Counted from the stretch's first letter, positions 1-64,000 are shown. The stretch: 64,000 nt of DNA from Burkholderiales bacterium (GCA_947377275.1 CANCFV010000005.1:1-64000); one strand, 5' to 3'. Program-made: numbers and translations. The notes: a model not told the origin generated them from the sequence alone.

Positions 1-2295
1 TACTACAAGTGGAACCAGTGGCTGTTTTTGAAGATGCTGGAAGCGGGCATCTGCGAGCGCCGCACGCAAACCGTGAACTGGGACCCGGTCGACCAGACCG
101 TGCTGGCCAACGAGCAGGTGATCGACGGCAAGGGCTGGCGCTCGGGCGCGCCGGTTGAAAAGCGCGAGATCCCTGGCTACTACCTGAACATCACGAAGTA
201 CGCCGACGAGCTGCTGAGCGCCGTCAGCAACCCCGAAGACCCCAACTACCTGAGCGGCTGGCCCGAACGCGTGCGCCTGATGCAGGAAAACTGGATCGGC
301 AAATCGGAAGGCGTGCGCTTTGCCTTTTCCCACAACATTCGGCATGACATTGCCGGCGCCGATGGCAGCCTGATCAACCAAGGCCAGCTGTGGGTGTTCA
401 CCACCCGCGCCGACACCATCATGGGCGTGACCTTCTGCGCCGTGGCGCCTGAGCACCCCTTGGCCCTGCACGCAGCCGCGTCCAAGCCCGAGGTGCAAGC
501 CTTCATCGACGAGTGCAAGAGCGGCGGCACCACCGAAGCCGAGCTGGCCACCCAAGAGAAAAAGGGCGTGGCCACGGGCTTGTTCGTGACGCACCCCATC
601 ACCGGCCAGCAGGTTGAAGTGTGGGTGGGCAACTATGTGCTGATGTCGTATGGCGATGGCGCCGTGATGGGCGTGCCTGCGCATGATGAGCGTGACTTTG
701 CTTTTGCGAAAAAGTACGGCATTGCCATCGAGCAAGTGATTGGCGTGGAAGGCGAAACCTTCAGCCTGGAAGCCTGGGCCGATTGGTACGGCGACAAGCA
801 ACGCGGCATCACCGTCAACAGCGGCGAACTCAATGGCCTGACCCACAAAGACGCGGTCAACAAGGTCGCTGACATCCTGGTCGGCAAAGGCGTGGGCGAG
901 AAAAAAACCACCTGGCGCCTGCGCGACTGGGGCATCTCGCGCCAACGCTACTGGGGCACCCCCGTCCCAATCATCCACTGCGCCGATTGCGGCCCGGTGC
1001 CCGTGCCTGAGAAGGACCTGCCCGTCGTCTTGCCCGAAGACGTGGTGCCCGATGGCAGCGGCAACCCGCTCAAACTGCGCCCTGACTTCTTGAACGTGGG
1101 CTGCCCCAAGTGCGGCAAGCCTGCCCAGCGCGAAACCGACACGATGGACACCTTCGTGGACTCGAGCTGGTACTTCCTGCGCTACACCTGTGCCGACAAC
1201 GCCGGCGCGATGGTCGACGAGCGCACCAACCACTGGATGGGCGCGGCCAATGCCCCCGGCAACCGGGGCATGGATCAGTACATCGGTGGCATCGAACACG
1301 CTATTCTGCACCTGCTGTACGCGCGCTTTTGGACCAAGGCCATGCGCGACCTCGGCCTGGTCAAGTTCGACGAGCCCTTCAAGAAGCTGCTCACGCAAGG
1401 CATGGTGCTCAACCACATCTACTCGCGCAAAACGGCGCAAGGTGGCATCGAGTACTTCTGGCCGCACGAGGTTGAAAACACCTTCGACGCGCAAGGCAAG
1501 ATCAGCGGCGCCAAGCTCAAGTCAGACGGCTCGGCCATCGACTACGGCGGCGTGGGCACCATGTCCAAGTCCAAGAACAACGGCGTCGACCCGCAAGAGC
1601 TGATCGACACCATGGGAGCCGACACGGCCCGCCTGTTCACCATGTTCGCCTCGCCGCCCGAGCAAACGCTGGAGTGGAGCGCCGCCGGCGTGGAAGGCGC
1701 GCACCGTTTTGTGAAGCGCGTGTGGAACTTCGGTGCCAAAAACGGCGACGCCCTCAAGGCGGCCGGCAAGGTGGTGCAAGCCGAACTGAGTGCCGAGGCC
1801 AAGACCCTGCGCCGCGAGGTCTTCGTGATCCTCAAGCAAATCAGCTACGACTACGAGCGCATGCAGTACAACACCGTGGCCTCGGGCGCGATGAAGCTGC
1901 TCAACGCCCTCGAAGCCTACAAAGGCACCACGCCGCAAGACCTGGCCGTGCTGCGTGAAGGCTATGGCGTGCTGCTGCGCGGCCTCTACCCTGCTTGCCC
2001 GCACCTGACCCACGTGTTGTGGGAAGACCTGGGCTTTGCCGCACAAGATGGCGGTGACCTGCTCGACGCGCCTTGGCCCACCGTGGTTGAAGAGGCCCTG
2101 GTGCAAGACGAGATCGAGCTGATGCTGCAAGTCAACGGCAAGCTGCGCGGCTCGATCAAGGTCAGCCCTGCAGCCGACAAGGCCGCCATCGAGGCCGCCG
2201 CCTTGGCCAGCGAAGACTTCGCCAAGTTCAGCGAAGGCAAGGCGCCGAAAAAAGTCATCGTGGTGCCTGGCCGACTGGTCAACATCGTGGTGTGA
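1..2295 (+). CDS. leuS: Leucyl-tRNA synthetase, 5'-truncated by the window edge
   Basis: Charges tRNA-Leu with leucine in the cytoplasm. The reading frame is open from base 1 ([12 protein letters not shown]), so the tracked start at 28 is internal and the N-terminal part with the HIGH signature lies outside the window; 764 residues are visible. The frame carries the CP1 editing region ([13 protein letters not shown], and GVPAHDERD), the zinc-type CxxC pairs (CADC, CPKC) and the class I KMSKS loop ([13 protein letters not shown]), followed by the anticodon-binding and C-terminal domains (VNGKLRG). The stop codon overlaps the start of lptE, so leuS, lptE and holA are probably co-transcribed, an arrangement common in betaproteobacteria. 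Confidence 0.98.
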
Positions 2296-2984
2296 TGGCA
2301 GCCATGCGCCAAGCCGATCACCCCACCTCCGTCGCCCGCCTGGGCACCGCCCTTGCACGCCAAACCTCACGCCGCACCTGGCTGGCTCGCACCGTCCGCC
2401 TGGCGGCCACCTCGGCCGTGGCGGGCGGGTTGCTCAGCGGCTGTGGCTTTCAGCTGCAACGCGGTCAGCCCATGGCCTTCAAAACGGTGCAGTTGACAGG
2501 CTTTGCGGGCAGCTCGTCGGTGGCCAGCGAGCTGGCGCAAGCACTGGAAACCAGCGGCGTCGACGTGGTCGACAGCACCTTGGCCGCGGTGCAAGCCGCC
2601 TCGGCCACCCAGGTCCCCAACACCCATGTGGTGATCGAGGCCCTGAACGACCAGCGCGATGCCGTGGTGGGCACCGCCACGGCCTACGGCCAGATCCGCA
2701 ACATGAGCGCCCGCAACTTCCTGACCTTCCAGGTCAAGCGGGGCGATGGCAGCGTGCTGCTGCCGCCCAACACGGTGAGCCTGGCGCGCGATTTGAGCTA
2801 CAACGAAAAAGACGCCTTGGCCAAGCAAGACGAGCTGGCGGCGCTGCACAAGGCCATGCAAAGCGACCTGGTCAGCCAGGTGCTGCGCCGCCTGGCCGCC
2901 ATCCGCGCCGACCAGTTGAGCGCGCCGCTGCCGCCGAACGTGCCCCCGGCGCCGGCCAACGCCATCTCGCCGCTCACCCGCTGA
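2295..2984 (+). CDS. lptE: LPS-assembly lipoprotein LptE
   Basis: Outer-membrane lipoprotein that forms the plug of the LptD translocon for lipopolysaccharide insertion. The 229-residue product has an N-terminal hydrophobic segment ending in a lipobox (LLSGC) followed by GFQLQRG, which is typical of the family. The segment is preceded by RRTWL, so the biological start may lie further in than the ATG used here. That ATG overlaps the leuS stop (TGATG); an in-frame GTG one codon earlier begins the tracked ORF. LptE diverges strongly in sequence, so the call rests on the lipobox-GFQL signature, the size and the classic leuS-lptE-holA order. Confidence 0.9.
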   Translation: MAAMRQADHPTSVARLGTALARQTSRRTWLARTVRLAATSAVAGGLLSGCGFQLQRGQPMAFKTVQLTGFAGSSSVASELAQALETSGVDVVDSTLAAVQAASATQVPNTHVVIEALNDQRDAVVGTATAYGQIRNMSARNFLTFQVKRGDGSVLLPPNTVSLARDLSYNEKDALAKQDELAALHKAMQSDLVSQVLRRLAAIRADQLSAPLPPNVPPAPANAISPLTR

Positions 2985-2994
2985 GCCACCCGCC

Positions 2995-4071
2995 ATGCAA
3001 CTGCGCCTGGACCAGCTGAGCCAGCACCTGAGCAAGGGCGCAGGCCTGCTCAAGCCCATCTACACCCTGTATGGCGACGAAGCCTTGCTGGTGCAGGAGG
3101 CGGGCGACACCATTCGCGCCGCCGCCAAAGCGGCCGGCTACACCGAGCGCCAAGTGCACACCGTGGCCGGCGCGCACTTCGACTGGTCCAGCCTCTTGGG
3201 CCAGGCCAGCGAGATGTCGCTGTTTGGCGACCGGCAGTTCATCGACATCCGAATCCCAGGCGGCAAACCTGGTAAAGACGGCTCGCAAGCCCTGCAGCAG
3301 TACTGCGCCATGGCTGCGGGCAACGACGGCGTCATCACCCTCATCACCCTGCCCCGGCTGGACAAGACCCAGCAAAGCAGCGCCTGGTTCACCGCCCTGG
3401 ACGGCGCCGGCTTGACGCTGCGCTGCGACCCCATCGAGCGCAACGCCCTGCCCTTGTGGATCGCGCAGCGCCTGGCCGCGCAAGGGCAGCAGGTCGAGTC
3501 GGGCGAAGCCGGCCAGCGCACCTTGGCCTTCTTTGCCGACCGGGTCGAGGGCAACCTGCTGGCCGCCCACCAAGAAATCGTCAAGCTCGGCCTGCTGCAC
3601 CCACCGGGCGTGCTCACCATTGAGCAAATCGAAGAAGCCGTCGTCGACGTGGCCCGCTTCAACGTGTTCAAGCTCAGCGAAGCCGTGCTGTCAGGGCAGG
3701 TGCACCGCACACTGCGCATGATCGACGGCCTGCAAGCCGAAGGCGAAGCCGCCGTGCTGGTGCACTGGGCCCTGGCCGAAGACATCCTGGCCCTGCACCG
3801 CGCCCGGGCTGCGCTGGACAGCGGCAAGCCCCTGCCCATGGTGTTGCGTGAGCAGCGCGTGTGGGGGCCGCGCGAGCGCCTGTTCGAGCGCATCTTGCCC
3901 CGCACCCGCGCCAACAGCCTGATCCGCTTGGTGGCCGCGGCCAGCACGGTCGACGGCATCGTCAAGGGCCTGCGTCACCCCCAGTGGCCTGAAGACCCTT
4001 GGGAAGCCCTGCGTCGGCTGGCGCTTCAGCTGTCGCAAGTGGCCGCAGGCGGCCCCCCGATCACCCCCTGA
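2995..4071 (+). CDS. holA: DNA polymerase III delta subunit
   Basis: Clamp-loader subunit that opens the beta sliding clamp in the replication complex. The 358-residue product has the family's usual length and landmarks: an N-terminal YTLYGDEALLVQEA segment, a central NLLAAHQEIVKL stretch, and DVARFNVFKLSEAVLSG leading into the C-terminal helical domain. It starts with ATG 10 bases after lptE, consistent with translation from one leuS-lptE-holA message. No anomaly is seen. Confidence 0.95.
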   Translation: MQLRLDQLSQHLSKGAGLLKPIYTLYGDEALLVQEAGDTIRAAAKAAGYTERQVHTVAGAHFDWSSLLGQASEMSLFGDRQFIDIRIPGGKPGKDGSQALQQYCAMAAGNDGVITLITLPRLDKTQQSSAWFTALDGAGLTLRCDPIERNALPLWIAQRLAAQGQQVESGEAGQRTLAFFADRVEGNLLAAHQEIVKLGLLHPPGVLTIEQIEEAVVDVARFNVFKLSEAVLSGQVHRTLRMIDGLQAEGEAAVLVHWALAEDILALHRARAALDSGKPLPMVLREQRVWGPRERLFERILPRTRANSLIRLVAAASTVDGIVKGLRHPQWPEDPWEALRRLALQLSQVAAGGPPITP

Positions 4072-4161
4072 TCAGGGTAGTGACAGGGGAAAGCCCGTCC
4101 ATGGTGCCTATTGGCGTCGCGGGACAATTCAAGTGCCGTTACACACGCTGAAGTGCGCTCC

Positions 4162-5541
4162 ATGCCCGAATCCACCCCGCTTGGTCAGCCCCAAGCCGCC
4201 TTGGTCCCCCTCAACCGCAGCGAACACCTGTACTGGGCGTGTGAGGGCCATGTTGGTGGGTCGATCGTCCAGCCCTACCTTTTGCGTTTCGACCGACAGG
4301 TGTCGCTGGCCGAGGTGCGGCAGGCCCTGCGCGAGCTCACCAGCGCCTACCCGCGGCTGCGCGGCATCGTGGTGCCCTCGGGCTGGACCTACAAGCTGCA
4401 GATCCTGCCCGATGACGCTGGCATCGACCAGCTGTTTGAGGATGCGGTTCGCGTCGTGCATGGGGTCGACGCGGCCTCGGCCAGCGAGCTGGAGGCCTTC
4501 CACAGCGCGGTGCTCAATGAGCCCCTGTCGATGGAGCGCGGCCTGCCCTGGCGCGCGCGCTACATCCCGCACGCAGAGCAACCGGTGCTGATCTTCGCGC
4601 TGCACCACATCGTGGGCGATGGCCGCTCGCTGGTGCAGATGATCAGCGCCATCGTGGGCCGGCTCAATGGCCACCCAATCGCGCCCTGCCCGCTGCAGTC
4701 GCCCAGCATGGTCAAGGCGGTCACGCCCGCCAAGTGGCACCAGTGGCCGGCCAGCATCGCCGGGTGGTGGCGCAACCAACGCGCCGATGCCCGGGCCAGC
4801 CAGGGCCAGTCGTTGGTGATGCTGAATTCGCGCGAGAGCAGCCACTTCACCACCAGCCGCATCCACCACCATGAGCTGCCCTGTGGCCAAGCCCAATTGC
4901 GCGTGACGGCCAAACAGATGGGCACCACCGTCAACAACCTGATGACGGCGGTCATCGCCAACTGCTTCCTGGCCCGCGCCACCGACCAGCCGCATGCGGT
5001 GGCAGCCATCCGCATTTCGGTCGACTTGCGGCGCCATTTCCCCAAGGGCGAGCAGCCCGAGGTGGGCAACTTCGTGTCCTCGTTCGCCGTGAGGGCCACA
5101 CACCAGAGCGACCTGGCCGCGCAGATCCAGTCGATCGAGGCACAGGTCAAAGCGCACCTGGCGCGCTACGAGCGGCGCGAATACGCCCTGCCTCTGCTGC
5201 TGTACGAGGCTTTGCCCTGGATGGGCCGCACGCTGTACAGCCGCTTCATTGTGGCCTCCAAGGCCAAGGGCAAGCTGCGCGACGTGAGTTGCCACTTCAC
5301 CAACTTGGGCAGCGCCGAAATCGTGCACCCCGCCGACCCCACCGTGCGCCTGACACAGCTGTGGCCTGCCACCTTGGGCGTGGCCCTGGTGCTGGGCCTG
5401 GTCAGCCTGGGTGACAAGCTCTACTTGTCTGTGATGCAACAGCTGGACGAAACCGCCCCTGAGACCGTGACCGCCTTCCTGGCAGCGCTGGACGCGCAAC
5501 TGCACCAACTGTTGAGCCCGGGCACGCCACCCGTGAACTAG
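4162..5541 (+). CDS. Condensation/CoA-acyltransferase-fold protein (HHxxxDG)
   Basis: A 459-residue protein of the chloramphenicol-acetyltransferase/condensation-domain fold. The catalytic-type HHxxxDG motif is visible as LHHIVGDGRS near residue 150. A later SVDLRRHF...VGNFVSS block resembles the structural motif in condensation domains and alcohol acyltransferases. Such enzymes move an acyl group from CoA or a carrier protein to an alcohol or amine; the substrate cannot be read from sequence. No carrier protein or NRPS/PKS module lies nearby. I used ATG 4162 because the tracked TTG at 4111 begins in a stretch that looks non-coding. It could instead be a wax-ester-synthase-like or PapA-like enzyme. 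Confidence 0.7.
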   Translation: MPESTPLGQPQAALVPLNRSEHLYWACEGHVGGSIVQPYLLRFDRQVSLAEVRQALRELTSAYPRLRGIVVPSGWTYKLQILPDDAGIDQLFEDAVRVVHGVDAASASELEAFHSAVLNEPLSMERGLPWRARYIPHAEQPVLIFALHHIVGDGRSLVQMISAIVGRLNGHPIAPCPLQSPSMVKAVTPAKWHQWPASIAGWWRNQRADARASQGQSLVMLNSRESSHFTTSRIHHHELPCGQAQLRVTAKQMGTTVNNLMTAVIANCFLARATDQPHAVAAIRISVDLRRHFPKGEQPEVGNFVSSFAVRATHQSDLAAQIQSIEAQVKAHLARYERREYALPLLLYEALPWMGRTLYSRFIVASKAKGKLRDVSCHFTNLGSAEIVHPADPTVRLTQLWPATLGVALVLGLVSLGDKLYLSVMQQLDETAPETVTAFLAALDAQLHQLLSPGTPPVN

Positions 5542-5900
5542 CGCACAGATGCGGGGCTTTGCACCCGCTGTTCTCAGCCAAAGGCGCTACACCGCCTTGG
5601 CACGACGCCGATATAGATCAGGTCAAGCATCCCGACCTGCAGTACCGAAGGCGTCCCATGAACCGGCTCAAAGCACCTCTCCCTCAGCAACTGCCATCGC
5701 CCGCTTCCGGTGAGGGCAGCGCCAGTCCAGGTGCCACCAACGATGCCCCCGGCACGCCACCGAACTGGCTGAGCAGCGCCCTGGCCGTCTGGGTGCGGCC
5801 GGACACCCACGAAAGTGACAATGGTGTCCACAAAATCGCGCTTCACGTCCATACTGCGCATTGAGGCGCATACCTTGGCCTCAGCCCCCCAACACAACGC
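5542..5900. other. 359-base intergenic region, no supported gene
   Basis: Separates the acyltransferase-like gene from the GGDEF-EAL gene. The track lists a 101-residue ORF (5559-5864) here, but it shows no recognisable domain or ribosome-binding site. I see no tRNA-like or convincing riboswitch fold. It presumably holds the promoter of the downstream gene. Confidence 0.5.
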
Positions 5901-8318
5901 ATGCGTTCTTCCCTGATCGACCCACGCCGACTCCATACCCGCATTGCCGCGGTGTACTTGGTGTTGCTGCTGGTCGTCCAGGCCGCGAGTTTCTGGTTCA
6001 TCCAAGACAGCGTCGACCGCAACGCGCGGGCCGCGGTACTAACGGAGTTGGCTAACGGCGAACAAGTGTTCATGCGCCTGCTGTCTCAGAACACCGCCAA
6101 CCTTGAGCAGGCCGCGCGTGTGTTGACCTCGGACTTCGGCTTTCGCTCGGCGGTGGCCAGCGGCGACCAAGCCACGGTGCAATCGGCCCTGGTCAACAAC
6201 AACGAACGCGCGCAGGCCAGCCTCGCGGTGTTCACCGACGCGCAGTTCCAGCCCAAGGCCAGCACCGAAGCCAAGTCTGATGCCTTCGTGGCTGCGGTAC
6301 AGCGCTATGCCAAGCAAGCCGATGCGCAAGGCCACCCTGAAGTCGCCGAGGTCGACGGTCAGATCTACCAGATCGTGGCCGTGCCCGTGCGCGCGCCCGC
6401 CATCATTGGCTGGGTGGGCATGGGCTTCAAGCTTGACCAGGTGCTGCTGCGCGACATGAAGCGCCTGTCGAGCCTGGAGGTCGTGTTGATGACGCCAGGC
6501 AAGCCAGGCCAATGGACATTGAAGGCCAGCACCCTGGCCCAGCAAGAACCCGATGCGGTGGTCAAGGCCTGGACCTCGATGGCTTCGGCCAAAGGCAGCA
6601 AAACCTACGACATGCAGCTGAGCGGAGCGCTCTACAGCGCCCAACCAGTGATGCTGGATACCGCGCCGGGCGAAGCCGGTGTCACCGTCTTGCTGCTGCG
6701 CTCGGTGGACGAAGCCCTCGCGCCATATGGCCAGCTCAAGCTGACCTTGATGGGGCTGAGCGTGCTGGGCATCGTGATCTTCGGCATCGCCGGCATCTTC
6801 ATTGCACAGCACGTGACCACGCCTTTGCGCGCACTGACGTCTGTGGCGCAGCGCCTGGAAAAAGGCGACTACGGTTCGGCCATTGCCACAGGGGGTCATG
6901 CCAAAGACGAGATCGGCGAACTGGCCACCTCGTTCGAGGCCATGCGCCAGGCCATCCAGGCGCGCGAGGGCGAGATCTTGCGGCTGGCGTATCAAGACGC
7001 GCTCACCGACCTGCCCAACCGCGAACAGTTCAGGCACGACCTGCGCCAAGCGATCACGAAGGCCGACGAAGACGGTACGCCCTGCACCGTGCTGTTGATG
7101 GACCTGGACCGCTTCAAACACGTCAACGACGTGCTGGGGCACCGCTTTGGCGACCGCCTCTTGCGCGCCGTGGCCCACCGCCTGCGCGACGACGCCCTGC
7201 AAGGCATTCCCAGCGTGCTCGCCCGTTTGAGCGGCGATGAATTCGCTGTGCTGCTGCCCCACACGAACGCCGCGGCCTCCCAAAGCGTGACGCGGCGCAT
7301 CCTGGCCTCGTTCGAACAGCCCATCAAGCTCGACGACCACACGGTCGACCTCAGCGCGGGCATCGGCGTGGCCTCCAGTCCTGAGCATGGCCTGGACGCC
7401 GACGCGCTGCTCAGCCGCGCCGAAGTGGCCATGTACGCGGCCAAGTCGCAACAGGCCGGCACCATCACTTACCACCCGGGTCTGGACTCAGCCAGCGAGG
7501 AGTCGCTCACGCTGCTCAGTGAGCTTCGCTATGCGGTCGACAACGGCCAGCTGCGCCTTTACCTGCAGCCCAAGGTCGATTTGCGCACGGGCGAGGTGCT
7601 GGGCGCCGAGGCCCTGGTGCGTTGGGAGCACCCCACGCGCGGCCTGGTGCCGCCCATGCGCTTCATTCCGTTTGCCGAGCAAACCGGCTTCGTGCGCGTG
7701 CTGACCATGTGGATGCTGGGCCAGGTGGCGGACATGAGCCAGACCATGTCCAACGTCGGTCTGGACTTGAAGATCGCGGTGAACCTCTCAACCCGCGACC
7801 TGATGGACCAGGACCTGCCCACCAAGATCGAAGCCATCTTGGCCGAGCACCAGGTGGACCCCAAGCTCATGGTGCTGGAGATCACCGAGAGCGCGATCAT
7901 GGACGACCCCCAGCGCGCCCTCAACACGCTGAACCGCCTGCACAGCATGGGCTTGAAGCTGTCGATCGACGACTTCGGCACGGGCTATTCTTCGCTGGCC
8001 TACCTCAAGCGCCTGCCGGTGGACGAGCTCAAGATCGACCGCTCGTTCGTGATGAACATGGAGCGCGACGTGCAAGACGCCAAGATCGTGCGCTCGACCA
8101 TCGAGCTGGCCCACAACCTGGGCTTGAGCGTGGTGGCCGAGGGCATCGAAAACGCCGAAGCCTGGAAGCTGCTGGCTGCCTTGTCATGTGACGAAGCCCA
8201 GGGCTACTTCATCGCCAAGCCCATGCCCAGCGAGCAGTTCATCGCCTGGGTCAAACAGTGGGTGCCGCCCGATGCCACCCAGGCCTTCCTGGGCATGGAC
8301 CTGAGCGTCGTGGCCTGA
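5901..8318 (+). CDS. Membrane c-di-GMP phosphodiesterase/cyclase, sensor-HAMP-GGDEF-EAL
   Basis: An 805-residue signalling protein. Order: transmembrane helix (about 12-32), a periplasmic Cache-like sensor of about 250 residues, a second helix (about 280-300) and HAMP (TTPLRALTSVAQRLEKGDY), then GGDEF (about 355-515) and EAL (about 535-790). The GGDEF signature is SGDEF (about residue 443) and no RxxD inhibitory site precedes it, so cyclase activity is uncertain. The EAL half keeps EALVRWEHP, DDFGTGYSSL, the KIDRSF lysine and VAEGIEN, which is the set expected of an active c-di-GMP phosphodiesterase. It probably acts in the inner membrane in response to a periplasmic ligand. The gene stands alone and is convergent with the thioredoxin-like gene. 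Confidence 0.93.
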   Translation: MRSSLIDPRRLHTRIAAVYLVLLLVVQAASFWFIQDSVDRNARAAVLTELANGEQVFMRLLSQNTANLEQAARVLTSDFGFRSAVASGDQATVQSALVNNNERAQASLAVFTDAQFQPKASTEAKSDAFVAAVQRYAKQADAQGHPEVAEVDGQIYQIVAVPVRAPAIIGWVGMGFKLDQVLLRDMKRLSSLEVVLMTPGKPGQWTLKASTLAQQEPDAVVKAWTSMASAKGSKTYDMQLSGALYSAQPVMLDTAPGEAGVTVLLLRSVDEALAPYGQLKLTLMGLSVLGIVIFGIAGIFIAQHVTTPLRALTSVAQRLEKGDYGSAIATGGHAKDEIGELATSFEAMRQAIQAREGEILRLAYQDALTDLPNREQFRHDLRQAITKADEDGTPCTVLLMDLDRFKHVNDVLGHRFGDRLLRAVAHRLRDDALQGIPSVLARLSGDEFAVLLPHTNAAASQSVTRRILASFEQPIKLDDHTVDLSAGIGVASSPEHGLDADALLSRAEVAMYAAKSQQAGTITYHPGLDSASEESLTLLSELRYAVDNGQLRLYLQPKVDLRTGEVLGAEALVRWEHPTRGLVPPMRFIPFAEQTGFVRVLTMWMLGQVADMSQTMSNVGLDLKIAVNLSTRDLMDQDLPTKIEAILAEHQVDPKLMVLEITESAIMDDPQRALNTLNRLHSMGLKLSIDDFGTGYSSLAYLKRLPVDELKIDRSFVMNMERDVQDAKIVRSTIELAHNLGLSVVAEGIENAEAWKLLAALSCDEAQGYFIAKPMPSEQFIAWVKQWVPPDATQAFLGMDLSVVA

Positions 8319-8336
8319 AGCCGCTGCGACTTCAGG
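8314..8336 (+). terminator. Hairpin at the GGDEF-EAL stop codon (terminator-like)
   Basis: CCTGAAG and CTTCAGG form a 7-bp stem with a 9-base loop that overlaps the stop codon, between two convergent genes. There is no U-tract, so it is only terminator-like. Confidence 0.3.
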
Positions 8337-8354
8337 GGCGCTCGTGGCCCGGCG

Positions 8355-8720
8355 TCAAAAAGCCCGCTGCTGCGCCAAACGGGCAAAGGCCTCGGCCTGG
8401 TCCGCCGGCAACTGGCCACTGGTGGCCACATCACCTGCCGCCACACGCGCTTGCTGCACTTGCAGCAAGCGCTGTGCATCGCCCAAACGCGGCAACACCG
8501 GCCCAGCAAACAGCACACGCCCTTGCGAGGCCACCATCAAGGTCGGGAAGGTTTCGACGTCGATGTCGCCAATGGCGTCGGCCTGGTCTTCGATGTCGAT
8601 CCAGGCGTAGCGGTGCCCCGGCAGGGCCGCTTGCAAGGCCTCGAAGGTGGCTTGGTAGTCACGGCAGGTGCCGCACCAGGCGGCGCACAAACAGACCACA
8701 TCGAGCGTTGGGTTGGGCAT
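8355..8720 (-). CDS. Thioredoxin-like protein
   Basis: A 121-residue thioredoxin-fold protein with the redox motif WCGTC (AAWCGTCRDY) near residue 16 and a cis-proline region (ETFPTLMV). It has no signal peptide, so a cytoplasmic disulfide reductase or thiol carrier is likely. It starts 36 bases after the puuC stop on the same strand and may be transcribed with it. The GTC spacer differs from the GPC of canonical thioredoxin, so it is better called thioredoxin-like than TrxA. Confidence 0.85.
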   Translation of the reverse strand: MPNPTLDVVCLCAAWCGTCRDYQATFEALQAALPGHRYAWIDIEDQADAIGDIDVETFPTLMVASQGRVLFAGPVLPRLGDAQRLLQVQQARVAAGDVATSGQLPADQAEAFARLAQQRAF

Positions 8721-8756
8721 GACGAGATTGTCTCAGAGCGGCTGTGAAAGCGCCCT

Positions 8757-10310
8757 TCAAGCGCCGTTGATGCGGATCCAGGTGGTCTTGAGCTCGGTGT
8801 ATTTGTCGAGCGCGTGCAGCGATTTGTCGCGCCCATTGCCCGACTGCTTGACGCCGCCAAAAGGCACGGTGATGTCGTCTTCGTCGTATTGGTTGACGTG
8901 CACCGTGCCCGCCTTGAGCGCGCGGGCCACGCGGTGCGCGCGGTCGATGTGGCCGCTCCACACACTGGCTTGCAGGCCATAGGCCGAATCGTTGGCCAGG
9001 GCAATGGCCTGGGCCTCGTCGGCAAAGCGGATCACGCTGAGCACCGGGCCAAAGATCTCTTCTTGCGCGATGCGCATGTCGTTGCGGACCCCATCAAACA
9101 CCGTGGGCGTGACGTACTGCCCGCCAGTGTCTTGCAAGACCTGGGTGCCACCGGCCACGCAACGTGCGCCGTCTTGATGCCCCGCTTCGATGTAAGACAG
9201 CACTGTGCGCGTCTGGCCTTCATCGACCAGCGCCCCCATGGTGGTGGACGGGTCGAACGGGTCACCGGGCTGATGGTGCGCGGCTTGGGCCACCACGCGG
9301 GCCACCACCTCGTCGGCCACCGACTCGTGAACCAGCAAACGCGAAGGCGCGTTGCACGACTCGCCCTGGTTGAAGAACAAAGCACTGGCAGCGGTCTCAG
9401 AAGCGCGGGCGATGTCGTCCACATCGTCGAACACGATGAAGGCCGACTTGCCACCCAGCTCGTTGAACACCCGCTTGAGGTTGCTTTGCCCGGCGTACAT
9501 CAGCATCTGGCGGCCCACGCGGGTCGAGCCTGTGAAGCTGATGGCGTCCACGTCCACGTGCAGTGCCAAGGCTTGTCCGGCCTCGTGGCCCAGGCCGGGC
9601 ACCACGTTGAACACGCCCGGGGGCAGGCCGGCTTTCAGCGCCAGCTCGCCCAGGCGCAGTGCGCTCAAGGGTGATTTTTCAGAGGGCTTGAGGACCACGC
9701 TGTTGCCCATGGCCAGGGCCGGCCCCAGCTTCCAGGCGGCCATGATCATGGGGTAGTTCCAGGGCACGATGGCGGCCACCACGCCCACAGGCTCACGTTG
9801 GATCAAGGCCAAGGCAGTGCGGGCCGTGGGTGCGATCTCGTCATACACCTTGTCGATGGCCTCGGCGTACCACTGGATGCAGCGGGCGGCGGCAGGCACG
9901 TCCACGCTGAGGCTGTACTGGATGGGCTTGCCCATGTCGAGGGTTTCGAGCAGCGCCAGCTCGTCTTTGTGCTGGGTGATCAGTTCGGCAAAACGGCGCA
10001 GCACGCGTTTGCGCTCGGCCGGCGGCTGGTGGGCCCAACGCCCGTCTTCAAAGGCGACGCGGGCCGAGCGCACGGCCGCGTCCACATCCGCCGCTTGGGC
10101 CCGGGCCACATCCACAAGCCAGCGCCCATCGATGGGCGAGTGGCAGGCCAGCGTCTGCCCGTCTTGCGCGGCCACGCGCTGGCCACCGATCAAGGCGCGG
10201 CCATCGATGCGGCCCTCGGCGATCAAGGCGTCGGCGCGGTCACGCCAAATGCGGGCTTGGGGGCTGCCAGGCCGCTCGCCTGATGTGCTCCACGGGTGTG
10301 CTGCGTTCAT
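8757..10310 (-). CDS. puuC: Gamma-glutamyl-gamma-aminobutyraldehyde dehydrogenase (PuuC-type)
   Basis: NAD(P)-dependent aldehyde dehydrogenase of 517 residues. In the Puu pathway it oxidises gamma-glutamyl-gamma-aminobutyraldehyde to gamma-glutamyl-GABA in the cytoplasm. Visible landmarks are the NAD-binding VPWNYP and KPSEKSP segments, FTGSTRVG, the general-base glutamate in NELGGKS, the catalytic cysteine in NQGESCNAPSR, and EEIFGPV. The PuuC assignment rests on length, close family resemblance and the puuA, puuB, puuD and pot genes in the same window. On its own the family also includes other betaine- and amino-aldehyde dehydrogenases. It lies downstream of the iron uptake operon, separated by 75 bases. 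Confidence 0.85.
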   Translation of the reverse strand: MNAAHPWSTSGERPGSPQARIWRDRADALIAEGRIDGRALIGGQRVAAQDGQTLACHSPIDGRWLVDVARAQAADVDAAVRSARVAFEDGRWAHQPPAERKRVLRRFAELITQHKDELALLETLDMGKPIQYSLSVDVPAAARCIQWYAEAIDKVYDEIAPTARTALALIQREPVGVVAAIVPWNYPMIMAAWKLGPALAMGNSVVLKPSEKSPLSALRLGELALKAGLPPGVFNVVPGLGHEAGQALALHVDVDAISFTGSTRVGRQMLMYAGQSNLKRVFNELGGKSAFIVFDDVDDIARASETAASALFFNQGESCNAPSRLLVHESVADEVVARVVAQAAHHQPGDPFDPSTTMGALVDEGQTRTVLSYIEAGHQDGARCVAGGTQVLQDTGGQYVTPTVFDGVRNDMRIAQEEIFGPVLSVIRFADEAQAIALANDSAYGLQASVWSGHIDRAHRVARALKAGTVHVNQYDEDDITVPFGGVKQSGNGRDKSLHALDKYTELKTTWIRINGA

Positions 10311-10385
10311 GTTTGGCTCCTGCCCCGATGCGGGTGCGTCCCTGGTGATCGTTCAATGTAAAGCACCTCGAACCGCTGCGCACCT

Positions 10386-10751
10386 TCAGCCGCACATGGC
10401 CGCACAAGCAAAGGCCAATGGCCACAGGCCCGACACACCCAGCAAACCGACCATGCCCAAGCGGCGCGCCCACCGCAAGCTGGCGCCGGGCCACTGGTTC
10501 ATGAGCAGCACCAACACCCAGCCCCACAGCATCCACGATGACAGCGTGACGAGCAGCGCCGCAACCCAACCCGCCGTGTAGGTGAGCGCCATCAGCTGAA
10601 GCAGCATGACGCCGCCCAGCTTGAGCTGCGCAAGGCTCAGCGATCGGCCTGAAGTCGGCTCCCCCCACGCGCGGGTGGGCGTGGTCTGTGCCAGTGCGCA
10701 CAGTGCCGTGAGGGACGCCAAGGAAGCGCACAGGGCGAGCCACTCGTTCAT
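10386..10751 (-). CDS. DUF3325-like small membrane protein of the iron operon
   Basis: A 121-residue hydrophobic protein with three or four predicted membrane helices (for example LGGVMLLQLMALTYTAGWVAA). Size and position resemble DUF3325 proteins, which accompany TonB receptors and PepSY proteins in siderophore loci; their function is unknown. The start is the ATG (MNEWLALC) that overlaps the stop of the preceding gene by four bases; the longer tracked ORF is an upstream extension. As the last gene of the Fur-type operon it is expected to be induced by iron limitation. Confidence 0.65.
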   Translation of the reverse strand: MNEWLALCASLASLTALCALAQTTPTRAWGEPTSGRSLSLAQLKLGGVMLLQLMALTYTAGWVAALLVTLSSWMLWGWVLVLLMNQWPGASLRWARRLGMVGLLGVSGLWPLAFACAAMCG

Positions 10752-11557
10752 GTCGACAACACCCCGGCGTTGATGGCTTGCCGGTGGCTGCTGCGGGCAC
10801 GCCAGCCAGCATGAACCACGAGGCAGGCACACAGCCCCGCAGCCACATGCCATTGCGGCAACCCGGACTTCAGCGCCAAGCCTGCATACCCCAAGCCAGC
10901 CGTGAGGCCCAAAGCCAAGGCCGTGCGCGGCATCCAGTTTTGCAAGGTGGCTGCGGGCAGGCCGAGCCAAAAAGCGATCAGCAAACCAGCCATGCCCGAC
11001 GAACGCGCAGGCTCTGAGCCGACCACGTGGGCGAGCCGAAACGACTCACAAGCGGCCACCCCAGCGAGATGGAACGACCAGTACCTCGGCTCACACAGCC
11101 AAGCACGTGCCCACTGGCCCATGCGGCGGGTGAACGCGGGTTCGCTGCGCACCGTGCTCGGCCCGGCGCTGCCCTTCGCGACCCTGCGGGATGGCACGCT
11201 CGCACGCACGCGTTCTGGCCCCACAAAGCGCGCAAGCGCCACGCAAGCCACGCCCACCAAGGCCATGCCCATCGACACCCACCCGGTCAGGGCAGCGCCC
11301 TTGAACCCGCCGATGAGGCCCGCGCTCCACAACAAGCCAGCAGTCAGATACAAGCTGCCGCGCCACAAGCTGGCAGCGCGCAAGGACGCGCCGGCGACGG
11401 CCGACAGCAACACCCACAAAAGCAGAAACAACCAGACGGTCCATGTGGCTCGCCCTGCCAGTGACGGCAGCCAGCCAGGCGCCCACCATTGCGCGAGCGC
11501 CACCAGAGTCAGCGCAGCCGGCAAGGTCGCGTGCAAGGACAAATAAAACCGATGCAT
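10748..11557 (-). CDS. Predicted membrane protein, iron operon, unknown function
   Basis: A 269-residue membrane protein that I do not recognise. It shows about seven hydrophobic helices in two groups separated by a basic, cytoplasmic-looking loop at about residues 108-145 (PERVRASVPSRRVAK). It occupies the place where small DUF3649-type membrane proteins often sit in siderophore operons, but it is much larger. The spacing (26 bases after the PepSY gene, four-base overlap with the next gene) shows it belongs to the same transcription unit. A role in reductive iron release or siderophore handling is inferred from context only. Confidence 0.6.
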   Translation of the reverse strand: MHRFYLSLHATLPAALTLVALAQWWAPGWLPSLAGRATWTVWLFLLLWVLLSAVAGASLRAASLWRGSLYLTAGLLWSAGLIGGFKGAALTGWVSMGMALVGVACVALARFVGPERVRASVPSRRVAKGSAGPSTVRSEPAFTRRMGQWARAWLCEPRYWSFHLAGVAACESFRLAHVVGSEPARSSGMAGLLIAFWLGLPAATLQNWMPRTALALGLTAGLGYAGLALKSGLPQWHVAAGLCACLVVHAGWRARSSHRQAINAGVLST

Positions 11558-11582
11558 ACAGGTACAGCTTCTTCAAACTCAA

Positions 11583-12692
11583 TCAGACGGGCGCCTGCCC
11601 AGCCACACGCCGCTGCTGCCTTGAATCCAGCCAGATCAAGGTGCCAGAGATGGACAACCACGCGGGCGTCATCCCCAAGACAAAGTACAAGCACTTGAGC
11701 GCCAGGCCGCCCTGGTCACCAAAGTGCAAAGGCTCCATCAGCCCATTGACCTTCGACCAAAACCCACCGGCTCGCGGGTCAATCACGGCGAGCTGGGCGC
11801 CGGTGGCCGCGTTGAGCTCCACCTTGGCGGTGCTCATCATGTGGCCCTGCAAGCCCCCGGCAAAGCTGACCCGCGCAGATGCCCGCCCCCAAGCCCGCAA
11901 GGACACCTGACGCACCTCCAAACCGGGTATGGCGCGCTGGGCGGCCGCTTGCAGATCGTCCAGGGGCAACATGGCCACTTGGCGTCCTTCGTTCTTGGCA
12001 GGCGCCTGAGCCGACACGCTGCGAGAAGGGGTGCTGACATACCGGAAGGTCTGCTCGAACAAGGGCGCCAAACCCATCCAGGCCCCGGTGACGGCAATCA
12101 AGATGTGAAAGCCCAGGCCCCAGATGCCCGCCGACTTGTGCAGGTCTGACATCACCAACCGGAAACTGCGTCCCCAACGCAATGTGAACAGCTCCGCCAA
12201 GATCTTTCGGTGGATGACGACACCGGTGGCGATCAACACCAGCATCACGACGCCCAAAAATCCCACGATCCACCGGGGGCCAAAAAACAGGAACACGTGC
12301 AGCATGCGCAGGTACTGGCCCAACTGGCTGTCAACCGGCCCCAGCACCTCGCCGGTGTCCGCACGCACGGCCACCTTGAGGCGCTGCTCGGCGGCGGCGC
12401 CTGGCTCGCGCAACCAAGCGAAATAGGCCGGGCTGATCGCATCCGGCGGCACGATGGTCTCCACCATGGCGCCTGGGTAGGCCAGCTCAAGCCGATGCAA
12501 GACCACGCTCAAAGACACCGCTTGAGCGGCCCTGGGCAGTTGGGCCAGCGAAGGGTTCGCCCACCGGTCGATCTCGCCCTTGAAGACCACCACCGAGCCC
12601 GAGAAGCACACGACGAACAACAACAATCCGGTGACGATGCCGGCCCATGAGTGCAACACAAACAGGCGGCTCAAGCTACGTTGACTGACCAT
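11583..12692 (-). CDS. PepSY-associated transmembrane protein (PiuB-like)
   Basis: Inner-membrane protein of the PepSY_TM family, often encoded beside ferric-siderophore receptors and proposed to reduce imported iron complexes. The 369-residue product begins with RLFVLHSWAGIVTGLLLF, the usual first helix with a conserved histidine. It has further helices near FFGPRWIVGFLGVVMLV and DLHKSAGIWGLGFHILIAVTGAW, with histidines suited to heme binding, and a last helix before the C-terminus. I chose ATG 12692 over the tracked TTG at 12704. It follows the receptor gene by eight bases. Confidence 0.85.
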   Translation of the reverse strand: MVSQRSLSRLFVLHSWAGIVTGLLLFVVCFSGSVVVFKGEIDRWANPSLAQLPRAAQAVSLSVVLHRLELAYPGAMVETIVPPDAISPAYFAWLREPGAAAEQRLKVAVRADTGEVLGPVDSQLGQYLRMLHVFLFFGPRWIVGFLGVVMLVLIATGVVIHRKILAELFTLRWGRSFRLVMSDLHKSAGIWGLGFHILIAVTGAWMGLAPLFEQTFRYVSTPSRSVSAQAPAKNEGRQVAMLPLDDLQAAAQRAIPGLEVRQVSLRAWGRASARVSFAGGLQGHMMSTAKVELNAATGAQLAVIDPRAGGFWSKVNGLMEPLHFGDQGGLALKCLYFVLGMTPAWLSISGTLIWLDSRQQRRVAGQAPV

Positions 12693-12700
12693 GACGGGGC

Positions 12701-14854
12701 TCAAAAATAGTACGTCGCGGCAACGCTCACGCTGCGTGGCGCCGCTGGCGAGACCACATTGGCGTTGATCGCCCCATCGTAATAAGCCTTGTTGAACACA
12801 TTCTTCACCCCTGCATTGAGGCGGTAGTTGTCACCCGTGTAGCTGATGGTGGCATCGCCCACGAAGTACGAGGGCAGGCTGAAGCTGTACGAGCCCTTCT
12901 GCTCGCTCACATAACGCCCGCCCAAGCCCACGGTGACGCTGGGCAGCTGGGGCAATTTGTAGGTGGCCCAGAGTGTGGCCGTGTGCCGAGGGGTCAAGTT
13001 GAGGGGCTTGCCCACAATGGATGCGTCGTTGTCGCGGGTGACTTCAGACTGGGTGAAGGTGTATGCCGCCGTGAGCTTCCAGCTGCTGGGCAAGTCCAGC
13101 CCCATCTCCAGCTCCAGGCCTTTGGCCCGCTGCTCCCCGGTTTGCACGCTGAACCCGACGTTCGCCTGGTCAGCGGTCGTCACGTTCTGGCGCGTCAGGC
13201 TGTAAACCGCCAGCGAGCCGGTCAGGTGACGGTTTGGCGCTTCGTACTTCAGGCCACCCTCCCATTGACGCCCCGTTTCCGGCACGAAAGGCTTGCCCGC
13301 ATGGCTGAGCCCCGACACCGGCAGGAAGGACTCCCCGTAGCTGGCGTACGTTGACCACCCCTTGGCGAACTCGTAGACCACGCCCGATGACGCCGTCGTG
13401 GCCTTGTCCTTTTGCGTCGTGGTGACGCCGGTCAGGCGGTCTTCGGTTTGGTTGTCTGACCAGTCATGGCGCAGGCCCAGCAAGGCGGTCCACCCCGGCG
13501 CAAACTTGATTTGATCCTGCCCATACAGACCCGCGACCTGGAGCCTGGAAGGCGCGTCACTGCTCATGTTGGCAGGACAAGTGGCTTGCACGCCATAGAC
13601 AGGGTTGTACAAATTCAAGGCGGCGATCTGGCACTTGCGCGTGGCCAGCCGCTCCTCGCTGGTGCGCAGGTCCAGCCCGGTGACCAGGCGATGCTGCATG
13701 TCCAGCGCCGCAAAGCGGGTCAGCAAGGACGTGTCGGTGGCCAGGATGCTGTCGTCCATGTATTGGCGCGTGGCCATCCGGTTCTGCAAACGCCCATTGG
13801 CTTGCAAGGTGCCGTTGGAGACGAAATTGCCCGTTCCGCTTTGGCTCTCGTAGCGGACGTTCTGACGCAAGGTCTGGCTTGCCGAAAGCCGGTGCTCCAA
13901 CGAATAGCCCAGTGAGCCGCCGGTGATGTTGTAGGGCCCAAAGCTGGGCTCTCCGGTGTACAGCGTGGTCGATAGTTTGCCGTTGGCATTGGGCAGCACG
14001 GTCCCGTAAGGCGTGATGCCCTGCTGGCGCAGCCATTCGCGGTGTGAGTACGTGGCAAAAACCACCAGATCGGTGCGGGGCCCCACGTCAATCGACAACG
14101 ACGGTGCCAGCCACTGATCTTTGCTGTAAACAAAGCGGGTCGGGTCGTCACTCTGAGACACCAAGGTGTTGATGCGCAACGCCGTCTTGCCCGACGCGGA
14201 CAAGGGCTTGTTCATGTCGGCTGTCAACGTGCGCAAACCAAAGCTGCCCACCTCTAAGCCAAGCTCATTGAAGGCCTCATTTCTCGGGCGCTTGCTGACC
14301 GCATTGACCAGCCCCCCCGGCTGCACCTGGCCATACAGCACCGAGGCAGAGCCTTTGAGCACCTCGATTCGATCGTAGCCATAGGGTTGCAAGCGGGCCC
14401 ACATGCCCGGGCTGCGAACCAGGCCATCGACCAAGATCGACTCGGTCGAGCGAAAGCCCCGGATGTTGATGTCGTCAAACCCTCGACGCCCGTAATTGAC
14501 GGGGCTCACGCCCGCCACCGTCTGCAAGGCTTGCTGCAGGTTGTTGACTTGGCGCGTGGCCATCTGCTCACTGGTGACCACACTCACCGATTGCGGTGTT
14601 TCAAGGCGACGCATCGGGGCCTTGCCCGCGGTTTCCGCCTCGACAGGCGCAAATCCCAGGTCCTTTGCCACCTGGGCCTCGATGTGCACCTCCTGCAACT
14701 GCACCGCGCCATCCACCCGATCTTGCGACGCAGCAGCCCCGGGCGAGATGGGCACGCTGGCCTGCGCATGAACGGCGGTCGAAAAGCACAGTGTCAAGGG
14801 CGCCAAGATGGCAGACGACGCTCGAAACGCATGGAGTAATTGCTCGCGAAACAT
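12701..14854 (-). CDS. TonB-dependent siderophore receptor
   Basis: Outer-membrane receptor of 717 residues for a ferric siderophore. It has a signal peptide ending near AVHAQA, and a plug domain starting around PQSVSVVTSEQM with LQQALQTVAGVSPVNYGRRGFDDINIRGF. The rest is a beta-barrel, ending in the C-terminal aromatic motif SVAATYYF. The plug sequence fits the FhuA/FpvA-like siderophore subfamily; the ligand cannot be named. It heads a four-gene operon, and a Fur-box-like palindrome lies about 70 bases upstream, so iron repression is likely. No siderophore synthesis genes are seen nearby, so use of an exogenous siderophore is possible. Confidence 0.93.
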   Translation of the reverse strand: MFREQLLHAFRASSAILAPLTLCFSTAVHAQASVPISPGAAASQDRVDGAVQLQEVHIEAQVAKDLGFAPVEAETAGKAPMRRLETPQSVSVVTSEQMATRQVNNLQQALQTVAGVSPVNYGRRGFDDINIRGFRSTESILVDGLVRSPGMWARLQPYGYDRIEVLKGSASVLYGQVQPGGLVNAVSKRPRNEAFNELGLEVGSFGLRTLTADMNKPLSASGKTALRINTLVSQSDDPTRFVYSKDQWLAPSLSIDVGPRTDLVVFATYSHREWLRQQGITPYGTVLPNANGKLSTTLYTGEPSFGPYNITGGSLGYSLEHRLSASQTLRQNVRYESQSGTGNFVSNGTLQANGRLQNRMATRQYMDDSILATDTSLLTRFAALDMQHRLVTGLDLRTSEERLATRKCQIAALNLYNPVYGVQATCPANMSSDAPSRLQVAGLYGQDQIKFAPGWTALLGLRHDWSDNQTEDRLTGVTTTQKDKATTASSGVVYEFAKGWSTYASYGESFLPVSGLSHAGKPFVPETGRQWEGGLKYEAPNRHLTGSLAVYSLTRQNVTTADQANVGFSVQTGEQRAKGLELEMGLDLPSSWKLTAAYTFTQSEVTRDNDASIVGKPLNLTPRHTATLWATYKLPQLPSVTVGLGGRYVSEQKGSYSFSLPSYFVGDATISYTGDNYRLNAGVKNVFNKAYYDGAINANVVSPAAPRSVSVAATYYF

Positions 14855-14924
14855 GAAGATCCCAAAAGAAGTAGGTGGCTGCCGCTGCCCACGCCTTGAG
14901 CGTCGATCCAGCCTGCCCGCATCT

Positions 14925-14945
14925 TAACGCGAATGATTCGCATTT
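14925..14945 (-). promoter_or_regulatory. Fur-box-like operator
   Basis: The centre GCGAATGATTCGC is a perfect 6-1-6 palindrome. On the minus strand the surrounding TGCGAATCATTCGCG follows the 7-1-7 TGATAATnATTATCA plan of a Fur box. It lies 70 bases upstream of the siderophore receptor and about 95 bases upstream of the divergent ParA gene. Confidence 0.65.
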
Positions 14946-15039
14946 GCAACCGTTCATGTCTGCATCGGCCGAGCCGGGGCGGTCGAGGCGGCCAACGCTT
15001 GCGCCACAATGTGGCCCTTTACCCACCCAGGAGGACACC

Positions 15040-15660
15040 ATGCCGGTGATCGTGATCGCCAATCCCAAGGGCGGCGTGGGCAAATCCACGCTGTCGAGCA
15101 ACATCGCGGGCCACCTGGCTCGGCAGGGTCATGTCGTGATGCTGGGCGATGTCGACAAACAGCAGTCCTCGCGGCTGTGGCTGCAACTGCGCCCCGCGCA
15201 CCTGCCGACCATCCAAAGCTGGGACATCACCGAGGACCACATCGCGCGTCCGCCCAAAGGCACGACGCACGTGGTGCTCGACACCCCGGCCGGCCTGAGT
15301 GGCCCGGGCCTGGAGGCCGTGATGAAGCTGGCCGACAAGGTGGTGGTGCCACTGCAAGCCAGCGTGTTTGACATCTACGCCACGCAAAGCTTTTTGACAG
15401 AGCTGACGCAACGCCGCAAAGCCGGCAAGGTGCAGCTGGGCGTGGTGGGCAACCGCATCAAAGACCACACCAAGGCCACCGAGCACCTACAGGCCTTTTT
15501 GGACACGCTCGACGTGCCGCTGCTGACCCTGCTGCGCGACACCCAGAACTACGCGCACCTGGCCGCGCACGGCCTGAGCCTGTGGGATGTCCCTGCCGCC
15601 AAGGTCGAAAAAGACCTGGCCCAGTGGGCGCCCCTGCTAAGCTGGTTGCACCCCACCTGA
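15040..15660 (+). CDS. ParA/MinD-family ATPase
   Basis: A 206-residue P-loop ATPase with the deviant Walker A motif NPKGGVGKST at its N-terminus and a Walker A' segment (GDVDKQQSS). HVVLDTPAG matches Walker B. The true start is ATG 15040, preceded by a strong AGGAGG with 5-base spacing; the tracked ORF starts too early. Such short ParA-like proteins position or segregate cargo. No ParB, parS or obvious cargo is adjacent, so the cargo is unknown. It is followed 19 bases later by puuB, with no evident functional link. Confidence 0.85.
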   Translation: MPVIVIANPKGGVGKSTLSSNIAGHLARQGHVVMLGDVDKQQSSRLWLQLRPAHLPTIQSWDITEDHIARPPKGTTHVVLDTPAGLSGPGLEAVMKLADKVVVPLQASVFDIYATQSFLTELTQRRKAGKVQLGVVGNRIKDHTKATEHLQAFLDTLDVPLLTLLRDTQNYAHLAAHGLSLWDVPAAKVEKDLAQWAPLLSWLHPT

Positions 15661-15679
15661 AGCCACACCGCCCTTGTCC

Positions 15680-16981
15680 ATGAGTGCCCCTGCCGCTTCG
15701 ACCGACCCCAAGGCGCACGCGCCCTCGTACTACGCCGCCTCCAGCCTGCCCCAGCCCGATCGCCCCGCCTTGCAAGGCAGCGTGCAGGCCGATGTCTGCA
15801 TCATTGGCGCGGGCTACACGGGCTTGTCATCGGCCTTGCACCTGGCCGAAGCCGGCTTCAAGGTCGTGGTGCTGGAAGCCGCCCGCGTGGGATGGGGCGC
15901 CTCGGGGCGCAACGGCGGCCAGTTGGTGCACAGCTATTCGCGTGACATCGACGTGATCGAAGCCCGCCACGGCCAAGCCGCAGGCAAAGCTTTGGGCGGC
16001 ATGGCCTTTGAAGGCGCCCGCATCATCAAAGAGCGCATCGCCCAATACAACATCGACTGCCACTTCAAGCCCGGCGGCCTGTTCACCGCCTTGAGCGACA
16101 AGCAGGTGCGCCAGCTCGAACACCACAAAGCCCTGTGGGAGGCCCATGGTCACACCGAGCTTGAACTACTCGACGCCGCAGCCACCGAACGCGCCGTGGG
16201 CAGCCGCCGCTACAAAGCCGGCCTGCTGGACCACAGCACAGGCCATGTCCACCCCTTGCGCCTGGCCCAGGGTGAAGCCGCCGCCTTTGAAAGCCTGGGC
16301 GGCGTGATCCATGAGATGTCGAGCGTGACGCGCATCGACCGCGGCACCACGGCCACCGTGCACACGGCCCTGGGCCAAGTGCAGGCGCGCTTCGTGATCG
16401 TGGCCTGCAACGCCTACATTGGCGACCTGGAGCCCCAACTGGCCGCGCGATCCATGCCCTGCGGCTCCCAGGTCATTGCCACCGAACCGCTGGGCGAGCG
16501 CTTCCCCGAAATCTTGCCCAACGATGTGTGCGTCGAAGACAGCAACTTTTTGCTGGACTACTTCCGTTTGTCCAAGGACCGACGCCTTTTGTATGGCGGC
16601 GGCGTAATCTACGGCGCGCGCGACCCGGCCCACATCGAGGCCATCATCCGACCCAAGCTGCTCAAAACCTTCCCGCAGCTGCAAGGCGTGCGCATTGACC
16701 ACGCCTGGACGGGCAACTTCTTGCTCACCCTCACGCGCCTGCCCGAGGTGGGTCGCTTGTCGCCCAACATCTACTACTCTCAAGGCTGCTCAGGCCATGG
16801 CGTGACCTTCACGCACCTGATCGGCCGCGTGCTGAGCGAGGCCATCCGGGGCCAGGCCCAGCGCTTCGACGCCTTTGCCAATTTGCCCCACTACCCCTTC
16901 CCGGGTGGGCGCCTGCTGCGCGTGCCGCTCACGGCCTTGGGCGCGGTGTACTACGACCTGCGCGACAAGCTGGGCATCTGA
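15680..16981 (+). CDS. puuB: Gamma-glutamylputrescine oxidoreductase (PuuB-type FAD enzyme)
   Basis: FAD-dependent amine oxidase of the DAO family, 433 residues. In the Puu pathway it oxidises gamma-glutamylputrescine to the aldehyde that PuuC consumes. The N-terminal dinucleotide-binding motif is clear (DVCIIGAGYTGLSSALHLAE), with VGWGASGRNGGQ typical of PuuB-like enzymes and the C-terminal FAD contact YSQGCSGHGV. I used ATG 15680 rather than the TTG at 15674. It is separated from puuC by the iron operon and the ParA gene, and from puuA/puuD by two signalling genes. The family also contains other amine oxidases, so the symbol rests partly on context. Confidence 0.85.
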   Translation: MSAPAASTDPKAHAPSYYAASSLPQPDRPALQGSVQADVCIIGAGYTGLSSALHLAEAGFKVVVLEAARVGWGASGRNGGQLVHSYSRDIDVIEARHGQAAGKALGGMAFEGARIIKERIAQYNIDCHFKPGGLFTALSDKQVRQLEHHKALWEAHGHTELELLDAAATERAVGSRRYKAGLLDHSTGHVHPLRLAQGEAAAFESLGGVIHEMSSVTRIDRGTTATVHTALGQVQARFVIVACNAYIGDLEPQLAARSMPCGSQVIATEPLGERFPEILPNDVCVEDSNFLLDYFRLSKDRRLLYGGGVIYGARDPAHIEAIIRPKLLKTFPQLQGVRIDHAWTGNFLLTLTRLPEVGRLSPNIYYSQGCSGHGVTFTHLIGRVLSEAIRGQAQRFDAFANLPHYPFPGGRLLRVPLTALGAVYYDLRDKLGI

Positions 16982-17001
16982 GCCCGCCCGTCGCCTGGCC
17001 C

Positions 17002-18546
17002 TCAGCGGCCTGCCAGCTTGAACACGGCCACGGCCTGCACCAGCTGCGCGGCTTGCACCTTGAGGCTCTCCGCAGCGGCGGCACTTTCTTCCACCAAGGC
17101 CGCGTTTTGCTGTGTCGTTTGTTCGAGCTGCATCACGGCCTGGCCCACTTGGTTGACCCCCGTGCTTTGCTCGGCGCTGGCCGTGCTGATCTCGCCGACG
17201 ATGTCGCTCACGCGCTGGATGGCGGTCACGATGTCGCTCATGGTCGCGCCAGCCTGGTCCACCAAAGAAGAGCCCTGCTCGACCTGCTCCACGCTGCTGA
17301 CGATCAGGGTTTTGATTTCCTTGGCCGCCTCGGCGCTGCGCTGGGCCAGCGAGCGCACCTCGCCAGCCACCACCGCAAAGCCACGGCCTTGCTCGCCGGC
17401 ACGAGCGGCTTCCACCGCCGCGTTCAAGGCCAGGATGTTGGTCTGAAAGGCGATGCCATCGATCACGGCAATGATGTCTGCGATCTTCTTGGAGCTGTTG
17501 TTGATCGTCTTCATGGTGTCGACCACCTGCCCCACGACCACGCCCCCCTTGGCCGCCACCTCAGAGGCACCCACGGCCAACTGGCTGGCCTGACGCGCGT
17601 TGTCCGCGTTGTTGCGCACGGTCGAGCTCAGCTCGTCCATCGTGGCCGCCGTTTGCTCCAGCGCCGATGCCTGGTGCTCGGTGCGCTCACTCAAATCGGC
17701 ATTGCCATGGGCGATCTCGGAGCTGGCGGTGGACACGCTCTCTGCATTGCTGCGCACATGGCCCACCACCTCCACGAGCTTGCCCTGCATGTCCTTGAGG
17801 GCCTGGATGAGGGTGCCGACCTCGTCGCTCGAGCTCACCACCAAGCGCGTGGTCAGGTCGCCCTTGGCCACGCCCTGAGCCGCCCGCAAGGCCTCTTGCA
17901 ATGGGGTTGTGATGCTGCGCGTCACGCGCCACGCCACCAAGCCACCGGCCAGCAAGGTGACCAAGCCCAGCACCAGCAGCCCCGTTTGGCTGGCGGTGTT
18001 GACGCGCATCACTTCCTGTGAGCGTTCGTCCATCTCACTGCGTTGATGGCTCACCAGCGCTTGCAGGGCACCAAGGTACGCCTTTGCAACGGGCACAAAA
18101 TCCTGTGTGAGGCGCTGCTCGGCCTCTTCATAGAGGCCATCCTTTTTAAGCTGGGTGATTTGGTCCCGCTTGGCGATGTAGTCGCGCCGCACAACCGCCA
18201 CCTCGTCAAACAGTTTTTTCTCTTCGGGAGAAGACAGCAATTTTGCGACGGCCTCTTGGTATCCGGTGCTCTGCTTGGTCGACTTGGCGACGTCATCGGC
18301 GAAAAAGGCCACCAAGCCGTTGTCGCGGCTCTTGGCCACCGCCATGGTCCGTCGCACGCCGGCGTTGACGTTGCTCGTCCAGTCACTGATCAAGCGCTCC
18401 TTGACCAACAAGGTCGACATCAGCTCTTGCGTGGCTTGTCCTGTGGCATGCAGGCGCCACAGGCTGATGGCCGTGATCAGGGTCACCAAAGACAGCACCA
18501 GGGCAAAGCCCAAGCTGAGCTTGCGACCAATGGACAAATTCTTCAT
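17002..18546 (-). CDS. Methyl-accepting chemotaxis protein
   Basis: Inner-membrane chemoreceptor of 514 residues. Order: membrane helix (about 10-30), periplasmic four-helix-bundle-like sensor (about 35-190), second helix (LLVLGLVTLLAGGLVAW), HAMP, then a long cytoplasmic coiled coil. The conserved hairpin tip (NILALNAAVEAARAGEQGRGFAVVA) is intact. There is no NWETF-type CheR tether at the C-terminus. The start is the ATG of MKNLSIGRKL; the tracked ORF has a spurious 44-residue extension. The ligand is unknown. It sits between puuB and the polyamine cluster, but nothing in it points to polyamine sensing. Confidence 0.93.
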   Translation of the reverse strand: MKNLSIGRKLSLGFALVLSLVTLITAISLWRLHATGQATQELMSTLLVKERLISDWTSNVNAGVRRTMAVAKSRDNGLVAFFADDVAKSTKQSTGYQEAVAKLLSSPEEKKLFDEVAVVRRDYIAKRDQITQLKKDGLYEEAEQRLTQDFVPVAKAYLGALQALVSHQRSEMDERSQEVMRVNTASQTGLLVLGLVTLLAGGLVAWRVTRSITTPLQEALRAAQGVAKGDLTTRLVVSSSDEVGTLIQALKDMQGKLVEVVGHVRSNAESVSTASSEIAHGNADLSERTEHQASALEQTAATMDELSSTVRNNADNARQASQLAVGASEVAAKGGVVVGQVVDTMKTINNSSKKIADIIAVIDGIAFQTNILALNAAVEAARAGEQGRGFAVVAGEVRSLAQRSAEAAKEIKTLIVSSVEQVEQGSSLVDQAGATMSDIVTAIQRVSDIVGEISTASAEQSTGVNQVGQAVMQLEQTTQQNAALVEESAAAAESLKVQAAQLVQAVAVFKLAGR

Positions 18547-18905
18547 ACAAGGTTCCAGGCGTTTGTGCCCGCCTTGCTCGAAATCGGCACCCAAATCACC
18601 GCGAGATCGCGCCAATACATCGGCGACGTCGGGGCGGCCAGGTTGGCGGCACCCTGTTATTCGACCAAGCCCACCCATTCTTAAGCCGCCACTGACGCGG
18701 TGGCGACCAAGGCTTCACAGTGCATCGTCATACCCCATGATGCTGTTGTGACCCGCAAACCGGCCAGTTCCGCATCGTCCAAAGGTACCGTTAAGCGTTA
18801 ACCGAAGTGGTTTTTTGAGCTTTGTGACACGGATTTTCTGGGCAACCCTCGTGCATCTCAGCGTCGCAACGGTTCAAATCATGGTCTGACATCAGGAGTT
18901 GGGCG
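18547..18905. other. 359-base divergent intergenic region
   Basis: Lies between the divergent chemoreceptor and dual-GGDEF genes and must hold both promoters. No gene is supported. A small inverted repeat, GTTAAgcgTTAAC (18790-18802), is visible; its significance is unknown. Confidence 0.4.
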
Positions 18906-21527
18906 TTGGGGCAGTTGGCAGTGAGCAAAGCGCAGTTGGCTTCGCCTGTGGGCGAGGGGCCGGTCAGCGACGTCGACCAAGCCTTGACGCTAGGCTTTGC
19001 CTGGCTGCGCTTCCCGCCCGCCCTGGAAGCCCGCTTCATGGAGGACAAGGCCGAGCAGCGCCTGTTGTTGGCCATGGTCTCGGGTCTGTCCGTCGCTGTG
19101 CTGTTCACCATCCCCCTTCTGTCGGACTGGTACATGGCGCCCGACATCATCGGCCTGTCGCTGTGGCTGCGCCTGCTGCTCTACCCCTGCGTCACGCTGT
19201 TGGGTCTGCAGTTCATGCGCAAATTGCCCATCCCGGTGCTCAACGAGTGGCTCATGGCCGCTGGCGGCATGCTGGCCATCGGCATCGAGGTGGTCTTGCT
19301 GGGCAGCAGCCAGTCACCTTGGGCCAGCGCGGGAGTGGTCATCCTCAGCCTGATCGCGGTTTGCACCTGCTCCATCACCCGCTTTTGGCCAGCCGTCGTG
19401 GTGTGCGTGAGCGCCTTTCTTGCTCACGTTCACCTTGTCAGCAGCCTGCCCGACCCGACCCAAGGCGCCCTGCCATTTTGCATGTCGGTGCTGCTGCTGA
19501 GCTCACTGAGCTTTGCGCTCTACGGCAACTACAAGCTCGAGCATGGCGAGCGCATGGCCTTCTTGCTCGACCTGCGCGAGGCCCGACTGGACGACGAGCT
19601 GCACGCCGCGCATGCCCACATCGCTCGCATGGCAACCACCGACGCCCTCACGGGCCTGGCCAACCGGCGCAACTTCGAAGCCTTCCTGGCCGCCGGCCTT
19701 CAGCGCGCGCAAGCGCAAGGGCTGCCGCTTGCACTCATCGTGGTCGACATCGACTACTTCAAACGCTACAACGATCGCTATGGCCACCAAGCCGGTGACG
19801 CCTGTCTGGTGAATGTCGCCCAGACCTTGAACCAGAGTTTGCGGCGCACCGGCGACCTCGTGGCCCGTTGGGGCGGTGAAGAGTTCGTGGTCGTGATGGT
19901 GGACGCCGATGCCGCCGCCGCCCAGGCAGCCGCCGAACGCATGCGCCAGGCCGTGCTGGACCTGAACCTCACCCATGCCGGTTCGCAATGCGCCGACGTG
20001 GTCAGCGTCAGCATGGGCCTGACCTCGCTGGTGCCCGACCGCCACACCCGCACACAAGACGTGTGCAGCCTGGCCGACGAGGCTCTGTACATGGCCAAGG
20101 CGCGAGGCCGCAACCAGGTCTGCCAGCACCAGGCCGACACAAGCCCTGTGCCCGGGGCCGCCACGCCACACCGCGCGTCATCGCACACCCAGCACGGAGC
20201 ACAGCCTGCGGTGGGTCAAAGCGAACACCCGAACGCGCCATTCGATGCGACCACGCCAGCTCCGCACGCCTCACCTGGCGAAGGTCTCACCGAATGGCGC
20301 CATGCACTGCGCCTGCTGGGCCTGGTGTTCAGCCCCAAGGTCTGGCATCCAGGAGCGCTGCGCTTTGAGCCTGCACGCGAAAGGCGCTTCCAGGCAGCCA
20401 CACGGGTGGCGCGCCTGTCGCACTTCTTGGTCAGTGGCGGTTTCGCCCTGATCGTCTACAACCTGTTCTTGCTGACCGACCGCCTCATGGTGCCCGATGC
20501 CTTTGACCAGGCTGTGTTGGTGCGCGTCAAGATACTCACGCCACTGGCCTTGATGCTGCTGTGCGTGGGGCACTTCGGACGCGCCTGGTGCCTGCGCCTG
20601 CCTGCGCAAGTGTTCGAGGTGAGCATGACCTTGACCGGCGTCTTTGCGGCACTGAGCCTGGGCTGGCTGGTCACCCAGTCACACAACGAAATGGCTTTGC
20701 TCTACCCAGCCGGCCTGGTGCCCATCCTGGTCTACGGCAACATCATCCAGCGCTTTCGCTTCGGGCACGCGCAGGCGTTTTCTGCAATCACGGTGGGCGT
20801 GGCCTTGATCTCGGCCTTCCAGGCCGACAACCACCCCGAGGCGCGCGCGGTACTCAGCATGCCCTTGTGCTTGCTGGTGGCCTTCATGGCTTTTCACACC
20901 CTGGTGATGAACTACCGCATGGAGTCGGATGAGCGCCAGCGCTTCCTGACCGGCGAGCGAGACGCCGCCTTGCGACGCGAGCTGGTCGCCTCGCAAGGCC
21001 GCCTCGAAACGCTGGCGCGGCAAGACACGCTGACCGGCTTGCCCAATCGGCGCCACGCCGACACCTTCTTGCAGCAACACTGGCAGAGCCTGACAACACA
21101 AGAAGCCCCCATGGGCCTGTTGCTGCTGGACGTGGACCACTTCAAGGCCTACAACGACCGCCACGGCCACCCAGCCGGCGACCAATGCCTGCAGCACGTG
21201 GCCAAGGTGCTGGCACAACACAGCACGCGGCCTCAAACCTGCTTGGCGCGGTGGGGTGGCGAAGAGTTCATCGTGATCCTGCCCGGCGCCACGGGCGAGC
21301 AGGCTTTGCAAGTGGCACAGGTGCTGCAGCAAGCGGTGCAGGCCACGGCCTTGCGGCACGAAGCCTCACCCACGGCGCATTGCGTGACCGTGAGCATTGG
21401 GGTGGCCTCATGCCGGACGCACGACCCCAGCTGGAGCATCGACGGCCTGATCGCGCAAGCTGACCAAGCCCTCTACCAAGCCAAGGCCCAAGGCCGCAAC
21501 CGCTGCGTGCTGGCGGCACCGGCCTGA
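18906..21527 (+). CDS. Double membrane-GGDEF protein (two full modules in tandem)
   Basis: An 873-residue protein made of two similar modules, each with about six membrane helices followed by a GGDEF diguanylate cyclase domain. Module 1 covers about residues 25-400 with signature RWGGEEF near 322; module 2 covers about 460-870 with RWGGEEF near 783. A Pro/Ala/His-rich linker of about 55 residues joins them. Domain 1 keeps the RxxD product-inhibition site (RTGD, five residues before GGEEF); domain 2 has RPQT instead and should lack it. Both membrane regions share a 'six-helix after a short amphipathic lead' layout. The tracked TTG start has AGGAG nine bases upstream; an in-frame ATG at 19039 is an alternative. 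Product: c-di-GMP, at the inner membrane. Confidence 0.88.
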   Translation: MGQLAVSKAQLASPVGEGPVSDVDQALTLGFAWLRFPPALEARFMEDKAEQRLLLAMVSGLSVAVLFTIPLLSDWYMAPDIIGLSLWLRLLLYPCVTLLGLQFMRKLPIPVLNEWLMAAGGMLAIGIEVVLLGSSQSPWASAGVVILSLIAVCTCSITRFWPAVVVCVSAFLAHVHLVSSLPDPTQGALPFCMSVLLLSSLSFALYGNYKLEHGERMAFLLDLREARLDDELHAAHAHIARMATTDALTGLANRRNFEAFLAAGLQRAQAQGLPLALIVVDIDYFKRYNDRYGHQAGDACLVNVAQTLNQSLRRTGDLVARWGGEEFVVVMVDADAAAAQAAAERMRQAVLDLNLTHAGSQCADVVSVSMGLTSLVPDRHTRTQDVCSLADEALYMAKARGRNQVCQHQADTSPVPGAATPHRASSHTQHGAQPAVGQSEHPNAPFDATTPAPHASPGEGLTEWRHALRLLGLVFSPKVWHPGALRFEPARERRFQAATRVARLSHFLVSGGFALIVYNLFLLTDRLMVPDAFDQAVLVRVKILTPLALMLLCVGHFGRAWCLRLPAQVFEVSMTLTGVFAALSLGWLVTQSHNEMALLYPAGLVPILVYGNIIQRFRFGHAQAFSAITVGVALISAFQADNHPEARAVLSMPLCLLVAFMAFHTLVMNYRMESDERQRFLTGERDAALRRELVASQGRLETLARQDTLTGLPNRRHADTFLQQHWQSLTTQEAPMGLLLLDVDHFKAYNDRHGHPAGDQCLQHVAKVLAQHSTRPQTCLARWGGEEFIVILPGATGEQALQVAQVLQQAVQATALRHEASPTAHCVTVSIGVASCRTHDPSWSIDGLIAQADQALYQAKAQGRNRCVLAAPA

Positions 21528-21550
21528 GCCGGGCACACCCGCCCGGCTCA
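21525..21550. terminator. Perfect 10-bp hairpin between convergent genes
   Basis: TGAGCCGGGC and GCCCGGCTCA form a perfect stem around a 6-base loop, beginning in the stop codon of the dual-GGDEF gene and reading the same on both strands. There is no U-tract, so it may act as an mRNA end-stabiliser or a weak bidirectional terminator. Confidence 0.5.
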
Positions 21551-21562
21551 GGGCACCAAGGC

Positions 21563-23080
21563 TCAGAAGCTCACGACCACAGAGGTGCCGACGAGCTGGT
21601 TGGTCTTCTTGTAGCTGTTGTCCTTGGTGTCCAGGAACACGGCGCCACTGGCGCGGTCCAGGCGGTACTCCACCTTGAACACCGTGTTGAGGTTGAAGGC
21701 GTAATTCAAGCCCAGGGTGAGCGCACTCCGATTGACGCCGCGATCGGTGTCCGTTTGGGCCCAACCGTTGTCACCCAAAGTGTAGGCAGGCCCAATGCCG
21801 TTGTGGTCGTCGGCCGTGGCGTAGGTCAACAAACCACCACCGTTTTTGCGGTTGGCGATGTAGTCGGCCCGCACGACGCCTTCCAACCAAGGCTCGAACT
21901 TGTAGGCCACCAAGCCAGAGATGCCAGACCAGTAGGCATCACGCAAGACGGTGTTGCCTTGGTCATCGGTGGTGGACGTGATCGACGCCTTCTTCTGACG
22001 GCCCAAACTCAACTGGCCTTGCACCGTCCAGTCGCCGCGGATGAAATAGCCATCGATCTCAAACAGGTCCACGCGCGAGTCACGCTGTGACACCACGTTG
22101 CCGTTCCCATCAACAACACCTTCCGAGCCGTTCTTGGTCTTGCCATGCACCCCCGCAAAGCCAAAGCCTTGGAACTCACCCTTGGCGTAGTCCACCCGAT
22201 ACGCCACCACAGGCGTCTTCTCTTTGGCGTTGCGTTTGCTGGTGTTCATGTTGGCCAGCATGCCTTTGACGATCCACTTGTCGCGCGTCAGCTCCAAGCC
22301 CGCACCCGTGTAGGCCGTGGGCAGGGTCAGGTCGAACAGCAGGTTGTGCGTGATCAGCTTGTTCTGCGTGGCCGGCAGGTACTCGTAGCCCGACCAGTCG
22401 GGGATGTGCCCCGCAATGAAGCGGGTTTGCAGGTCGGTCAAGGGCACCGACACCGATGCCTCGTGCACCAGCGACGACGAACTTTCGGCCACGGCCTGGG
22501 TGCCACGCTGAGGCGCCAGGGTCAGCCTCCAGCGTGAACCGCTGTCGGTTTCCTTGGTGATGTCGAGCACCGCCATGCCGATGTAGGAGTTGTCGTAGGT
22601 GTAGAGCCCATTGGCCACCGAGTTCAAGAACTGGAAGCCTGCCCGGTGCTGTCGCTGGTTATAGATGAAGGCCGGGTCTACATAACCACTGACCTTCAAA
22701 CCCTTGAAACCCAGCATGTCTCTGGCGTCTTCCAGGGCCTCGGTCTTGACGGCGATGCGGTTGAAGTCCTGCAACTGCTCGGGCGTCATGCCGGGCGCGA
22801 CGGGTTCGGGCGCAGGGGCTGCGGCCACCGCCGGGGTCGCCGCCACCGTCTTCGCCGTTTGGGCGTTTTGCTCAGCCTGTGCCGCCAGCTTCTTCTCCAA
22901 GTCCACCATGCGCGCCTTCAGGTCACGCAGCTCTTTGAGCAGTTCTTTGTTGGACTGCGCCTGCGCCGCCTGCGGGAAGGCCGCGGCAACGGCCAGAGCC
23001 AACACAGCAGCCTGAGGCGCCCAACGGCGCAGGCCCTGCGCCTCTCGACGAGGGCTGAGCAAGGGGGTCGGGTGGGTCAT
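21563..23080 (-). CDS. Outer-membrane porin-like protein (DUF3138 type)
   Basis: A 505-residue exported protein. It has a signal peptide ending at about AAQAQ, then a short coiled coil (LLKELRDLKARMVDLEKKLAAQAEQ) that probably trimerises or spans the periplasm. An Ala/Pro linker and a beta-barrel follow, ending in phenylalanine (VGTSVVVSF). Size and architecture match the DUF3138 family of Burkholderiales. It is the last gene behind potI on the same strand, so it may supply outer-membrane passage for the polyamine importer; this is inferred from position only. The 48-base gap to potI holds no clear terminator. Confidence 0.75.
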   Translation of the reverse strand: MTHPTPLLSPRREAQGLRRWAPQAAVLALAVAAAFPQAAQAQSNKELLKELRDLKARMVDLEKKLAAQAEQNAQTAKTVAATPAVAAAPAPEPVAPGMTPEQLQDFNRIAVKTEALEDARDMLGFKGLKVSGYVDPAFIYNQRQHRAGFQFLNSVANGLYTYDNSYIGMAVLDITKETDSGSRWRLTLAPQRGTQAVAESSSSLVHEASVSVPLTDLQTRFIAGHIPDWSGYEYLPATQNKLITHNLLFDLTLPTAYTGAGLELTRDKWIVKGMLANMNTSKRNAKEKTPVVAYRVDYAKGEFQGFGFAGVHGKTKNGSEGVVDGNGNVVSQRDSRVDLFEIDGYFIRGDWTVQGQLSLGRQKKASITSTTDDQGNTVLRDAYWSGISGLVAYKFEPWLEGVVRADYIANRKNGGGLLTYATADDHNGIGPAYTLGDNGWAQTDTDRGVNRSALTLGLNYAFNLNTVFKVEYRLDRASGAVFLDTKDNSYKKTNQLVGTSVVVSF

Positions 23081-23128
23081 GCGGCGTGGCTCCTTGTGTT
23101 GTCGGTCAAAAGGGTTGGGGGGCGGGCC

Positions 23129-23986
23129 TCAGCCCTTGGCGGCTTGCGCCATTTCCTGCAGCTTGCGTCGCTCGGCGCGAGCCAGGGCATAACTGCCCCC
23201 GATCACGGCCAAGGCCACCACGGCGATCACCACCGTGGCCACCGCGTTCACGCTGGGGTCGACCCCCAAGCGCGCCCGCGAAAAAATCACCAAAGGCAGG
23301 GTCGTTGAACCCGGGCCCGACAAGAAGGCTGACAGCACCACGTCGTCCAGCGACAGGGTGAAGGTCAGCAAAAAGGCAGAAGCAAGTGACTGCGCGATCA
23401 TGGGCAGCGTCACCAAGAAAAACACCTGCATGGGGCGCGCGCCCAGGTTCAAGGCGGCCTCTTCAAGCGAGGGGTTCAGCCCCTGCAAACGCGCTTGGAT
23501 CACCACCGTGGCGTAGGCCAGGCCCACCAACAAATGCCCCATCCAGATGGTGACCATGCCGCGCTCCGGAAAGCCCATCCAGCGCTGCATCGACACCAGC
23601 ATCAGCAGCAGCGACAGGCCCACGATCACCTCGGGCATCACCAGCGGCGCGTTGATCATGCCCACCATCAGCGTGCGCCCGCCAAAGCGCTTGTACTTGA
23701 CCAGCGCCAACGCCGCCAGCGTGCCCAGCACCACCGCCGCACAGGCCGTGAAAAACGCGATGCGCAGCGACAGCCACAGCCCCTCAAGGATCTCGGTGTC
23801 ATTCGCCAGCTTGCCAAACCACTGCAGCGTGAAGCCACCCCACACCGTGGGCAGAGGCGATTGGTTGAACGAATACACCACCAGCGCCAAGATGGGCAGG
23901 TACAAAAAGGCAAAGCCCAGCGCCAGCCAGGTGCGGGCCACCCACTGGCCTCGGCGCAGGTAGGCGGGGGTCTTGAACGCGCTCAC
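23129..23986 (-). CDS. potI: Putrescine ABC transporter permease PotI
   Basis: Inner-membrane permease of a polyamine ABC importer, 285 residues, with about six helices starting at WLALGFAFLYLPILALVVYSFN. The cytoplasmic EAA-type loop reads LEEAALNLGARPMQVFFLVTLP, as expected for contact with the ATPase. The true start is a GTG whose four bases overlap the potH stop (GTGA); the tracked ORF is extended upstream. It pairs with PotH to form the channel. Confidence 0.95.
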   Translation of the reverse strand: MSAFKTPAYLRRGQWVARTWLALGFAFLYLPILALVVYSFNQSPLPTVWGGFTLQWFGKLANDTEILEGLWLSLRIAFFTACAAVVLGTLAALALVKYKRFGGRTLMVGMINAPLVMPEVIVGLSLLLMLVSMQRWMGFPERGMVTIWMGHLLVGLAYATVVIQARLQGLNPSLEEAALNLGARPMQVFFLVTLPMIAQSLASAFLLTFTLSLDDVVLSAFLSGPGSTTLPLVIFSRARLGVDPSVNAVATVVIAVVALAVIGGSYALARAERRKLQEMAQAAKG

Positions 23987-24912
23987 CGTGAGCCCTCCTG
24001 CGCATCGGCCTGGGCCTTGTTGAACCAGGCCAGCGGCACAATGATCAGCAAGATCATCACCACCGCCACGCTCGAGGCCATGGGCCAGTCGTTGTTGGCG
24101 AAAAACTCGTCCCACAGCACGCGGCCGATCATCAAGGTCGATGGGCCACCCAGCAACTCAGGGATCACGAACTCACCCACACACGGGATGAACACCAGCA
24201 TCGAGCCGGCCACGATGCCCGCCTTCGACAGCGGCACCGTCACCTTCCAGAACGCCACCCAAGGGGTCGAGCCCAGGTCAGAGGCAGCCTCGAGCAGGCG
24301 CATGTCCATCTTCGAGAGGTTGGCGTACAGCGGCAAAATCATGAACGGCAGGTAGGTGTAGACCATGCCCAGCACCAGCGAGAACGACGTGTTCAGGTAA
24401 GCCCCTGGCCCGGGGATCACACCAAACGCCATCAAGGCCTGGTCCACATGCAAAGCATTGAGGGCCGTGGCCACCCAACCGCCTTCGCTCAGCAGCCCCT
24501 TCCACGCATACACGCGCAGCAAGAAGCTGGTCCAAAACGGCAGCATCACCATCATCAACAGCGCGGGCTGCACCGCACTCGATGCACGCGCCATGAAATA
24601 GGCAAAGGGGTAGCCCACCAGCAGGCAAAAGGCCGTGGTGATGGCGGCGTATTTCAGGCTGGCCAGGTAGGTCTTGAAGTACAGGTCGTCTTGCGTGATG
24701 AAGAGGTAGTTGCTGAGCTTGAGCTGCAGGCGCAAAACGCCATCGCTCCAGGTGATCAGGTCTTTGAAGACCACTGTTTCCATCTCAGAAACACTGATCT
24801 TCAGGACGATCAAAAACGGCAGCGCAAAAAACACCAGCAGCCAGGCGTAGGGCACGCCGATCAAGGTGCGCTCTGACCACTTTAGGCGGGGGGTGTGCGA
24901 TGCGCTGGCCAT
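23983..24912 (-). CDS. potH: Putrescine ABC transporter permease PotH
   Basis: Second permease of the polyamine importer, 309 residues, six predicted helices (the first is VPYAWLLVFFALPFLIVLKI). The EAA loop is LLEAASDLGSTPWVAFWKVTVP. I place the start at ATG 24912 (MASASHTP), 11 bases after the potG stop; the tracked start is 16 codons upstream and overlaps potG. It overlaps potI by four bases. Confidence 0.95.
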   Translation of the reverse strand: MASASHTPRLKWSERTLIGVPYAWLLVFFALPFLIVLKISVSEMETVVFKDLITWSDGVLRLQLKLSNYLFITQDDLYFKTYLASLKYAAITTAFCLLVGYPFAYFMARASSAVQPALLMMVMLPFWTSFLLRVYAWKGLLSEGGWVATALNALHVDQALMAFGVIPGPGAYLNTSFSLVLGMVYTYLPFMILPLYANLSKMDMRLLEAASDLGSTPWVAFWKVTVPLSKAGIVAGSMLVFIPCVGEFVIPELLGGPSTLMIGRVLWDEFFANNDWPMASSVAVVMILLIIVPLAWFNKAQADAQEGSR

Positions 24913-24923
24913 GGCGTGCGCGC

Positions 24924-26054
24924 TCAACGTGTGAGGACCACGTGGGCCAACGGGCTCCACCAGGCAAAGGCTTCGTCGCCCCAGCTCAGGGCGTCGTCGG
25001 GGTGGCGCTCGGTGTTGCTTTGGCTGACCTTGAGCAAGGCGCCACTGGCCAACTGCAGGTGGTACACCGTGCTGGCCCCGAAATACACCATGTCTTTGAC
25101 GGTACCCTTGACCTGGTTGAGTGGCGCGGGTGGCTCGCCCACCTCTGGCACCGGCGGCCTGCGCGAGATGCGGATTTTTTCAGGGCGCAAGGCCACGCTC
25201 ACCGGCATGCCTTCGTGGCCCGTGATGCCATGGCCCACGTAGTGGCGCACATCGGCACAGGCCACCTCGCAGTGGTCGGCCTGGTCCACCACCAAGTTGC
25301 CATCCATCAAGTTCACGTTGCCGATGAAGTCGGCCACAAAGCGCGTGGCGGGCGTTTCATAAATCTCGCGGGGTGTGCCCACTTGCAGAATGGAGCCCTC
25401 GCTCATGATGCCGATGCGGCTGGCCATGGTCATGGCCTCTTCCTGATCGTGCGTGACCATCACGCAGGTCACGCCCACGCCTTCGATGATGTTGACCAGC
25501 TCGATCTGGGTTTCCTCGCGCAGCTTCTTGTCGAGCGCGCCCAGGGGCTCGTCGAGCAACAAGAGCTTGGGCTGCTTGGCCAGCGAGCGGGCCAGGGCCA
25601 CACGCTGCTGTTGTCCGCCCGACAACTGGTGCGGCTTGCGTTGCGCGAACTTCGCCAATTGCACCAGCTTGAGCATGGCCTCGACGCGCGATGCGACCTG
25701 CTCTTTGGGCAGGCCTTCGCGCTTGAGGCCAAAGGCGATGTTCTCCCACACCGACAGGTGCGGGAAGAGCGCATAGCTCTGGAACATCATGTTGATGGGG
25801 CGCTCGTAAGGCGCCAGCCCGGCCAGGTCTTGGCCGCCCAAGGTGATGCGGCCCGAGCTGGGTGAATCGAAGCCCGCCAGCATGCGCAGCAGCGTGGTCT
25901 TGCCGCAGCCACTCGAGCCCAGCAGCGCGAAGATCTCGCCCTGCTGGATGTCGAGCGAGACGTTGTCGACCGCGCGGAAGACACCACCGTCTTTGCTGCC
26001 AAAGTCTTTGACAACACGCTCGATGCGCAGGTAACCGGCGGCCTCTGTGTTCAT
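24924..26054 (-). CDS. potG: Putrescine ABC transporter ATP-binding protein PotG
   Basis: ATPase that drives the polyamine importer from the cytoplasmic side, 376 residues. Walker A is LGSSGCGKTT, the ABC signature is LSGGQQQRVALARSLA, Walker B is LLLLDEPLGALD, and the switch histidine is in VTHDQEEA. A C-terminal TOBE domain follows (about residues 240-370). Its ATG overlaps the potF stop by one base (TGATG), which implies translational coupling; a GTG one codon earlier is the tracked start. Confidence 0.96.
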   Translation of the reverse strand: MNTEAAGYLRIERVVKDFGSKDGGVFRAVDNVSLDIQQGEIFALLGSSGCGKTTLLRMLAGFDSPSSGRITLGGQDLAGLAPYERPINMMFQSYALFPHLSVWENIAFGLKREGLPKEQVASRVEAMLKLVQLAKFAQRKPHQLSGGQQQRVALARSLAKQPKLLLLDEPLGALDKKLREETQIELVNIIEGVGVTCVMVTHDQEEAMTMASRIGIMSEGSILQVGTPREIYETPATRFVADFIGNVNLMDGNLVVDQADHCEVACADVRHYVGHGITGHEGMPVSVALRPEKIRISRRPPVPEVGEPPAPLNQVKGTVKDMVYFGASTVYHLQLASGALLKVSQSNTERHPDDALSWGDEAFAWWSPLAHVVLTR

Positions 26055-27178
26055 CACAGGCCCGTCTTGAACGAGGTGTAGATGCGCGTCATCTGGCGAC
26101 GGATGTCGTTGTTGAGCGCCTCAGGCTGGGCCATCTTCTTCATCTCGGCCTCGGGCGGGAACACCGCCGGGTCGTTGGCGATTTCAGGCTTGATGAACTT
26201 GCGCGAAGCCAGGTTGGGGTTGGCGTAGAACACCTTGTTGGTCAGGCCGGCATGCACCTCGGGACGCAAGATGTAGTTGATCCACTTCAGGGCGTTTTCG
26301 GGGTGCGGCGCATCGGCCGGGATCACCATCGTGTCCATGAAGATGACGCCACCCGTTTTGGGCGTGAGCGTCAAGATGTTCTGGCCGGTCTTGCCCTCAA
26401 TGGCGCGGTTCTTGGCGATGTTGATGTCGCCCGAGTAGCCAAAGGCCGCGCAAATCGAGCCATTGGCCAGGTCATTGATGTAGCCCGACGAGCTGAACAA
26501 GGTCACATAAGGCCGGATCGCCTTGAGCACCGGCGGCACCAGCTGGTAGTCGGCGATGTTCTTGCTGTAGGCGGGCTTGCCCAGGTAATGCAGCGTGGCG
26601 GGAATCACCTCGGTGGGCGAGTCCAGGAAAGAGACGCCACAGCTCTTGAGCTTGCTGATGTACTCGGGCTTGAACAGCAAGTCCCACACGTTGTCGGGCA
26701 TGGGCATGCCGCCCAGCGCCGCCTTGACCTTGTCCACGTTGATGCCCACCGTGGTGTAACCCCACAGCCAGTTCACCATGTACTGGTTGCCTGGGTCGAG
26801 GCGAGCCAGCTGCGCCAAAAACGCAGGGTCCAGGTTCTTGTAGTTGGGCACCTTGGACTTGTCGATCTTTTGCAGCAAGCCGCCATCGGCCTGCATCTTG
26901 GCCCAGTAAGACGAAGGCACCACCACGTCGTAGCCGGTTTTGCCAGCCACCAGTTTGGCGTGCACGATCTCGTTGGCATCGAAGACGTCGTAGCGCACCT
27001 TGATGCCGGTTTCTTTCTCGAATCCGGCAATGGTGTCAGGGGCGATGTAGTTGGACCAGTTATAGACGTTGAGGACCTTTTCCTCCTCGGCCTGCGCCGG
27101 CGATGCGGCCACCACGGCCAGGGCCGCAGCCACGGCCAGTCGGGTCAGGGAAGGCAAAAGGCTCATCTTCAATGTCAT
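26054..27178 (-). CDS. potF: Putrescine-binding periplasmic protein PotF
   Basis: Periplasmic substrate-binding protein of 374 residues with a signal peptide ending at ASPAQA and the typical family opening VLNVYNWSNYIAPDTI. The aromatic/acidic ligand-site segments WLWGYTTVGIN, FSSSGYIND and FGYSGD are present. Of three in-frame ATGs I chose 27178, which has GGAG nine bases upstream. The gene follows puuA by 79 bases, so uptake and first catabolic step are co-located. Putrescine is the likely ligand because of the Puu genes; spermidine binding cannot be excluded. Confidence 0.93.
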   Translation of the reverse strand: MTLKMSLLPSLTRLAVAAALAVVAASPAQAEEEKVLNVYNWSNYIAPDTIAGFEKETGIKVRYDVFDANEIVHAKLVAGKTGYDVVVPSSYWAKMQADGGLLQKIDKSKVPNYKNLDPAFLAQLARLDPGNQYMVNWLWGYTTVGINVDKVKAALGGMPMPDNVWDLLFKPEYISKLKSCGVSFLDSPTEVIPATLHYLGKPAYSKNIADYQLVPPVLKAIRPYVTLFSSSGYINDLANGSICAAFGYSGDINIAKNRAIEGKTGQNILTLTPKTGGVIFMDTMVIPADAPHPENALKWINYILRPEVHAGLTNKVFYANPNLASRKFIKPEIANDPAVFPPEAEMKKMAQPEALNNDIRRQMTRIYTSFKTGL

Positions 27179-27257
27179 GGCGTTCATCTCCAGCATGTGC
27201 TGTGGGCACTGTAATAGGGGTTCAGCAAGTTACAGGCCATCTCAGGCCCGCCGGGTG

Positions 27258-28628
27258 TCAAACATGCAACAGCAGGTGTTCGCGCTCCCAGGGCGAGATC
27301 ACCTTCATGAACTCGGCGTATTCCACCTCTTTGATCTCGGTGTAGACCGTGATGAAGTCCTGGCCCAGGACCTCGGCCAGATCGGCCTCGTCGCGCAGCA
27401 GGTTCACGGCCTCACCCAGGCTGCGAGGCAACTCGTAGTCGCCCAGGTAGGCGTCGCCCCGGCACTCAGGGCGCGGCTCGATTTGTTTCATGATGCCGAG
27501 GTAGCCGCAAGCCAAGGTGGCGGCCATGGCCACATAGGGATTGGCGTCCGAGCCCACCACGCGGTTCTCAATGCGCCGCGCCGCTGGCGTGGCCACGGGC
27601 GAGCGGATGCCCACCGTGCGGTTGTCGGTGCCCCACTGGATGTTGATGGGCGCCGCATTCGATCGCACCAGGCGGCGGTAGCTGTTCACATAGGGTGCGA
27701 ACAAGGCCATGGCGGCCGGCACATAGCGCTGCAAGCCACCAATGAACCAATAGAACTCTTTGGACGCCGTGCCATCGGGGTTGCTGAAGATGTTCTTGCC
27801 CGTGGCCTTGTTGACCACGCTTTGGTGGATGTGCATGGCGCTGCCCGGCTCATTGGCCATGGGCTTGGCCATGAACGTGGCGTACATCTCGTGCCGCAGC
27901 GCGGCCTCGCGGATGGTGCGCTTGAAGAAGAACACCTCGTCGGCCAGGCCCAGCGGGTGGTCGTGGAAGAAGTTGATCTCCATCTGGCCGGCACCCACTT
28001 CGTGGATGAGGGTGTCGACGTTGAGCTCCATCTTTTGACAGTAGTCGTAGATGTCTTCAAACAAAGGGTCGAACTCGTTGACGGCATCGATGCTGTAGGC
28101 CTGGCGCGAGGTCTCGGCACGACCCGAACGCCCGCGGGGTGGGCGCAAGGGCATGTTGGGGTCGACGCTGCGCTCGATCAGGTAAAACTCAAGTTCAGGC
28201 GCCACCACGGGCGACCAGCCCTGGTCGTCGTACAGCTGGCACACGCGGCGCAGCACCGAGCGCGGCGCATACGGGATCAGCTTGCCCTCGCGGTCGTAGC
28301 AGTCGTGGATGACCTGCGCGGTCGGGTCGCTGGCCCAGGGCACGATGCGCACCGTGGTGGGGTCGGGCTGCAGGTGCATGTCCCGGTCGGTGGGCGTGAT
28401 CACGTCGTAATACGGACCCGAGGCCGGGAACTCGCCTGTCACCCCGATGGCCACGATGCCTTCGGGCAGGCGCATGCCACGGTCTTCGGTGAACTTTTCG
28501 CGCGGCAGGATCTTGCCGCGCGCCACGCCGGTCAGGTCGGGCACCAAGCACTCGATCTCGGTGACTGCCCGCTCGTTGAGCCATTGCTCCAATTCGCTGA
28601 AGCTGCTGGGTAGCTTGTTGTGCGTCAC
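27258..28628 (-). CDS. puuA: Gamma-glutamylputrescine synthetase (glutamine synthetase family)
   Basis: ATP-dependent ligase that joins glutamate to putrescine, the entry step of the Puu pathway; 456 residues. Glutamine-synthetase landmarks are visible: EVGAGQMEINF (metal-binding glutamate), AMHIHQS (catalytic histidine strand), NSYRRL and NRTVGIRSP. The tracked 620-residue ORF is too long: family similarity begins at HNKLPSSFSELEQWL, and a GTG at 28628 with AAAGGA about nine bases upstream gives the normal length. It starts 26 bases after puuD. Confidence 0.93.
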   Translation of the reverse strand: MTHNKLPSSFSELEQWLNERAVTEIECLVPDLTGVARGKILPREKFTEDRGMRLPEGIVAIGVTGEFPASGPYYDVITPTDRDMHLQPDPTTVRIVPWASDPTAQVIHDCYDREGKLIPYAPRSVLRRVCQLYDDQGWSPVVAPELEFYLIERSVDPNMPLRPPRGRSGRAETSRQAYSIDAVNEFDPLFEDIYDYCQKMELNVDTLIHEVGAGQMEINFFHDHPLGLADEVFFFKRTIREAALRHEMYATFMAKPMANEPGSAMHIHQSVVNKATGKNIFSNPDGTASKEFYWFIGGLQRYVPAAMALFAPYVNSYRRLVRSNAAPINIQWGTDNRTVGIRSPVATPAARRIENRVVGSDANPYVAMAATLACGYLGIMKQIEPRPECRGDAYLGDYELPRSLGEAVNLLRDEADLAEVLGQDFITVYTEIKEVEYAEFMKVISPWEREHLLLHV

Positions 28629-28654
28629 CTGGAAGTCCTTTGTGTGGATGCTGG

Positions 28655-29461
28655 CTAGCGTCTGGCGTGATAGGCCCTGCAGGCCTGGCCAAACGCTTGG
28701 AAGATCTGTTGCGAGACGGGGTTCTGCGCCGCCAGCCATTCGGGGTGCCACTGCAGGCACAGGCTGAAGGCAGAGCCACGAGGAACGTGGGTGGTAGCGT
28801 GCTCGGCCACGGAAAAGGCTTCGACCACACCATCGGGCGCGCGGGCCTCGATGTGCAGGCCGGGCGCCAGTTGCTTGACGCCTTGCCCATGCAGGCTGTT
28901 GACCATGAATTCGCCCTGGCGCACCGCGCTGCCCTCCAGGCCATCGAGGATGTGGGCGAGCGCGCCGTCCGGTGTCAAACGCACAGGGTGCGACAGGCCG
29001 TACTCTTGCTCGACGGGTTTGCTGTGGTCGCCGCGGTGGTCCATCAAACCGGGCTGCGCATGCACGGCCTGGTGCAAAGAGCCGCCCAATGCGACGTTCA
29101 CTTCTTGGAAGCCCCGGCAAATGCCCAGCAGCGGCATGCCTTGAGACACCGCCATGCGGATCAAGGGCAGCGTCCAGGCGTCGCGTTCGGGGTCGAGGGG
29201 CAAGGCCTCGTCCAGCACGTCTTCGTCGAAGTGGCTGGGGTGCACATTGGACGGCGAGCCGGTGAGCAGCAGGCCATCGGCGATGTCGAGCAAGGTGCCC
29301 AGTTCATGCGGCTGCGCGGCGGGCACCACAAGGGGCGTGCAGCCCGCCAGGCGGATGGCATCGACGTATTTCTGACCCGCCACATGGAAGGGGTGGCGAC
29401 CCAGCACCCGCTGACAAGCAGGCACCAACACGATGGGAGATCGATTCAAAGCGGCACGCAT
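28655..29461 (-). CDS. puuD: Gamma-glutamyl-GABA hydrolase (class I glutamine amidotransferase-like)
   Basis: Hydrolyses gamma-glutamyl-GABA to GABA and glutamate, closing the Puu pathway. The 268-residue C26-type hydrolase shows the nucleophile elbow GICRGFQEVNVALGG with its cysteine, and the catalytic histidine/glutamate pair in LQWHPEW. It is the first gene of the puuD-puuA-potFGHI operon and is divergent from the BAHD-like gene; the 180-base gap between them must hold both promoters. No PuuR-type repressor gene is found in the window. Confidence 0.92.
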   Translation of the reverse strand: MRAALNRSPIVLVPACQRVLGRHPFHVAGQKYVDAIRLAGCTPLVVPAAQPHELGTLLDIADGLLLTGSPSNVHPSHFDEDVLDEALPLDPERDAWTLPLIRMAVSQGMPLLGICRGFQEVNVALGGSLHQAVHAQPGLMDHRGDHSKPVEQEYGLSHPVRLTPDGALAHILDGLEGSAVRQGEFMVNSLHGQGVKQLAPGLHIEARAPDGVVEAFSVAEHATTHVPRGSAFSLCLQWHPEWLAAQNPVSQQIFQAFGQACRAYHARR

Positions 29462-29641
29462 GGCGGAGTTGGTGCAAGCAGTGTGCCAAATCGCATACAG
29501 GTGTCAAGCCTGAATCGCCTCCTGGGCCTTGGACACGTTGCCCACCGTTACACGGATTCCGGTTAAATTGCGTATCTGTTTTTGCAGTACACCTGCAGTT
29601 CACTGTGCCGTTGCGTTGGCCAGGCCTGCAAAACCATCGAC

Positions 29642-30958
29642 ATGAGCCGTATCCGTCCCCGCCTGGTGTCCAAGGAACTGATTCGTTCCGGCGTCACTCG
29701 TCCCGCCCAGAAGCTGACGGCATCTGACCTGATGGTCAGCCATGTCGGTGTGCCCGTCTTTTACGTCTACGAGCAAGGGCTGGACATTGAACGGCTGAAG
29801 CGTTCGCTCACGGAGGTTGCCGCACACCACCCCTTGATCACCGGACGCATGCAAAAAGATGCGAATGGCGATGATGTGGTCGTCGGCAACGATGAGGGCC
29901 TGCTGCTGGAGGTCTTCGATTGCGACACGCCCATGCCCCCTTACGGGCTGCAGCACCCGATGCGCCGCGACTGCCATCGCTTCATCCACACCATCCTGCC
30001 CTGGCGGGTGATCCCCAAGCAACTGCCCTTGGCTCAGATCAGCGTGACCCGATTTGCCAACGGCAGCGCCGTGCTGGCCATTCACGCGGTGCACAGCCTG
30101 TTCGACGGCAGCAGCTTCTGGAACCTGCTTCAGGATTGGGCGGCTGTGGCCAACGGTGGCGAGGTGGGGAGCCCGGTCCAGGACCGTGACTGCCTGTTCG
30201 ACCTCATGCAAACGGCGGTCAACACCCCGGACACCCGCAAGGTCATGGCCGAGATGGACTTGGGCACCCAGTTCCGTCTCTACCCCAAACTGGCCTGGCT
30301 GGCTTTTGAAAACACGCTGGGTGTCTACCGGATACCGCCTGCGGCCATCGAGGCCATGAGGGCCTCCATCCCTGAAGACGAGCCCTTGGGCGCCCGTGTC
30401 AGCGTGGCCGATTTGGTCACGGCTCACGCCATCAAGCTCATGGCCTCGGCACAGAAGCACCAGGGTGACCGCATGCTCAGCCTGGTGTCCGACCTGCGCT
30501 ATCGCAAGGCCCTGGGCCTTCCCCACCGCATGTTCGGCAATGCCCTGGCCCAGGAGTCCATGACCTACACCCACCAGGCGCTGCGCTCGCAAACCGAGGG
30601 CGAGCTGGCCCTGGCCTTCAAGCGCCCCGGTGCCATGCACAGCACCGAGGAGACCCTCGGCTACCTGGGGCTGCTGGAGCGCCACCGCCGGGCCGGCACC
30701 ATCCGCAAGCTCATCCCCAAGGCGATCGTCCATTCGCCCGACAGCGGTTTTGTTCAGAACAACTACAACCACCTGCCCATCTATGGACTCGATCTGGGCA
30801 CCGGCCGCCCCAGCTGGTTCAACCCCAAGCCCGTGCCGTTTCGCATGCTCAAGATCGTGCCAACGCCGCAAGGTGATGGCGGCGTGGACATCCACCTCAC
30901 GGTCAGCAAGGCCGAGCAAGGCCCCTTCGAGACCAGGTACGGGCGCACCAGCCCCTGA
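29642..30958 (+). CDS. BAHD-like acyltransferase
   Basis: A 438-residue protein resembling the BAHD (transferase) family best known from plants and fungi, which moves acyl groups from CoA to alcohols or amines. The catalytic HxxxDG motif is HSLFDGSSF near residue 156. A late DLGTGRPSWF (about residue 385) matches the position and pattern of the BAHD structural motif DFGWG. I start at ATG 29642 (MSRIRPRL) because the 20 tracked residues before it look non-coding. It is divergent from puuD, so an amine acceptor such as a polyamine is conceivable, but this is guesswork from position. It belongs to a different family from the acyltransferase-fold protein at 4.2 kb. Confidence 0.65.
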   Translation: MSRIRPRLVSKELIRSGVTRPAQKLTASDLMVSHVGVPVFYVYEQGLDIERLKRSLTEVAAHHPLITGRMQKDANGDDVVVGNDEGLLLEVFDCDTPMPPYGLQHPMRRDCHRFIHTILPWRVIPKQLPLAQISVTRFANGSAVLAIHAVHSLFDGSSFWNLLQDWAAVANGGEVGSPVQDRDCLFDLMQTAVNTPDTRKVMAEMDLGTQFRLYPKLAWLAFENTLGVYRIPPAAIEAMRASIPEDEPLGARVSVADLVTAHAIKLMASAQKHQGDRMLSLVSDLRYRKALGLPHRMFGNALAQESMTYTHQALRSQTEGELALAFKRPGAMHSTEETLGYLGLLERHRRAGTIRKLIPKAIVHSPDSGFVQNNYNHLPIYGLDLGTGRPSWFNPKPVPFRMLKIVPTPQGDGGVDIHLTVSKAEQGPFETRYGRTSP

Positions 30959-30987
30959 ATCCGAGGTTCGGCGCGAACGCGGGTGAC

Positions 30988-31791
30988 TCAAGCTCGGTTC
31001 ATTTGGCCGATCAACAACCACACGGCCGTGCACAGCAGCATCCAGCCAAACGCAGCGCGCATGCGCCGCTCGGGCAGGCGGTGGGCCCAGGCCACCCCGC
31101 TGGAGACGGTGCACATGCCGCTCAAGGCCAGGGGCACGCCCATGGCCCAGTCCACCTGGCCCGCCTGGGCGTAGGTCGTCAAAGCGATGACCGCGCTGGG
31201 CGCCACCAGGGCCAGGGCCAAGCCCTGCGCCGCCGCTTGGCGTTGGCCGAACCAGCGCGTGATCAAAGGCGTGGCCAACAAGCCGCCGCCGATGCCCAGC
31301 AAACCCATGCTGCCGCCACCCAGCACGCCCACCACGGGCAACCAGCGCATGGGCACCGAAGGGGCAGAGGGAGTGGGCGCGACCGCTGGGTCCGCACCCG
31401 GCAGAGGGCCGTGTCGCAAGGCTTGCAGGGTGCGCAAGGCCAGCAAGAGCAAGAACACGCTGAACACCACGCGCAAGACCCCAGTGGGCAAGCCCGTTGC
31501 CCAGTGCGCCACCACCCAGGTGGTGACGGTGGCCGCCACGCCCAGCCCCAGCGCACGTCGCCAAGCCACCGGGTGGTGCTGGCTGTAACGCCACCAACCC
31601 ACCAAGAGGTTGGGCGCCATCATGACCAGGGCCGTGCCTTGGGCCAGGGGTTGCGCCATGCCATAGGCCAAGACCAGCAGCGGGATGGCGATCACGCCAC
31701 CGCCGATGCCAAAGAGGCCGCCGAAAAAGCCCATGCCCGCGCCCAAGGCCAGGGTGGGCAGCACGTGCACCAGGGTGGTCATTGTGTTCAT
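30988..31791 (-). CDS. TauE/SafE-family anion permease
   Basis: Inner-membrane permease of 267 residues with about eight helices in two repeats. The family's glycine-rich motif appears in both halves (GFFGGLFGIGGGVIAIPLL and GLLGIGGGLLATPLI). Members export sulfite, sulfoacetate or other small organic anions; the substrate here is unknown. ATG 31791 (MNTMTTLV) is the preferred start. It is divergent from a LysR regulator across 99 bases that contain inverted repeats, so it is probably that regulator's target. Confidence 0.88.
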   Translation of the reverse strand: MNTMTTLVHVLPTLALGAGMGFFGGLFGIGGGVIAIPLLVLAYGMAQPLAQGTALVMMAPNLLVGWWRYSQHHPVAWRRALGLGVAATVTTWVVAHWATGLPTGVLRVVFSVFLLLLALRTLQALRHGPLPGADPAVAPTPSAPSVPMRWLPVVGVLGGGSMGLLGIGGGLLATPLITRWFGQRQAAAQGLALALVAPSAVIALTTYAQAGQVDWAMGVPLALSGMCTVSSGVAWAHRLPERRMRAAFGWMLLCTAVWLLIGQMNRA

Positions 31792-31805
31792 CGTTGGGAC
31801 ATGAT

Positions 31806-31829
31806 ATTGATGCCCACTCAAACATCAAT
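31806..31829. repeat. Inverted repeat in the tauE/lysR intergenic region (operator-like)
   Basis: ATTGATG, 10 bases, CATCAAT: a perfect 7-bp inverted repeat just upstream of the TauE-like gene, of the size bound by LysR-type dimers. Confidence 0.5.
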
Positions 31830-31842
31830 GGTCTGCATGGCC

Positions 31843-31869
31843 ATTGATTCATGCGCTATACGCATCAAT
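31843..31869. repeat. Second inverted repeat, lysR-proximal (operator-like)
   Basis: ATTGAT..ATGCG-ctata-CGCAT.CAAT: a nested palindrome whose outer ATTGAT/ATCAAT half-sites repeat those of the first repeat. It ends 21 bases before the LysR start codon, so autoregulation plus control of the divergent permease is likely. Confidence 0.5.
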
Positions 31870-31890
31870 CTGGTTTGCAAGACTGCCCCG

Positions 31891-32814
31891 ATGGACGACA
31901 CCCCCGACCTCGCCTTTTTCGCCGTGCTGGCGCGCAAGCCCAGCCTGGCCGCAGCCGCACCCGAGCTGGGCCTGAGTCCACCTGCCGTGAGCCGTCGGCT
32001 GGCGGGCCTGGAAAAACGCCTGGGCGTGCGCCTGCTCAACCGCACCACGCGGCGCATGAGCCTGACGCCCGAGGGCGAGCGTTACCTGGAAGAAGGCGGA
32101 CGCATCCTGCGCGACATCGAAGCGCTGGAGCGCTCACTGAGCGAAAGCCGCCAGCGGCCCCGCGGCCTGCTGCGCATCAATGCCACGTTTGGCTTTGGGC
32201 GTCGGCACCTGGCACCGGCCGTGTCCGACTTTGTGGCCCTGTACCCCGAGATCGAGGTGATGCTGGAGCTGACCGACAAGCCACTGGACCTGACGGCCCA
32301 CGCCATGGACATCGGCATCCGCTTCGGGTTGCCGCCAGACGCACGCGTGCTGGCGCGGCCACTGGCCACGAACCGCCGCGTGCTGTGTGCGGCGCCCAGC
32401 TATGTTCAGGCGCACGGCAACCCAGCGGCGCCGCGCGATTTGGCGTCGCACCGGTGCATCGTCATCCGCGAAAACAACGCGGCCTACAACAACTGGCACT
32501 TGTCCGACGGGCGCGAACAGCTGACGGTCAAGGTGCGGGGGCCTTTGAGCAGCAACCACGGCGAGGTGGCCGTGGACTGGGCGGTGGCGGGGCGCGGCAT
32601 CGTGCTGCGCTCGCTGTGGGATGTGGCGGGGCTGTTGCGCACAGGGCAGCTGGTGCCCGTGTTGCCCGCGTGGACGGACCCATCGGCCGACATCCACGCG
32701 ATTTACCCGCAGCGGCACCACTTGTCGGCCAAGGTCCGGGTGTTCCTGGACTTCATGGCCGAGCGTTTTGCGGCCTACCGCAATGACTCGCCCCAGACTG
32801 GTGCGAGTTGGTGA
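31891..32814 (+). CDS. LysR-family transcriptional regulator
   Basis: A 307-residue LysR regulator. The winged helix-turn-helix occupies residues 5-65 (LSPPAVSRRLAGLEKRLGVRLLNRTTRRMSLT) and the periplasmic-binding-like effector domain follows. It starts at ATG 31891; the 603-residue tracked ORF adds non-coding sequence upstream. It is divergent from the TauE/SafE permease and probably controls it through the repeats between them. The effector is unknown. Confidence 0.92.
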   Translation: MDDTPDLAFFAVLARKPSLAAAAPELGLSPPAVSRRLAGLEKRLGVRLLNRTTRRMSLTPEGERYLEEGGRILRDIEALERSLSESRQRPRGLLRINATFGFGRRHLAPAVSDFVALYPEIEVMLELTDKPLDLTAHAMDIGIRFGLPPDARVLARPLATNRRVLCAAPSYVQAHGNPAAPRDLASHRCIVIRENNAAYNNWHLSDGREQLTVKVRGPLSSNHGEVAVDWAVAGRGIVLRSLWDVAGLLRTGQLVPVLPAWTDPSADIHAIYPQRHHLSAKVRVFLDFMAERFAAYRNDSPQTGASW

Positions 32815-32817
32815 AAA

Positions 32818-33075
32818 TCAGTGCGTGCGACGCTGAGGCGCTTGGTAACCACCGCGCTCGATGTGGCGGAAGGTGATGCGACCCTTGCTCAGATCGTAAG
32901 GAGACAGCTCCAGAGAGACCTTGTCACCCGCCAAGATGCGGATGTGGTGCTTCTTCATCTTGCCCGAGGTGTAGGCGATCAGTTGGTGGCCGTTTTCCAG
33001 GGTGACGCGGAAACGCGAGTCCGGCAGGACTTCGTTCACAACGCCATTCATTTCGATCAGTTCTTCCTTGGCCAT
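32818..33075 (-). CDS. infA: Translation initiation factor IF-1 (second-copy type)
   Basis: An 85-residue IF-1: an S1-type OB fold that binds the ribosomal A site during initiation. The family core is plain ([49 protein letters not shown]). It carries a basic C-terminal tail (QAPQRRTH) beyond the usual 72 residues. The start is the internal ATG; the 147-residue tracked ORF includes leader. It stands alone, away from ribosomal protein genes, as expected of the second infA copy of many Burkholderiales. Its stop lies three bases from that of the convergent LysR gene. Confidence 0.93.
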
Positions 33076-33317
33076 GTACAGGGGCTCCAGTTGGGGATCT
33101 CGGACCCCCAGGGCGTCAGACACTGTTTTTGCAATGGCCTGTTCGGAAGAGGTCGATGGTGATATAAGTCGAGACTGGCGAATGTAGCACGCTTGGCCCT
33201 GTGTCGTCAAAGTGCGGCCTTGGTACTCCTTGTAGGTGCATGCCTTGGCCCAGGCCTGCAAGCACGCCCTGGGAGACTTGAAAAGGGTCTGGCCGAGCCG
33301 GGCGCTACAGTGCGCAG

Positions 33318-34559
33318 ATGCAAGAACGGATTCAATCGGCTGTCGACAACGACGCCAAGACCATGGGCCTGATCGGCCTGGCGCACGGCACCTCCCACTT
33401 CCACCACATGCTGCTGCCGCCGCTGTTTCCGGTGTTCATCCGGGACTTTGGCCTGAGCTATTCGCAGCTGGGCTTGCTGGTGTCGGTGTTTTTCGTGATC
33501 TCGGGCGTGGGCCAGGCCCTGGCGGGTTTTGTGGTCGACCGGATCGGCGCCCGGCCCGTGCTGTTCGCCGCGCTGGGCTGCTTCGTCGTCGCCTGCCTGG
33601 CCGCCGCCAGCGCCACGGGCTACAGCGGCTTGATGCTGGCCGCGGCCTTGGCGGGCCTGGGCAATGCGCCCTTCCATCCGGCCGACTTCACGATCTTGAA
33701 CAAACGCATCTCTGCGCCGCGCTTGGGCCATGCCTTTGCGGTGCACGGCATCAGCGGCAACCTGGGCTGGGCGCTGGCCCCGGTCTTCATGATCGGCGTG
33801 CACACGGCCACAGGCAACTGGCGCGTCGCTTATGGGTGTGCGGCACTGTTGGGCCTGACGGTGATTTCGCTGCTGGCCTGGCAACGCGACCTGCTGGACG
33901 ACGGGCACGACAGCCGCGGCGCCACAGGTTCGGCCGCGTCGGCAGCAAACAACGGCGTCGCGTCAACCCAATTCACCGAGCACCCACTGGCCTTTTTGAA
34001 GCTGCCCACCGTGTGGCTGTGCTTCTCGTTCTTCTTGTGGACGACCGCCGCGCTGAGCGCCATCCAAAGCTTTGCCAGCCCGGCCTTGCAGCAGCTGTAC
34101 GGCCTGCCGGTGTCTTTGACCGCCTTTGTGGTGACGGGCTACATGCTGTGCGGTGCAGCGGGCATGGTCGCCGGGGGCTTTCTGGTGGCGCGCGTGGCCC
34201 AGTTGGAGCGGGTGATCGCCGCGGCCATGGCCTTGGCGGCCACGCTGTTGTGTGTGACCGGCATGGGCTGGCTACCGCCACTGGCCGCTGCCGCCTGCGT
34301 GGCCCTGGCGGGCGTGGGCACCGGCCTGGCGGGCCCTTCGCGCGACATGCTGATCAAACGCGCTGCACCTCCAGGGGCCACGGGCCGCGTCTATGGCCTG
34401 GTGTATTCAGGACTGGATGTGGGCTTTGCGCTGGCGGCACCGGTGTTTGGTGCTTTGTTGGACGCAGGGCACGCTGCAGGCGTCTTCCATGGGGCCGCCG
34501 CGGCCACGGTGATTGGCGTGGCCTGTGCCGCCGTGGTGGGGGTGCGCACGCGGCGCTGA
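33318..34559 (+). CDS. MFS transporter, fosmidomycin-resistance type
   Basis: A 413-residue major facilitator with 12 predicted helices. The N-terminal [21 protein letters not shown] and [14 protein letters not shown] segments with conserved histidines and prolines are typical of the Fsr subgroup, which exports fosmidomycin and unrelated small molecules. It has an extended central cytoplasmic loop (about residues 190-220). Substrate and regulation are unknown; no regulator is adjacent. Confidence 0.87.
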
Positions 34560-34571
34560 GCTCAGTGCCAT

Positions 34572-34868
34572 TCAGTGGGGTTTGCGTGGGCCCTTGAAGG
34601 CTTCGGGCGTGTAGACGTTGCCTTCTTGGATGCCACGCGTGCGGCGGGCCCGCTCGATGGCGTCTTGCGTGGCTTGGGCCGCCACCTTGCGAGACGAACG
34701 CCAGTGCCACAGCATCCGCGCACGCCGCTGGGTGTTGGCCCACGCGGAGCGAAGCCACCGGTCCAGCCGGGCGCGGCGCTGGGCGCCAATCACCAAGCGC
34801 AACAACATGAACAAACAGGCCACGGCAATGGCCACGGCGATCCAGGCTTTGAGTTCCATGGTGGTCAT
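34572..34868 (-). CDS. Small membrane-anchored protein, unknown function
   Basis: A 98-residue protein with one N-terminal membrane helix (AWIAVAIAVACLFMLLRLVIGA) and a strongly basic, tryptophan-containing cytoplasmic tail. I do not recognise a family. It starts with ATG 34868, 31 bases after the stop of the PstS-like gene, and may be the last gene of the large minus-strand signalling operon. Confidence 0.6.
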   Translation of the reverse strand: MTTMELKAWIAVAIAVACLFMLLRLVIGAQRRARLDRWLRSAWANTQRRARMLWHWRSSRKVAAQATQDAIERARRTRGIQEGNVYTPEAFKGPRKPH

Positions 34869-34899
34869 CGTAGCGCGGCTCAGGTGGCGGCGGTGGACA

Positions 34900-35319
34900 T
34901 CATTTGCGCAACAAGACACTGACGGACGGGGTCACCTCGGTCTCGTCCACATAGGCCACCGCACCCGGGGTCGCGGCCACGACCGACAGCACCTCAGAGG
35001 CCGGCCCGAGCTCGCGCGGCGGCACCCCCTTGCCCACGTAGCGACGCACCGTCCAATAAGCCACGTAGCCGTCCTCGTTTTGCTGCAGGTAGTCGCTCAG
35101 GAAGCGCTGGCGCAGCACCTGCCCTGGCGGTGCATTGATCGGCACGATGGGCACACCGCCCACCTCGACCACCTTGCCGGTGAAGATGCGCTGCACGGTG
35201 AGCACATCGAGCTTGCGCAGCCCAGGGTGCCCCACCACGACCACGCCGGCTTGGGCCTGGGCGGCACACAGGCAGGTCAGGCACAAGGCCGTTTTGACGA
35301 TCAGGCGAAGGCCTTTCAT
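34900..35319 (-). CDS. Small PstS-like periplasmic substrate-binding protein
   Basis: A 139-residue exported protein with a signal peptide ending at AQAQA. It contains one lobe of a type II phosphate-binding-protein fold (VQRIFTGKVVEV...INAPPGQVLRQRFL). Full PstS proteins are over twice this long, so it is a compact family rather than a broken gene: it has its own signal peptide and a clean C-terminus. It lies 12 bases after a porin gene and downstream of a histidine kinase/HD-GYP pair, which suggests ligand sensing rather than ABC transport; no ABC permease or ATPase is nearby. Confidence 0.8.
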   Translation of the reverse strand: MKGLRLIVKTALCLTCLCAAQAQAGVVVVGHPGLRKLDVLTVQRIFTGKVVEVGGVPIVPINAPPGQVLRQRFLSDYLQQNEDGYVAYWTVRRYVGKGVPPRELGPASEVLSVVAATPGAVAYVDETEVTPSVSVLLRK

Positions 35320-35331
35320 GGCGAGCCCCCG

Positions 35332-36627
35332 TCAGAACGCGAAGTTGTAGGACAGCGAGTACACGTCGATGTCCCCGTGGTTGAAGGTGGCCTGCCCACG
35401 CTGGACTTCGACCATCGCCGATCGCTTGCCCACGCGCGTTCGCATCCACTCGCCTTTGAGCTTGCTTTGCGGGCTCAGCGCGTACGAGACGCCCACCGCC
35501 AGCGAGGTCTCATCGTGGTTGTAAATCGAATCGGCCGCCGCGCGCTGCGACAGATTGATCTGGTCGGCCTCGGGGACCACGCCGGGCACGTTGACGGCAT
35601 CGAGCGACTCGGCCACGCGCATGGGGGCGCCCAGGCTGCGCAAGTGCGCGACGGTGACGTAGGGGGTGAAGCTCGCCATCTGGTGCAGCACGGTGATGTA
35701 GCCACCCGCGGTGTTGGCGCCCACGTCGGTTTTGTGCTGGACGTTGCGCGCCAACTCGGTGACCACACGCCACTGCGGGGCCACCGCGATGTCTGCCCCC
35801 ACGGTGATGACGTCGTTCACGATGCGGTCGGTTTTGCCCACGCGCGGGTCGTTGGGGCTCACGGCGTAGTAGGCGCCATCGACAAACGGGAAGCTGCTGG
35901 GGAAAGGCTGCCCATTGAGCGCGCGGCTGACCGCGTGGTAGACGCTGGCCCGCAGGGTGCTGCCCGCGTCGAGCTTGAGACTCAGGGCCATGCCGGTGGC
36001 CTGGGTCTTGACGTGCTTGAACTGCGCCCCCAAATCACGCGAGTAGGTGCGCACATCGAGCTCGCCGCTGCCCACGTAGGCATCGAGGTTCCACTCGCCC
36101 AGCTCGCTGAACCAGGCGCGCGAGACGGACAAGCCCGTCAGGTCGGTGCGGGAGGCGATCGCGTAGACCTCAGCCGGCAAACGCAGAGGCTCGTAGGTCA
36201 CGCCCACGTCGCGGTTCTCGGTGTGCAAGAACAAGGGCAGGCGCTGTTTGCCCAGGCGCAGCAACCAGTCGTTGCCTGGTCGCCAGGACACGAAAGCCCA
36301 AGTGGCTTGCATGGCCAACTTGTCGTCATCGGACATGGACGGCGCCACCGTGGCTTGCACCGTGGCAGACCACTCCGGGTTGAGGCGTGCGTCGAGTTGG
36401 CCGCCCACGATCGAATCGCGCTTGAGGGTGCCGCGGCGGTCGATGAAGCGCTGGAACGTGGCCTCTTGGTTGGACTGCGCCCAACCCACCGTGCCAAAGC
36501 CCGAGAAGGACACCTCTTGGGCCTGTGCGCCGTTCGTGGCGCAAACCAGGGCGAGCGCGGCGCTGACACTCAGCGCCGCACGGCCGAGGTGCTGGCAAGA
36601 CAAAGCGGAGACCAGGTGCTGCTTCAT
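35332..36627 (-). CDS. Outer-membrane porin-like beta-barrel protein
   Basis: A 431-residue protein with a signal peptide ending near NGAQAQ and a beta-barrel of alternating amphipathic strands, ending in the C-terminal phenylalanine motif SLSYNFAF. The start is ATG 36627 (MKQHLVSAL); the tracked ORF includes 34 extra residues. Sequence style (FSGFGTVGWAQSN, then DARLNPEWSATVQ) fits general porin-like families; substrate unknown. It lies 67 bases downstream of the HD-GYP regulator and directly before the PstS-like gene. Confidence 0.8.
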   Translation of the reverse strand: MKQHLVSALSCQHLGRAALSVSAALALVCATNGAQAQEVSFSGFGTVGWAQSNQEATFQRFIDRRGTLKRDSIVGGQLDARLNPEWSATVQATVAPSMSDDDKLAMQATWAFVSWRPGNDWLLRLGKQRLPLFLHTENRDVGVTYEPLRLPAEVYAIASRTDLTGLSVSRAWFSELGEWNLDAYVGSGELDVRTYSRDLGAQFKHVKTQATGMALSLKLDAGSTLRASVYHAVSRALNGQPFPSSFPFVDGAYYAVSPNDPRVGKTDRIVNDVITVGADIAVAPQWRVVTELARNVQHKTDVGANTAGGYITVLHQMASFTPYVTVAHLRSLGAPMRVAESLDAVNVPGVVPEADQINLSQRAAADSIYNHDETSLAVGVSYALSPQSKLKGEWMRTRVGKRSAMVEVQRGQATFNHGDIDVYSLSYNFAF

Positions 36628-36694
36628 GGCGTTCGGGATGGGGTGCGTGGCAGGATGCGAAGGGTGTGCCGCGAGGTGTGCGGCGCGGTGTCGT

Positions 36695-37788
<1,094 letters not shown>

Positions 37789-37792
<4 letters not shown>

Positions 37793-40700
37793 GAAGGCTG
37801 CCTTTCAGGGTCGGTGTCTTGCGGCAAGTCGAGCTCAGCCAGCAGGCCGAAGGCCGAGTCAAAGTCGCAGCGCTCCAGCGCAGTGTGCAAACGCGATGCG
37901 GTCATGGGAGGCAGCCACGAGGCGAAGGCCACACGGTTTTCTCGCCACAGCGCCAGGGCCTCGCTGTCGCATTCGGCGGCCAGGTGCCTCAGGCGCAGCG
38001 CCATCTGCACATCAAAGGGCGTGGCCGCCTGTCGATGGCCCGGCTGGGCCGACGAGGCCGGGTCTGCGGTGGCCTGCAGATGCGCCCGCAAAGCCACGTT
38101 CAAACGGCCGAGCGTCAGCATCACCGCATCGGCTTCGCGTTGGCTGGCAGACAGGTTGTATGACAAAACGGCGTTCTCCCAAACGGCAGCCTGCTGGTTC
38201 AGGACCGCATGGCCAATGGTGCCGGCCAGGCCCTTGAGGGTGTGAGACTCGCGCGCCAGCAGGGCCCAGTCGGCCTGGGCTTCGGTCTCGGCATCGGCCA
38301 GGGCCTGGGGCAGGCTGTCGCACAGCGCCTCAGTGTGTCGAACAAAGGCCTCCAGCGTCAGGCGGTAAAGCCCTTGGTCACCCTCCATGCGGGACAAGGC
38401 CAGCGCGGTGTCCAGCCCGGGGATGTCTGACAAGGCGGGGCCTGCGACGCGCATGGCGGGCCGACCGGTGTGGCCAGGGAACTCTTGCAACGGCATGAGC
38501 AGCGTGGGCGGCATGTCGATTCGGTGCGGCACGTAAGGCGCCAAGGCGGCATAGAGCGCGGTGGGCTCGATGGGCTTGCTCACATGGCCGCGCATCCCGA
38601 GGGCCAGGCAACGCTGGCGCTCTTCGACCATGGCGTGGGCCGTCATGGCCAGGATGGGCACGTCGCGCAGAGCCGGGTCGCTGCGGATGATGCGGGTGGC
38701 CTCATAGCCATCCATCACGGGCATCTGCAGGTCCATCAACACCACGTCACAGCCATGGGGGCCGAGTTGACGCAAGCGCTCCAAGGCCTCGCTGCCATTG
38801 GCCGCGACGTCCACGCGCGCACCGCGCCGACACAACAGCTCAGTGGCCAATTGCTGGTTGAGCGCGTTGTCTTCAACCAGCAGCACGCGCAAGCCATCCA
38901 GGCGCTGGGTGTCCACCACGTGCACAGCGCCACGGGCTGGCAAGGACTCACCACTTTGCAGGCGAATGAGCACCCCGCGCACCGCCTCGGGCAAGATCGG
39001 CTTGGGCAAAAACGCCTCGGCGCCCAAGCGCATGACCTGCTCACCCAGCGAGTCCCAGCCATAGGCCGACACCACGACCACATGGGTCATGGGGTGGCGT
39101 TGACGCAGTTGCCGCAGCGCCTGTGCGCCATCCATGCGTGGCAACACCCAGTCCAGCAAGACCAGGTCAAACGGCGCGCCATCGGCTTGTGCGGCCTCCG
39201 CCATCGCCAAGGCCGACTCGCCATCGCGGGCGCTTTGCACCGGGCTCACCGAAGCCCCCACCCCCATGGCCATGAGCAAGGTGCACAGGGCTTGGCGTGC
39301 TTCGGCGTGGTCGTCCACCACCAGCACCCGCATGCGCGAGACATCGACCGCGCCCAAGGGCATGGGGCTGTGCTCGGCTCGCCGCAAAGGCAGGCGCAGG
39401 CTGAACAGCGAGCCCTGCCCGCTCTGGCTGCTGACCACGATGTCGCCGCCCATCATGCGGGCCAAGCGCTGACTGATGCTCAGGCCCAGACCAGTGCCAC
39501 CGTAGCGCCGCGTGGTGGAGCCATCGGCCTGCGTGAACTCCTGGAACAGGCGATCGACTTGCTCAAGCGTCATGCCGATGCCGGTGTCGCTCACGTCAAA
39601 GTGCAGCTGCAAGACGTCGGACTGACGCGAGGCCAGCGACACGGCCAGCTTCACGTGCCCGTGGTGCGTGAACTTCACGGCATTGGAGACCAAGTTGGTG
39701 AGGATCTGCACCACGCGCAAGGCATCGCCATGGACCATGCTGGCCTCGCCCAACAGCACCGGGTCATTGAAGGTGCACAGCAGTTCAACGTCTTTGTCTT
39801 GCGCGGTCTGGCGCAAGAGCATGAGCGTGTTGCCCACCACGTCTTCCAATAAGAAGGGAGCCGATTCGAGTTCGAGCTTGCCCGCTTCGATCTTGGAAAA
39901 ATCCAGGATGTCATTGATCACGCCCAGCAAGATGCCCGAGGCCGATTGCACCTTGGTGAGGTAGTCGCGCTGCTGCGCGTCCAGCGGGGTTTGCAAGGCC
40001 AAATGGGTCATGCCCAGGATGGAGTTCATCGGCGTGCGGATTTCGTGGCTCATGTTGGCCAGGAACATGGACTTGGCTTCGGTGGCGGCCTCGGCCTCGT
40101 CACGCGCATCCCTGAGCTGAGCCTGCACGCGCTCGCGCTGCTCCAGCTCGGCCTGCACCGCGTGCGCCATGGTGTTGAGCGCCACGCCCAGGGTGTCCAG
40201 CTCATGCAACCACTGGCGCCGCCCCCCCGCGCGCGCCGCGTAGTCGCCATCGGCCAGCTGCTGCGCCACCCGGCTGAGGCGCTCCACCGGGCTGAGCAGG
40301 CGCTTGCGAACCACATCCAGCGCCAGGAACAAGGCCGGCAACAGGCACAGGTTGATGAACAGGGTCAAGCCGATGTAGCGGTCGAGTTGGGTGGACGCGG
40401 CTTCCCGCTCGCGCTCGGTGCGCTGGTCAGCCGCATGGCTGAGGGCGGCCACCGCCTGCGCCAACACCGCAGCCTGGCGCTCATAGGCCGGGGCATGCAC
40501 CAGCTCACGCGCGTAATTCAGGTCAGGCTCGCCTTCCGAGACATAGGCCTTCAGCTTGCGGTCGTACAGCCCTTGGGTGGCGGCAAAAGCCACTTGTTCG
40601 CTCTTTTTGAGCACCTCGCCGGCCTTGAGCACCTCGCTCACCGCCGCCAGTTCGGTGGCACTGAAGTCCAGGGCTTTCATGCGCGCCACCAAGGGCTGGC

Positions 40701-41061
40701 CCTGCAAGCCAGGCGGGATTTCGTGCCGGCGAAGCCCTGCGATCACCTCGTCCCAATAGGCCGACTCGTCCACCGCCACCGGGGCCGGCTTGCTGCCCTC
40801 ACGGATGGCCAACACGTCGTAGTAGTACAGCAGGTAGCGTGGCTCGCCCGTGGCCGTGTACGAGCCAACGAGGCGCCGCAGCAAGGCCGTCTCGCGCTGC
40901 AACTGGGCCACGAGGTGCAAGGTGTCATCGCGTCGCTCGACCGCCTGCGTGACCGAGACATAAGCGCCACGGATCAACACCAGAAAGACAAAGTTGGCCA
41001 AGACCCCAACGACCAGCGCCGAGATGAACCACCGCGACACGATCCTCAGCTTCAAGGCCAT
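37789..41061 (-). CDS. Hybrid sensor histidine kinase (HAMP-HisKA-HATPase-REC-REC-HPt)
   Basis: A 1090-residue membrane phosphorelay kinase. Order: helix (about 10-32), helical periplasmic sensor of about 170 residues, second helix, HAMP ([19 protein letters not shown]), HisKA with [16 protein letters not shown] near residue 337, and HATPase ([14 protein letters not shown]). Receiver 1 follows ([11 protein letters not shown], about 634), then receiver 2 ([11 protein letters not shown], about 775) and HPt ([12 protein letters not shown], about 939). All phosphotransfer residues are present. The true start is ATG 41061, overlapping the upstream GGDEF gene by 10 bases; the tracked 1216-residue ORF is extended upstream. 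The HPt is expected to pass phosphate to the overlapping HD-GYP regulator. Confidence 0.95.
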
Positions 41062-42254
41062 GACGCGGCCTCCTCGCTGGCCGAGGTCGATGCGAACGCG
41101 ACGGAGGCCACGATGCGGTCGCGCCCAGCCAGCTTGGCTTGGTAGAGGTTGCGGTCGGCCACTTTCAAGGCCCATTCGGTGTCGCCGTCGACCACCTGTG
41201 CCACGCCCACGCTCTGCGTGACCCTGAGGGGGCGGCCATCGACGATCACATGCTGTTCGCGCAAAGCCACGGCGATTTTCTCGGCCACGTGGATGGCGCC
41301 ATGCACATCGGTCTCGGGCAAGAGCAGCACAAACTCTTCGCCGCCGTAACGGGCGGCGGTGTCGACCGCTTCGCGGGTCGAGGCACGCAAGATGCGTCCG
41401 ATGTGGGCCAGCACCGCGTCGCCAGCAGGGTGGCCCCAACGGTCGTTGACTTGCTTGAAGTGGTCTACGTCACACAGCACCACCGACAAAGGGCGACCAC
41501 TGCGGGCGTGCCGATGCGACTCGCGCTGCAAACAGGTCATGAACTCGCGCCGGTTGGCCAGGCCGGTGAGCGCATCGGTGCGCACCAGCGTTTCGAGCTC
41601 ACGGCTGCGGCGGTGCACGGTGCCGGCCAGGTAAAACAACATGCCTGAAAAAGGCAAGGCCGCCGCGTTGAACACCAGGCGCACCCACAAGGCCCACCAA
41701 GGCGCCAACTCACCGCCCATGGCAATGGGATGGCTGAGCATGGGCGAAGCGGGGAGCAGCCCCATGCTCGTCAGCACCTCAGCGCCCACCACGATCACCA
41801 GGGCGCCGCCAAACGCCCAACACAGGCGCCTCAAGGTGAACAGCGCACGGGCCCCCACCAGGGCGACCAGCAGCATCATGCCCATCGGCGAGTCTTTCAA
41901 GCCATGTGCCACCGACAGCCAGGCCATGCCCCACAGCGCCGGCACCACGGTGGCTTGCACCAGCCAAGGCATGCGCTCCTCGCAACGCCGGTGGCGCCAG
42001 CCCAAGCACCCCATGGCCGCAAGCCATGCCAGCAGCGCGGCCTGCAGCCACAGCGCGGGCACCATCCACTCGCTGCGGTAATGTTGGCTGGCCCATGGGT
42101 GGGCGGCTGCATACAGCTGCATCAAGCACAACAAGGCCAAGGGGGGCCACAGGGCCACCACCAAGACCAAGCAACTGCTGCCATGCCTGCGGTGCACGAT
42201 GGCCGCATCGATCTGGGTCAATGCGCCCCGGTAGAGGGCCGACAAACGCCTCAT
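41052..42254 (-). CDS. Membrane diguanylate cyclase (GGDEF)
   Basis: A 400-residue protein with about six membrane helices (about 25-215) and a C-terminal GGDEF domain. The catalytic signature YGGEEF lies near residue 303, with the substrate-binding [14 protein letters not shown] before it. The position of the inhibitory RxxD is EAVD, so product inhibition is probably absent. It starts at ATG 42254, overlapping the stop of the preceding GGDEF gene by four bases, and overlaps the hybrid kinase start by 10 bases. Confidence 0.92.
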
Positions 42255-43399
42255 GCGCCCTCCGCCGCCACATCGGGCACACACACGCGGTCACGGCCAG
42301 TGGCCTTGGCGCGGTAGAGCTGTTCATCGGCCAGACGCATCAGGGTCGGCAAGTCCTGACCCCGACGGCCTTCGACCACGCCCATGCTCAGGCTCAAGCA
42401 GAAAGCACCGTGGGCGCCGACAAAGGCATGTTGTCGACACTGTGCGCCCAAGCGCTCGCCAATGCGCTGCGCCTGCTCAAGCCGGGTGTCGGGCAAGATC
42501 AAGGCGAACTCCTCGCCACCGATGCGGCACGCCGTGTCGGTGGGGCTGCGCACCTGCGTCATCATCCAGTTGGCCAAGGTCCGCAACACCTCGTCGCCAA
42601 CGCCGTGGCCATGGGTGTCGTTGACCTGCTTGAAGTGGTCGGCGTCAATGAAGATCAGGCTGAGCGGCTCGCCACTGCGATCGCGCCGCGCCAGTTCGGC
42701 CTGCAGCGCCTCCATGAATCGGCGGCGGTTGGCCAGGCCCGTGAGGCCATCGGTGTAAGACAGGTGCGAGAGCCTTTGATGCAGATCGTCCAGGCGGTCA
42801 AACAGCACCAGCAGCAAGACCAGCGGCACGGCATAACCGGCCGTCACCACGCCCTGGCGCCACCACGCAAACCACCACACGGGCTTGCCCGCATCCAGCA
42901 CCTCAGGGCGCAAGGCCGGCGCGTAAGGCACCCAACCGGCGAGCACGCCCAGGTCATATGCGCTGAGCACGGCCACGCAGGTGGCGTAGGTCCAGACCAT
43001 GGGTTTGCGCTCAAACAGCAGCAAGCCGACCACCAGCACCGCCATCAAAACCAGGTTGGTGCTGGAGGTGAAGGTGCCGGCCAGGACGGTGATCCAGGTG
43101 TAGGTCAAGCCTATGCTCTGGCACACCAGCAAGGTCTCCGTGGGCACCGGGTCACGCTGGTGTCGAACGGGCCACAAGCGCCACGCCACCACCCAGGTGA
43201 CCACGCTGGCCACCAGCACTAGGGCCTGCAAACCCCACATGAACGGCGTGCGCAAGGCCGAGCTGACGGCTGGTGTGGCCAAGGCCCAGCCGTGCGCCAC
43301 CAGGATGGCCACGAAAAACGGGGCCGCAAAAAACACCGCCAGCAACACACGCCAAGCGGGGGTTGAACTCAGGGCAAAGCGCTCAAGCAAGCTGTTCAT
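42251..43399 (-). CDS. Membrane diguanylate cyclase (GGDEF), first gene of the signalling operon
   Basis: A 382-residue protein with about six helices (about 15-205) and a GGDEF domain: [15 protein letters not shown] and IGGEEF near residue 292. The inhibitory site is degenerate (SPTD). It resembles the next gene in layout but not closely in the membrane part, so an old duplication is possible. As the first of four genes linked by overlapping codons it probably sets the expression of the kinase and HD-GYP regulator; its promoter must lie in 43400-43576, shared with the divergent membrane protein gene. Confidence 0.92.
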   Translation of the reverse strand: MNSLLERFALSSTPAWRVLLAVFFAAPFFVAILVAHGWALATPAVSSALRTPFMWGLQALVLVASVVTWVVAWRLWPVRHQRDPVPTETLLVCQSIGLTYTWITVLAGTFTSSTNLVLMAVLVVGLLLFERKPMVWTYATCVAVLSAYDLGVLAGWVPYAPALRPEVLDAGKPVWWFAWWRQGVVTAGYAVPLVLLLVLFDRLDDLHQRLSHLSYTDGLTGLANRRRFMEALQAELARRDRSGEPLSLIFIDADHFKQVNDTHGHGVGDEVLRTLANWMMTQVRSPTDTACRIGGEEFALILPDTRLEQAQRIGERLGAQCRQHAFVGAHGAFCLSLSMGVVEGRRGQDLPTLMRLADEQLYRAKATGRDRVCVPDVAAEGA

Positions 43400-43576
43400 G
43401 TCAAAGGCGGCAACGCAAACCCCACCATGGGGTCATCGCGCGGCGGCCAGCCAGGGGACACCCGCGCCCTTCCATATCGACGCGCCTCAACCGTAACTGA
43501 AGTGCTACCAGCGCAAAGGCCCCCACACTCAGGGCTTACCCGCAGCCACTGGCCTGCCTAGGCTATGCTATGCGGC

Positions 43577-43945
43577 ATGAAACTCATCGTGCGTTGGCTT
43601 TTGCTCGCGGCCGGACTGGTGGCCTTGACCCAGTGGAAACTCGGCGTGAGCGTGGCCGGGTTCGGCTCGGCGCTGTGGGCTGCTTTCGTGATCGGCCTGC
43701 TCAATGCCTTCGTGCGGCCGCTGCTGATCCTGCTGACGTTGCCGGTGACGGTGCTGACGCTGGGCTTGTTCCTATTCGTCATCAACGCGTTCACCTTCCA
43801 GATGGCGTCTGGTCTGCTGGACGGCTTTCAGGTCAGCAACTTTGGCGATGCCCTGCTGTGCTCGGTGCTTTACAGCTTGTGGGGCGTGGTCATCGACCGG
43901 GCGCTTGAGCCGCTGATGGGCTCGCGTCAGCCCCCGCTGATCTGA
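43577..43945 (+). CDS. YvlD / phage-holin-4-like small membrane protein
   Basis: A 122-residue membrane protein with four predicted helices and the pattern LNAFVRPLLILLTLPVTVLTLGLFLFVINAFTF that marks the PF04020 (YvlD) family. Despite the holin name these are chromosomal proteins of unknown function. ATG 43577 (MKLIVRWL) is preferred to the tracked start. Its stop is one base from that of the convergent LysR gene. Confidence 0.88.
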   Translation: MKLIVRWLLLAAGLVALTQWKLGVSVAGFGSALWAAFVIGLLNAFVRPLLILLTLPVTVLTLGLFLFVINAFTFQMASGLLDGFQVSNFGDALLCSVLYSLWGVVIDRALEPLMGSRQPPLI

Positions 43946-43946
43946 A

Positions 43947-44897
43947 TCACAAACCGACGTCGTCGTCGATGGGTGCATCGTTGCTGGCGGCCTGCTCGAC
44001 CGCACGGCGGGTCAAGGGCGGTGCAAAGGTCTCGATGAACGCATAGACGTAAGCGCGCAAGAAGGCGCCGCGGCGGAAGGCCAGTCGTGTCATGTTGACC
44101 GCGAACAGGTGGCCGGCGTCGATGGCCCGCAGGTTGCGATCGCGTTCTTCGTCAAAGGCGATTGACGCCACGATGCCCACGCCCAAGCCCAACTCGGCAT
44201 AGGTCTTGATCACGTCGGCGTCCATGGCGGTCAGCACGATGCTGGGCTGCACGCCCTCGCGGGCAAAGGCCTCGTCGATGTGGGCCCGGCCGGTGTAGCC
44301 CGCGTCGTAGGTGACCAGCGGGTAGCGGGCCAGGCGCTGCAGGGTCAGGGGCTGGCCGTCCAGCAAGGGGTGGTTGGGCGGCACGACCACGCTGTGCGTC
44401 CAGCGGTAGCAAGGCAGGGTGACCAGTTGGTCGTACTGCGCCAGGGCCTCGGTGGCGATGCCGATGTCTGCCTCACCGGTCAGCAGCATTTCGGCCACCT
44501 GCTTGGGCGAGCCCTGGTGAAGGTTCAGCGTCACCTGGGGGTAGAGCTGACGGAAGTCGCGCACCGCCGAAGGCAAGGCATAGCGGGCTTGCGAGTGGGT
44601 GGCCGCGATGGACAGCAAGCCCACGTCGTGCTGCGAAAAATCGCGGGCTGCGTGGCGCAGGTTGTCGGCATCGGCCAGCAGGCGCTCGATGATGGGCAGC
44701 ACCTGTCCACCCGGCTCGGTCAGCCCCGTCAAGCGCTTGCCCACGCGCACAAACAGCTCGATGCCCAGCTCGTCTTCCAACTCGCGGATCTGGCGGCTCA
44801 CGCCGGGCTGCGAGGTGTGCAGCGACTGTGCCACCTCGGTGAGGTTGAAGCCACGGCGCACGGCCTCGCGGACAGATCTGAGTTGTTGGAAATTCAT
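43947..44897 (-). CDS. CysB-type LysR transcriptional regulator
   Basis: A 316-residue LysR regulator of the CysB/Cbl branch, recognised by MNFQQLRSVREAVRRGFNLTEVAQSLHTSQPGVSRQI at the N-terminus and the sulfate/acetylserine-type effector domain. CysB-type proteins activate sulfur assimilation genes; none of those genes is in this window. The leader contains three evenly spaced palindromic sites, the nearest about 15 bases before the start codon, which suggests autorepression. It follows pncC on the same strand by 109 bases. Confidence 0.9.
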   Translation of the reverse strand: MNFQQLRSVREAVRRGFNLTEVAQSLHTSQPGVSRQIRELEDELGIELFVRVGKRLTGLTEPGGQVLPIIERLLADADNLRHAARDFSQHDVGLLSIAATHSQARYALPSAVRDFRQLYPQVTLNLHQGSPKQVAEMLLTGEADIGIATEALAQYDQLVTLPCYRWTHSVVVPPNHPLLDGQPLTLQRLARYPLVTYDAGYTGRAHIDEAFAREGVQPSIVLTAMDADVIKTYAELGLGVGIVASIAFDEERDRNLRAIDAGHLFAVNMTRLAFRRGAFLRAYVYAFIETFAPPLTRRAVEQAASNDAPIDDDVGL

Positions 44898-44911
44898 GGC
44901 GCTCTCACTTC

Positions 44912-44926
44912 ATGCGGAGAACGCAT
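44912..44926 (-). promoter_or_regulatory. Operator-like palindrome 1 in the cysB-like leader
   Basis: ATGCG-GAGAA-CGCAT, a 5-5-5 inverted repeat ending 15 bases from the regulator's start codon. It is the first of three related sites. Confidence 0.5.
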
Positions 44927-44943
44927 TTTGAAGATGAGTGCTT

Positions 44944-44958
44944 ATGCGGTAAACGACT
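44944..44958 (-). promoter_or_regulatory. Operator-like site 2 in the cysB-like leader
   Basis: ATGCGGTAAACGACT, a less perfect copy of the same motif 32 bases from site 1. Its left arm CTTATGCGGT also pairs perfectly with ACCGCATAAG of site 3 (11 bp including the flanking G/C). Confidence 0.45.
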
Positions 44959-44974
44959 GTTTTCTTCTGAGCAT

Positions 44975-44989
44975 CTGCGGTAACCGCAT
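44975..44989 (-). promoter_or_regulatory. Operator-like palindrome 3 in the cysB-like leader
   Basis: CTGCGGTAACCGCAT contains TGCGGT-A-ACCGCA, a perfect 6-1-6 palindrome, 31 bases from site 2. Confidence 0.5.
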
Positions 44990-45006
44990 AAGCTTGCACG
45001 TTGCCC

Positions 45007-45546
45007 TCACAGGGGCACGCTGCGGGCCAGCACACCGGCCAAGGCGTTTTGCACGGTGGCGGCGCGCACGGCGGCACGGTCACCTGGCCACACGCGGCGC
45101 TCGGCGTGGGCCACACCGCTGCGCATGGCCCAGGCCAGCCACACCGTGCCCACGGGCTTGTCGGGTGAGCCGCCGGTGGGGCCCGCCACACCGGTCACGG
45201 CCACGGCCACATCGGCCCGCGAGTGCTTGAGTGCGCCCTGCGCCATGGCCAAAGCCACCGCCTGGCTGACGGCACCGTGTTGCGCGATCAAGGCTGCATC
45301 CACCCCCAGCATCTCGGTTTTGGCCTCGTTGCTGTAGGTGACGAAACCGCGCTCGAACCAGGCACTTGACCCGGACAGCTCGGTGCACTGGGCCGCGATC
45401 AAGCCCCCCGTGCAGGATTCGGCCGTGGCCAGGCGCCAGGCCCGGTCGGTCAAACGCCGGGCCAGGTCAGACACCAGGGAGGGGTTGGGTGGCGGTGCGG
45501 CATCAAAAGGGCTCATGGGCACATCGTGTGAGGGCGACACGCCCAT
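45007..45546 (-). CDS. pncC: Nicotinamide-nucleotide amidohydrolase PncC (CinA C-terminal family)
   Basis: Deamidates nicotinamide mononucleotide to nicotinate mononucleotide in NAD recycling. The product of about 179 residues has the family motifs ATAESCTGGLIAA, VTYSNEAKTEMLGV, VAVTGVAGPTGGSPDKPVGTVW. I place the start at ATG 45546, one base after the pgpA stop; ATG 45516 (MSPFDAA) is an alternative. The tracked 244-residue ORF overlaps pgpA. Gene order thiL-pgpA-pncC is common in betaproteobacteria. Confidence 0.92.
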   Translation of the reverse strand: MGVSPSHDVPMSPFDAAPPPNPSLVSDLARRLTDRAWRLATAESCTGGLIAAQCTELSGSSAWFERGFVTYSNEAKTEMLGVDAALIAQHGAVSQAVALAMAQGALKHSRADVAVAVTGVAGPTGGSPDKPVGTVWLAWAMRSGVAHAERRVWPGDRAAVRAATVQNALAGVLARSVPL

Positions 45547-45547
45547 G

Positions 45548-46114
45548 TCAACCCAAAATGGAAGCGCCCACGCCCCCTTGGCGCAAGGCCACGGCCAGCG
45601 CCAGCACCAGCAAGGCGCACAAGGCGGCCACCAGGTCATCGAACATGATGCCCAGGCCCTGCGCCCAGCCAATCGACTGCCCGGGCTTGAGCTTGAACAG
45701 GCGATCGGCCCAGCCCACGGGGCCCGGTTTGACCGCGTCAAAAAAGCGGAAGGCGACGAAGGCCAGCAACTGGCCGCGCCAGTCCACGGGCGAGATCAGC
45801 CACAGCATCAGCCAGAACGCCCAGATCTCATCCCACACGACCGAACCTGGGTCGGCCACGCCCAGGGCGCGTGCCGTGCGTGTGCAGGCCCAGCACCCGA
45901 TCACCCAGCCCAGCAGCAAGATCACGCCCCAGGCGATGTCGGCCTGCGGGCCCTGCCCCAGCACCTGCTGCAGAGCCAAAAAGCTCACCCAGCCCCACAG
46001 GGTGCCAACGGTGCCAGGGGCGATGGGGCTCAGCCCACTGCCCGCGCCCAGGGCCATGAAGTGGGCAGGGTGGCTGAGCAAGATGCGCGCGGTGGGTCGG
46101 CGAGGTGCGTTCAT
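45548..46114 (-). CDS. pgpA: Phosphatidylglycerophosphatase A
   Basis: Inner-membrane lipid phosphatase that converts phosphatidylglycerophosphate to phosphatidylglycerol. The 188-residue protein has four helices and the family segments GSGLSPIAPGTVGTLWG, VVWDEIWAFWL and AFRFFDAVKPGPVGWADR. The start overlaps the thiL stop by four bases (ATGA). Confidence 0.95.
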   Translation of the reverse strand: MNAPRRPTARILLSHPAHFMALGAGSGLSPIAPGTVGTLWGWVSFLALQQVLGQGPQADIAWGVILLLGWVIGCWACTRTARALGVADPGSVVWDEIWAFWLMLWLISPVDWRGQLLAFVAFRFFDAVKPGPVGWADRLFKLKPGQSIGWAQGLGIMFDDLVAALCALLVLALAVALRQGGVGASILG

Positions 46115-47139
46115 GCGGCGCCTTTGAAGTGGTCAAACGAGGTCCATCGGTTGGGCACCGCGGTGCGCGCAGCCAAGTCACCGCCGTTCGGGCCATCGTT
46201 TGCACCGTCGAGCGCGCCATGCCACAGGCGTAAACCGGGCTCGGCTTCGATCTGCCCGATGCGGCTCAGCACCAGACCCAGGCTGGCGCCCAGGGCCTGC
46301 ACATGCGCGCGCTGCACAGGCGGTGTCGTGAACACCAACTCGTAGTCGTCGCCACCGGCCAGGATGCAATCGTGGCGCAGCGCCTGAGGCAGGCCCGCCA
46401 GGTGCGGGCTCACCGGCAAGGCGTCCAGCACCAGGCTGGCGCCCACGCGGCTGCGGCGCAGGATGTGGCCCAAATCGCCCAGCAGGCCGTCAGACACGTC
46501 AATCGCCGCGGTGGCCACGCCCCGAAGGCCTTGGCCCAGCGCCACGCGCGGGGTGGGGCACTCCATGGCCAGGCGCACCGCTTCGAAGGCCTCGCCCAGC
46601 AAACCCGGTTGCAAGCTGCCGCGGAAGGCCTCCAGCGCCAGCCGCGCCTCGCCGGGCAGGCCGCTCACCCAGAGGTCGTCGCCCACCTGGGCGCCACTGC
46701 GCAGCAAGGCCTGGCCGGCGGGCACCTCGCCCATCACCGTGATGCCGATGGCCAGGGGGCCCGAGGTGGTGTCGCCACCGATCAGCTCGCAACCGTGTTC
46801 ATCGGCGATGTCCAGCAGGCCTTGGGCGAAACCCGCCAACCAGGCCTCGTCCACCCGGGGCAGCGTCAGGGCCAGGGTGAACGCCACCGGCGTGGCGCCA
46901 CACGCGGCCAGGTCCGACAAATTGACGGCCAAGGCCTTGTGCCCCAAGCGACGGGGCGAGACGGTCGACAAAAAGTGCCGCCCCTCGACCAAGGTGTCGG
47001 TAGACACGGCCATGTGCATGCCCGGCCGCGGGGCCAGCACGGCGCAGTCGTCGCCATTGCCGACCACGGCGTGGCGTGGCCCTTGGCTGGCGGCTCGCCA
47101 GAAGTAGCGCTCAATGAGGTCAAATTCGCCCAAGCTCAT
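46111..47139 (-). CDS. thiL: Thiamine-monophosphate kinase
   Basis: Phosphorylates thiamine monophosphate to the active cofactor thiamine diphosphate. The 342-residue product starts MSLGEFDLIERYF and shows the conserved GNGDDCAVL, STDTLVEGRHF, NLSDLAACGATP, GGDTTSGPL and IDVSDGLLGDLGHI segments of the PurM-like fold. ATG 47139 fits the family start; the tracked ORF is 15 codons longer. It overlaps pgpA by four bases. Confidence 0.96.
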   Translation of the reverse strand: MSLGEFDLIERYFWRAASQGPRHAVVGNGDDCAVLAPRPGMHMAVSTDTLVEGRHFLSTVSPRRLGHKALAVNLSDLAACGATPVAFTLALTLPRVDEAWLAGFAQGLLDIADEHGCELIGGDTTSGPLAIGITVMGEVPAGQALLRSGAQVGDDLWVSGLPGEARLALEAFRGSLQPGLLGEAFEAVRLAMECPTPRVALGQGLRGVATAAIDVSDGLLGDLGHILRRSRVGASLVLDALPVSPHLAGLPQALRHDCILAGGDDYELVFTTPPVQRAHVQALGASLGLVLSRIGQIEAEPGLRLWHGALDGANDGPNGGDLAARTAVPNRWTSFDHFKGAA

Positions 47140-47168
47140 GGGCGGCATTGTCGCCCCTGCAGAGCGCG

Positions 47169-48323
47169 TCACTTCAAACGCCACACCTGCAGAGAACCAG
47201 GCACCTCAACGGCGCCATCCTTGCGCAAGCACATGGCCTCGGACACCAGCACGTCAAATCCATTGGCATGTGCCAACGAAGCTAAGTAGCCCTCGCTGTG
47301 CCCGTAGCGGCAAGTGCTTTGCAGCACGAAACCCAGGCCCTCTTCACCGGCAGGCGCTTGCCACGACTCAACCGAAAAGGCGAACACACCACCGGGCTTG
47401 AGCACAAGCCGAATGGCCTCCACTTCGCGGTCAATGCGCCCCACGTAAATGAAAACGTCAGCGGACGTCACCACGTCGATGCTGCCTGCAGGTTCACCCT
47501 CCAAAAGCGTGAGCAAATCGGACTGGACCACGCGCTCATAAACGCCCTTGGCTTTGGCCAGGGCCAGCATGCGCGCTGACAGGTCGACGCCGATCAAACG
47601 CACACCATCGCTTTGCAGTGCCTGTCCCACCAGCCCAGTGCCACAACCCAAGTCCAAGATCGACCAAGGCCGCGCGCCGGCAGGTGGATGTTGACGCAAC
47701 AGCCTGGCCATCTCTTGCGGCACGGCATACCCCAAATGCCCCTGCAGATGCTGATCGAAATGCCCTGCGTAGTGGTCAAAAACACCGCTGACGTAAGGCG
47801 CTGGCGCCCGGTCCGAGGTGTGGCCCGACAAAGCATTCACATGGTGCAGTGCATTGAGGTCATCGGGCGTCAACTCCAGCACCCTGCGATAGCAGCGGAG
47901 GGCTTGCGGCAACTCGCCTTGGTCATGCAGGGCACTGCCCAAGTTGGACCACGCCACGACAAACTCAGGGTGCAAGGCCACGGCCTGCTGGAAGCAGCCC
48001 ACCGCGTTGGCCATGCGCCCGGATTCTTTGTGTGCCACACCCAGGTTGTTGTATGCCTCGTGATCCCGCGGTGCCAGCGCCACCGCCTTTTGCATGGGTG
48101 CCACGGCGTCGGCGACGCGGCCCGTTTGCTTGAGGACCGCACCCAGCACCTTCCACCCCAGAACGTGCTTGGGAAACCGTTGGGTCATGTCTCGCGCCAC
48201 GGCCTCTGCATCGGCGAACTGCCCTTGCGAATACAGGTGGATCAGCATGGCGCGCTCTTGCGCCTCGGGTTCCTTGGCTGAAGGTGTCGCTGTTGCACGA
48301 TCGACGGAAGATTTCGCGTTCAT
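47169..48323 (-). CDS. TPR-repeat SAM-dependent methyltransferase
   Basis: A 384-residue fusion of about four tetratricopeptide repeats (about residues 25-165; for example AYNNLGVAHKESGRMANAVGCFQQAVALHP) to a class I methyltransferase (about 185-350) with SAM motif ILDLGCGTGLVG. The segment before it (VFDHYAGHFDQHL) is typical of TPR-methyltransferase proteins. The substrate is unknown; the TPR part suggests a protein or a protein-bound partner. It lies 29 bases before thiL on the same strand but has no known link to thiamine synthesis. Confidence 0.85.
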   Translation of the reverse strand: MNAKSSVDRATATPSAKEPEAQERAMLIHLYSQGQFADAEAVARDMTQRFPKHVLGWKVLGAVLKQTGRVADAVAPMQKAVALAPRDHEAYNNLGVAHKESGRMANAVGCFQQAVALHPEFVVAWSNLGSALHDQGELPQALRCYRRVLELTPDDLNALHHVNALSGHTSDRAPAPYVSGVFDHYAGHFDQHLQGHLGYAVPQEMARLLRQHPPAGARPWSILDLGCGTGLVGQALQSDGVRLIGVDLSARMLALAKAKGVYERVVQSDLLTLLEGEPAGSIDVVTSADVFIYVGRIDREVEAIRLVLKPGGVFAFSVESWQAPAGEEGLGFVLQSTCRYGHSEGYLASLAHANGFDVLVSEAMCLRKDGAVEVPGSLQVWRLK

Positions 48324-48472
48324 GGCCCGCTGTTCGAGGTGTGGTGTGGATGGCGCTGATCATAGAGTCAGGGGAGACGCCACGACGCCGCTGACCAGCC
48401 CAGTCAGGTGGCGTAGATACCCTGATGCATAAATCGGTTAGCCTCCCCCGCTGCCCCTCCACGCCCACCCAC

Positions 48473-48973
48473 ATGAGACACCTCTGGCTTTTGGCGCTGG
48501 CCCTGCTCACCCTGGGCGGCCACGCCCCCGCGCAAGCAGACCCGCCCCCCAGCGGCTACAGCGACATCACCCGCGTGGCTCAAGCGCCCGCGCGCAAAGC
48601 CATCCTCGACGCGTGCCGTGCCAAGGGCGCCCAGGTCTTCGGTGAGCAAGTCAAATTCAAGGTGCGCTACGTGGGCACGGAAGGCAACTGGGCCATCGCC
48701 CTGCTGGAGCCCCGTCAAGCCAACGGCGAGGCCTTCGCCTGGGGTGCGGCCATGGCCGCTGGCGGGGGCAAGTCGCGCTCGCAACCGGCCTGGCTGAACG
48801 CCCTGCTGGTGAGCCAGGGAGGCACCTGGGTCGCCAAAGACCTCGCCCCTGAGCCCTCCGATGGCAGTGATTCACCCCTTGATGCCTGGCCCAAGCAACA
48901 CAAGGCGCTGCCGCGCAACCTGTACGAGTTCGCGGCCTTGGCCAGCAACTGCAGCCCCTGCGGGGCCAACTGA
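48473..48973 (+). CDS. Small exported protein, unknown function
   Basis: A 166-residue protein with a signal peptide (MRHLWLLALALLTLGG, cleavage near AQA) and a mature domain with two cysteines close to the C-terminus (NCSPCGAN) plus one in ILDACRAKGAQ. No family is recognised. ATG 48473 is chosen because it gives a proper signal peptide; the tracked start adds 16 residues. It precedes maeB by 131 bases on the same strand. Confidence 0.65.
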   Translation: MRHLWLLALALLTLGGHAPAQADPPPSGYSDITRVAQAPARKAILDACRAKGAQVFGEQVKFKVRYVGTEGNWAIALLEPRQANGEAFAWGAAMAAGGGKSRSQPAWLNALLVSQGGTWVAKDLAPEPSDGSDSPLDAWPKQHKALPRNLYEFAALASNCSPCGAN

Positions 48974-49104
48974 TCGACTTGGGCACGACCCGAGCCTGAA
49001 GCCACCCATTGCGGCAAGCCACACCGCGCAACGCCCTCGCATGTTCCTACAATGCTGCATCTGGCGATGCCCGAATGACCGGGTGCGCCTGCGAAAGGCA
49101 TTGG

Positions 49105-51399
<2,295 letters not shown>

Positions 51400-51450
51400 C
51401 ACACAGCATGCCCCTGGAGCGTGATGCTCCAGCTGTCAACCCCCCGCCAA

Positions 51451-51497
51451 AAGGCCCTGCCCATGCGCTTTCCGCGCAGGCAGGGCCTTGAGCTTTT
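51451..51497 (+). terminator. Hairpin terminator after maeB
   Basis: AAGGCCCTGCC and GGCAGGGCCTT form an 11-bp stem with a further inner TGCGC/GCGCA pairing, followed by a short T-containing run (gagcttttgg). It lies about 50 bases after the maeB stop. Confidence 0.75.
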
Positions 51498-51575
51498 GGG
51501 CCGTTTTCGATAGAGTCACGGCTTTGACGAACAGCTGTACGGCTCACACACTCAAGCTGGGATGGCAGTCTCATC

Positions 51576-52079
51576 GTGCCGCGTTTTTTCAGTACCTTCC
51601 GAAGGGATGACCCAAGTGGCTCACAAAGCCCCTTGAACCAGGCAGCCCGCTCCACCCGCCAAGGCCTTGAACAGGTCGAGGCTTGGATGGTCAGCGCCGC
51701 ATTGGCTCTGGCTGTGCTGGTGGTGCCTTTTGAGGTGCACGCGCGGCGCCACGTCGAGCCAGAATTTGTGGCTTCAGGCCTGCAACAGGCAGTGGCTTTG
51801 TCGGCACTGCCCACCCAGGCACAAGACGTGCATCGACGCATCTTGGTCGGTGGTCCCTTCCGCTACGAGAAGGATGGCGTGGTGTTCGGCAACCGGGAGC
51901 GCATTTTGCCCCGCCAGCCCCGCGGTTTTTACCGCGAGTACACCGTGCCCACACCGGGCGAGCGCGATCGCGGCGCCCGGCGCATTGTGTGTGGAGGTAA
52001 AGATGTTCAACGGCCTGAAACTTGTTTTTACACGCGGGATCACTACAGCAGCTTCAACCCCATCGACCCCCAGCGCTGA
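51576..52079 (+). CDS. Barnase-type guanyl-specific ribonuclease (RNase N1/T1 family)
   Basis: A 167-residue exported ribonuclease. After a basic N-terminus and a hydrophobic signal/anchor segment (about 37-57) comes a compact RNase domain of about 90 residues: GGPFRYEKDGVVFGNRE, then FYREYTVPTPGERDRGARRIV and TRDHYSSF. By comparison with barnase and RNase Sa the catalytic glutamate (YREYTV), arginine (RRIV) and histidine (TRDHY) are all present, so it should be active. The GTG start is uncertain, as no clear ribosome-binding site is seen; an ATG at 51687 lies inside the signal region. The barstar-like inhibitor gene follows after 80 bases. Confidence 0.88.
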   Translation: MPRFFSTFRRDDPSGSQSPLNQAARSTRQGLEQVEAWMVSAALALAVLVVPFEVHARRHVEPEFVASGLQQAVALSALPTQAQDVHRRILVGGPFRYEKDGVVFGNRERILPRQPRGFYREYTVPTPGERDRGARRIVCGGKDVQRPETCFYTRDHYSSFNPIDPQR

Positions 52080-52159
52080 GCTGCACTGATCACCCAGCAC
52101 CCGATTCGTTTTTTCCTTTTGACCTTCAACTTAGCCCGCAAGGGCACTGAGACCACTCA

Positions 52160-52744
52160 ATGCACCACGGGCCCCAAGCGATCATGTTGTTGCAATCCGT
52201 TCGACCCAACATCGTTCAATCCATCCGCGCTTACCGCCCGGAAGACCTGCAACAGGCGGCCAATGCGGCTGGCCAGCACTTCTTGTACACCAACCTGAGC
52301 GCCGCTCAGGACAAGCAAGGCGTGCTGGACATCATTGCCCACGACTTCCTGTTCCCAGATCACTTTGGCAAGAACCTCGATGCCCTGTACGACTGCATCA
52401 CCGACCTGGTGCACAAATCGGGTCCGCAGCCCGGCTTTGTGGTCGTGCTCGAGTTGATCCCTGACGGCAACAAGTGCGACCGCGAAACGCGCGAGCAACT
52501 GCTCGACGCCTTCCGTGACGCCGCCGACTTCTGGGGCGAGCGCAAGATCGCCTTCCGCGTCTTCTACTCGATCGCCGTGTCAGGCAAAGAATCGGCTGGC
52601 AACTGGGACAAGGCCGAAGTGGCCCAGAACGACCCCAACGTCAAGCCCGTGAAGGTCTCCAAGAACGCACCTCAGCCCATGGTGATGAACCTGCCGCCCA
52701 TGAGCAGCGTGTTTGACACCTCGGTCCTGATGGCCGCTGCCTGA
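52160..52744 (+). CDS. Barstar-family RNase inhibitor with C-terminal extension
   Basis: Expected to bind and block the neighbouring RNase in the cytoplasm until it is exported. Residues about 40-125 form the barstar fold, with FPDHFGKNLDALYDCITDL (the inhibitor helix) and VVVLELIP. Typical barstar has about 90 residues; this one has 194, with some 65 extra residues at the C-terminus (from about NWDKAEVAQND, ending NLPPMSSVFDTSVLMAAA) that I cannot assign. ATG 52184 (MLLQSV) is an alternative start. A strong terminator follows. Confidence 0.88.
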   Translation: MHHGPQAIMLLQSVRPNIVQSIRAYRPEDLQQAANAAGQHFLYTNLSAAQDKQGVLDIIAHDFLFPDHFGKNLDALYDCITDLVHKSGPQPGFVVVLELIPDGNKCDRETREQLLDAFRDAADFWGERKIAFRVFYSIAVSGKESAGNWDKAEVAQNDPNVKPVKVSKNAPQPMVMNLPPMSSVFDTSVLMAAA

Positions 52745-52764
52745 TCTCTTCAGTGCACCCAACG

Positions 52765-52791
52765 AAAAAGGACCCGCGAGGGTCCTTTTTT
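52765..52791 (+). terminator. Rho-independent terminator after barstar
   Basis: AAAAAGGACCC-gcga-GGGTCCTTTTTT: a GC-rich stem flanked by A and T runs, so it can serve the barstar gene and also the convergent reductase gene. Confidence 0.92.
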
Positions 52792-52817
52792 CATGGGCGC
52801 CTCAGTTGACCCGTGGC

Positions 52818-53795
52818 TCAGCGGTTCACCCGCGTGCGCCACTGGTCCAGGCGGTCGGCCCAGCTCACGGGGCGGCCCAGGTAAGCAGGCCCCACGGCCT
52901 CCAGCGGCGTGGGCGTGATGCCCAAGTCCTGCAGAGACGGCAGGGTGCCCGTCAGCACATTGGGCACCTTCATCGAGTCCAGGTTGTCGGTGGACATGAG
53001 CGGCTCGCCAGGCAGAAGGCCCAGCGCGCGCGCCTGCAAACGGCCCGCGGCCATCGGCAAAGGCAGCACCGGGCGGGCATGGCCGCTCCATTGGCCCGCC
53101 AGCTTGACCAGCTCGCTCAAGGTCAGCACCTGGGGGCCGGCCAGCTCAAAGCAGCGCCCCGCCGTGCTGCCCTCGAGCAGGCACTGCACGAGGGCGCGGG
53201 CCACGTCGTCCACCCACACCGGCTGGAAGCGGGCGTCACCGCCGGCCAAGGCCATCACGGGCACAAAGCGCTGCAGCAGGGCAAACAGGTTCAAAAAGCT
53301 GTCGTGAGCCCCGAAGATCACGCTGGGGCGCAGCACGGTCAGGTCCAGCGGGGCGGCCCACAGGGCCTGCTCGCCCAGGGTTTTGGTGCGCAGGTACTGC
53401 GAAGGCGCCGCGCCCGCGTCGCCCGGCACACCGCCCTGGATGCCCATGGCGCTGACGTGCACCACCCGGCGTACGCCCGCGTTGGCGCAAGCGGCGGCCA
53501 AGCGCTGAGGCAGGGTCACATGGGCCTGCTCAAAAGCCTGTGGCGTGCCATGCAAGATGGCCACGAGGTTGACCACGGCATCCACATCGCGCAACAGGCG
53601 CGCCAAGGCAGCATCGTCGTGCACATTGGCTTCCAGCACGTCAACCTGTGGCAGCGGGAACAGGTGCTTGCCGCGCTCACGGCGCCGGCTGGGCACCACC
53701 AGGCGCGTGCCGGCAAAGCCTGGGTGGGCCTGCAGTTGTTCGCACAAGGCGCGGCCCACAAATCCGGTGCCGCCCAAGATGAGGATGCGTTTCAT
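52818..53795 (-). CDS. NDUFA9-like NAD(P)-binding epimerase/reductase
   Basis: A 325-residue atypical short-chain dehydrogenase related to the complex I accessory subunit NDUFA9. The N-terminal Rossmann motif ILGGTGFVGRALCEQL is clear, and YLRTKTLGEQAL supplies the YxxxK-like position. VSAMGIQG and LRPSVIFGAHDSFLN follow. Bacterial homologues are often annotated as complex I NDUFA9 family proteins, but their function is not established. It lies 32 bases after slt on the same strand. Confidence 0.85.
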   Translation of the reverse strand: MKRILILGGTGFVGRALCEQLQAHPGFAGTRLVVPSRRRERGKHLFPLPQVDVLEANVHDDAALARLLRDVDAVVNLVAILHGTPQAFEQAHVTLPQRLAAACANAGVRRVVHVSAMGIQGGVPGDAGAAPSQYLRTKTLGEQALWAAPLDLTVLRPSVIFGAHDSFLNLFALLQRFVPVMALAGGDARFQPVWVDDVARALVQCLLEGSTAGRCFELAGPQVLTLSELVKLAGQWSGHARPVLPLPMAAGRLQARALGLLPGEPLMSTDNLDSMKVPNVLTGTLPSLQDLGITPTPLEAVGPAYLGRPVSWADRLDQWRTRVNR

Positions 53796-53827
53796 GGCGG
53801 TCAGTGTCCGATCAAGTCAAAGTCGGG

Positions 53828-56146
53828 TCAAGGCAGGTCGTCTTCCACGGGCGAGCCGACACGCGGGCCGATGGTGGCCCCCAAGCGGGCTTTGATCGAC
53901 AAGGGCTTGCCATGCAGGATGTGGGCATACACCGTGGCGTTGGACAAAACCTTTTTGACGTAGTCGCGCGTTTCGTTGAAAGGGATGTTCTCGACCCAGG
54001 CGGCGGCGTCCAGGCGGGTGCCTTCGCGCCAACGCCTCGGGCGTGAGGGCCCGGCGTTGTAAGCGGCGGCGGCCATGGCTTGCGCGCCCTGGAAGTCGTC
54101 CAGCACCAGCTTGAGGTATCCGGCGCCAATGCGCAAGTTGGTGAGCCGGTCGGTGATGAGGTCAGGGTGGTAGTCGATCGACAGCTTCTTGGCCGTCCAC
54201 GCCGCGGTGGCGGGCATCACCTGCATCAGGCCCGAAGCGCCCACGGTGGACTTGGCTGCCACGATGAAACGCGACTCCTGACGGATCAGGCCATACATGT
54301 AGGCCGGGTCCAAGCCCACGTCGCGGGCGGCCGTGACCACATCGGTCTTGAAGGGCGTGGGGTAGCGCTGGCTGAGGTCGATCTCTTGGCGGGTGCGTTC
54401 GCTGGAGTTGATGCAACGGTCCCAGACCTCGCGGCGGCACGCCACCTCTGACACAGCCAGCAGCTCACGGTCGCTCAGGCCACCGGGTTTGCTGAAGGCC
54501 AGGTTGAAGTTCCATTCTTTGACACCTTCGGTGCGCCAGCCCAGGGCGAGCATGCGCAAGGCCCGGTCCACCCCGGGTTGGGCTTGGGCCGCGGCCAGCT
54601 CAGCCTCGGTGAGGGACACCGGGCGGCTGGGCGCGCGGGCGGGTGCCCCCGTGATCTCTTCGGCGGCCAGTTGCCCATAGAAGGTCAGCGGGCTAGACAC
54701 CCGGGTCAGCAGCTCACGGGCCTGCTGGCGGGCCGCTTCGCCACCTTGGCCTTTGCCGCGCGCCAGCAAGGCCTTGGCCTTCCAGTACAGCCAGGCCGAG
54801 TCTTGTTGTTGATCGGGCGCCATCGAATCAACGGCCTGCTCGACCAGGGCCCAGCGCTGGGGTTGGCCCGACGAGGCCGAGCGCAAAGCCACCCGGGCCA
54901 TCCAAGCCAGGGTCTCGCTCGACCAGGCACCGGCCAGGCGAGAGGCCCCTTGCGACAGCTCGCCGGTGCCCGAAGCCACCGCGCGGTCGGTCAAAGCGCG
55001 CTCGAAGTAAGTGGACGCCTCAGGCAAAAGGCGAAAGCCCGCGCTGCGACCCAGTTGCGACCAGGCCCAGGCCGCCTCTTCGGCGTTCCATTGCCAGCGT
55101 TGGCGCGAGGCAGGGTCTTCGATGGCCGCCGCCGCCGCGGCCACGTCCATGCCGGCCCAACGGATGAAGGCCAGCACGTTGAGCTGGGCCTGCGCCTGGG
55201 GTGGCACCGTCAGGGGGATGGGGGTGAGCTTGGTCGGCAGCTTGCCCTTGCGTTTGTCGGGTTTGGACTTGGCGCCGCGCTTGGGCTCAGGCCCGATGGC
55301 GGCACCAGGGGCATGGCGAGCGCCGTCGCTGCCCAGGCTGGCTGCAGCGCCCGAGGGCAAGGTGGCCGCCAAGAAGGACTGCGGCTGCCCCATGAGCTTG
55401 GCCACCAGCTGCGACACGGTGTCGCCCAGCAGGCGCGCAGACTGCTGCACCGCCCGGGGCTTGTCGGCCTCGATGGCCAGGCGCAGCTTGCGCCAGACGT
55501 CGGTGCTGTCGAGCACACCACCGGCCACCAGGGCCTGGGCCATGGCGTCGCAACCGTAATCGGCATCTTTTTGGCCCCACCAGGCCTGGCGAGCCTGCTC
55601 GCGCCAGTCACCCGGGCCCTCCATCGGGGCACGGGTCTGGAAGCGCGCCAGCACGCCCAGGCAGCTGACCTCGCGGTCGTCGTTCATGCGGAAGGTGGGC
55701 TGGATGCGCAAGAAAGTGCCCCAGTCCTGTCGGCGGCCCAGCTCCAGCAACCAGTCGTTGCGGGCGCGGTCGGCCACGTAGCTGTCGGGCCAGCGGGCCA
55801 GGAAGTCGTCGACCTCTGATGGGCCCGCTTCGATCAAACGCACCTGGAAGTACCAGTAGTCCGCCCAAGGCGCCAGCGGGTGGCGGGCGGCGATCAGGGC
55901 ATCGCGATCGGCCAGCAAGCGGGCTTTGTCGCGCACGCGCAGGGCATCTCGGGCGTCTTGCACCGTGCGGTCATCGGCCGCGAAAGCGGCCAGGGCGGCG
56001 TTCGACGGGATGGTGGCGGCCGACTGGGCCCAAGCGGCACCGGGCGCACCGACACCGGAGAGGGCGCACACCAGCGCCAGCGCGGGACAAGCCACCGCCG
56101 ACAACGCATACTGAGAAGACGAGATCCGCAATTGAAACCTTTTCAT
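53828..56146 (-). CDS. slt: Soluble lytic murein transglycosylase
   Basis: Periplasmic enzyme that cleaves peptidoglycan to anhydromuropeptides. The 772-residue product has a signal sequence (ending near AAWAQ), a long alpha-helical superhelix (about 50-600) and a C-terminal SLT domain. The catalytic glutamate is in IRQESRF, followed by SGLMQVMPATA and AYNAGPSRPRRW. E. coli Slt70 is about 130 residues shorter; the extra length includes a basic, low-complexity stretch (GPEPKRGAKSKPDKRKGK). The start is the ATG of MKRFQLRISS, which shares two bases with the divergent cyclo-ligase start (CATG). Confidence 0.93.
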   Translation of the reverse strand: MKRFQLRISSSQYALSAVACPALALVCALSGVGAPGAAWAQSAATIPSNAALAAFAADDRTVQDARDALRVRDKARLLADRDALIAARHPLAPWADYWYFQVRLIEAGPSEVDDFLARWPDSYVADRARNDWLLELGRRQDWGTFLRIQPTFRMNDDREVSCLGVLARFQTRAPMEGPGDWREQARQAWWGQKDADYGCDAMAQALVAGGVLDSTDVWRKLRLAIEADKPRAVQQSARLLGDTVSQLVAKLMGQPQSFLAATLPSGAAASLGSDGARHAPGAAIGPEPKRGAKSKPDKRKGKLPTKLTPIPLTVPPQAQAQLNVLAFIRWAGMDVAAAAAAIEDPASRQRWQWNAEEAAWAWSQLGRSAGFRLLPEASTYFERALTDRAVASGTGELSQGASRLAGAWSSETLAWMARVALRSASSGQPQRWALVEQAVDSMAPDQQQDSAWLYWKAKALLARGKGQGGEAARQQARELLTRVSSPLTFYGQLAAEEITGAPARAPSRPVSLTEAELAAAQAQPGVDRALRMLALGWRTEGVKEWNFNLAFSKPGGLSDRELLAVSEVACRREVWDRCINSSERTRQEIDLSQRYPTPFKTDVVTAARDVGLDPAYMYGLIRQESRFIVAAKSTVGASGLMQVMPATAAWTAKKLSIDYHPDLITDRLTNLRIGAGYLKLVLDDFQGAQAMAAAAYNAGPSRPRRWREGTRLDAAAWVENIPFNETRDYVKKVLSNATVYAHILHGKPLSIKARLGATIGPRVGSPVEDDLP

Positions 56147-56723
56147 GCCTGTGAACACCCCCAACGACGCCCGCCGCGCCCTGCGCCAGCGCCTGCTGGC
56201 CGAACGCCGCACTTGGTCAGCCACCGCCGCTTGCGAGCTGGCGCAACAAGCCTTGCAAGCGCGAGTGATGGACGTGCTGACCCAATTGGAGCCAGAGTGC
56301 CTGGGCCTGTACTGGCCCTGGAGAGGCGAATTTAACCCAGGCGAGGTCGCTCGATGGGCTGCCACGCAATGGCCTTGTCAACTGGCCCTGCCTTTCGCGC
56401 GCAAAAGCCCGGTCGAGATGCATTTCAGGCCCTGGGACGGCGAAGCGCCAAGCTCCCAGGACGAATGCGGCATCCCCAGCCCCGAGGGCAAACCGGTGGT
56501 GCCCGACGTGGTGCTGGTGCCTTGCGTGGGCTTCACGCCCGAAGGTTTCAGACTCGGCTACGGCGGCGGCTACTTTGACCGCTTCCTGGCAGCGCACCCT
56601 CACGTCACGGCCATCGGCCTGGCGTGGGAGGCCGCCAAGGTCGATGCGAACGCCCTGGCGCCCCAAGCCCATGACCAAGCTTTGATGGCCGTGCTCACAG
56701 AAAGCAACACGTGGAGCGTTTGA
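56145..56723 (+). CDS. ygfA: 5-formyltetrahydrofolate cyclo-ligase
   Basis: Converts 5-formyl-THF to 5,10-methenyl-THF with ATP. The 192-residue product has the family's basic N-terminal helix (ARRALRQRLLAERR) and the signature GFRLGYGGGYFDRFLA near residue 140. No in-frame ATG lies between 56145 and 56269, and the conserved helix begins near residue 9, so the start is well supported even though it overlaps the divergent slt start. Confidence 0.94.
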   Translation: MPVNTPNDARRALRQRLLAERRTWSATAACELAQQALQARVMDVLTQLEPECLGLYWPWRGEFNPGEVARWAATQWPCQLALPFARKSPVEMHFRPWDGEAPSSQDECGIPSPEGKPVVPDVVLVPCVGFTPEGFRLGYGGGYFDRFLAAHPHVTAIGLAWEAAKVDANALAPQAHDQALMAVLTESNTWSV

Positions 56724-56854
56724 CGCCCCTCAGTCGGGGGGGATGAGCGTGGGAACCCTATGGCGGTCCCTGCGATCCGCCCGCAAGATGGCGTCACAGC
56801 AGAGAGGGCGAGCGAGCTGAGCGCCCCAGACATCCAACGAAACAAGGACGCAAC

Positions 56855-57541
56855 ATGAAGTTCCTCAAGCAATTTGGCGCGCTGGCCCTGGCCTTCGCCG
56901 CTGCAGGCGCCGCTTCTGCCGCCACCATCACCCAGCCTTTCACGGCCGTGAGTGCCAAGGTCACCCTGGACACCTCCGTGTTGACCGCCAACAAGCTGAC
57001 CGCTGGTGCGGCTGGCGATGCCACCTACAACGCCAGCACCGGCGTGGTCACTGACCCCCTGGTGTCTGTGTCTCTGGCCGCCAACCCTGGCGCGCTGAAC
57101 CTGGCGTTCAGCAGCACCGGTGGCATCAGCTTCTACAGCGCCGGTCTGTTTGGTCTCCCAGTCAACGTTGCCACGATCAAGAACTTCTCGTTCGACCTGG
57201 CCAACAACACCCTCACCGGTGACTTGGTGACCCCCGCAGGCAATGCCCTCAACCAAGCCCTGCTGGTCGCAGGCAACGTGCAGAGCAACTTCGGCGGCGT
57301 CGATGGCCGCAACGTGAGCAGCTCGACCGCCACGCGTTCGGTGGCCTTGATCGCCAGCAGCTTCACCCTGGCACCGTCTTTCCGGGCGCTGCTCGGCACC
57401 AATGCCTCGTCGTTTGAGTTCGTGGGCACGGCCATCAAGTCGTTCACCGTCGGCACCGTGCCCGAGCCTTCGACCTACGCCATGATGGGCCTGGGCCTGG
57501 TCGGCATCGCAGCGTTGGCACGCCGCAAGCAACAAGCCTGA
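56855..57541 (+). CDS. PEP-CTERM exported protein
   Basis: A 228-residue secreted protein with a signal peptide (cleavage near GAASAA) and a classic C-terminal PEP-CTERM signal: VPEPSTYAMMGLGLVGIAALARRKQQ, that is, a PEP motif, a membrane helix and a basic tail. The exosortase system cleaves such tails, and the products end up at the cell surface or in the exopolysaccharide. The mature part is Ala/Gly/Ser/Thr-rich beta-type sequence of unknown role. No exosortase or EPS gene is in the window. An AAGGA site lies a few bases before the ATG, and a strong terminator follows. Confidence 0.9.
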   Translation: MKFLKQFGALALAFAAAGAASAATITQPFTAVSAKVTLDTSVLTANKLTAGAAGDATYNASTGVVTDPLVSVSLAANPGALNLAFSSTGGISFYSAGLFGLPVNVATIKNFSFDLANNTLTGDLVTPAGNALNQALLVAGNVQSNFGGVDGRNVSSSTATRSVALIASSFTLAPSFRALLGTNASSFEFVGTAIKSFTVGTVPEPSTYAMMGLGLVGIAALARRKQQA

Positions 57542-57561
57542 ACCCCGGTTCTCGCCGCATG

Positions 57562-57590
57562 AAAAAAGCTCCCCTCGGGGAGCTTTTTTT
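57562..57590. terminator. Bidirectional Rho-independent terminator
   Basis: AAAAAAGCTCCCC-TC-GGGGAGCTTTTTTT lies between the convergent PEP-CTERM and OmpW genes. A and T runs on both sides let it work for both. Confidence 0.93.
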
Positions 57591-57619
57591 GTGTCCGCTT
57601 GGAAAGCGGCTCGAAGCCA

Positions 57620-58234
57620 TCAGAAGCGGTAGCCAATGCCCACGCCAAACAGCAGTGGGTCCACCTTGACCAAACCCAGATCGGTGCCGTTGCTGGAGAC
57701 GCTGGTGCGGATGTCGATCTTCTTGAGGTCCACGTTCAAGTAGATCTGCTTGGTGATCGGGAAGTCAGCGCCCACTTGCAATGCAAGGCCCCAGCTGTTG
57801 CGGTCGATGTCCAGACCGGGGGCCAAGTTCACGGCCGAGAAGTGGGTGTAGTTCACGCCCACGCCCGCGTAGGGTCGCACCAAGGTGCTCTCGGGCATGA
57901 AGTGGTACTGCACGGTCACCGTCGGTGGCAGGTGGCGCAAGGTCCCCAGGTCGGTGGTGCCGTTGAGCGTGACGGTTTGCTTCTGGGGCGTGGTGGCAAT
58001 CACCTCCACGGCGATGTTCGGCGTGACGAAATACGAGGCGTCGATTTCCCAGATCAGCTTGCTGTTGATGTCGACCTGACCGGCCAGGGTCATGCTGTCG
58101 TTGCTGGGGTCGAGCTGCAGCACGCGGCCGCGGACCATGAAGTCACCTGCCAGGGCGCTGGCTGGCAGGGCAGCGGCACAAGCCAGAGCGGCTGCCGCGA
58201 TCAGAGAGGTGCGGGGGAGGATGCGAGTGCGCAT
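57620..58234 (-). CDS. ompW: OmpW-family outer-membrane protein
   Basis: A 204-residue eight-stranded beta-barrel with a signal peptide ending near ASALAG and the family segments FMVRGRVLQLDP, RHLPPTVTVQYHF, VRPYAGVGVNYTHF and C-terminal GVGIGYRF. OmpW proteins form a narrow hydrophobic channel for small apolar molecules. The start is ATG 58234 with AAGGA seven bases upstream; the tracked ORF is extended. Confidence 0.93.
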   Translation of the reverse strand: MRTRILPRTSLIAAAALACAAALPASALAGDFMVRGRVLQLDPSNDSMTLAGQVDINSKLIWEIDASYFVTPNIAVEVIATTPQKQTVTLNGTTDLGTLRHLPPTVTVQYHFMPESTLVRPYAGVGVNYTHFSAVNLAPGLDIDRNSWGLALQVGADFPITKQIYLNVDLKKIDIRTSVSSNGTDLGLVKVDPLLFGVGIGYRF

Positions 58235-58397
58235 GGTGCTTGTCCTTCTTATGAGGTGGTCGGCGGCCCAGCCCGATTGCTGAAGCCATGCCGCCATTGC
58301 ACCAAGGGCACACCCGCCCGCCTTTGTGTTGCATCAAGCTGCGGCCCAGCCTTGTCGCCTTCGCCACAGCAACCCGGTGCGGGTTTGAGCCAGATCA

Positions 58398-58418
58398 GAT
58401 GCCCAGCACTTGGGCATC
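58398..58418 (-). terminator. Hairpin after metF (terminator-like)
   Basis: GATGCCCA and TGGGCATC form an 8-bp stem with a 5-base loop, about 10 bases after the metF stop. There is no clear U-tract. Confidence 0.4.
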
Positions 58419-58427
58419 AAAGGCGCT

Positions 58428-59267
58428 TCACAAACCCAAACGCTCGCACAAGGTCAGCACCGTGCTGGCCTGGTTCATCGTGTAGAAGTGCAGCCCGGGC
58501 ACGCCCGCGCAACGCAGCTGGTCACACAGGTCGGTCACCACGTCCAGGCCAAAGGCCTGGATGGAGGCCTTGTCGTCGCCAAAGCCTTCCAGGCGGGTGC
58601 GGATCCAGCGCGGGATCTCGGCACCGCAGGCGTCCGAGAAGCGCAGCAGCTGGCTGCTGTTGGTGATGGGCATGATGCCGGGGATCACGGGGATGGTGGC
58701 GCCCAACTTCTCGGCCTCGTCCACAAAGCGGAAGTAGGCATCGGTGTTGTAGAAGTACTGGGTCAGGGCCACGTCGGCACCGGCCTTGACTTTGGTGACG
58801 TAGGCCTTCAGGTCGGCCTGCGGGTTGCGGGCCTGGGGGTGCATCTCGGGGTAGGCGCCCACCTCGATGTGGAAGTGGCTGCCGGTTTCCTCGCGAATAA
58901 AGGCCACCAGCTCGCTGGCGTAGCGGAACTCGCCAAAGCCGCCATAGCCGCTGGGCAGGTCACCGCGCAAAGCCACCAGGCGCGTGATGCCGTCTTGCTT
59001 GAACTGGGCCAGTTGCTCGCGCACGCTGGCCTTGCTGGCGCCGATGCACGAGAAGTGCGGCGCGGCGTCAAAGCCTTCAGACAGGATGGCACGCACGGCT
59101 TGGATGGTGCCGTCTTGGGTCGAACCACCCGCCCCGTAAGTGACCGAGCAGTACTCGGGCTTGAGCGGGTAGAGCTGCTGGCGCACGGCGGCCAGCTTGT
59201 CGGCGCCCTCGGGTGTCTTGGGCGGGAAGAACTCCAGGCTGACGGGGACGCGGCTTTGGGTCGTCAT
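58428..59267 (-). CDS. metF: 5,10-methylenetetrahydrofolate reductase
   Basis: FAD enzyme that makes 5-methyl-THF for methionine synthesis. The 279-residue bacterial-type protein shows LEFFPPKTPEG, SVTYGAGGST, HFSCIG, ALRGDLP, ALTQYFYN and GIMPI, the expected barrel strands with FAD and folate contacts. I prefer ATG 59267 to the tracked TTG two codons upstream. It lies downstream of tlyA and ahcY on the same strand, as part of the methyl cycle. Confidence 0.96.
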   Translation of the reverse strand: MTTQSRVPVSLEFFPPKTPEGADKLAAVRQQLYPLKPEYCSVTYGAGGSTQDGTIQAVRAILSEGFDAAPHFSCIGASKASVREQLAQFKQDGITRLVALRGDLPSGYGGFGEFRYASELVAFIREETGSHFHIEVGAYPEMHPQARNPQADLKAYVTKVKAGADVALTQYFYNTDAYFRFVDEAEKLGATIPVIPGIMPITNSSQLLRFSDACGAEIPRWIRTRLEGFGDDKASIQAFGLDVVTDLCDQLRCAGVPGLHFYTMNQASTVLTLCERLGL

Positions 59268-59323
59268 GGGCAAAGGCTCTTGGCAAGGCGGGTGATCAGG
59301 GGGGCGAGTGCGGAGGGCGAAGC

Positions 59324-60118
59324 TCAGTCGCGTTCGGCGCGCACAAAGAACTCGCGGTTGCCGTCACGGCCGGTGATGGGGCTATTGAAGTAAGCGCGCA
59401 CTTTCAAGCCGTTCTCGGTGCAGGCTTGCTTGATGCGGGCTTCGACCACGGGGTAGCTCTCAGGGTCTTTGACCAAACCGCCGCGGCCGATTTGCTCAGG
59501 CTGCAGCTCGAACTGGGGTTTGACCAGCAGCATCAGCTCGCCCTTGGGCGCAATGAAAGGCACCAACGAGGGCAGCACCAGGGTCAGCGAGATGAAAGAC
59601 AAGTCGCCCACGATGAAGTCGAAACCGCCTTCGGGTGCCGCATCGCCCAGGTCTTCGGCCGTGAGGTGGCGGGCGTTCACGCCCTCGATCACGGTGACTT
59701 GGGGGTGGCCGGCGATCGAATGGTGCACCTGGCCATGGCCCACGTCGAGGCCCACCACGCGCTCGGCGCCCAGGGACAGCATCACTTCGGTGAAGCCGCC
59801 GGTGCTTTGGCCGACGTCCAGGCAGGTCTTGCCGGTCAGGTCAACGGGGTGTTTGCAGGCGGCGCAGTGCTTGAGCGCGCCTTCGAGCTTGAGGCCGGCG
59901 CGCGACACCCAGCGGGTCTCGGCGTCGTCCAGCACCTTGAAATCGGCCCCAATGGGCAGCGCTTCACCGGCCTTACGCACCAGCGTCCAGCCTTTGGGGC
60001 CGTGCCACTGGATGGCGCCCTGCTCCACCAACCGCTGGGCGGCCGATCGGGTGGGGGCGAGGCCCAGCGCGAGGATTTGTTGGTCGGCGCGTTGGGTCAG
60101 TTCGGGCAAGGTGGCCAT
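59324..60118 (-). CDS. tlyA: TlyA-family rRNA 2'-O-methyltransferase
   Basis: A 264-residue SAM-dependent RNA methyltransferase of the TlyA/hemolysin A family, which methylates ribosomal RNA cytidines. It has an N-terminal S4 RNA-binding domain (residues about 5-65; LALGLAPTRSAAQRLVEQGAI) and an FtsJ-like domain with CLDVGQSTGGFTEVML and VGDLSFISL. The hemolysin name is historical. It lies between ahcY and metF; the hairpin terminator after ahcY may separate it from the riboswitch transcript. Confidence 0.92.
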   Translation of the reverse strand: MATLPELTQRADQQILALGLAPTRSAAQRLVEQGAIQWHGPKGWTLVRKAGEALPIGADFKVLDDAETRWVSRAGLKLEGALKHCAACKHPVDLTGKTCLDVGQSTGGFTEVMLSLGAERVVGLDVGHGQVHHSIAGHPQVTVIEGVNARHLTAEDLGDAAPEGGFDFIVGDLSFISLTLVLPSLVPFIAPKGELMLLVKPQFELQPEQIGRGGLVKDPESYPVVEARIKQACTENGLKVRAYFNSPITGRDGNREFFVRAERD

Positions 60119-60137
60119 GGGAGTCGATTCAAAGGGT

Positions 60138-60178
60138 CAAAAATAAAGAAAGCGCGTGCCGCACCAGGCGACACGCGC
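60138..60178 (-). terminator. Terminator after ahcY
   Basis: On the minus strand GCGCGTG-t-CGC...GCG-g-CACGCGC folds into a stem of 7 plus 3 pairs, followed by TTTCTTTATTTTT, a good U-tract. It lies 19 bases after the ahcY stop and before tlyA. Confidence 0.85.
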
Positions 60179-60196
60179 AACAGCCTGGTCTACCGA

Positions 60197-61633
60197 TCAA
60201 TAACGGTAGGTGTCAGGCTTGTAAGGGCCTTGCTTGCTCACGCCGATGTAGGCGGCTTGCTCGTCCGACAGCTCGGACAGCTGGGCGTTGAGCGTCACCA
60301 ATTGCAGGCGAGCCACCTTTTCATCGAGGTGCTTGGGCAGCACGTAGACCTTGCCATTTTCGTACGCATCGGGGCGCGTGAACAGCTCAATCTGGGCGAT
60401 CGTCTGGTTGGCGAAGCTCGACGACATCACGTAGCTGGGGTGACCCGTGCCGCAGCCCAGGTTCACCAGGCGGCCCTTGGCCAGCAAGATGATGCGCTTG
60501 CCGTCAGGGAAGATCACGTGGTCAACCTGGGGCTTGATCTCTTCCCACTGGCACTTCTCTTCCAGCTTGGCGACCTGGATCTCGTTGTCGAAGTGACCGA
60601 TGTTGCAGACGATGGCGTTCTGCTTCATGGCGGCCATGTGCTCAAACGTGATCACGTCGCGGTTACCGGTGGTGGTCACGAAAATGTCGGCCTTGTCGGC
60701 GGCATATTCCATGGTCACCACGCGGTAGCCTTCCATGGCGGCTTGCAGGGCGTTGATGGGGTCGATTTCAGTGACCCACACTTGGGCCGACAGGGCGCGC
60801 AAGGCCTGGGCCGAGCCCTTGCCCACGTCACCGTAGCCAGCGACCACGGCGATCTTGCCAGCGACCATCACGTCGGTGGCGCGCTTGATGCCGTCGACCA
60901 GCGATTCGCGGCAGCCGTACAGGTTGTCGAACTTGGACTTGGTGACCGAGTCGTTCACGTTGATGGCGCGGAACAGCAGCGTGCCCTTGGCCGACATTTC
61001 GTTCAGGCGGTGCACGCCGGTCGTCGTCTCTTCGGTCACGCCGATGATTTCAGCGCCCTTGCGGCTGTACCAGGTGCTGTCCACAGCCAGCTTGGCCTTG
61101 ATCGAGGCGAACAAGATGCGCTCTTCTTCGCTGCCAGGGTTGCTCAGCAAGGACGGGTCGGTTTCGGCCTTTTTGCCCAGGTGCATCAGCAGCGTGGCAT
61201 CGCCGCCGTCGTCCAGGATCATGTTGGGGCCTTCGCCTTCGGTGCCCTTGGCGCCGAATTCAAAGATGCGGTGGGTGTAGTCCCAGTAGTCTTCCAGCGA
61301 CTCGCCCTTGTAGGCGAACACGGGGGTGCCCGCTTCGACCAAGGCGGCGGCAGCGTGGTCTTGCGTGGAGTAGATGTTGCACGAAGCCCAGCGCACAGTG
61401 GCACCCAAGGCTTGCAGCGTTTCGACCAGCACGCCGGTCTGGATGGTCATGTGCAGCGAGCCGGTGATGCGCGCGCCCTTGAGGGGCTGGCTGGCGGCGT
61501 ATTCGCGGCGGATGGCCATCAGCGCGGGCATTTCGTGCTCGGCGATGGTCAATTCTTTGCGGCCCCAAGCGGCCAGCGACAGGTCGGCGACGATGTGGTC
61601 AGACGACGAAACGGGTTTCAAAACAGCGTTCAT
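60197..61633 (-). CDS. ahcY: S-adenosylhomocysteine hydrolase
   Basis: NAD-dependent enzyme that splits SAH to homocysteine and adenosine, relieving product inhibition of methyltransferases. The 478-residue protein has [28 protein letters not shown], the NAD-binding [14 protein letters not shown] and the C-terminal KPDTYRY. The ATG has AGGAG eight bases upstream. Its leader contains an SAH riboswitch, so expression should rise when SAH accumulates. Confidence 0.98.
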
Positions 61634-61696
61634 GGACAGAGCTCCTGATGGTTCAGAGCCGCCGTGCGCTGCTGGGCGTCAAAGCAATAGACACAA

Positions 61697-61724
61697 CTCA
61701 CCCAGCGGGACACATGCGGGTGAG
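61697..61724 (-). promoter_or_regulatory. Alternative hairpin in the ahcY leader (riboswitch expression platform)
   Basis: CTCACCC and GGGTGAG form a 7-bp stem with a 14-base loop, just downstream of the SAH aptamer. Its CTC overlaps the aptamer's pseudoknot strand (GCGCTC), so aptamer folding and this hairpin appear mutually exclusive. Confidence 0.55.
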
Positions 61725-61798
61725 CGCCGTTGCATGAAACCACTTCCGAGCCTGGGGGCCTGCCGCGGGGGCAAGCGCCTTGCAACGCTCCTCGAAAG
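61718..61798 (-). ncRNA. SAH riboswitch (aptamer) upstream of ahcY
   Basis: On the ahcY mRNA strand the leader reads CTTTCGAGGAGCGTTGCAA...CAGGCTCGGAAG...GCAACGGCGCTCACC. CTTTCGAG pairs with CTCGGAAG as stem P1. GAGCG and TTGC can pair with the downstream GCAACGGCGCTC as the pseudoknot. This sequence and layout match the SAH riboswitch class known upstream of ahcY in betaproteobacteria. The aptamer starts 24 bases after the end of the upstream GGDEF gene. Confidence 0.88.
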
Positions 61799-61821
61799 TG
61801 GCCGAAGTATAAAGGCTGCCC

Positions 61822-62886
61822 TCAAGCTTGTGCAGCAACAACCACACGGTTTCGACCGGCTTGTTTGCCCTGATACAAAGCCCGGTCGGCCCGCGCCAAG
61901 GCTTGCTCGACCGATTCACCGGGGGCCAACACCGTCAAACCCAAGGTGATGCTCAAGGGAAAAGGGGGCCCGCCGGCGGAGGCCAGGTCACCCACGCCTT
62001 GGCGCAGGCGTTCGGCCACTTGCACGGCCTCTTCGCCATCGGTGCCTGGCAGCAGCATCAAAAACTCCTCTCCGCCCCAGCGAGCCACGTGGTCGACCTC
62101 GCGCACGCCAGCGCGCAGCACCCGGGCCACGGCCTTGAGGGCCTGATCGCCCTGGGCGTGGCCGTACTGGTCGTTGACCTGCTTGAAGTGGTCGATGTCG
62201 CCGATCAAGACCGACAAGGGCCGGCCGCCGCGCTGGAAAACAGCCGCCTCGTGCTGGGCCACCTCCATCGCAAACCGGCGGTTGTGCAGATGCGTGAGCG
62301 GGTCGGTGCAGGCCAGCACCTTGAGTTTGACCTCGGCTTGTCGCACCAAGTGCCCGTACAACAGCGACAACAAAGACAGGATGGTCAGCGCGCTGGCCAG
62401 GTTGAAGTAATGCAAGGCATCCAGCACCAGCGGCGCCAGCTGGTGCGGCGGCTGGGCGTGGCGAAAAGCCATGTCCATGGCCAGGTAACACAAGGCGGTG
62501 GCCACCGCGACCGACACCTTGACCGTCATGGACACGGTGCTGCTGACCAGCGCCACGGGGATGATGAGGACCACATAGAAGTGAAACCCGCTGTCCCAAC
62601 CCAGCAGCCTCACGGCCAGCAAGCCATGCAACACGATCTCCAGGCACATCAAGGCCTGCGCCACCATCATGTGACGGGAGCGGATCAGCATGTAGGCCAG
62701 GCCATAGGTCAGCACGCTGGCCACGTTGATGCACCCCATCTCGGTCAGCCCCAAGGCCATGAACAAGGCACTGAACACCGCATGGGCCAAGGCGGCAATC
62801 ACGGCGACGGCTTGCATCAAGCGCACGAACCTCGCCGCCTCGGGTGTGGCGGCGGTGATCGAGGGGATAGACAGCGCACTGCTCAC
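61822..62886 (-). CDS. Membrane diguanylate cyclase (GGDEF)
   Basis: A 354-residue protein with about six membrane helices (about 22-190) and a GGDEF domain: [14 protein letters not shown] and WGGEEF near residue 269. The inhibitory RxxD site is intact (REVD, five residues before GGEEF), so it should be an active, product-inhibited cyclase. The start is GTG 62886 with AGGA about eight bases upstream. It ends 24 bases before the SAH aptamer; the ahcY promoter may therefore lie inside its 3' end, or the two may be co-transcribed. Confidence 0.92.
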   Translation of the reverse strand: MSSALSIPSITAATPEAARFVRLMQAVAVIAALAHAVFSALFMALGLTEMGCINVASVLTYGLAYMLIRSRHMMVAQALMCLEIVLHGLLAVRLLGWDSGFHFYVVLIIPVALVSSTVSMTVKVSVAVATALCYLAMDMAFRHAQPPHQLAPLVLDALHYFNLASALTILSLLSLLYGHLVRQAEVKLKVLACTDPLTHLHNRRFAMEVAQHEAAVFQRGGRPLSVLIGDIDHFKQVNDQYGHAQGDQALKAVARVLRAGVREVDHVARWGGEEFLMLLPGTDGEEAVQVAERLRQGVGDLASAGGPPFPLSITLGLTVLAPGESVEQALARADRALYQGKQAGRNRVVVAAQA

Positions 62887-63155
62887 AAAAAGGGTCCTGA
62901 CAAGACGAGCGACACGTTGATATCGTCAGGCGCCACCAGAAACTGAAGGGGCGAAACACACACTTTGTCGGCCCCGAAGCCTTGGTCAGCCTGGTGGGAC
63001 GCCGACAGGCAGTGGCTCAAGTCCAACTGCGGCCTGGACGGCACCAGCGAAACCGCGCATTCCGCTTTCAAGACACCCCGCTGGGACAGGCCCACGCACG
63101 CTGACACACGCCCGGCGCGATCGGCTAGCATGTCGGGTTCGCCCGGAGCCTGCTT

Positions 63156-64000
63156 GTGTCTACCTCGTCCACCCCATCTGCCACGCCGTTCGGCCTCGAA
63201 ACCGGCCGCCGCCGCACGTTCGCCATCATTTCCCACCCTGACGCCGGTAAAACCACGCTGACGGAAAAGCTGCTGCTGTTCTCGGGCGCCATCCACATCG
63301 CCGGGGCCGTCAAGGGCCGCAAGGCCTCGCGCCACGCCACCTCTGACTGGATGGAAATCGAAAAGCAGCGCGGCATCTCGGTGGCATCGTCGGTCATGCA
63401 GATGCTGTACCGCGAACACGTGGTCAACCTGCTCGACACGCCCGGCCACAAAGACTTCTCGGAAGACACCTACCGCGTGCTCACCGCCGTCGACTCGGCC
63501 TTGATGGTGATCGACGCGGCCAACGGCGTGGAAGCGCAAACCAAGCGCCTGATCGAGGTCTGCCGCCAACGCGACACGCCCATCATCACGTTTGTGAACA
63601 AGATGGACCGCGAAGGCCGCGACCCCCTTGAGTTGCTGGACGAAGTCGAGCAAGAACTCGGCATGCCCTGCGTGCCCATGACCTGGCCCGTGGGCCAAGG
63701 CAAGCAGTTTGGCGGCATCGTCAACCTGCGCAGCCAGTCGATGCGCCTGTTCGCCGCGGGCGAAGACAAGCGCGGCGACGACGACGAAACCGTGCCCTTG
63801 AGTGAGCGCGACAAGCTGCACGCCAAGTTTGGCCACGACTGGGAGCTGGCCGAAGCCAACATGGAGCTGATGAAAGAGGCGGCCCCCGCTTTTGATCTGG
63901 AGCTGTTCCTGACCGCCAAGCAAACCCCCGTGTTCTTTGGCTCGGCGGTGAACAACTTCGGCGTGCAAGAGGTGCTCGACGCCCTGGTGGACCTGGCCCC
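63156..64000 (+). CDS. prfC: Peptide chain release factor 3, 3'-truncated by the window edge
   Basis: GTPase that removes RF1/RF2 from the ribosome after termination. 281 codons are visible and the frame is open to the edge, which is why the ORF track omits it and shows only antisense ORFs here. P-loop [15 protein letters not shown], switch I region [32 protein letters not shown] and [12 protein letters not shown] are typical of RF3. The start is a GTG (VSTSSTPSA); no in-frame ATG lies close upstream. Confidence 0.95.

What the first reader, a model, noticed from the sequence alone, without database searches (positions are those of the whole stretch)
34572..43399. Candidate surface-sensing c-di-GMP operon: two GGDEF proteins, hybrid kinase, HD-GYP regulator, porin, mini-PstS protein, small membrane protein
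Seven same-strand genes; the first four are joined by start/stop overlaps (4, 10 and 4 bases). They encode two cyclases, a six-part phosphorelay kinase and a c-di-GMP phosphodiesterase regulator, followed by a porin, a single-lobe PstS-like periplasmic protein 12 bases behind it, and a membrane protein. Making and breaking of the same messenger are thus under one promoter. There is no ABC transporter for the binding protein, which suggests it presents a ligand to the kinase. Both cyclases lack a clear RxxD inhibition site. The idea of porin plus binding protein feeding a kinase is inference.
Basis: partly seen in the sequence, partly recalled or inferred. Interest (0 to 1): 0.72.

Follow-up and report, generated by a model that had tools for sequence, protein, structure and literature searches.

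The report
Porin–mini-PstS envelope signalling cassette
The genes form a real, conserved cassette in which an outer-membrane pore, a half-sized relative of a phosphate-binding protein and a membrane sensor travel together, and the same pore-plus-half-protein pair is found beside chemotaxis receptors and c-di-GMP enzymes in many other bacteria, pointing to a widespread, apparently undescribed way of passing signals across the cell envelope.

Summary
The seven genes are present as described. A ~116-residue single-lobe PstS-like periplasmic protein and one porin family are nearly inseparable: in 201 genomes of the window's family, 67 of 67 such porins have the mini-PstS within 1.5 kb, and 103 of 106 distinct mini-PstS genes collected across Pseudomonadota adjoin a porin. 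The pair often sits beside a membrane signalling protein. In the window's lineage this is the hybrid kinase, found in every testable case across Burkholderiales, Zoogloeaceae and Chromatiaceae. Elsewhere it is a chemoreceptor, a GGDEF, a GGDEF-EAL or another kinase. Mini-PstS and porin trees follow the sensor-domain class, not taxonomy or output (6 and 5 changes for six classes; within-family shuffles 21 and 20, none as low of 500). Six genomes fuse a two-lobe solute-binding protein (SBP_bac_3) to mini-PstS. The PstS phosphate loop is lost. I read it as a trans-envelope module (porin, periplasmic adaptor, exchangeable inner-membrane sensor) that here drives a phosphorelay onto an HD-GYP regulator. 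The two cyclases and small membrane protein are Aquabacterium-group additions. "Surface sensing" and phosphate sensing have no support. Ligand, direct contacts and transcription are untested.

The parts
42251..43399 (-). DGC1: membrane GGDEF diguanylate cyclase (382 aa), GGEEF active site, no RxxD I-site; Aquabacterium-group accessory gene
   Evidence: homologues upstream of the kinase only in Aquabacterium-group loci
41052..42254 (-). DGC2: membrane GGDEF diguanylate cyclase (400 aa), GGEEF, no RxxD I-site; Aquabacterium-group accessory gene
37789..41061 (-). Hybrid histidine kinase (1090 aa): periplasmic sensor (about residues 33-227), HAMP, HisKA, HATPase_c, REC, REC, Hpt
   Evidence: sensor family conserved in all window-type cassettes
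40327..40986 (-). Modelled kinase sensor region: all-helical, long N- and C-terminal helices, four-helix-bundle-like, no Pfam family
   Evidence: pLDDT 91.9; weak matches: MCP2201, LytS N-domain, Tar
36695..37792 (-). Response regulator with HD-GYP c-di-GMP phosphodiesterase domain (365 aa); probable phosphorelay target
   Evidence: present in most Burkholderiales window-type cassettes, absent in Zoogloea/Chromatium
35332..36627 (-). Porin of the mini-PstS-associated family (431 aa, signal peptide)
34900..35319 (-). mini-PstS: periplasmic single-lobe PstS-like protein (139 aa, about 116 mature) without the PstS phosphate loop
34572..34868 (-). Small membrane protein (98 aa); Aquabacterium-group only, at variable distance, probably not core
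   Evidence: gap about 40 to 550 bp in relatives

Best explanation
The locus encodes a trans-envelope signalling module: an outer-membrane porin, a soluble single-lobe PstS-like adaptor (mini-PstS) and an inner-membrane sensor. In this lineage the sensor is a hybrid kinase. The adaptor probably works with its porin and reports pore passage, pore occupancy or a ligand arriving through it to the helical periplasmic domain of the kinase. The kinase passes phosphate along His-REC-Hpt to the REC domain of the HD-GYP phosphodiesterase encoded next door and so lowers or releases c-di-GMP. Two locally acquired cyclases supply the opposing activity. SHOWN: the genes, domain make-up, single-lobe PstS fold, loss of the PstS phosphate loop, near-obligate porin/mini-PstS pairing, and joint evolution of both with the sensor domain rather than with the output domain. 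INFERRED: physical contact, direction of signal flow, ligand, phosphotransfer to HD-GYP, co-transcription.
For: (a) 67/67 porins of this family in 201 genomes have a mini-PstS within 1.5 kb; 59 of 74 mini-PstS hits have the porin within 300 bp and 67 within 1.5 kb; the other seven are mostly weak hits, on contigs where no porin was seen. (b) Across collected loci 103/106 mini-PstS adjoin a porin on the same strand. (c) Same-strand signalling genes by distance from non-window-type pairs: 47 within 1.7 kb versus 3, 5 and 1 in the next three equal bins. (d) Sensors fall into six main classes with no detectable similarity to each other; the mini-PstS tree needs 6 changes and the porin tree 5 for the six classes, against 21.4 and 19.8 in shuffles kept within taxonomic family (0/500 as low). 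One class (CHASE8-like in sequence, my label) occurs with HK, GGDEF and GGDEF-EAL outputs and stays together, so the sensor, not the output, is tracked. (e) The window-type sensor is always paired: every high-scoring match (at least 225 bits, plus the split G047) lies in a genome with the pair adjacent, except G187 where the contig ends. (f) SBP_bac_3/mini-PstS fusions beside the porin in six genomes. (g) Chemoreceptors, GGDEF and EAL proteins do not regulate neighbouring promoters, so their repeated presence favours the pair as input rather than as regulated target (inference).
Against: 34 of 77 non-window-type pairs have no same-strand signalling gene within 1.7 kb, so the pair may have a sensor-independent job, or its sensor may lie elsewhere. 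Gene proximity of a solute-binding protein and a kinase does not prove interaction: AgtS and AruS did not bind the neighbouring SBPs tested (PMC11113362). No complex was modelled. No ligand is known.
Confidence: 0.62

Rival explanations
1. The porin and mini-PstS are the regulated output: a channel plus its dedicated assembly, plug or gating factor, whose expression is controlled by whichever sensor lies next to them. The mini-PstS serves the porin only.
For: The porin/mini-PstS bond is the tightest (67/67; partial correlation 0.72 versus 0.51 for mini-PstS with the sensor, given the kinase core). Many pairs stand without a sensor.
Against: MCP, GGDEF and GGDEF-EAL partners are not cis transcription regulators. 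Both trees follow the sensor domain class even where outputs differ.
Confidence: 0.2
2. Mini-PstS is an ordinary ligand-presenting solute-binding protein (as NspS for MbaA) and the porin merely lets the ligand in.
For: SBP-activated kinases are usually encoded beside their SBP (10 of 11 characterised pairs, PMC11113362). The sensor weakly resembles LytS in the XylFII-LytS complex. Mini-PstS derives from a binding-protein lobe.
Against: Only one lobe, so no closing two-lobe cleft; the phosphate loop is lost. Six genomes add a separate SBP_bac_3 unit by fusion, as if mini-PstS itself were not the binder.
Confidence: 0.16
3. Chance neighbours or simple lineage inheritance: a c-di-GMP operon that happens to precede a porin and a PstS fragment.
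For: Within Aquabacterium the seven genes are inherited together.
Against: Association holds across families and classes and is far above local background.
Confidence: 0.02

Closest known systems
NspS-MbaA (Vibrio cholerae; also Sinorhizobium meliloti)
   Same: A periplasmic binding protein signals to a membrane c-di-GMP enzyme
   Different: NspS is a norspermidine-binding protein (abstract), full-length two-lobe PotD-like from my own knowledge; no dedicated porin; here a single PstS lobe and, in the window, a kinase
TorT-TorS, LuxP-LuxQ, XylFII-LytS
   Same: Periplasmic binding protein docked on a helical or PAS-like sensor of a (hybrid) kinase; weak fold match to LytS
   Different: Full two-lobe binding proteins; no porin in the unit (own knowledge)
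YfiBNR (Pseudomonas aeruginosa)
   Same: Tripartite outer-membrane / periplasmic / inner-membrane c-di-GMP control; [quoted passage not shown]
   Different: YfiR is not PstS-like and YfiB is an OmpA-type lipoprotein, not a porin (own knowledge)
RcsF-OMP-IgaA-RcsC
   Same: Outer-membrane barrel plus periplasmic component informing a hybrid-kinase phosphorelay (own knowledge)
   Different: RcsF is a lipoprotein and IgaA an inner-membrane brake; neither is PstS-like (own knowledge)
PstS phosphate-binding proteins
   Same: Fold of one lobe and sequence profile
   Different: Half size, phosphate loop lost, no PstCAB genes in the locus

Membership tests
PstS / PBP_like_2 solute-binding proteins | PstS-like sequence and lobe fold | tested here: met
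   Profile hits to PstS chains E=2.8e-6; Foldseek E=1.9e-7, TM 0.75 by query length. Window protein itself has no Pfam hit; 4 of 39 family members hit PBP_like_2
PstS / PBP_like_2 solute-binding proteins | Two lobes around a ligand cleft | tested here: not met
   116-residue mature protein, one lobe; aligns to one lobe of 260-320 residue PstS
PstS / PBP_like_2 solute-binding proteins | Phosphate-binding Arg and SGT/SGS loop | tested here: not met
   4exl NRAAGSGSR aligns with profile dlpegsalr; window has NAPPGQVLR. Role of these residues is from own knowledge of E. coli PstS
PstS / PBP_like_2 solute-binding proteins | Partner ABC transporter | tested here: not met
   No ABC gene among the seven genes or the flanking genes tested (MFS, LysR, holin-like, IF-1)
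SBP-activated receptor (NspS-MbaA, TorT-TorS type) | Periplasmic binding protein gene linked to the receptor | tested here: met
SBP-activated receptor (NspS-MbaA, TorT-TorS type) | Direct binding of the protein to the sensor domain | not testable with these tools
   Only single-chain folds of the window's own sequences allowed
Hybrid histidine kinase with Hpt | HisKA, HATPase, REC with Asp, Hpt with His | tested here: met
   motifs SHEIRTP, LLDWVLP, LMDLQMP, SHTLKG
HD-GYP phosphodiesterase | HD and GYP motifs | tested here: met
   HDIGK and [11 protein letters not shown]; HD_5 E=5e-33
YfiBNR | YfiR (DUF4154) and YfiB (OmpA-type lipoprotein) | tested here: not met
   Neither family among the Pfam hits of the seven genes

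The most novel reading that the evidence does not exclude
Porin plus mini-PstS is a general, so far undescribed trans-envelope input device of Pseudomonadota. [quoted passage not shown]
Probability: 0.5. Interest if true: 0.85.

Novelty: new variant of a known kind. Interest (0 to 1): 0.7.

Why it matters
Bacterial signalling proteins whose ligand is unknown are a standing problem. This work ties a recurring porin and a half-PstS protein, annotated in public records as 'phosphate ABC transporter substrate-binding protein', to many orphan chemoreceptors, kinases and c-di-GMP enzymes. If the pair is the input side, the outer-membrane pore becomes part of the receptor, and the signal of each orphan sensor can be sought through its porin. 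It also warns against reading these genes as phosphate uptake.

Tried and rejected
One shared sensor domain for all partners: rejected, six main classes without detectable similarity; an apparent single cluster disappeared once the cytoplasmic-side HAMP stretch was cut off. Phosphate sensing: disfavoured (lost loop, no Pst genes in the locus). Terminator or promoter between HD-GYP and porin: none found, but the scan is uninformative. Porin-mini-PstS fusions: long frames in several loci are overlapping out-of-frame ORFs; the real fusions are SBP_bac_3-mini-PstS. Literature: ten searches found no description of the module; the library holds open-licence papers only, so absence is weak evidence. 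PDB search with the porin: nothing.

Full report
OBSERVATION. Pfam confirms two GGDEF proteins, a HAMP-HisKA-HATPase-REC-REC-Hpt kinase and a REC-HD-GYP protein. Both cyclases keep GGEEF and lack RxxD in the I-site position, each having an Arg one residue too early (RSPTD, REAVD). The genome is a draft assembly (86.9% complete, 6.2% contaminated) that groups with Aquabacterium and holds one mini-PstS.

THE PSTS-LIKE PROTEIN. The mature chain is about 116 residues. It has no Pfam match itself, but its family profile hits PstS chains (E=2.8e-6), the model is confident (pLDDT 95.5) and matches one lobe of PstS (Foldseek E=1.9e-7). The PstS phosphate loop (NRAAGSGSR in 4exl) has become dlpegsalr in the family and NAPPGQVLR here. 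The close subfamily instead keeps R47, F50, W66, R69, G73-K74-G75 and P77-P78. I call it mini-PstS.

SYNTENY IN CLOSE RELATIVES. In 19 loci of genome contigs and 8 family genomes the order kinase - (HD-GYP) - porin - mini-PstS is kept wherever the contig allows. Both cyclases and the small membrane protein appear only in the Aquabacterium group. HD-GYP is absent in the Zoogloea and Chromatium versions and in two family loci (L052, L057). The sensor domain of these kinases is one family. Searching 201 family and 399 phylum genomes with that domain, every strong match lies in a genome where the pair is adjacent, except one at a contig end. Weaker relatives of the domain are chemoreceptors and other proteins without the pair in the loci looked at.

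THE WIDER MODULE. With the close-subfamily profile, 58 of 399 phylum genomes have a mini-PstS; with the wider profile, 45 of 201 family genomes do. Of 106 distinct mini-PstS collected, 103 adjoin a porin on the same strand, 85 with the porin upstream and 18 downstream. A separate search for the porin in the same 201 genomes found 67; all 67 have a mini-PstS within 1.5 kb, and no genome has the porin alone (40 both, 5 mini-PstS only, 156 neither; Fisher p=5e-37, not corrected for relatedness). The porin profile was built from such pairs, so a bias to pair-associated porins is possible, but its bit scores run from 448 down to 56 without finding an unpaired porin. Beside the pair lie chemoreceptors, GGDEF, GGDEF-EAL or kinase genes: 43 of 77 non-window-type pairs have one on the same strand within 1.7 kb, and the distance profile 47/3/5/1 shows this is not background.

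TRACKING OF THE SENSOR. Cut to the periplasmic loop, the neighbouring sensors form six main classes plus some singletons with no detectable similarity between classes. The mini-PstS tree (108 rows, short, many weak branches) needs 6 changes for the six classes among 69 labelled rows; shuffling labels only within taxonomic family gives a mean of 21.4 and never below 16. The porin tree needs 5, the least possible; shuffles mean 19.8, minimum 13. One class comes with three different outputs and still groups together. I call it CHASE8-like from sequence memory; Pfam did not name it. Within window-type cassettes, distances of mini-PstS correlate with porin (partial r 0.72) and sensor (0.51) after removing the kinase core; no significance test was run on these.

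FUSIONS. In six genomes of the family the mini-PstS is the C-terminal part of a protein whose N-terminal part is a two-lobe SBP_bac_3 (Pfam E from 3.4e-9 to 2.8e-5 in the four tested, two of them just below the curated cut-off), again right behind the porin. A ligand binder can thus be bolted on, which suggests that mini-PstS is the coupling piece.

THE KINASE SENSOR. It models as a long-helix bundle (pLDDT 91.9) with weak fold matches to MCP2201, the LytS N-domain of the XylFII-LytS complex and Tar (E 0.08 to 0.8). That is suggestive only.

MECHANISM. I propose: porin opening or cargo is reported by mini-PstS to the sensor; the kinase phosphorelay sets the REC-HD-GYP phosphodiesterase; DGC1 and DGC2 provide synthesis in this group. 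Shown: anatomy, pairing and co-evolution. Inferred: contacts, direction, ligand, phosphotransfer, co-transcription. The main rival is that the pair is a channel with its own helper and merely regulated by neighbours. The non-transcriptional outputs and the sensor-tracking trees argue against it, while pairs without any sensor nearby argue for it.

KNOWN SYSTEMS. SBP-activated receptors are established, and 10 of 11 characterised SBP-kinase pairs are neighbours, though neighbours do not always interact (PMC11113362). YfiBNR is the nearest three-layer c-di-GMP design (PMC4655355). Neither has a porin with a single PstS lobe. Ten literature searches found no account of this module, with the limit that only open-licence papers are held. 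The SBP survey in PMC9602780 does not mention porins or PstS.

Noticed in passing
L155-L160 (six genomes of the window's family): SBP_bac_3 two-lobe solute-binding protein fused to a C-terminal mini-PstS, directly behind the porin gene.
   Followed up: partly
L044:8626-12181 (Chromatium okenii); L046:7281-10429 (Zoogloea): Tandem duplication of the porin/mini-PstS pair in Chromatium; two tandem porins before one mini-PstS in Zoogloea.
   Followed up: no
L072, L074 (Alteromonas plasmids): A mini-PstS/porin pair sits right beside a type IV CRISPR (csf) locus on large plasmids.
   Followed up: no
window 41060-43399: Both cyclases have Arg exactly one residue too early for an RxxD I-site (RSPTD, REAVD), a shared oddity that may mean altered product inhibition.
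   Followed up: no
L118, L119: Another arrangement: GGDEF response regulator, porin, mini-PstS, hybrid kinase with a CHASE8-like sensor, then two REC genes, looking like an independent kinase-type cassette.
   Followed up: partly
window 32821-33261 and 43577-43942: Flanking genes are ordinary: IF-1 (minus strand) and a holin-superfamily-IV small membrane protein (plus strand).
   Followed up: yes
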